Virus record (IMG/VR): IMGVR_UViG_3300036760_000240
Span: 1-20,653 of that record
Direction: 5' to 3' (one strand)
DNA length: 20,653 bases
Source: a virus
Each line of letters opens with the position of its first letter. The stretch's first letter is position 1. The notes beneath the pieces are model-generated. The model searched no databases. It was given only the letters and a program-made list of their open reading frames with translations, and was not told where the DNA came from. Shown piece by piece: positions 1 through 20,653 of this stretch. Position numbers and translations under genes: made by a program.

Positions 1-52
1 CTTCCGTCTTCAAACCGCCGAAATTACCGAAGTCTTTGACATCGAAACTCAT
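1..52 (-). CDS. Start of an unidentified phage gene, cut by window edge
   Basis: An ATG at 50-52 on the minus strand opens a frame that runs off the left edge; the visible residues begin MSFDVKDFGNFGG. A purine-rich GGGGAAGG lies about 7 bases upstream and can serve as ribosome binding site. The gene follows the portal and an HNH gene in the leftward structural unit, where a scaffold, capsid or other head gene is usual, but 17 residues are too few to identify it. Confidence 0.6.
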   Translation of the reverse strand, partial: MSFDVKDFGNFGGLKTE

Positions 53-161
53 AGTGCAACCTTCCCCAGTGGGGTTGAGCCGAGCAATTCACTCGGTGAT
101 TCGTCGTATGTAGATGGTGTGAATGCACCAGTAGTCTGGACTCCCGTGAATACGGGTTGGT
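53..161 (-). other. Short spacer with several small hairpins
   Basis: No gene is supported here. Read leftward, the spacer holds small inverted repeats: CCCGT-ATTC-ACGGG, CCGAG-TGAATTG-CTCGG and CCCC-ACT-GGGG. None is followed by a T-run, so they are not convincing intrinsic terminators. The last lies close to the ribosome binding site of the next gene and could affect its translation. This is the longest spacer in the leftward unit. Confidence 0.3.
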
Positions 162-608
162 CTAACTAACAAGCCCCTCGATATAACGAGCGGCCTTGAG
201 AAGAACGAGAGTGTTGTCTCTGAACTTACCCAATCCCATATTGCAATCTCCACAAAGAAGCCCTCTGACTTCTCCAGTTGAGTGGTTATGGTCAATGGCA
301 AGAAACTTCACTTTTCCATTACGTGTTGCAGTTTCAGGTTTTCCGCAGAGTTTGCAGAGATGCTGCTGCACCTGAAGCATGTCATTGTATTGAACTGTCG
401 TCAGTCCAAATCTTTTACAACCTGCTCGATGGTCCTTTGCTTTGGCCTTCTCAGGATTATCTGCATGCCATTTCTTATTGCGGAGTTTTACACACTCCTT
501 ACAATAACTGTAGATATCCCCGGTTTTCCATTTTCCGGGTTTGTCAAGTTTTCTTACGTAGAAACTTGACAGAGGCTTACTGAGGTTACACCGGGGGCAC
601 ATTTTCAT
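162..608 (-). CDS. HNH endonuclease, endonuclease VII-like (copy 1)
   Basis: A 148-residue protein of the recombination endonuclease VII fold. An N-terminal zinc knuckle (C4-x2-C7 and C36-x2-C39) precedes the nuclease core: zinc cysteines C85, C88, C119 and C122, with D106-H107 and N123 matching the D40/H41/N62 catalytic set and four-cysteine site of T4 endonuclease VII. The start is the ATG of MKMCPRCN; the open frame extends 34 residues further, but those lie inside the portal gene. It overlaps the portal 3' end by 23 bases, so translation may be coupled. It is A+T-richer than the portal. Four near-identical architectures in this window point to free-standing homing endonucleases rather than a dedicated Holliday-junction resolvase, although resolvase activity is possible. 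Confidence 0.85.
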   Translation of the reverse strand: MKMCPRCNLSKPLSSFYVRKLDKPGKWKTGDIYSYCKECVKLRNKKWHADNPEKAKAKDHRAGCKRFGLTTVQYNDMLQVQQHLCKLCGKPETATRNGKVKFLAIDHNHSTGEVRGLLCGDCNMGLGKFRDNTLVLLKAARYIEGLVS

Positions 609-2745
609 TTGGCTGAACCTGCGAAGGAGCCGACTGCTGTGGAGGGGCTGGAGGCCCCATGAGCATTGGAAGAAGTTCAGGAAGTCCAAGTTCCAGTGCC
701 GTATTGACACTCTGTTGGGGCGAAATGTACTTCATGTGAAGAATCGCGTGAGCGTACATCTCGCGTTTACGGTTGTCGTCCCACGTGTCGAAATCTGCGC
801 CCTTCATCTGCGAGCAGTGGGACTCGTAGTGGATGAAGTGGTTGTCAAACGGTAGTGGAGGAAGAACCATGACCGCGTTGGAGAGATTGATGTTCTCCAG
901 TCGCGCCTTGTCTTCGTCCTCGCGGCTCTGTGCTTGGAACTCACCGATACCCTGAGCATCCAGCATCGAGAGCGCCTTGCGCTGAGACTCGGCCAGATTG
1001 TTCGGGTCCTGAATGATGCCAGCCGTCCACAGTTCGATAACCTGCTGTGTGCGGATGGCCGGAGAGTTGCTCAGTGCCGTGCCTGAGTAGACGATGATTT
1101 CTGCGTTCTCGTCGATATTGCTCTTCGAGAACTCGACTTCATCGGGAATGTGCGACTTGCCGCTGATGTTGACCAAGCGCGGGACCGTGTAGCCCTGCGC
1201 CATGATTTTCCGCGTCTTGTAGAACAGTTCCTCGAAGGAGCGTTCGTGGTTGCGGATGTCAGGAGCATGCACCGAGTCTACAACTTCCTGCTGGACGTTG
1301 AACTGGAAGCCCGATTGCGGGCCAGCACCAGTGCCAGTGGGAGCAACGGAAGGGAGGTTTGCTACCACATCCGCCTCCATGCGCAGGAGGTCAATAGCAC
1401 GCCAGAGGTCGCCCGAAATCTGCGGAGGGGTGATGACCTTGGGCTCCATCACACCCGGAGGTGTGAGGACTTCGATGACTTCGCCAGCCTCATCTTTCCA
1501 TGCACCGGCAGGCCACTTCGAGTAGGCCGAGACGATGATTTTCGGATGGATGCTCTTGGCGAGGTGGTTCTTCAGCTTGCGTCGGTAGTCGTTGTATTCG
1601 GTCTGGATGCCTGCCAACTGAGCCACCGTGCAGGTGGGCCAGAACTGACCGGCGAGTTCGATGTCGGTGAACTCCACGACCGGATACGGGTTGTTGAGTG
1701 TCTCGAATCCGTAGGGCAGCATGTCCTGATACTTCAGGAGCATGTTACCAGCGACCACAGCGTAAGCACCTTTGGGGTACTTGCCACACGGTCGAGCGAA
1801 CCATTCCTTCACGATGACCATGTTGAGGTCACGGTCGGACTTGTCCTGCTGGCCAGAAATCGCACCATTGGCCGCTCGTGCAGACAAGGTAGCAATCTGC
1901 TTCTGGTACTGGAACATGTCAGTGCCAGTGGCATCGCCCTTGAGGTCCTGAATGCCGGGCACTTTGCCGTAGCGCAACTTCAGGGCTTCCAGTGGACGCG
2001 CACGTACGCGCATGATTTCTTCCTGCTGGCCGATACTCTTCACGGCGAGGTCAGGGACGAGCACTTCAAACGGCGAACCAACATCGTAGAACACGTCTCC
2101 GATGGGGGCCGTCAAAACGCCGTTCTTCAGTTCCGGAGGAAGTTGCTGACCGGACATCTGCAACTGCTGCATCACTTCAGGCGGGATGGGGACATTGCCG
2201 AGAGCAGAGTCATCCCAGTAAATCCAAATAAAGCCCTTGCCGGTCGTGAGTGCCCAGTCGAGCGTATCGACGTAGACCTTTTCGAGTTCTCGCTTCCGTG
2301 CGATGTACTCTAGCGCGAGCTTGGTGGCCCGAGCATTGAGCACGTCTTCCTTATCGTTGGTCGCCGGGACCACGAGCGGAATCGTGCGGTTCTTGAGAAA
2401 CTTGGCCTTGCGCTGGCGAGTCTTCGGCAGCACGAGGTTGATGGACGGGACCGTCTTGTAGGTTGGAATCCGCTCCATCTCCAGTGTAGCGAGGGAGTCA
2501 TTCCACCGGACGTTCTGCAAACCACGCAGCCGGGCTGCGTTGAGGAACCACTCGGCTTCCATCGGGCGCTTGAGACCGCGCCAGTTCTGGAACTTCTGGT
2601 TCACGTCCGAGATGATTTGCGCCGCGTTCGGCTGTGTGCTTCCGTCCGTGACCAAGGGCTTCGACGGTGTGGGCTTGGCCATGTTGGCCCCAGTCGCTTC
2701 CGGCGTCGGAGCATTCTCTGAGCGCGATTCGGGGACAAGAGACAT
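586..2745 (-). CDS. Portal protein, P22-like
   Basis: A 719-residue protein whose length, position after the large terminase, and sequence fit the long P22-type portals of podoviruses. Portal subunits form the dodecameric ring at one capsid vertex through which DNA is packaged and ejected and to which the tail attaches. The N-terminal 50 residues are a Pro/Ala/Thr-rich tail; the body has the mixed alpha/beta look of the stem-wing region (for example GKGFIWIYWDDSA near residue 170); the C-terminus is Pro/Gln-rich and probably disordered. The start is the ATG at 2745, with AGGA 5 bases upstream, 7 bases after the preceding stop. Its 3' end overlaps HNH copy 1. The long plus-strand frame across the same DNA is a shadow. 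Confidence 0.85.
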   Translation of the reverse strand: MSLVPESRSENAPTPEATGANMAKPTPSKPLVTDGSTQPNAAQIISDVNQKFQNWRGLKRPMEAEWFLNAARLRGLQNVRWNDSLATLEMERIPTYKTVPSINLVLPKTRQRKAKFLKNRTIPLVVPATNDKEDVLNARATKLALEYIARKRELEKVYVDTLDWALTTGKGFIWIYWDDSALGNVPIPPEVMQQLQMSGQQLPPELKNGVLTAPIGDVFYDVGSPFEVLVPDLAVKSIGQQEEIMRVRARPLEALKLRYGKVPGIQDLKGDATGTDMFQYQKQIATLSARAANGAISGQQDKSDRDLNMVIVKEWFARPCGKYPKGAYAVVAGNMLLKYQDMLPYGFETLNNPYPVVEFTDIELAGQFWPTCTVAQLAGIQTEYNDYRRKLKNHLAKSIHPKIIVSAYSKWPAGAWKDEAGEVIEVLTPPGVMEPKVITPPQISGDLWRAIDLLRMEADVVANLPSVAPTGTGAGPQSGFQFNVQQEVVDSVHAPDIRNHERSFEELFYKTRKIMAQGYTVPRLVNISGKSHIPDEVEFSKSNIDENAEIIVYSGTALSNSPAIRTQQVIELWTAGIIQDPNNLAESQRKALSMLDAQGIGEFQAQSREDEDKARLENINLSNAVMVLPPLPFDNHFIHYESHCSQMKGADFDTWDDNRKREMYAHAILHMKYISPQQSVNTALELGLPELLPMLMGPPAPPQQSAPSQVQPNENVPPV

Positions 2746-2752
2746 CTAGGTC

Positions 2753-3055
2753 CTACTTCCGGTCATCCAACAGGCTGGCCATGTTGGGAAACAACTTGTG
2801 GGGGTCAACGCGCTCCCAGTTCTCCAGTCGCTCCGTGCGTTCCCGCTTCTCTTCCTCGGCGTACTCATCGGAGTCGCGCACCGTGGTGGTAGCGGGTAGA
2901 GTTGTGGAGCGAAATCCAGCTAACCAATCTTTAAGTAGATTGGATTGACTTTCAACAGCTTGGAGAAGCACAGTAAATGGTTTATTTGTAACTTCGGCTT
3001 TGATTTCTGCCATTCGCTCACGATGAGCAAAGTAGGCGGCAATGGGATTATACAT
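2753..3055 (-). CDS. Small hypothetical protein between terminase and portal
   Basis: A 100-residue, charged, mostly helical-looking protein starting MYNPIAAYFAHRERMAEIKA, with an Arg/Glu-rich segment near residues 65-80. No family recognised. Its ATG overlaps the 3' end of HNH copy 2 by 8 bases, and the GGAG that would serve as its ribosome binding site lies inside that HNH gene. Position in the packaging cluster suggests a head or packaging accessory role, but nothing in the sequence proves it. Confidence 0.7.
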   Translation of the reverse strand: MYNPIAAYFAHRERMAEIKAEVTNKPFTVLLQAVESQSNLLKDWLAGFRSTTLPATTTVRDSDEYAEEEKRERTERLENWERVDPHKLFPNMASLLDDRK

Positions 3056-3497
3056 CCTGATGCTCCATCAAATACTGGGCTGCTGTGACTAGAATAACTG
3101 GATTATCCTTAGCATAACCAAGGACAAGATTACAGGAATGACAAAGAAGTTTACGAATCTTCTTAGTCCGATGGCAGTGGTCTATCGCAAGTAACTTTGT
3201 AACTTGGCCTGTAGAACTTTTCCAAGTCTCGGGCTGTTTGCAGATAGCACAAACTCCACATTGAAGACTTAACATTTTCACGTAAGCTTCAGGACTGAGC
3301 CCAAATCGCTTGAGGTTGGCTTTCCGGTTGTACTGTTGTTTGGTTTCTATGCTTAACTTTTGTCTGTACTGCTTTGACCTAATATTAGCACAATTAGTGC
3401 AGTATGCAGCAGGTTTTAACTTTCCATTACGAATGCGGGTACCAAACTTTTCAAGCAGTTTTGTTTTCCTGCAAATTGGACAAGTCTTATCACCCAC
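3048..3497 (-). CDS. HNH endonuclease, endonuclease VII-like (copy 2)
   Basis: A 149-residue endonuclease VII-like protein. The chosen start is GTG at 3497, which overlaps the stop of the zinc-ribbon gene (GTGGGTGA) and has GGAG 8 bases upstream. An ATG at 3551 in the same frame would lie deep in that gene. Cysteine pairs C6/C9 and C33/C36 form the N-terminal knuckle; C83/C86 and C119/C122 the core zinc site; D106-H107 and N123 the catalytic residues. The invariant residues fall at almost the same positions as in copy 1. The gene is much A+T-richer than the GC-rich genes around it, suggesting recent arrival. Probably a free-standing homing endonuclease set exactly between two structural genes. 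Confidence 0.85.
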   Translation of the reverse strand: MGDKTCPICRKTKLLEKFGTRIRNGKLKPAAYCTNCANIRSKQYRQKLSIETKQQYNRKANLKRFGLSPEAYVKMLSLQCGVCAICKQPETWKSSTGQVTKLLAIDHCHRTKKIRKLLCHSCNLVLGYAKDNPVILVTAAQYLMEHQDV

Positions 3498-3684
3498 GAG
3501 TAGGGCTCCGATATTCGGTGGCGTGAAAGCCTCTGCCCTTGAAGTGGGCACGGCCGGGGTTGGAAATCAGTTTGACCATCGGCACTTTGCAGACTTCGCA
3601 TTCGGGTGCGGGCGTCTGAAACGATGTGACGATGGCTTCTTTCTGACCTTCACACTGGGGACACTCGTATTCATACAGAGGCAT
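3490..3684 (-). CDS. FmdB-like zinc-ribbon protein
   Basis: A 64-residue protein starting MPLYEYECPQC with a second CEVC at residues 29-32: the FmdB-type zinc ribbon (C8-x2-C11, C29-x2-C32). Family members are small zinc-binding proteins of unknown function; in phages they often sit among packaging genes. The start ATG at 3684 immediately follows the terminase stop (TAAATG), with GGAGAG upstream, so translation is probably coupled to the terminase. The C-terminus GRAHFKGRGFHATEYR is basic and typical of the family. The function in this phage is unknown. Confidence 0.8.
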   Translation of the reverse strand: MPLYEYECPQCEGQKEAIVTSFQTPAPECEVCKVPMVKLISNPGRAHFKGRGFHATEYRSPTRG

Positions 3685-5334
3685 TTACCACTCTCCATCC
3701 TGTGCATGTCCACGACGAATCGTGCTCATGCAGCGGTCGAAATCCGAAGGTTCCTTCTGAGCTTCCACCTGCAAGATGACTGAGTGCATCCAGATGGCTT
3801 TGAACGATGCGAGTGCTACCACGGTGGCCATGTCGTCATGCTTGCCCTGTGGAGCGGAAATCTGAATCCCGCCGCCCGGCATGTTACGCCGTTCCAGTTG
3901 GATGAGTTCGTTCGCCGTCGATTTGGCTTCGGGCGTTTTGTCCGGGTCCAGTAGCACCAGTTTTTGCTGATTCACCAGTGCCAGAAGGTTACCGTAAATC
4001 TTCGCCTTCGAGCGGGCCGTGAAATCGACAGGTTCGACGTTCATTCCGAGGTCCAGCATCAAGTGCTGAATGGACTCCAACTGGTACTGGTCGGAATACA
4101 GCGTCAGGATGCCGTAGGTGCGGCAGATGCCTGCGATTTCCGACAGAATCAGTGTGGGATTCAACTTCTGGCCCTTGATGGGCGTCCAACGCTTGAGCAA
4201 GTCGATGACGATGTTGTTGTCGGTGTCTTTGTGCGCAACGGCAAACGCAAACGAGTCGCGTCTGAACGCCGGGTCCATTGCGGCGACATAACTGGGGCGA
4301 ATCGGACCCTTCAGGATGGGGTCTCGTCGTCCCACGCCTGCACCCTTAGCCAGTGCCATATCAAGTAGAGCACGGTTGAAGAAGCCACTGACAGAATCAG
4401 GAAAAACGCACAGACTTTCGCGGCTAAACGCATCAGGGTCTTTTTCTTTCTCGTCCTGAAGTGTTTCACGGGCCAAATCCTTGCCAAGGAGCTTGTCCAG
4501 TGAGCCGAAGCTCGCCGTGGTGCCAAACGCGACCATCGTGAGTCGAAACGGGCGGCGATTTTCCGGCTTGAGTCGCTTACCCTGTGTGCCTGCGCGATGA
4601 TTCTTGTAGAGCAATCCTTCTTTGGACCACGGTGACGAAATCCCGATGAGTTTCCGGTTGGGAAACTGCATCTGTGAGTACGTTACGGCGCGGACAATTT
4701 CATAATCCGGATTGGCAGCTTCGGGGTCGCTATAAAAAAAAGCAACCTCATCAATAGATACAACGGGGACGGCAATACCGCGCTGAGCTTTCAGATTTGG
4801 AGGACTTGGGAGAATGGTGATACCATTCTTCAACTCAATGCCTCCCGTTGCCGTGTCGTTCTTGATTTCATTCGCAAGGAGTGGTGACGAGTTGATAATC
4901 TCGCGCACAAACGGCATATTCTTCTGTGCCAACCCAAGTGAGTGGGCAATCAGATAGATAATGCAGGTTTGATTAGGTTTGATGTAATTCTCGTGTCCTC
5001 CAAGGAGTGCCTCATAGACAATCGAAAAACACATCACGTGTGAGGTCTTACCTGCGCGGCGTCCAATACATCCCCAAAACTCTCGGTACTCCATTGGGGT
5101 ATAAGGAATCGGTGTGACCTCAGTCACATATCCAAGTTCATCCCACGTACAAGATTCTTGGAGGATGGCCCATCCATCGAGTTCCGAAAAGCCAGTAAGT
5201 GGATTTTTCTTAGAAGAAAGTGGCAGTCCATAGAATACTTTGAGGCAAACCTGCTGGAGTTGTGTCAATCCCTTCCAAGCAGTCCCCAGTAACTGTTCGT
5301 CACCGATGGCTTCACCAAATGGTACTCGTTCCAT
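3685..5334 (-). CDS. Large terminase subunit (TerL)
   Basis: A 549-residue DNA-packaging motor: the N-terminal ATPase pumps DNA through the portal and the C-terminal RNase H-like nuclease cuts the concatemer. Visible motifs are Walker A GRRAGKTS (about 91-98), Walker B VVSIDE (191-196), coupling motif GISSPW (231-236), and nuclease acidic residues D354 (AAMDPAF), D415 (SDQYQ) and D500/D501 (GKHDDM). The start is the ATG of MERVPFGEAI at 5334, with GGAGAG upstream; the longer frame to 5433 lies inside HNH copy 3, which the terminase overlaps by 23 bases. Base composition changes along the gene: lines sampled around 4860-5220 are about 45% G+C, those around 3900-4140 about 52-60%. Confidence 0.93.
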   Translation of the reverse strand: MERVPFGEAIGDEQLLGTAWKGLTQLQQVCLKVFYGLPLSSKKNPLTGFSELDGWAILQESCTWDELGYVTEVTPIPYTPMEYREFWGCIGRRAGKTSHVMCFSIVYEALLGGHENYIKPNQTCIIYLIAHSLGLAQKNMPFVREIINSSPLLANEIKNDTATGGIELKNGITILPSPPNLKAQRGIAVPVVSIDEVAFFYSDPEAANPDYEIVRAVTYSQMQFPNRKLIGISSPWSKEGLLYKNHRAGTQGKRLKPENRRPFRLTMVAFGTTASFGSLDKLLGKDLARETLQDEKEKDPDAFSRESLCVFPDSVSGFFNRALLDMALAKGAGVGRRDPILKGPIRPSYVAAMDPAFRRDSFAFAVAHKDTDNNIVIDLLKRWTPIKGQKLNPTLILSEIAGICRTYGILTLYSDQYQLESIQHLMLDLGMNVEPVDFTARSKAKIYGNLLALVNQQKLVLLDPDKTPEAKSTANELIQLERRNMPGGGIQISAPQGKHDDMATVVALASFKAIWMHSVILQVEAQKEPSDFDRCMSTIRRGHAQDGEW

Positions 5335-5770
5335 GTTTGTGTCTCTCCAAGTACCAAGCCGCTGCTGTGAGTAGTGAAGGGTTTTCTTTGAACAGCCCGA
5401 GTCCGCGATTGCAATTACCACACAACAGGTCACGAACCTGCAACGTTTGATGATTGTGGTCTACATGGAGGGCTCCGACCTGTCCAGATTGAACATTGAG
5501 CGAAGTTTCGGGTTTTCCGCAGATAGCACAGAGTCCATTTTGTCTCTGTTCCATCTCATCTCGTATTTCTGGAGTGAGTCCGAACCGTTTAAGGTCAGCT
5601 TTGCGAGTTTTGGTGATAAACTTTTCTGGATTTGCTGCGTATTCAGTCTTGCGTTTGGCTTTTTCGCAGCTTTTGCAGTAGGGCTGATGTCCATCAGGCC
5701 GCTGGAGCGACTTACAAGTGTAGAAATCCTTATAAGATTTGGCTTCTTTACAGCAGCTACAAGTTTTCAT
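5312..5770 (-). CDS. HNH endonuclease, endonuclease VII-like (copy 3)
   Basis: A 152-residue endonuclease VII-like protein. N-terminal knuckle C4/C7 and C32/C35; core zinc cysteines C81/C84 and C117/C120; catalytic D104-H105 and N121, all intact. The start ATG at 5770 has a strong AGAGGAG about 6 bases upstream. It lies directly before the large terminase and overlaps its start by 23 bases, so terminase translation may depend on ribosomes finishing this gene. A+T-rich relative to the unit as a whole. Likely a homing endonuclease; use in DNA debranching before packaging is an alternative because of the family's known resolvase activity. Confidence 0.85.
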   Translation of the reverse strand: MKTCSCCKEAKSYKDFYTCKSLQRPDGHQPYCKSCEKAKRKTEYAANPEKFITKTRKADLKRFGLTPEIRDEMEQRQNGLCAICGKPETSLNVQSGQVGALHVDHNHQTLQVRDLLCGNCNRGLGLFKENPSLLTAAAWYLERHKHGTSTIW

Positions 5771-5781
5771 CCAGAACTCCT

Positions 5782-6033
5782 CTAAACCATTCTCTGGTCA
5801 ACTTTGTTGAAGTCGCCGGAACGCAACTTGGTCATGATGACCTGTTTCACGGCGAACAGTGCGTTCGATTCCGTTGTCCCAGTGGCCGAGAGAGCCGCTT
5901 CCTGCCCACGTACGTGGGCTTTGAAACTGCCGTCAGCTTGCTTCTTCACTTCGATGGGCATCGCCATGTTGCCAAGCGTGTCCCGTCCGTGCGAGATGCG
6001 CCGCGTTGAAAGAACTTTGATGTCATCTGACAT
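5782..6033 (-). CDS. Small hypothetical protein
   Basis: An 83-residue protein from the ATG of MSDDIKVLSTRRISHG, one base after the preceding stop. The larger open frame upstream of this ATG is a shadow of the neighbouring gene. No family recognised; the centre (MPIEVKKQADGSFKAHVRG) looks like a small beta-rich domain and the rest helical. It sits between the 81-residue gene and HNH copy 3 in the leftward unit. Confidence 0.65.
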   Translation of the reverse strand: MSDDIKVLSTRRISHGRDTLGNMAMPIEVKKQADGSFKAHVRGQEAALSATGTTESNALFAVKQVIMTKLRSGDFNKVDQRMV

Positions 6034-6034
6034 G

Positions 6035-6280
6035 TTACAGCCCACTTCCTTCGGTTTCCTGTACGATGCCTGCATCTGCCAGTGCAGCGGCGGCATCTGC
6101 GGTGGCTCGGGCCGAAATGCCCTTGAGGATTTCGCTGACCTGAGCATCATCCACAGGCCCATGTGCGAGGTGGAGAATCTGTACGAGTTTCTTCCCGGCA
6201 TCCACGCCCGTCTTCACGAGCGCCGTGCCGAGGTTGACCCATGCGAGAATCTGTTCCGGTGAGAGATTCGTAGCAGCCAT
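6035..6280 (-). CDS. Small Ala-rich hypothetical protein
   Basis: An 81-residue, mostly helical, alanine-rich protein starting MAATNLSPEQILAW. The start overlaps the stop of the lipoprotein gene (TAATG), a usual sign of coupled translation. There is no clear membrane segment, although residues 15-40 are moderately hydrophobic. Function unknown. Confidence 0.65.
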   Translation of the reverse strand: MAATNLSPEQILAWVNLGTALVKTGVDAGKKLVQILHLAHGPVDDAQVSEILKGISARATADAAAALADAGIVQETEGSGL

Positions 6281-6735
6281 TACTTGAGTCCCTGCACCTT
6301 CTGAACAAGCACGAGCGACTGGTCGAGTGCCGCAATGACCGCTGCGATTTTCTTGTTGCCTGCAAGCGGGGCGAGTTCGACTTTGATGAGATGTACCGTA
6401 GAGACCAACTGGTCCAGTGTGGGCCGGGCTTCAATGGGCGTCCACTGTGTGAACGCATCCGATGATGCAGCGACCTGTTTGAAGTACGCGGCGAACAGTC
6501 GAGCCAGCGCCTGATGTTTCTCGTCAGAAAGGCCGAGTTGGTGGGCTTCCAGCGTGCAGTTCGTCAGAACTGCCGAGTTGGCCACAGTGGAATCGCACAC
6601 GTTCCGTTCGAGAAAGCGTGCCGTCTCAACAGAGAACAACGCGGTGTCGAGCGTCACAGCAGCCTGCTGCCGAATCGACATCGAAGCACAGCCGAGCGTG
6701 AGGACAAGTGCAACGAGAGCAAAGAGCTTTTTCAT
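6280..6735 (-). CDS. Putative phage lipoprotein
   Basis: A 151-residue protein with a bacterial lipoprotein-type signal: MKK, a hydrophobic stretch, then LTLGCASM with the likely lipidated cysteine at residue 16. The chosen ATG at 6735 puts the basic residues directly at the N-terminus and has AAAGG 8 bases upstream; an in-frame ATG nine codons earlier is less likely. The mature part is helical with no recognised domain. Phage lipoproteins of this size can act as outer spanins in lysis or in superinfection exclusion, but its place in the packaging cluster and the missing partner make either role a guess. The lipobox is not perfect (T-L-G-C). Confidence 0.65.
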   Translation of the reverse strand: MKKLFALVALVLTLGCASMSIRQQAAVTLDTALFSVETARFLERNVCDSTVANSAVLTNCTLEAHQLGLSDEKHQALARLFAAYFKQVAASSDAFTQWTPIEARPTLDQLVSTVHLIKVELAPLAGNKKIAAVIAALDQSLVLVQKVQGLK

Positions 6736-6807
6736 GTTAGATGCCTTTGTGCAAGTTTTCATATACCAAGCTGAGGCTGCTGCCTCATCATGTTTGAAAC
6801 GAGCGCC

Positions 6808-7563
6808 TTAGTTCTCGCGTTCACCGTCTCCGTCAGGGTCAGGTAGGTCTTGACCTGATGCCGGAGGGGCGTCAAGTTCTTCGAGGCTCTCCACTGCCAC
6901 TGAGTTGAGGTCTTCGACAACTGGCGTTTCTCCCGGCGCGTCATGAGGTGGGAGTAGTTTTGGTTCAGTGCTTGGAACGTCTTCGACCTTAACGCCGCCC
7001 TTGTCGTCGTCCTTGTTTCGTTGGCCATTGTCCCTCTTGGAATCGATATAGGCGCGCAGGCCCAAGTTCTGTTCGTGGGCCTTCTGCGACTGAAACCTGT
7101 CACCGAGCTTGACTACGATGTCGAGAACGTGCTTGGCAACATACTCGCTGCCGTCGTTGAGCTTGTCACGGTAGACCTTGAGGGCCTTCTGCGCGAGTTC
7201 GGTGATGATGTCGTTTTCGACATTGGCCATGAAGCCGTTCCGAATCGCCCATGTGACATCGCGGTCAACGGTGTCCTTCGAGACATTGAACTTTGCGGCA
7301 ATTTCCTTGATAGCCACTCCGGAGACCCGGAGGGCGACAAACTGCATAGCCCTGATTTTTCGTAGCTCCGGGTCCCTCAGTCGGTGGTCTTCAGCCAAGT
7401 GAACCTCGGGCAGGAGTCCATTGGACTCGGGAAGGTGGGGAACGAGAGTCCAGTGGGCACCGGACACAGAGGACGTTGGGTATGCCTCGTGGAGCAGGTC
7501 GCTCTCGTTCGTGTGTTGTACAAAAGGGTAAGGGTCACCGGCTGCTGTCGTGTTGTACAACAA
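6808..7563 (-). CDS. Helix-turn-helix protein, possible small terminase subunit
   Basis: A protein of up to 251 residues. Residues about 68-110 (ELRKIRAMQFVALRVSG, IAAKFNVSKDTVDRDV) form a clear helix-turn-helix, followed by a helical region and an acidic, Pro-rich C-terminal tail from about residue 175. A DNA-binding N-terminus, helical centre and first place in the packaging unit are typical of small terminases (TerS), which recognise the packaging site. The weak point is that four genes separate it from TerL, so a transcription regulator is the alternative. The start is unclear: the first standard codon is TTG at 7563 without a good ribosome binding site, and a GTG lies 32 codons in. Its promoter is at 7614-7641. 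Confidence 0.6.
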   Translation of the reverse strand: MLYNTTAAGDPYPFVQHTNESDLLHEAYPTSSVSGAHWTLVPHLPESNGLLPEVHLAEDHRLRDPELRKIRAMQFVALRVSGVAIKEIAAKFNVSKDTVDRDVTWAIRNGFMANVENDIITELAQKALKVYRDKLNDGSEYVAKHVLDIVVKLGDRFQSQKAHEQNLGLRAYIDSKRDNGQRNKDDDKGGVKVEDVPSTEPKLLPPHDAPGETPVVEDLNSVAVESLEELDAPPASGQDLPDPDGDGEREN

Positions 7564-7613
7564 CTCAACCGAGGCGGAATTGGTGGTAGGTACGTGTTTG
7601 AGCCCTTTGATGA

Positions 7614-7641
7614 TTAGACGTAGCTGCGGAGGAAAAGTTCC
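7614..7641 (-). promoter_or_regulatory. ECF-type promoter for the leftward structural unit
   Basis: On the minus strand GGAACTTTT is followed, 16 bases after GGAAC, by CGTCTAA. It points at the packaging and head genes. The inferred transcription start is near 7607, about 45 bases before the first standard start codon of the helix-turn-helix gene. It is the only copy of the element found reading into this unit. Confidence 0.75.
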
Positions 7642-7686
7642 AATAAGGATTTATTTATTTTCGGTTAGGGCTCACCTCAATCTATG

Positions 7687-7715
7687 GGAACTTTTTAGCC
7701 GCTGGACTCGTCTAA
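7687..7715 (+). promoter_or_regulatory. ECF-type promoter, rightward, for a short transcript
   Basis: GGAACTTTTT and CGTCTAA with 17 bases between GGAAC and CGTCTAA. It is divergent from the structural-unit promoter, with 45 bases between the two -35 elements. No recognisable gene follows; transcription would meet the terminator at 7896-7919 after roughly 200 bases. Confidence 0.7.
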
Positions 7716-7721
7716 ACGGGA

Positions 7722-7919
7722 GTGCAGTGTTAACGGAACGGACGTGACGCCAGAAGTCTGCCCCGAGAACCTCGTGACCGGGGTTGAAATGGCTCAAAGT
7801 CACGAAATGTTGTACACGAGCGACGCTTGAATCAGCCCTGAGTCAATAGTCCTCGGGGCCATTGGACGCGGTAACTGGTATAGAATGAGCACTTTAGGCC
7901 CCGCAGGGGCCTTTTCTTT
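7722..7919 (+). ncRNA. Candidate small RNA or micro-ORF transcript (about 200 nt)
   Basis: Bounded by an ECF-type promoter and a strong intrinsic terminator, so a discrete short RNA is expected. The only reading frame seen is GTG 7744 to TGA 7830, 28 residues (MTPEVCPENLVTGVEM...), with no good ribosome binding site. The RNA has internal pairing potential (CCCCG at about 7761 with CGGGG at about 7779). It could be a regulatory RNA or a leader that is normally terminated. Transcription is inferred, not shown. Confidence 0.4.
7896..7919 (+). terminator. Rho-independent terminator
   Basis: AGGCCCC-GCA-GGGGCCT, a perfect 7-bp G+C-rich stem with a 3-base loop, followed by TTTCTTTT. The T-run is only on the right, so it acts on rightward transcription. 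Confidence 0.85.
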
Positions 7920-8135
7920 TGTCCCAGTGAATGTTGTACAAAAGTCTAACAGCCCTCCCGGGTCTACTTCAAGCGTCGTCCAGTGGCTTTTTGTACAACA
8001 GCGGGCTCCGCTCGGGGCTTTCGCCCCTCGTCTCGCCCGGCAAATGGCTGTTGTACACCGTTTTGCCCAGTGGTCCTCGTTGCCACTGGTAACGATAACC
8101 ATTAGATAAGGAAGGACTTAGGGTCCAATGGGTGT

Positions 8136-8588
8136 TCAAACTTGGTGCTTCTTCAGGTATTTGACTGCCGCGAGCATGTTTTCCACCGAATCGTTGAATC
8201 CACCGAGTCCCGTATTGCAACCCCCACAGAGTAACTGGCGTACTTTGTTCGTCTTATGACAGTGGTCCACTTCAGGAAATCTCTCACTAGAGCCACAAAT
8301 TGCACATTTATTTCCCTGAGTGACCAACATCAACTCAAAATCAGCGGGGGCCAAGTTGTATTCGTCCCGTAGTCGCTTCATTCGGTTGCGCTCCGCAAGT
8401 AGCTTCTTCCGCTCGGGGGGCAAACTCAGGTAGTACAACTTTTGAGCCGCCCTCGCGCACCCAATGCACTCATCTTTGTACCCATCGGGAGTCTTTTTGT
8501 TTTTGTTGAAATTGACCAAACCCCTATCCTGCTTGCATTTATAGCAGTATTTCAACCGCACACCATCCGTATTCGTGATAATTGCCAT
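8136..8588 (-). CDS. HNH endonuclease, endonuclease VII-like (copy 4)
   Basis: A 150-residue endonuclease VII-like protein. N-terminal knuckle C15/C18 and C41/C44; core zinc cysteines C95/C98 and C121/C124; catalytic D108-H109 and N125. The ATG at 8588 has GGAGG 5 bases upstream and an ECF-type promoter ending 15 bases before it. Unlike the other three copies, which are wedged between structural genes and share their transcripts, this one stands alone in the control region with its own promoter. The other family members match it most strongly around the DH-x-H and LLC-G-x-C-N-x-GLG segments. Probably a free-standing homing endonuclease. Confidence 0.85.
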   Translation of the reverse strand: MAIITNTDGVRLKYCYKCKQDRGLVNFNKNKKTPDGYKDECIGCARAAQKLYYLSLPPERKKLLAERNRMKRLRDEYNLAPADFELMLVTQGNKCAICGSSERFPEVDHCHKTNKVRQLLCGGCNTGLGGFNDSVENMLAAVKYLKKHQV

Positions 8589-8603
8589 ATCGCCTCCAGA
8601 AGA

Positions 8604-8632
8604 TTAGACGAGTATTCCCCCTAAAAAGTTCC
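8604..8632 (-). promoter_or_regulatory. ECF-type promoter for HNH copy 4
   Basis: On the minus strand GGAACTTTTTAG then CGTCTAA, 17 bases apart. The -10 element ends 15 bases before the ATG of the HNH gene. It shows that the mobile endonuclease carries, or has landed behind, the same promoter class as the phage genes. Confidence 0.75.
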
Positions 8633-9189
8633 CTAAAGCGGGGGACTAATGTGAAAAGTTGCCAAAAAATAGCGACCTGCATTGAACCGTATCATGCCAC
8701 CGGGGCTAGCTCGGGGGGATACCCCCGGCCGGGTCCATTGGTTGCTCGTCGTGTACACCCGGGGAGTATGGGGGTGGGGACCATTGGTTGCTCGTTGCTC
8801 GTTGTGTACAACGCGATAGCCACGGACGAAGTGGGTAGGCAGCTAGGCAGCGGTGGACTGCCAAGGGGCCATTGGAGCGTGTACAACGGGGGCACCAAGT
8901 CCAGTGGCACTCAAAGAAATAGTTTTGACTCTTCAAAAAATAGCTTCGAGGGCCAATAACTTGAGTCAATGGCACTCAGGTCCAGTGGCTCCGGGGTCCA
9001 ATGGCCCCGGGTGGGACTGGCCCCTCAAGGTCACTGGGGGCGCTAGGGCGTGCGCTGCACGGTTTAGGCGGGTAGGCCCCTCGCTCGTGACCGTTTGCCC
9101 CGGGTGAGCGATTCGTGTAAAACTTACACTGGCGTGGTCCATTGGCCCTCGTAGCCCGGGTCCGCGACTACTAATAAGGATAGAGGCCC
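8633..9189. other. Non-coding G-rich control region
   Basis: No convincing gene. The open frames here are low-complexity products of the G-rich sequence. It holds three TGTACA and seven CCANTGG motifs, a direct repeat of CCATTGGTTGCTCGT (8735 and 8781; in the second copy TTGCTCG is duplicated in tandem), and an inverted repeat GTGTAA-AAC-TTACAC at 9115-9129. It lies between the leftward and rightward gene sets and is a candidate for a replication origin or control locus, without direct proof. Confidence 0.4.
8735..8812 (+). repeat. Direct repeat CCATTGGTTGCTCGT...TGTACA
   Basis: Two copies of a unit joining the CCATTGG and TGTACA motifs: CCATTGGTTGCTCGT then CGTGTACAC at 8735-8758, and the same 15 bases at 8781 followed by an extra TGCTCGT and TGTGTACAAC to 8812. 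The second copy has a 7-base tandem duplication. The pairing of both motifs in one unit suggests they act together. Confidence 0.6.
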
Positions 9190-9348
9190 TTGTGCTCTCG
9201 GCACGCCGCAGGCTATCGCACCGTCAGTGAACGGCGCGGCGTCAGTGTCCTGCGTCTCAAGGACGCCAAAGAGCTTGTGACGGTGCAGCCCGATGGCACC
9301 GTGGGCCCGGGAACCTTTTCTGTGGTACACTCGTCTAACCAGTCATGA
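9190..9348 (+). CDS. Possible small gene (52 aa), weak start
   Basis: An open frame from TTG 9190 to TGA 9348 encodes about 52 residues, including RRGVSVLRLKDAKELVTVQP, with the G/C-rich third positions of the neighbouring genes. Its stop overlaps the ATG of the next gene (ATGA), a typical phage junction. Against it: no ATG or GTG start near the beginning, a poor ribosome binding site, and the next gene's promoter lies inside it. It may be the 3' remnant of a longer gene. Confidence 0.35.
   Translation: MCSRHAAGYRTVSERRGVSVLRLKDAKELVTVQPDGTVGPGTFSVVHSSNQS
9310..9338 (+). promoter_or_regulatory. ECF-type promoter, first of the rightward unit
   Basis: GGAACCTTTT and CGTCTAA, 17 bases apart. 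The -10 ends only 6 bases before the ATG at 9345 and there is no ribosome binding site between, so the mRNA is probably leaderless. GGTACA, one base from the TGTACA motif, sits just before the -10. Confidence 0.75.
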
Positions 9349-9518
9349 CCACGAAGCAAACGGCCACTCAGATAGATCGCTACATCGCGCAGATACGGCG
9401 CAATGCGAGCACGCGCGTCCACCCATCGAACTATCAGGCGCTTGAGCGCTTGAGCCATCAGGCTGGCGTCGAACTGCGCCGAATCGCCCGGAAGGCAGCT
9501 GCTGCACGCGGGTGGTAG
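9345..9518 (+). CDS. Small basic hypothetical protein (57 aa)
   Basis: A 57-residue protein starting MTTKQTATQIDRYIAQIRRN, Arg/Lys/Ala-rich and helical, with a basic C-terminus (RRIARKAAAARGW). No family recognised. It is the first gene of the rightward unit; the ATG is 6 bases after the promoter -10 and has no Shine-Dalgarno sequence, so initiation on a leaderless mRNA is likely. A small, basic, helical product fits a nucleic-acid-binding or host-takeover protein, but this is inference. Confidence 0.65.
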   Translation: MTTKQTATQIDRYIAQIRRNASTRVHPSNYQALERLSHQAGVELRRIARKAAAARGW

Positions 9519-9565
9519 TGGCCGCACGCGGGCGTATGCTCAGGGCCACTGGCCCGGGGGACCCA

Positions 9566-9928
9566 ATGGACATCGCACGTTTCATCATCGACGCCCGCGT
9601 CAGCGGTGGATTGACTCGGGACCTTTTTGGCCGGTCACCTCTGGCGGGCTTCATGGTCTCGGCACACAAGGGCTTTGAACTACAGCGCCCGGTGTTGACC
9701 GATACGAACGTGCGCGAATGGTTGACGCGGGCGTGGCCCGTGTTGAACGTCCCCGGGCGCTACGTCGGGGCGTGGTTTGACAAGGCTGTGGGCACGTGGT
9801 TCCTTGACATTGCAACGAACGTGCCCAACGAACAGGACGCAATTGCCCTTGCCCGTGAGCACGGCCAATTGGCCTACTGGAACATCGCAAAGGCCGAATC
9901 CGTCTATCTTTCCGAGGTAACACCGTGA
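9566..9928 (+). CDS. Hypothetical phage protein (120 aa)
   Basis: A 120-residue protein from the ATG in CCCAATGG, with a GGGGG run as probable ribosome binding site. The C-terminal half, from GRYVGAWFDKAVGTWFLDI through AIALAREHGQLAYWNI, has the layout of small uncharacterised proteins common in tailed phages (G-x-W-x2-D, G-T-W-F-L-D, A-x-A-R-x-x-G-Q). The function of those is unknown. The upstream extension of the frame is a shadow. The start codon lies within a CCANTGG motif. The stop overlaps the next gene's GTG. Confidence 0.75.
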   Translation: MDIARFIIDARVSGGLTRDLFGRSPLAGFMVSAHKGFELQRPVLTDTNVREWLTRAWPVLNVPGRYVGAWFDKAVGTWFLDIATNVPNEQDAIALAREHGQLAYWNIAKAESVYLSEVTP

Positions 9929-10098
9929 CACAAGTTGAGTTCTTTTCCGATGGCCAGTCACACCGCGTAGTGGTCACAGACCGCGACCTTGACGGTTACG
10001 TGGCCCACTGCCGCAAGGCGGGCGCTACGCTCATTCGTCTGCGCGAATACGCCGCAGACAGACGTGAGGCCGTTGGTATCGCGTGGCTTGCTCGCTAG
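9925..10098 (+). CDS. Small hypothetical protein (57 aa)
   Basis: A 57-residue protein, MTQVEFFSDGQSHRVVVTDR..., starting with GTG that overlaps the previous stop (GTGA), so translation is probably coupled. It has a short beta-rich N-terminus and a basic helical C-terminus. No family recognised. The next promoter starts 5 bases after its stop. Confidence 0.65.
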   Translation: MTQVEFFSDGQSHRVVVTDRDLDGYVAHCRKAGATLIRLREYAADRREAVGIAWLAR

Positions 10099-10103
10099 GC
10101 GGT

Positions 10104-10131
10104 GGAACTTTTTCCCGTTGTACACGTCTAA
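10104..10131 (+). promoter_or_regulatory. ECF-type promoter with embedded TGTACA
   Basis: GGAACTTTTT and CGTCTAA, 16 bases apart. TGTACA (10119-10124) directly abuts the -10, where a bound protein would block RNA polymerase. The next ATG is 15 bases beyond, preceded by TGAGG. Confidence 0.75.
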
Positions 10132-10146
10132 CCTACTGAGGTTAAC

Positions 10147-10347
10147 ATGACGCGCAAAGATTACGTAGTGCTCGCACAAGTGCTGAAGGATGCAAAGCCG
10201 GGAACCGGGCCGGGACTTTCCGAGGTCGAGTATCAGGCCCAAGTCTCACAGTGGCAGTGGACCGCGAGTCTTTTGGCCGTGGCCTTGCAGCGTGACAATC
10301 CCCGGTTCAACCGCGACACGTTCAACGCGGCTGCGGGGGTGGCGTAA
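10147..10347 (+). CDS. Small hypothetical protein (66 aa)
   Basis: A 66-residue helical protein, MTRKDYVVLAQVLKDAKPG...; GAGG lies 6 bases before the ATG. The end, LAVALQRDNPRFNRDTFNAA, strongly resembles the short phage proteins that recur with the pattern (I/V)A..L...NPRF....F..A; their role is unknown. The stop overlaps the next start (TAATG). Confidence 0.7.
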   Translation: MTRKDYVVLAQVLKDAKPGTGPGLSEVEYQAQVSQWQWTASLLAVALQRDNPRFNRDTFNAAAGVA

Positions 10348-10697
10348 TGGCCAGCTTTCCCGTGGCCTACGGCGACATGCGCCCGGAGGGCAACCACGAC
10401 GCACACAGACCAGAGCGCCTCGCGGGCTTGTGGTTCCGCGAGCCCGTCAAGGACGGACCCCGCGTCGATGTCGATGGCTACGGCCTGAGAGACGGCGGTT
10501 ACGCGGTCTTCATGCACGTCGTAGCAGGTGGACGCCACAGCTATCATTTCGTGCGGCGGGTTCCGACCTTCAAGGGTCTGGAGCGTGTCATCGGCCGATT
10601 CGGCACATTGGTGCAGGCCAACACCGTCACATGGCGAACCGACTACACGGCACCGGCTATCTATCGGGACCTTGTGCCCGACTACCGGGGCGATTGA
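10347..10697 (+). CDS. Hypothetical protein (116 aa)
   Basis: A 116-residue protein, MASFPVAYGDMRPEGNHDAH.... The start overlaps the preceding stop. The centre (GYAVFMHVVAGGRHSYHF) is beta-rich with several His and aromatic residues. No family recognised. Its stop codon overlaps the -35 element of the following promoter, showing how tightly the unit is packed. Confidence 0.65.
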   Translation: MASFPVAYGDMRPEGNHDAHRPERLAGLWFREPVKDGPRVDVDGYGLRDGGYAVFMHVVAGGRHSYHFVRRVPTFKGLERVIGRFGTLVQANTVTWRTDYTAPAIYRDLVPDYRGD

Positions 10698-10723
10698 ACA
10701 AACGCCCAAGGGCAAACGTCTAA
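10695..10723 (+). promoter_or_regulatory. ECF-type promoter (TGAAC variant)
   Basis: TGAAC replaces GGAAC, shared with the stop codon of the gene before; CGTCTAA follows after 17 bases. The next ATG is 16 bases downstream with GAGGG as ribosome binding site. Confidence 0.65.
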
Positions 10724-10739
10724 CCAATCTGAGGGACCA

Positions 10740-10949
10740 ATGGCCAAACGCGCAGACGTAAACGTGTTCGATGACGGTGGTTCGATGGTTCTCTTGCGCA
10801 CGGTGACACGCCGCGCTTGCCAGTGGGCACGGCTGCACCTGCCAGAAGACGCTCCCATGTTGGGCACGTGCTATGCCATCGACCGCCGTTACGTGGGAGA
10901 CATCGTGGACGGCATGAAAGCCGAGGGCCTGACCCTGTGGCTATCATGA
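10740..10949 (+). CDS. Small hypothetical protein (69 aa)
   Basis: A 69-residue protein, MAKRADVNVFDDGGSMVLLR..., with GAGGG before the ATG. A short beta-rich N-terminus is followed by RRACQWARLHLPEDA and a helical end. No family recognised. Its stop overlaps the next start (ATGA). The start codon lies in a CCAATGG motif. Confidence 0.7.
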   Translation: MAKRADVNVFDDGGSMVLLRTVTRRACQWARLHLPEDAPMLGTCYAIDRRYVGDIVDGMKAEGLTLWLS

Positions 10950-11212
10950 GACCACAGCCACCACAGGCCGAGTATGCCCAGTCTAGCGAGCCCATTGCAT
11001 CGGCACGCTATCGCAAGCTCCAGAAGACCGGAGACTGGGGTATCGCGGGCGAGATGGTTGTGCCCGGGGTGCAGCCGCACGAGGGCATGCTCTGCGTTGT
11101 CGAAAAGCGCAGCGGGCAGTGTGACCTTGTGACCGTGGCCAGCATCATTTGGGCCGATGGCGCGGGCAACTTTTCGGCAACGGTGGCCATGCGCCAGAAG
11201 GACATTGCATAG
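10946..11212 (+). CDS. Hypothetical protein (88 aa)
   Basis: An 88-residue protein, MRPQPPQAEYAQSSEPIASA..., whose start overlaps the preceding stop by 4 bases. The body from about residue 22 (YRKLQKTGDWGIAGEMVVPG to NFSATVAMRQKDIA) is beta-rich, with an alternating pattern that suggests a small barrel. No family recognised. The open frame extends upstream of this ATG, but there it overlaps the previous gene. Confidence 0.65.
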   Translation: MRPQPPQAEYAQSSEPIASARYRKLQKTGDWGIAGEMVVPGVQPHEGMLCVVEKRSGQCDLVTVASIIWADGAGNFSATVAMRQKDIA

Positions 11213-11217
11213 GCGGC

Positions 11218-11246
11218 GGAACTTTTGTACAAGCTCCAACGTCTAA
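11218..11246 (+). promoter_or_regulatory. ECF-type promoter with embedded TGTACA
   Basis: GGAACTTTTG and CGTCTAA, 17 bases apart, with TGTACA (11226-11231) between the two. The next ATG is 16 bases downstream and has GAGG. Confidence 0.75.
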
Positions 11247-11262
11247 CAGTCCGAGGTATCCA

Positions 11263-11646
11263 ATGAGCGAACACGAAAACGAACTTCAGTCCTGTGTCAT
11301 CATCGTGCCCCGTGGCACCCGGGTGAAACCGACGCATGACACCGCGTTCATCACGACGGTGGAAGTGCAGACCGAGGGTGTGCTGGCCCCGGTGCGCACA
11401 CAGACCAATCGGCACCTGTTGGCCTACTGCCACAATGCCGCATGCGTCAAGGACCAGCGCGAACAGAATAACGGCAAAATCCACGGCCTGCGCGGGCATG
11501 GCAAGGGCTGGACCGAGTGGCCCCTGCCGACGTGCAGCCGATGCGGCACACAGTGGACGTGGGCCGGTGAGGGCGAAGGCGTCAAGGGCATCTTCGAGCC
11601 AAGCGAAGCGGGCGAGCAGGGCGAACCCAAGGAAGAGGGGGTGTAG
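11263..11646 (+). CDS. Putative zinc-binding hypothetical protein (127 aa)
   Basis: A 127-residue protein starting MSEHENELQSCVIIVPRG. Two cysteine groups, YCHNAAC (about residues 56-62) and CSRCG (about 93-97), could bind a zinc ion; the segment between has a conserved-looking WTEWPLPTCSRCGTQWTW. The C-terminal 25 residues are Glu/Gly-rich and probably disordered. No family recognised with confidence. A small zinc-ribbon phage protein is the likeliest description. Confidence 0.65.
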   Translation: MSEHENELQSCVIIVPRGTRVKPTHDTAFITTVEVQTEGVLAPVRTQTNRHLLAYCHNAACVKDQREQNNGKIHGLRGHGKGWTEWPLPTCSRCGTQWTWAGEGEGVKGIFEPSEAGEQGEPKEEGV

Positions 11647-11647
11647 A

Positions 11648-11857
11648 GTGGCCTTCATACTCATACTCCTGTTCACGCTCGTCGTCATCGTGCCAGTGTT
11701 CAACGTGGTAGTTGGGCTATTCGTCGCCTGCTGGGAAGGTGAATCGGAAGCTGACCGTATCGCCAAGATGCCCACCGACACGATGGAGCAATTGAAAGCC
11801 TACCAAGCCGCCCGTCGCGCGCATGAGTGCCGTCTGCATCAGGAACTTTCTCAGTAA
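11648..11857 (+). CDS. Small single-pass membrane protein
   Basis: A 69-residue protein from GTG 11648, one base after the preceding stop; GAGGGGGTGTAGA upstream holds the ribosome binding site. Residues 2-27 are strongly hydrophobic (AFILILLFTLVVIVPVFNVV), a membrane segment or uncleaved signal anchor, followed by a charged helical tail that would face one side of the membrane. Function unknown. The -35 of the next promoter is inside its last codons. Confidence 0.65.
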   Translation: MAFILILLFTLVVIVPVFNVVVGLFVACWEGESEADRIAKMPTDTMEQLKAYQAARRAHECRLHQELSQ

Positions 11858-11870
11858 CCCCAACGTCTAA
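11842..11870 (+). promoter_or_regulatory. ECF-type promoter for the CobS-like ATPase
   Basis: GGAACTTTC and CGTCTAA, 17 bases apart. The -35 is inside the end of the membrane-protein gene. The next ATG is 19 bases downstream, with GGAG. Confidence 0.75.
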
Positions 11871-11889
11871 CTGTTTGGAGACACGAGAC

Positions 11890-13038
11890 ATGGACGGGAC
11901 GAAACTCACGGTGGAAGAACTTGTCAAGGGGTGCGTGGCACTCGGCTACGAGGAATCGTGGGCCAAGCGCATGCCAACGGCCTACCTGCGCCGGGTGGTG
12001 ACCGAGGGCAAGCGGAAGGGTGAGGGCGAAGTGCCCAAGATGCCCCCCAAGGTCGAGCCCAAGGACGACCGCCCCCGGGTCGAGGTCACCGTCGATGACG
12101 AAGTGGCCGCGAGGCTCGCAGACAAGGTGGCACCGGCCGTGCAGACCCTCATCGAGCCCGGCCTACTGCGCAAGGCCGAGGCCCTCAGTGCCCTTGTCAC
12201 CAAGAACGTCATCGAACAGTGGGCCAAAGAGAACATCCTTGTGATTCCCGCCAAGAACGGTGGCGAACCCAAGACCGAAAACCTCGGATTCCTGCACGAG
12301 GCGTGGCAGGATGCGTGGGCCAACGTCGAGGCCGATATCCCGGTGTATGTCCACGGGCCAGCCGGGTCAGGCAAAACGACTGCCGCTGCGCAATTGGCCA
12401 AAGCAATGGGCGCAAGCCTTGGCCGCGATGACTACCAGTCACACATGCAGTCATTCTGCGCGGCAACCCAATTGCACGAATTGATTGGGTTTATCGACGC
12501 CAGCGGACGCTACCATCCTACGGAGTTCCGCAAGGCATGGGAACAGGGCGGATTGTGGCTCGGTGACGAGGCCGATGCAGCGCCGGAACTGACGGTCTAC
12601 CTGAACGCCGCACTGGCGAACAATGTCTGTGTCTTTCCCGACAAGACGCTGAAGCGCCACCCGGACACCCGCATTGTGACAGCGGGCAACACCACGGGCC
12701 TTGGGGCCACGGCCGAATACACTTCGCGCCAGCGTCAGGACGCAGCCACGTTGGACCGATTCGCCTTCGTGCCGTGGGGCTACGACGAAAAGCTCGAACT
12801 GATGGCCGCAGGGGTGGACCAGACCAAGTGGGTCAAGCATGTGCAGGCCCTGCGCAAGGCCCTGAAGACCTTGGGCCAGTCGGCACCGGATATCCGCATC
12901 ACTCCCCGGGCGAGTATCTACGGCGCGACACGACTGCGCCAGAAGCCCGAGACCAAGTTCGAGACACTCGAACAGCAGTTCATCTGGAAGGGCGCGAGCG
13001 ACGACGACATCATGAAGGTCAGGCGCGCAGTCAAGTAA
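11890..13038 (+). CDS. CobS/MoxR-like AAA+ ATPase
   Basis: A 382-residue AAA+ ATPase. Residues 1-130 are a lysine- and proline-rich lead-in and helices; the ATPase core has Walker A GPAGSGKT (156-163), Walker B LWLGDEAD (222-229), sensor 1 in TAGNT (264-268), an arginine-finger candidate in TLDRF (287-291) and a sensor 2-like TPRA near 352. The arrangement is that of CobS and MoxR ATPases, which remodel partner proteins, often VWA-domain or chelatase subunits. The N-terminus resembles the short helical domain found in phage CobS-like proteins. Its own promoter precedes it; the next gene, with a terminator-like hairpin between, is a likely partner. A true cobalt chelatase role is unlikely in a phage. 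The real substrate is unknown. Confidence 0.88.
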   Translation: MDGTKLTVEELVKGCVALGYEESWAKRMPTAYLRRVVTEGKRKGEGEVPKMPPKVEPKDDRPRVEVTVDDEVAARLADKVAPAVQTLIEPGLLRKAEALSALVTKNVIEQWAKENILVIPAKNGGEPKTENLGFLHEAWQDAWANVEADIPVYVHGPAGSGKTTAAAQLAKAMGASLGRDDYQSHMQSFCAATQLHELIGFIDASGRYHPTEFRKAWEQGGLWLGDEADAAPELTVYLNAALANNVCVFPDKTLKRHPDTRIVTAGNTTGLGATAEYTSRQRQDAATLDRFAFVPWGYDEKLELMAAGVDQTKWVKHVQALRKALKTLGQSAPDIRITPRASIYGATRLRQKPETKFETLEQQFIWKGASDDDIMKVRRAVK

Positions 13039-13047
13039 CACAACGGG

Positions 13048-13067
13048 CCGGGGGAACTTTCCCCCGG
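13048..13067 (+). promoter_or_regulatory. Hairpin overlapping a promoter -35
   Basis: CCGGGGG-AACTTT-CCCCCGG, a perfect 7-bp stem with a 6-base loop directly after the ATPase gene. The GGAAC -35 of the next promoter lies at its tip. It may attenuate read-through and start a new transcript at once. The following T-run is weak (TCTTTC), so termination is uncertain. Confidence 0.5.
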
Positions 13068-13081
13068 TCTTTCACGTCCAA
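13053..13081 (+). promoter_or_regulatory. ECF-type promoter (CGTCCAA variant)
   Basis: GGAACTTTC and CGTCCAA, 17 bases apart, one mismatch in the -10. The ATG at 13088 is 6 bases after the -10 with no ribosome binding site, so a leaderless mRNA is expected. Confidence 0.7.
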
Positions 13082-13087
13082 CACAAC

Positions 13088-14146
13088 ATGGCACTCAACA
13101 GACTGCAAACCAGCGCCGACATCTTGCGCGAGGCCATCACAACGAACAAGGCCACGAACGATGTCATCATCCGGTGTGGTCCGGACACCCGGGACATCGA
13201 GGCGTTTGGCAAGAACACGGCCATCACGTGGAAGTCCGAGCGAGCGAGCCATCGGACAGAGCGTAGCGGGTGGGCCGGGTCTCCGAGTTACGAGCAGGCG
13301 GTGGAGTGGCTGCGGTATGGCTGGCCTGAAGGCACGGCACAGGCGGCGAAGCTCGCAGCCAAGCTGGCAGTCAAGCTGCCTCATGGTTTGAAGGTCAAAA
13401 CCCGCTACCGCCCGTCAGTCGCGCCCGTGGGCTCGACCGTGGTCAACGTCCCGGCCGTCGTGCAGGGCACGCCGTGCGGATTCATTGGGAACTTCAAGAC
13501 CCATCAGCGCGTCGAGGGCCACAGAATCCTTCGGGTAGCCGTCAACGTCACAACGTCATCGGCCATCGAGCCCGAAACCATCATGAATCGTGGAGCGGCG
13601 ATTATGGCCCTCATGACGACGCTGGAACGCATGCGCATGACTATCGACCTAACGACGTTCTTCTGTGTGCGGGGGAACGTGCCGCAGTATGGCGGGGGCG
13701 GTGGTGGGCTTTTCGGCCAGTACTACTTCGACCCGGACCCCAAGAAGATGGCTGAAGACCGCCGTAAGCGTGCGGAGTGGGCCAAGCAATACGCCGGGTT
13801 CAAGCCGACACATGCTCTGTGCCTGTGGAACTGCAAGCCAGCGGGCATGAGCACCAATCCGGACCAGATTGCTTTCGCCTTGGTCAACCCGAGCAGCCAG
13901 CGCCGTATCGCGTTTGCGCAATTGGAACACGCGCCCTTTACGCCGTCGCAGTTCTATCACGGCTACGGCTATCCGGTGCCCCTCAAGCGTGCGTATCCCG
14001 ACGAGCTCAAAAAGTTCGACATCGTGTTGGACAGCGATGCCTACGATTCCGGGCATTGGGACAGCGAGGAAACCATGCTGCGGTGGATAAAGAATCAGCT
14101 AAAGGCGCAGGGTATCAACGTCGATGATGCCAGTAGACTTGAGTAA
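13088..14146 (+). CDS. Probable ATPase partner protein, DUF7192-like
   Basis: A 352-residue protein beginning MALNRLQTSADILREAITTN. The region WAGSPSYEQAVEWLRYGWPE (about 62-81) and the downstream alpha/beta body recall phage proteins of the DUF7192 group, which I recollect as neighbours of CobS-like ATPases; this is from memory, not a search. A glycine run near residue 205 breaks the protein into two halves. The second half has alternating strands and helices, ending FDIVLDSDAYDSGHW. No metal-binding DxSxS motif of a VWA domain was found. Its place directly after the AAA+ gene suggests it is the remodelled or adaptor subunit. Translation probably starts on a leaderless mRNA. Confidence 0.7.
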   Translation: MALNRLQTSADILREAITTNKATNDVIIRCGPDTRDIEAFGKNTAITWKSERASHRTERSGWAGSPSYEQAVEWLRYGWPEGTAQAAKLAAKLAVKLPHGLKVKTRYRPSVAPVGSTVVNVPAVVQGTPCGFIGNFKTHQRVEGHRILRVAVNVTTSSAIEPETIMNRGAAIMALMTTLERMRMTIDLTTFFCVRGNVPQYGGGGGGLFGQYYFDPDPKKMAEDRRKRAEWAKQYAGFKPTHALCLWNCKPAGMSTNPDQIAFALVNPSSQRRIAFAQLEHAPFTPSQFYHGYGYPVPLKRAYPDELKKFDIVLDSDAYDSGHWDSEETMLRWIKNQLKAQGINVDDASRLE

Positions 14147-14159
14147 CCAGTGGCCCCGG

Positions 14160-14188
14160 GGAACATTTCACAGCCGGTGCGCGTCTAA
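14160..14188 (+). promoter_or_regulatory. ECF-type promoter, leaderless
   Basis: GGAACATTT and CGTCTAA, 17 bases apart, 13 bases after the previous stop. The ATG at 14195 is 6 bases from the -10 and lacks any purine-rich ribosome binding site. Confidence 0.75.
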
Positions 14189-14194
14189 CCCCAT

Positions 14195-14644
14195 ATGACC
14201 ATCGAGCAGACGCTACTGACCGTCGTCAAGGTGCCCAAGCAGGGCATCGAGGTCTGGAAGGTTCGGGGCTTCAGTGGCCGCGTGGACTACGAGCAGGGCA
14301 AGTTGTTGTACACTGTGCCCGAGTTGGAGCAGTTCGATTCCGTGGAAGATGGCCAGCGTGCCGTGGCCGTGTGGCTGCACGAGGCCGGTCACACCCATCA
14401 GCGGTGGGCCAGCAACGAGCGTGATGCCTACGGCAGGAACCCGATCCCCCGCGAAGTCGAGGCGTGGCAATTCGCCATCGCATTCGCCAAGCAATTGCAC
14501 CTGCGGTGGACCGCGCCGATGCACCAGCGCCTTGTTGAGGGCTTAGAGGACTATCTCGCCCTTCAGCCAACCGAGAGCAACCATCTGCGGGTCGAGTCAG
14601 TCATTTCTTTGAGCGCTATCGAGGTCGCCACCAGTGCTCAGTAG
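14195..14644 (+). CDS. HEAGH protein, putative metallopeptidase-like
   Basis: A 149-residue protein with HEAGH at residues 62-66, the HExxH zinc-binding and catalytic motif of gluzincin/metzincin-type peptidases. A helix 21 residues on (PREVEAWQFAIAFA, about 85-98) offers a glutamate as third ligand, the arrangement seen in minimal gluzincin-like domains where the ligand sits in an ExxA.. helix. It is short for an active protease and could act only on a small partner or be a zinc-binding relic. It follows the CobS-like and DUF7192-like genes, each with its own promoter, so the three may be co-regulated. Probably translated from a leaderless mRNA. Confidence 0.7.
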   Translation: MTIEQTLLTVVKVPKQGIEVWKVRGFSGRVDYEQGKLLYTVPELEQFDSVEDGQRAVAVWLHEAGHTHQRWASNERDAYGRNPIPREVEAWQFAIAFAKQLHLRWTAPMHQRLVEGLEDYLALQPTESNHLRVESVISLSAIEVATSAQ

Positions 14645-14658
14645 CACCCGCAAGTGGT

Positions 14659-14687
14659 GGAACCTTCCCCGGGCCAGTAGCGTCTAA
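14659..14687 (+). promoter_or_regulatory. ECF-type promoter, probably leaderless
   Basis: GGAACCTTC and CGTCTAA, 17 bases apart. The ATG at 14696 is 8 bases from the -10. A GAGG is present but only 4 bases before the ATG and at or before the likely transcription start. Confidence 0.75.
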
Positions 14688-14695
14688 GAGGTTAT

Positions 14696-14896
14696 ATGAG
14701 TTTGCGCACTCGACGCTACGCCTACGTGCTTGCCTACTTCAACGTGGACGGCTACTTGTCGTTCCATTCGACCAAGGTAGTAGCCCGAGGTCAGACCGAG
14801 GCTTACGACAAGGGCCACAAGTGGGCAGTCAGGCGCAAGCTGCTTCCGTTGACGGGCGGGAACAAATACGGCAACGACTACGTAATTGCTATCTAG
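14696..14896 (+). CDS. Small basic hypothetical protein (66 aa)
   Basis: A 66-residue basic protein, MSLRTRRYAYVLAYFNVDGY..., with alternating beta-like residues and a GGNKYGNDYVIAI end. No family recognised. Its promoter places the ATG almost at the transcription start. Nine bases of spacer with AGGAG separate it from the next gene. Confidence 0.65.
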   Translation: MSLRTRRYAYVLAYFNVDGYLSFHSTKVVARGQTEAYDKGHKWAVRRKLLPLTGGNKYGNDYVIAI

Positions 14897-14904
14897 GAGA
14901 ACAC

Positions 14905-15084
14905 ATGGACAAGCTCAAAGAAGCGCTCAGAACGATGCAGGCGGAAATCTCCGGTCTCTTGGCTGTCGCGGACCCGGGCTCGCACAAGGCGGCGATTGCC
15001 GCGGACCTGATGGCCTGTGTGCAGTTGATTGCGCAGCAGACCAAGAAGCTCGAAAAGCTCGACCAGTTGGACGCGGACAAGTAG
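14905..15084 (+). CDS. Small helical hypothetical protein (59 aa)
   Basis: A 59-residue protein, MDKLKEALRTMQAEISGLLA..., with AGGAG 6 bases before the ATG. Almost entirely helical, with heptad-like hydrophobic spacing at the end (LIAQQTKKLEKLDQLD), so a short coiled coil and oligomerisation are likely. No family recognised. Confidence 0.7.
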   Translation: MDKLKEALRTMQAEISGLLAVADPGSHKAAIAADLMACVQLIAQQTKKLEKLDQLDADK

Positions 15085-15262
15085 CCCGTGGTGAACTTTC
15101 TGGCCGGAATCATCGAGTCAGCGCCAGTCGAGCAGTAACCAGTAGACCCCATAGCAGTTGGTGTACACACGCGGAAGGTTGTACACTGACCACGCGATGA
15201 CCGGGGCCACAGCGGTGGAACATTTCACCGCTGTGTTACGTCTAATGGGTGGGAGGCGTCCA
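15085..15262. other. Spacer with a possible micro-ORF and TGTACA pair
   Basis: No firm gene. GTG 15091 to TAA 15138 would encode 15 residues (MNFLAGIIESAPVEQ), without clear support. Two TGTACA motifs lie close together at 15162 and 15180, upstream of the next promoter. A hairpin AGCGGTG-GAACATTT-CACCGCT (15211-15232) carries the -35 of that promoter in its loop. Confidence 0.45.
15217..15245 (+). promoter_or_regulatory. ECF-type promoter inside a hairpin
   Basis: GGAACATTT and CGTCTAA, 17 bases apart. The -35 lies within a perfect 7-bp inverted repeat (15211-15232). Two TGTACA palindromes sit 30-55 bases upstream. It decides the start of the next gene: the ATG at 15245 overlaps the -10 and cannot be used. 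Confidence 0.75.
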
Positions 15263-15469
15263 GTGGCTCAGAATCTCGTGCTCAGAACCTTCGTCCTTGT
15301 AGGTCCGTCAGTGGCCGTTGAAGCCGTGGTGGAAGAGCTACGTGCGCAGGCGAGTGAGTTCCAAGACGTAACAGGTGAGCAGCCCCCCGTGATGGTCTAC
15401 GAGCAGACCCGGGTGGGCGTGGACTCCGTGATTCGTGCCGACGTGTACAAATTGAACCGCTTGGCCTAG
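15263..15469 (+). CDS. Small hypothetical protein (68 aa)
   Basis: A 68-residue protein, starting at GTG 15263 with GGGAGG 6 bases upstream; earlier in-frame starts lie in or before the promoter. The pattern LRTFVLVGPSVAVEAVVEEL, then a helix and a strand-rich end (VGVDSVIRADVYKL), suggests a small alpha/beta fold. No family recognised. The start codon is within a CCAGTGG motif. Confidence 0.65.
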   Translation: MAQNLVLRTFVLVGPSVAVEAVVEELRAQASEFQDVTGEQPPVMVYEQTRVGVDSVIRADVYKLNRLA

Positions 15470-15471
15470 CG

Positions 15472-15500
15472 GGAACCTTTCAGCCTCCAGTCGCGTCTAA
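15472..15500 (+). promoter_or_regulatory. ECF-type promoter
   Basis: GGAACCTTTC and CGTCTAA, 17 bases apart, 2 bases after the previous stop. The ATG at 15517 is 16 bases downstream with GGAG. Confidence 0.75.
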
Positions 15501-15516
15501 CCCTTTGGAGCGTGAC

Positions 15517-15663
15517 ATGGACAAGCCAACCGGGTATTCGGTGCAGACGCGAGTGGGCCACGTAGTGGTGGTGCAGAACGAGTTCCTCGCACGGGAAATC
15601 GCCCGCCGCGAAGGCACGGCGCAGATTCTCCGACTGAGCGACAACAGTTTCATCGAGGTCTAA
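15517..15663 (+). CDS. Small hypothetical protein (48 aa)
   Basis: A 48-residue protein, MDKPTGYSVQTRVGHVVVVQ..., with GGAG about 6 bases before the ATG. Beta-rich first half, helical second half. No family recognised. It is the first gene after its promoter and probably shares the transcript with the acidic protein that starts 4 bases after its stop. Confidence 0.65.
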   Translation: MDKPTGYSVQTRVGHVVVVQNEFLAREIARREGTAQILRLSDNSFIEV

Positions 15664-15667
15664 CACG

Positions 15668-16513
15668 GTGGACATCACGAAGCTCAAGAACCTCCGGCCG
15701 GTCCTGCACGATGAGGACATCAGCGAGCTAACGCTTCAAAGGGCTATGGGTCGCTTTGCAGAGTTAGGTGGCACTGGGGCCACAGCAGAGATGAAGCGCG
15801 AAGTCATCAACGCCGTGATGCTGTTCAACGAGGAACATCAGCAGCTTCACGACGGGCTCGAAGGCAGTGGGGGCGAGGCTGAGGGAGAACCAGATGGCGA
15901 ACTCGAAATTGAGCTTCAGCCTGACCCCCAAGGCGACATCGAAGCCCCCCAAGGTGCTCCGCGTCCCGGTGATGGCGAGCCCGGTGACTCAGGTGAGACC
16001 GGCAACAAGCCGGGAGATACGCCCGGCAGTGGCGAGGGCGATGAAGAGGGCTCGGAAGACGGCGAAGAGCCTTCAGAGCAGGACCAGAAGGACGCGCAAG
16101 ACATGTTGAGCAAAGACGAAGCCCGCGAGCAGTACAACGACGAGCAGCCCAGCGAGGAAGACATCCAGAAGGCCCTCGAAGACTTCCGCCAGAAGCAGCA
16201 CGAGAAGGCCCAACAGAATGGGCTTGAGAAGCAGCGTCAGCAGAAGCGTGACAACGAGCAGCAGGGTGGTGAACAGCAGGAGCAGGACCCACAGGAACCG
16301 CCGCCTCCACCGTTCGACCGGGGCGAGGTCGTCTTCTTGGACGAGAACATCGAGTGGCCCTATTTGGTCATCAAGGTGGACGACTTGAAGGCCGTAATGG
16401 CAGCAGTGCGCAACGGCGAAATCACGGAGTACGATACGCTGTCTGTCCGATTGGGTGACGAGCAGCCCGGGGGTATCACGTGGGCACCGACCAAGCGCCT
16501 GAAGAAATCCTGA
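15668..16513 (+). CDS. Acidic, low-complexity protein (281 aa)
   Basis: A 281-residue protein from GTG 15668, with GAGG 9 bases upstream inside the previous gene. Residues 1-60 are helical; about 65-215 are strongly acidic, rich in Gly, Glu, Asp, Pro and Gln and probably disordered, turning into a Lys/Gln-rich helix and a run of prolines; 216-281 are a compact strand-helix domain (VVFLDENIEWPYLVIKVDDL). The acidic linker recalls that of CobT, partner of CobS, but the CobT VWA domain is absent. Given the CobS-like gene upstream, a partner or decoy role is possible but unproven. DNA mimicry or scaffolding are alternatives. No family identified. Confidence 0.7.
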   Translation: MDITKLKNLRPVLHDEDISELTLQRAMGRFAELGGTGATAEMKREVINAVMLFNEEHQQLHDGLEGSGGEAEGEPDGELEIELQPDPQGDIEAPQGAPRPGDGEPGDSGETGNKPGDTPGSGEGDEEGSEDGEEPSEQDQKDAQDMLSKDEAREQYNDEQPSEEDIQKALEDFRQKQHEKAQQNGLEKQRQQKRDNEQQGGEQQEQDPQEPPPPPFDRGEVVFLDENIEWPYLVIKVDDLKAVMAAVRNGEITEYDTLSVRLGDEQPGGITWAPTKRLKKS

Positions 16514-16689
16514 CACCTGCGGTGGACCAGTCTACCGGAGTCTCTAAGCTCGACGTGGCGCGAGAAGCGCCCGAAGATGCAGTGTGTGTACACTGCAAAC
16601 GCACGAAAGAGTACCACGGCAAGATGGGATTCAGTTGCCTCCCGCCGTTGTACACAATGTTCTTGGCAACGAAGGAGCCAGTGTCATGA
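16480..16689 (+). CDS. Small hypothetical protein with CxxC
   Basis: A 69-residue protein. The start taken is GTG 16480, with a GGGGG run 6 bases upstream, overlapping the acidic gene by 34 bases; GTG 16522 after that gene's stop is the alternative. CVHCKRTKEYHGKMGFSC holds a CxxC, a His and a later Cys that could bind one zinc. Its stop overlaps the next ATG (ATGA). Confidence 0.6.
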   Translation: MGTDQAPEEILTPAVDQSTGVSKLDVAREAPEDAVCVHCKRTKEYHGKMGFSCLPPLYTMFLATKEPVS

Positions 16690-16883
16690 AGTTTCTGTTG
16701 GGTCTCGGTCTCGTTGGATTGCTCATCCTCAGCGTCGTGCTGGTGTTCATTGGCCCCATCCTGTCGATTTGGGCGGTCAACACGCTGTTCGGTCTCGCCA
16801 TTCCGTTTACGGTGAAGACGTGGTTCGCGGCGTTCGTGCTTGGGCTCGTGGTGCGTCCCTCGGTCACCGTGAAGAAGGACTAG
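16686..16883 (+). CDS. Small two-pass membrane protein (65 aa)
   Basis: A 65-residue protein, mostly hydrophobic: one membrane segment at about 3-30 (a very hydrophobic LLILSVVLVFIGPIL core) and another at about 38-56, ending in a basic tail (VKKD). The start overlaps the previous stop. Holin-like topology is conceivable, but no lysis genes were identified nearby; function unknown. Confidence 0.65.
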   Translation: MKFLLGLGLVGLLILSVVLVFIGPILSIWAVNTLFGLAIPFTVKTWFAAFVLGLVVRPSVTVKKD

Positions 16884-16886
16884 TCG

Positions 16887-17168
16887 GTGTTCACACCGGC
16901 CGACTACATCATCGTGGCGCTCTTGCTCCTGTGCCTACGTAACGGGATGCCGGAGAAGCGCATCGCGCAGATTGCCAAGCGCATGCACGCCGAGGGATAC
17001 TTGGAGCAGCACAACACCGGTGCCCGGAAGCTGCCCGACGACGACGTGCAGTCGTTGGTCATGACGCGCAACATGACCTATCTGATGCAGGCGTGGCATA
17101 GGCTGGTGGACCCCCTTCTAGTGGGTGGCGCTATCTGGCTGTTGTACATGTCGCACTTCTGGCAGTAG
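16887..17168 (+). CDS. Small membrane-associated protein (93 aa)
   Basis: A 93-residue protein from GTG 16887, three bases after the previous stop. A hydrophobic segment lies at about 7-17 (IIVALLLLCLR) and another at the C-terminus (PLLVGGAIWLLYMSHF, 76-91), with a charged helical middle. No family recognised. It forms a small cluster of membrane proteins with the preceding gene, which together could act at the envelope during lysis or exclusion. Confidence 0.6.
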   Translation: MFTPADYIIVALLLLCLRNGMPEKRIAQIAKRMHAEGYLEQHNTGARKLPDDDVQSLVMTRNMTYLMQAWHRLVDPLLVGGAIWLLYMSHFWQ

Positions 17169-17197
17169 GGAACAAAGAGACGAGCAGGTTCGTCTAA
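17169..17197 (+). promoter_or_regulatory. ECF-type promoter with a long leader
   Basis: GGAACAAAG and CGTCTAA, 17 bases apart, starting immediately after the previous stop. The next well-supported start is 124 bases after the -10, against 6-19 for nearly every other copy. The leader may hold regulation or an unnoticed small gene; a GTG at 17226 in the same frame is possible. Confidence 0.7.
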
Positions 17198-17321
17198 TCA
17201 AGGCAGTGGTGACAGCGGGTCCTCGGTGAGTGGCCGTAGGATACAAAGAAGAAGTCCCCCGGCGACCCCTATATGCGGTTTCCGAGGCGTCCACCCCCTC
17301 TCACTCTTTAGGAGCTTTGGC

Positions 17322-17696
17322 ATGCGCGAGTGGCATATCGGCAAGGACGTAAGCTCCAGTGGCATCGCAGCGATTGCGTCGGTGTTCAAGTTGGGTGCAG
17401 GCGATGTCGTGCCGACCGAAGACACCAACCTCATCCTGACCGACCACGGCATGCAGAAGCTGATGGCCCGACCAGCCGGTGTGGGGCTCGTGACTACGCT
17501 GGCCCACATGCCCAAGCGTGAACTGGCCGAGGCATGGGTCGCGTTCAACCCGGAGCGTAAGTTCCGCGATGCCAGTGGATGCAACCAGACACAGATATTG
17601 GCCGCAGCCGCCTTTGAGACGGTGATGGCCAGATTTATCAAGTTCGAGTGTGAAGCCGGTCAGCCCATCCCGGGAACCGAAAGCGACGACGAGTAG
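17322..17696 (+). CDS. Hypothetical protein (124 aa)
   Basis: A 124-residue protein starting MREWHIGKDVSSSGIAAIAS, with AGGAG 7 bases upstream, which decides the ATG over an in-frame GTG at 17226. The helical C-terminal half (NQTQILAAAAFETVMARFIK) ends in an acidic tail. No family recognised. It is followed 8 bases later by the 189-residue gene and probably shares its transcript. Confidence 0.65.
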   Translation: MREWHIGKDVSSSGIAAIASVFKLGAGDVVPTEDTNLILTDHGMQKLMARPAGVGLVTTLAHMPKRELAEAWVAFNPERKFRDASGCNQTQILAAAAFETVMARFIKFECEAGQPIPGTESDDE

Positions 17697-17704
17697 GAGA
17701 CAGC

Positions 17705-18274
17705 ATGAGCAACGAGAAGTATCTCGACCAGATGGAGAGCAAGTTCTACCAGCGTGAGTCACTGAAGGCGGGGCCGCGTATCACGAACGAACTGTTGGAC
17801 ATCGGCCTCAAGTCTCATGACCCCATCGCGGCCATTGGCCTGTTCGATGCCTTCGTCATCCTCATGACGGCCAACGGTGTCTCGCCCGACGACATCAGGG
17901 AGTTCGTCGGCTCGAAGGACGTGAACGCACGCATCAGCCTCATCGCGGCGGTGTCCAACGGCGACCGTTTCGCAGCCGACATCCTTGCGAAGGGTCTCGG
18001 CATGGACAGACAGTCCGAGCAGCAGGGGCGTTCGGCGGGTGGTCCTGCCATTCTCCAGTTGCTGGCGCAGATGTCTGCGGCTCAGTCCCGTCAGGACCTG
18101 ACCCCGGCCGGTCTCGGCGCACTCATCGGCGGGACCATCCCGCTTGGTGCCGGTCTGCGTCCGCAGCCGCTCCGCTCCACCGCGCACGCGCCGACGTGCC
18201 AGCCCGATGGCGACGGCGGTGCCACCTTCGCGGAAACCCTCGACAGGGACGCCTACGAGACGAACGTCGAGTAA
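17705..18274 (+). CDS. Hypothetical protein (189 aa)
   Basis: A 189-residue protein, MSNEKYLDQMESKFYQRESL..., with TAGGAGAC before the ATG. The first 110 residues look helical and folded; the rest is Gly/Pro/Ala-rich and probably flexible, with an acidic end. No family recognised. Its stop abuts the broken HNH gene (TAAGTG). Confidence 0.65.
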   Translation: MSNEKYLDQMESKFYQRESLKAGPRITNELLDIGLKSHDPIAAIGLFDAFVILMTANGVSPDDIREFVGSKDVNARISLIAAVSNGDRFAADILAKGLGMDRQSEQQGRSAGGPAILQLLAQMSAAQSRQDLTPAGLGALIGGTIPLGAGLRPQPLRSTAHAPTCQPDGDGGATFAETLDRDAYETNVE

Positions 18275-18679
18275 GTGCAAAAGAGAATGGGGCGACCGTG
18301 GACTGACCTGAAAGGGTTGGTCTTCGGCCGTTTCAAAGTCCTACGCAGAGTCAAAGGATATACACGGCCTTCAAAATGGCATTGTAGGTGTCTTGGCTGT
18401 GGGTGTAGACGCATTGTCATTCACCAGAATCTGAAGAAGAACAAACACGGCTGTCTTCAATGTCTTTGGAAATGGCAGAAGACAGCACCCGTACGTGGGG
18501 CGAAGCACCCCATGTGGAGGGGAGGGAAGACAAAAACTAGTGACGGATATGTTCTAATCTATCTACCGGGCCATCCGAAGAATCTTGAATTGTTTGTACA
18601 TCACCCATTTGGGCAGCGTCCACGAGATTTATTGCGGTGGGCGGAAACAATCAGGAGACGGTATGGCAGAGGAGCATAA
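18275..18679 (+). pseudogene. HNH endonuclease with the catalytic core deleted
   Basis: An intact frame of 134 residues from GTG 18275. The first 110 residues match the start of a common phage HNH group: DLKGLVFGRFKVLRRV, a Cys-rich zinc knuckle (C37/C39/C42/C44, C60/C63), then HPMWRGGKTKTSDGYVLIYL. Full proteins continue with an HRxxxE-type helix and the HH-x-N-G core before NLELW and GQR-x-x-D. Here PGHP is joined directly to KNLELFVHHPFGQRPRDLL, so roughly 35-45 residues, including the nuclease site, seem to be missing in frame at about 18574-18581. It overlaps the following ATPase gene by 17 bases. It may keep DNA binding but not cutting. Confidence 0.7.
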
Positions 18680-19598
18680 ACAGAAAAACCCGTTTACCTT
18701 TGTCAGGGGTGACCTCTACTTGAGGTTGCCTCGGGACCCGCAGCCGTGGCTTGTACACAAATTGGTCCCCTCCGGTGGTGTGATGGCGATTGGTGGAGCA
18801 CCAAAAACGGGTAAGTCCTTCACAGCCCTTGGGATGGCCGTTGCAATTGCCAATCCGAAAATTGCTACGTTTTGGGACCAGCCAGTTGTCAAACACGGGC
18901 CGGTGCTCTACTTACAGGTGGATACGCCACGTGAAGAGTGGGCGGGGCGTATTGACCGCATTCGGCAGCTTGGTATCGATGACGTGTACTGGACCGATGC
19001 AAATCTGGTCCCGTATCCGTTGACAGTCACAGACCCGGCCATCAAGTTCCATCTGCACGAGAAGATTAAGGAACTGAAGCCGGTAATGGTCGTGATAGAT
19101 ACGCTGCGCGAAGTACACAACGAAGACGAGAACGACGCTACGGCAATGAAGCAAGTCATTCAGGGCTTGGTCGAAGTGACTAAGGGAACCGGAACGACAC
19201 TTCTGTTGGTGGCGCACACAAGGAAAGAGGGCCAGAAGAAAAGGGGCGAGCAATACGATGATGACCCCATTGGGGACCTTCGTGGCTCGAACTACATTGC
19301 GGGCCGGTGTGACGTGGTGAGCAAGCAGACCGCAGACCGGCGATTCGTGTGTGTGGGGCGCTCAATCGGCGGGAAGACGTTCTACCTTGAACAGGAGCCC
19401 GCGACCCTGTTGTGGAAGTTGAGAGACCGCAGTCAGGAGATTGCAGCGGCCCTGAAGTACGTGATGACGGCCCCCGAACTGATGGACAAAGGCGGCGATG
19501 AACAAAAGACCTTCGCCAACCGCTTGTCTATGCTTATGGCTCAGACCGGAATTGAAGAAGCCCGATGTCGTGAGTTGATTGCAGGCTGGAATGGTTAG
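18663..19598 (+). CDS. RepA-like RecA-fold ATPase (AAA_25)
   Basis: A 311-residue protein with Walker A GGAPKTGKS (44-52), Walker B VMVVIDT (141-147), and the following LLLVAHTRKE (180-189) motif of RecA-fold hexameric ATPases. This is the AAA_25/RepA group: plasmid and phage replicative helicases or helicase-like ATPases. The start is ATG 18663 (MAEEHKQKNPFT) with AGGAG 7 bases upstream; the longer frame lies in the broken HNH gene. No primase, polymerase or DnaB-type helicase is in the window, so it is the main replication candidate, either unwinding or loading at the origin. Codon use in the first third is less G+C-rich than in the small genes upstream. Confidence 0.85.
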   Translation: MAEEHKQKNPFTFVRGDLYLRLPRDPQPWLVHKLVPSGGVMAIGGAPKTGKSFTALGMAVAIANPKIATFWDQPVVKHGPVLYLQVDTPREEWAGRIDRIRQLGIDDVYWTDANLVPYPLTVTDPAIKFHLHEKIKELKPVMVVIDTLREVHNEDENDATAMKQVIQGLVEVTKGTGTTLLLVAHTRKEGQKKRGEQYDDDPIGDLRGSNYIAGRCDVVSKQTADRRFVCVGRSIGGKTFYLEQEPATLLWKLRDRSQEIAAALKYVMTAPELMDKGGDEQKTFANRLSMLMAQTGIEEARCRELIAGWNG

Positions 19599-19627
19599 GG
19601 AACAAATATCGCAGGAGAAACGTCTAA
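19599..19627 (+). promoter_or_regulatory. ECF-type promoter
   Basis: GGAACAAAT and CGTCTAA, 17 bases apart. GGAAC begins just after the ATPase stop codon. The next ATG is 16 bases downstream with GAGGGGAG. Confidence 0.75.
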
Positions 19628-19643
19628 AGCGAGGGGAGTAGTG

Positions 19644-20042
19644 ATGAACGCCAACCGAATCGACAAGACCGGGAAATGGCTCGTCTTCATTCTTGTGCTG
19701 TGGTTTCTGTTCACCCTGACCACGCGGGCCGAAGCACAGATGACCACGGGGGACAAGATTCAGTCAGTAACATTCGCCGCGCTACAGGCGGCAGACTTTC
19801 GCACCACGCGGGTTGTCGTGGGGCGTAACGGGGGCACCGAAAGCAACGCAGCAATGCGAGGCATTGTAGGGCATCCCGTTCCTTTCGCAGTGGTCAAGGG
19901 CTCAGTGGCCCTGAGTGCGACCCTCGTGCTCAGGCACTTGAGGCCCAAGCACCCCAAGCTCGCACAGTGGGCATGGGTGGGATTGAACCTTGGACAGGGT
20001 TTCGTCGTCTATCATAACTGGAGGCAAGTGTGCAAAAAGTGA
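19644..20042 (+). CDS. Exported or membrane protein, DUF5658-like
   Basis: A 132-residue protein from ATG 19644, 5 bases after GGGGAG; a GTG one codon earlier is too close to that site. Residues 11-28 are a hydrophobic signal segment (WLVFILVLWFLFTLTT) with a possible cleavage site after AEA. The rest, with LQAADFRTT, GGTESN, and two membrane-like stretches at about 82-95 and 110-122, recalls the DUF5658 group of small integral membrane proteins (D-x-x-T ... GG-x-E-x-N), from memory. The role of that family is not known. The stop overlaps the next gene. Confidence 0.7.
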   Translation: MNANRIDKTGKWLVFILVLWFLFTLTTRAEAQMTTGDKIQSVTFAALQAADFRTTRVVVGRNGGTESNAAMRGIVGHPVPFAVVKGSVALSATLVLRHLRPKHPKLAQWAWVGLNLGQGFVVYHNWRQVCKK

Positions 20043-20203
20043 TGACCGTCGAACGGGCTCATGAGTTGTACACCAAGTTGGCACCCTTTCTGCGTAAAGT
20101 GTTGCCCACGCATCAGATTCGGTGGGCACCTTCCGTGGCTGCGAGCGTGTCGGTGAGTTTCAGGGAGTTCCTTGGGTTCTATGGAATCGATGCTCGTGGA
20201 TAA
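20030..20203 (+). CDS. Small hypothetical protein (57 aa)
   Basis: A 57-residue protein. GTG 20030 has GGAGG 5 bases upstream and is preferred over ATG 20042, which is 17 bases from it. Sequence begins MQKVMTVERAHELYTKLAPF; helical, with a hydrophobic SVAASVSVSFREFLGF end. It overlaps the preceding gene by 13 bases. No family recognised. Confidence 0.6.
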   Translation: MQKVMTVERAHELYTKLAPFLRKVLPTHQIRWAPSVAASVSVSFREFLGFYGIDARG

Positions 20204-20252
20204 AGGCGCGTATCCCATGGTCTACTTCTGCCAGCGGTGGGGGCTCGTGTGA
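20181..20252 (+). CDS. Possible micro-gene (23 aa)
   Basis: An ATG at 20181 (or 20190) opens a short frame, MESMLVDKGAYPMVYFCQRW..., ending at 20252. Its stop overlaps the GTG of the phosphoesterase by 3 bases (GTGA), so it would couple translation between two genes, which is the main reason to list it. It overlaps the previous gene by 23 bases. It may be only a translational bridge. Confidence 0.35.
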   Translation: MESMLVDKGAYPMVYFCQRWGLV

Positions 20253-20653
20253 GCACGACATTTGTTGTTGCAGACACGCACTTTCATCACAAGGCTACGC
20301 TCAAGCCTGACCACTGTGCCCGTCCCTTCGCCAGCGTCGAAGAGATGAATGAGCGCTTGGTCGCGTTGTGGAATGCCACAGTCAAGCCTAATGACACCGT
20401 ATACCACTTGGGTGACGTGGCCATGTGGCGACCGGAGCAGTTGCAAATCGTGCAGCGGCTCAACGGGGCGAAGATTCTCATTCCCGGGAACCATGACCCG
20501 TGGCAGGCGTCTACCTTCGTAGCAGCGGGCTTTCGGGACGTGTTGGGCATGAAGGAGTTCGGGGGCGATGGCAAGGGCCGGGGTGAGTTGCTCTTGACCC
20601 ACATTCCCGTACATCCAATGTCATTGCGTCATCCGGGGGGATGGGAGACCAAC
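20249..20653 (+). CDS. Calcineurin-like metallophosphoesterase, cut by window end
   Basis: The first 135 residues of a phosphoesterase, with all visible metal-binding motifs in order: D9-x-H11 (VVADTHFHH), G55-D56 (LGDVA), GNHD at 80-83, and H118/H122 in THIPVHP. This is the calcineurin-like group, close in layout to the small phage and bacterial phosphoesterases of COG4186. Such enzymes hydrolyse phosphomonoesters or diesters with two metal ions; the phage substrate is unknown, perhaps nucleotides or RNA ends. Start GTG 20249 overlaps the preceding stop. Only the end of the last motif's domain is missing. Confidence 0.85.
   Translation, partial: MSTTFVVADTHFHHKATLKPDHCARPFASVEEMNERLVALWNATVKPNDTVYHLGDVAMWRPEQLQIVQRLNGAKILIPGNHDPWQASTFVAAGFRDVLGMKEFGGDGKGRGELLLTHIPVHPMSLRHPGGWETN

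Follow-up and report, generated by a model that had tools for sequence, protein, structure and literature searches.

In NorQ-NorD, a MoxR-type AAA+/VWA couple that serves metal insertion into nitric oxide reductase, ATP turnover in the ring of the ATPase is proposed to turn or pull NorD, and residues 403-448 of NorD form a pore 'finger', which precedes the MIDAS residues T534 and D562 (PMC13036017, PMC9976466). Related arrangements have been described in viruses. The halovirus Hardycor1 and phage 0305phi8-36, the latter with a MoxR pair, possess adjacent genes for an AAA+ protein and a VWA protein or a second MoxR subunit, which have been proposed to be chaperones (PMC7911831, PMC2147016). True CobST clusters exist in tailed viruses as well (e.g., SSU5), and it was proposed in 2021 by Liu and colleagues that viral CobST proteins hijack the CobN protein of the host (PMC8651126). 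In the literature searched, no mention of DUF7192 was found.

The window analyzed here is a whole 20.7-kb virus record. Its packaging arm resides on the minus strand and includes a portal-like gene (586-2745) and a terminase-like gene (3685-5433), while a plus-strand arm begins at about 9.3 kb. On this arm, a gene for a CobS/midasin-like AAA+ ATPase of 382 aa (11890..13038) is followed by a gene for a DUF7192 protein of 352 aa (13088..14146), which is predicted to have a VWA fold with a degenerate MIDAS and to partner the ATPase, and by a gene for a HEAGH (HExxH) zincin-like protein of 149 aa (14195..14644). After several small ORFs there is a gene for a 281-aa protein with an acidic, Gln-rich low-complexity middle part (15668..16513). 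An earlier note on this DNA had regarded these four proteins as a possible partner set. All four genes proved to be real. The AAA+ ORF has intact Walker A and B motifs and belongs to phrog_249 (E 1.2e-41) and AAA_5 (2.2e-6), the DUF7192 assignment was affirmed by PF23822 (E 1.7e-17; 64.1 bits versus a gathering cut-off of 27), and the two remaining ORFs were confirmed, that of 149 aa carrying the HEAGH motif. The observation was mostly right, while its interpretation held for the AAA+/DUF7192 pair and was unsupported for the HEAGH and acidic proteins.

The ATPase exhibits the motifs of MoxR-type AAA+ proteins, i.e., Walker A, Walker B, sensor and arginine finger. Walker A (GPAGSGKT) comprises residues 156-163 (12355..12378, plus strand) and Walker B is D226-E227. 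Residues G156, G161, K162, D226, E227, N267, R290 and R340 are invariant in 74 sequences. Judged by their positions, N267, R290 and R340 probably are sensor and arginine-finger residues, though which of them plays which role is a putative assignment. By profile comparison, the nearest solved relatives are the AAA domains of midasin (1.9e-45), followed by CobS (9.6e-17), a CbbQ/NirQ/NorQ-type protein (4.5e-12) and NorQ (7.6e-9).

To examine the gene pair, 88 loci were gathered starting from the ATPase, most of them from IMG/VR and the window included. A DUF7192 gene was situated beside the ATPase gene on the same strand in 86 loci; the two exceptions are contigs that break off directly behind the ATPase gene. 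The median gap between the two genes was 44 bp and 78 loci had a gap within 300 bp. DUF7192 was located downstream of the ATPase in 59 loci and upstream in 27, a variable order which points to selection on the pair rather than to one frozen operon. Among the remaining gene families in the vicinity of the ATPase, none was common to more than 14 loci out of 88. A reverse search from DUF7192, which covered one clade and shared some contigs with the first set, disclosed an adjoining ATPase in each of 58 loci. The earlier note had named independent occurrence of the genes in other phages as an argument against a partnership; tested for this couple, it gave no refutation. Furthermore, the protein distances of ATPase and DUF7192 correlated (r = 0.81, 77 loci; largest value of 1000 permutations, 0.15), which is partly explained by shared descent of the phage genomes. 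We concluded that the genes for the ATPase and DUF7192 make up a conserved two-gene unit with near-obligate pairing.

The unit occurs in widely differing phages. Kayviruses contributed 236 Staphylococcus records for each gene, and cultured phages harboring the pair include Listeria P100, Acinetobacter Herod, Mycobacterium Krypton555, Rhizobium P106B, Gordonia Octobien14 and Tunturiibacter Tunturi_4. A four-sequence DUF7192 alignment used as the first query was too diverged, and the window ATPase as a single query yielded no match in a collection of genome contigs, in which an alignment of the ATPase yielded 33 loci. Two Methylomonas loci (L197/L198) with a distant ATPase and without DUF7192 were left out of the member count. 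Five further genome loci without DUF7192 (L168, L170, L185, L194, L196) were not regarded as counter-examples, since in each of them no more than about 1 kb separates the ATPase from the point where the contig or the fetched stretch ends.

The pair was also detected in MAGs of Mycoplasma and Malacoplasma from genome collections, read with code 4. Nine out of 95 Mycoplasmoidaceae genomes carry this type of DUF7192, in all cases with an adjoining ATPase, and membership of the mycoplasma proteins in the family was supported by profile comparison (E 2.2e-8). Neighbors of the pair are adenylosuccinate synthetase and glycerol-3-phosphate acyltransferase in one locus (L191) and Obg and NAD synthase in another (L182). 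Since these are housekeeping genes, the mycoplasma pairs look chromosomal and not obviously prophage-borne. Cobalamin synthesis is not expected in organisms of this group, so the occurrence of the pair there argues against cobalt chelation.

As DUF7192 had no match among PDB sequences, structure prediction was needed. The AlphaFold2 model of the window protein (76 sequences) reached a pLDDT of 79.9 and a pTM of 0.78, that of a compact relative (91 sequences) 94.8 and 0.87, respectively. The best matches of the window model were the NorD VWA domain (Z 7.9 and 7.5) and Rea1-MIDAS (Z 7.1 and 6.9), in a range of 7-8 that is common even for models without a clear match, the top rows here being nearly all of VWA fold; the remainder of the match list, too, consisted almost entirely of VWA-fold chains. 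The compact relative matched the NorD VWA domain with a Foldseek E of 8.1e-5, a probability of 1.00 and a Z of 8.1 over residues 1-260. In the viral library BFVD, the next named matches after DUF7192 proteins were CobT and other VWA proteins. A profile comparison with one CobT VWA sequence revealed no sequence homology, so that it is the structure predictions on which the assignment of DUF7192 to the VWA fold is based. According to the models, DUF7192 most likely carries a VWA fold of the type found in partners of AAA+ motors.

It might be argued that DUF7192, though partnering the ATPase, is no true VWA protein, the likeness reflecting a general alpha/beta arrangement. Z values near 8, the lack of similarity to the CobT sequence and the lack of the MIDAS consensus would fit this explanation. 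We nevertheless consider it unlikely, since two separate models put NorD VWA and Rea1-MIDAS on top, the confident model gave the low E and the full probability stated above, and its alignment with NorD spans the whole of residues 1-260. Moreover, the mycoplasma members read N-I-S-G-N-M or N-I-S-G-H-M in the first VWA strand, near the canonical DxSGSM of VWA domains.

The metal site was inspected in the aligned DUF7192 proteins. The MIDAS consensus D.[ST].[ST] was present in three of 76 members and the relaxed form [DN].[ST].[ST] in eight of 76, while the window protein reads NVTTS at this position. Judging from these sequences, the MIDAS of DUF7192 appears to be mostly eroded. The pair shares with MoxR-type couples the gene pair with a VWA-fold partner, as indicated by the adjacency and the predicted fold, but DUF7192 does not show the MIDAS motif DxSxS of the VWA partner in such couples. 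We therefore class the pair as a variant of MoxR-type AAA+/VWA couples and not as a standard MIDAS-type couple. With the MIDAS lost, the mode by which NorD binds its target may not apply to DUF7192. The most conserved stretch of the family, with the consensus V.G....VP..L.G.P..M (13418..13489, plus strand), lies just ahead of the first VWA strand. By analogy, this segment may be the equivalent of the pore 'finger' of NorD and Rea1.

A protein-remodelling machine had been raised in the earlier note, and for AAA+ and DUF7192 the near-obligate adjacency, the correlated divergence and the VWA-like fold make this a good hypothesis. We put the probability at roughly 80% that the two proteins are the subunits of a single remodelling machine that is driven by ATP and belongs to the MoxR-type AAA+/VWA (NorQD-type) kind. 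In such a machine the ATPase would form a hexameric ring, on which one DUF7192 protein would sit as an adaptor of VWA fold, largely devoid of the metal site, with its conserved loop inserted into the pore of the ring. ATP turnover might then turn or pull DUF7192 and thereby remodel a bound target, by analogy with NorQ-NorD. Given the loss of the MIDAS, binding of the target would be independent of metal in most members.

The earlier note had also stated that each of the four genes begins a short unit with the same ECF-type promoter. The motif GGAACNTT-N13/14-CGTCTAA gave 11 exact matches in the window versus none in 100 shuffles, and the ECF-like promoters are genuine. A weight matrix was built from the exact sites and then scanned over the window. 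The promoter of the AAA gene, GGAACTTT-N14-CGTCTAA (11842..11870, plus strand), is an exact match with a weight-matrix score of 29.8; the ATG follows 19 nt past the -10 element, with GGAG in between. The site before DUF7192 (13053..13081, plus strand), found by the scan, has one mismatch (CGTCCAA), and the HEAGH gene is preceded by a site (14160..14188, plus strand) recovered both as an exact match and by the matrix. Contrary to the earlier note, the acidic gene (15668) begins no unit and showed no site of its own in the scan; it is the second gene of a unit whose promoter (15472..15500, plus strand; exact match and weight matrix) precedes a 48-aa ORF (15517-15663). In three genes, at 9345, 13088 (DUF7192) and 14195 (HEAGH), only 6 nt separate the -10 element from the ATG, which suggests that their messages are leaderless.

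Besides the ORF at 15517, those at 14696 and 15263 are preceded by weight-matrix sites, and the minus strand has one site at 8632, ahead of an endonuclease VII gene, as well as another at 7641, directed into the packaging arm. As it is found in front of many unrelated genes of either strand, the promoter marks a general promoter class of the phage, neither a partner set nor an early class, and gives no evidence of partnership or timing. Early expression, a hypothesis of the earlier note, was rejected as a reading of the promoter, since the same class faces both arms. In IMG/VR, five scattered contigs bore the motif, at one or two sites each. They have only endonuclease VII-like sequences in common with the window, and hence no close relative of this phage was found by this search.

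The shared promoter class and the vicinity of the four genes might suggest one machine, in which ATPase, DUF7192, the HEAGH zinc protein as a protease and the acidic protein as a linker act together. In a few relatives, SprT-like HExxH genes do occur at a distance of about 2 kb from the ATPase, and in Malacoplasma two genes downstream of the pair. This four-part machine is, however, very unlikely. Relatives of the HEAGH and acidic proteins were found neither in IMG/VR nor in the collected loci around the pair, HExxH and acidic proteins showed no enrichment at distances of up to 5 kb from the ATPase (11 HExxH and 7 acidic proteins in 769 kb versus 5 and 4, respectively, in 410 kb), and the promoter serves many other genes. 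The HEAGH protein had no match above the cut-off in Pfam, PHROGs or NCBIfam, so that it is placed in no peptidase family and displays the motif alone. The acidic protein gave no match to CobT or CobT_C (VWA) families in the same three collections. The earlier note had remarked that it lacks the VWA domain of CobT, but the VWA fold is not absent from the set, as it is predicted in DUF7192. With no detectable relatives and no conservation or enrichment with the pair, the HEAGH and acidic proteins did not prove to be machine partners and may belong to something else.

The least probable explanation is a viral cobaltochelatase, in which the ATPase would act as CobS with a CobT-like partner and raise cobalamin synthesis of the host: phrog_249 is annotated 'porphyrin biosynthesis', the solved structures nearest to the ATPase include CobS and true viral CobST clusters exist, but the ATPase scores 15 bits against the cut-off of 558.55 of the CobS equivalog TIGR01650, midasin is closer to it than CobS, no CobT domain was found near any DUF7192-paired ATPase, the acidic protein is not related to CobT by any match, and the same pair resides on mycoplasma chromosomes. 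The 'porphyrin biosynthesis' label of the ATPase is probably wrong, and the chelatase-like function proposed earlier is unlikely. Among 41 loci with a true CobT of the SSU5 type, 40 contained a CobS-like ATPase and none DUF7192. Because neither protein occurs in the loci of the other, CobT and DUF7192 look like alternative partners. Nothing was found that extends the CobN-hijack argument for viral CobST to the DUF7192 pairs.

The AAA+/DUF7192 remodelling machine, if correct, provides a domain of unknown function with a fold and a partner. A 'porphyrin biosynthesis' gene of many phages, including Staphylococcus Kayviruses and Listeria P100-type phages, could be taken off metabolic-gene lists and investigated as a motor for remodelling. 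Since the pair is present in cultured phages and in small mycoplasma genomes, searches for the substrate are directly possible. The chances are about even that DUF7192 represents more, namely a class of its own among VWA adaptors, mostly without a MIDAS and with a dedicated midasin/CobS-like ATPase, which forms a metal-independent remodelling machine common to distant tailed phages and mycoplasma chromosomes and is regularly mistaken for a porphyrin/cobalamin auxiliary gene.

Among the known systems, NorQ-NorD likewise consists of an AAA+ ring ATPase and an adjacent VWA partner, and the NorD VWA domain is the best match of the DUF7192 models, over the full length in the compact relative. NorD, however, is a protein of 69-70 kDa with an N-terminal domain, a linker and an essential MIDAS, whereas DUF7192 is a stand-alone protein of about 260-350 aa in which the MIDAS is mostly lost, and the sequence of the phage ATPase resembles that of midasin more closely than that of NorQ. 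Midasin/Rea1, which acts in eukaryotic ribosome assembly, provides the closest solved AAA sequences and, with Rea1-MIDAS, the next fold match after NorD; it is a single giant polypeptide that unites several AAA domains with a MIDAS domain of its own, while the phage has two small separate genes. CobS-CobT resembles the pair through the porphyrin-biosynthesis PHROG of the ATPase and through the CobT VWA models that follow DUF7192 in BFVD, but CobT is composed of a linker and a MIDAS VWA domain and never occurred together with DUF7192 in the loci examined. In Hardycor1 the partner is a recognizable vWA-MIDAS protein, whereas DUF7192 had not been recognized as VWA.

At least about 12 sites of the ECF-like promoter motif, with a fixed spacing, were located on both strands between positions 7614 and 19650 of the window. 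In three genes the ATG start codon lies 6 nt past the -10 region, which suggests that their messages are leaderless. A search of the window fragment for a sigma factor gene disclosed no convincing candidate, the region 6808-7563 giving a weak sigma/HTH match. The ORF at 18585-19598 is helicase/primase-like (phrog_3123, E = 1.5e-21; phrog_906, DNA polymerase/primase, 6e-16).

Scattered among the terminase and portal genes are four minus-strand endonuclease VII-type genes (162-710, 3048-3551, 5312-5770 and 8136-8588), each matching PF02945 with E values of about 1e-17 to 1e-20. They are possibly free-standing homing endonucleases.

Among the loci collected around relatives of the CobS-like ATPase, HExxH genes showed no overall enrichment near the ATPase gene, SprT-like ones being present in a few relatives. 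In L022, L045, L046, L063 and L096 such a gene resides upstream, approximately 2 kb away, and in Malacoplasma (L191:6581-7327) it is the second gene past the ATPase-DUF7192 pair. Upstream of the Tunturi_4 ATPase, about 2.4 kb (L002:2100-4490) lack annotated genes and harbor many copies of short CTAGG/GTGTGTG-like repeats.

The pair also occurs in mycoplasma chromosomes (L182, L191, L200-L208), adjoined by housekeeping genes. The Pfam DUF7192 model did not recognize the two mycoplasma DUF7192 proteins tested; the chromosomal proteins read NISGNM or NISGHM, near the canonical MIDAS start DxSGSM.
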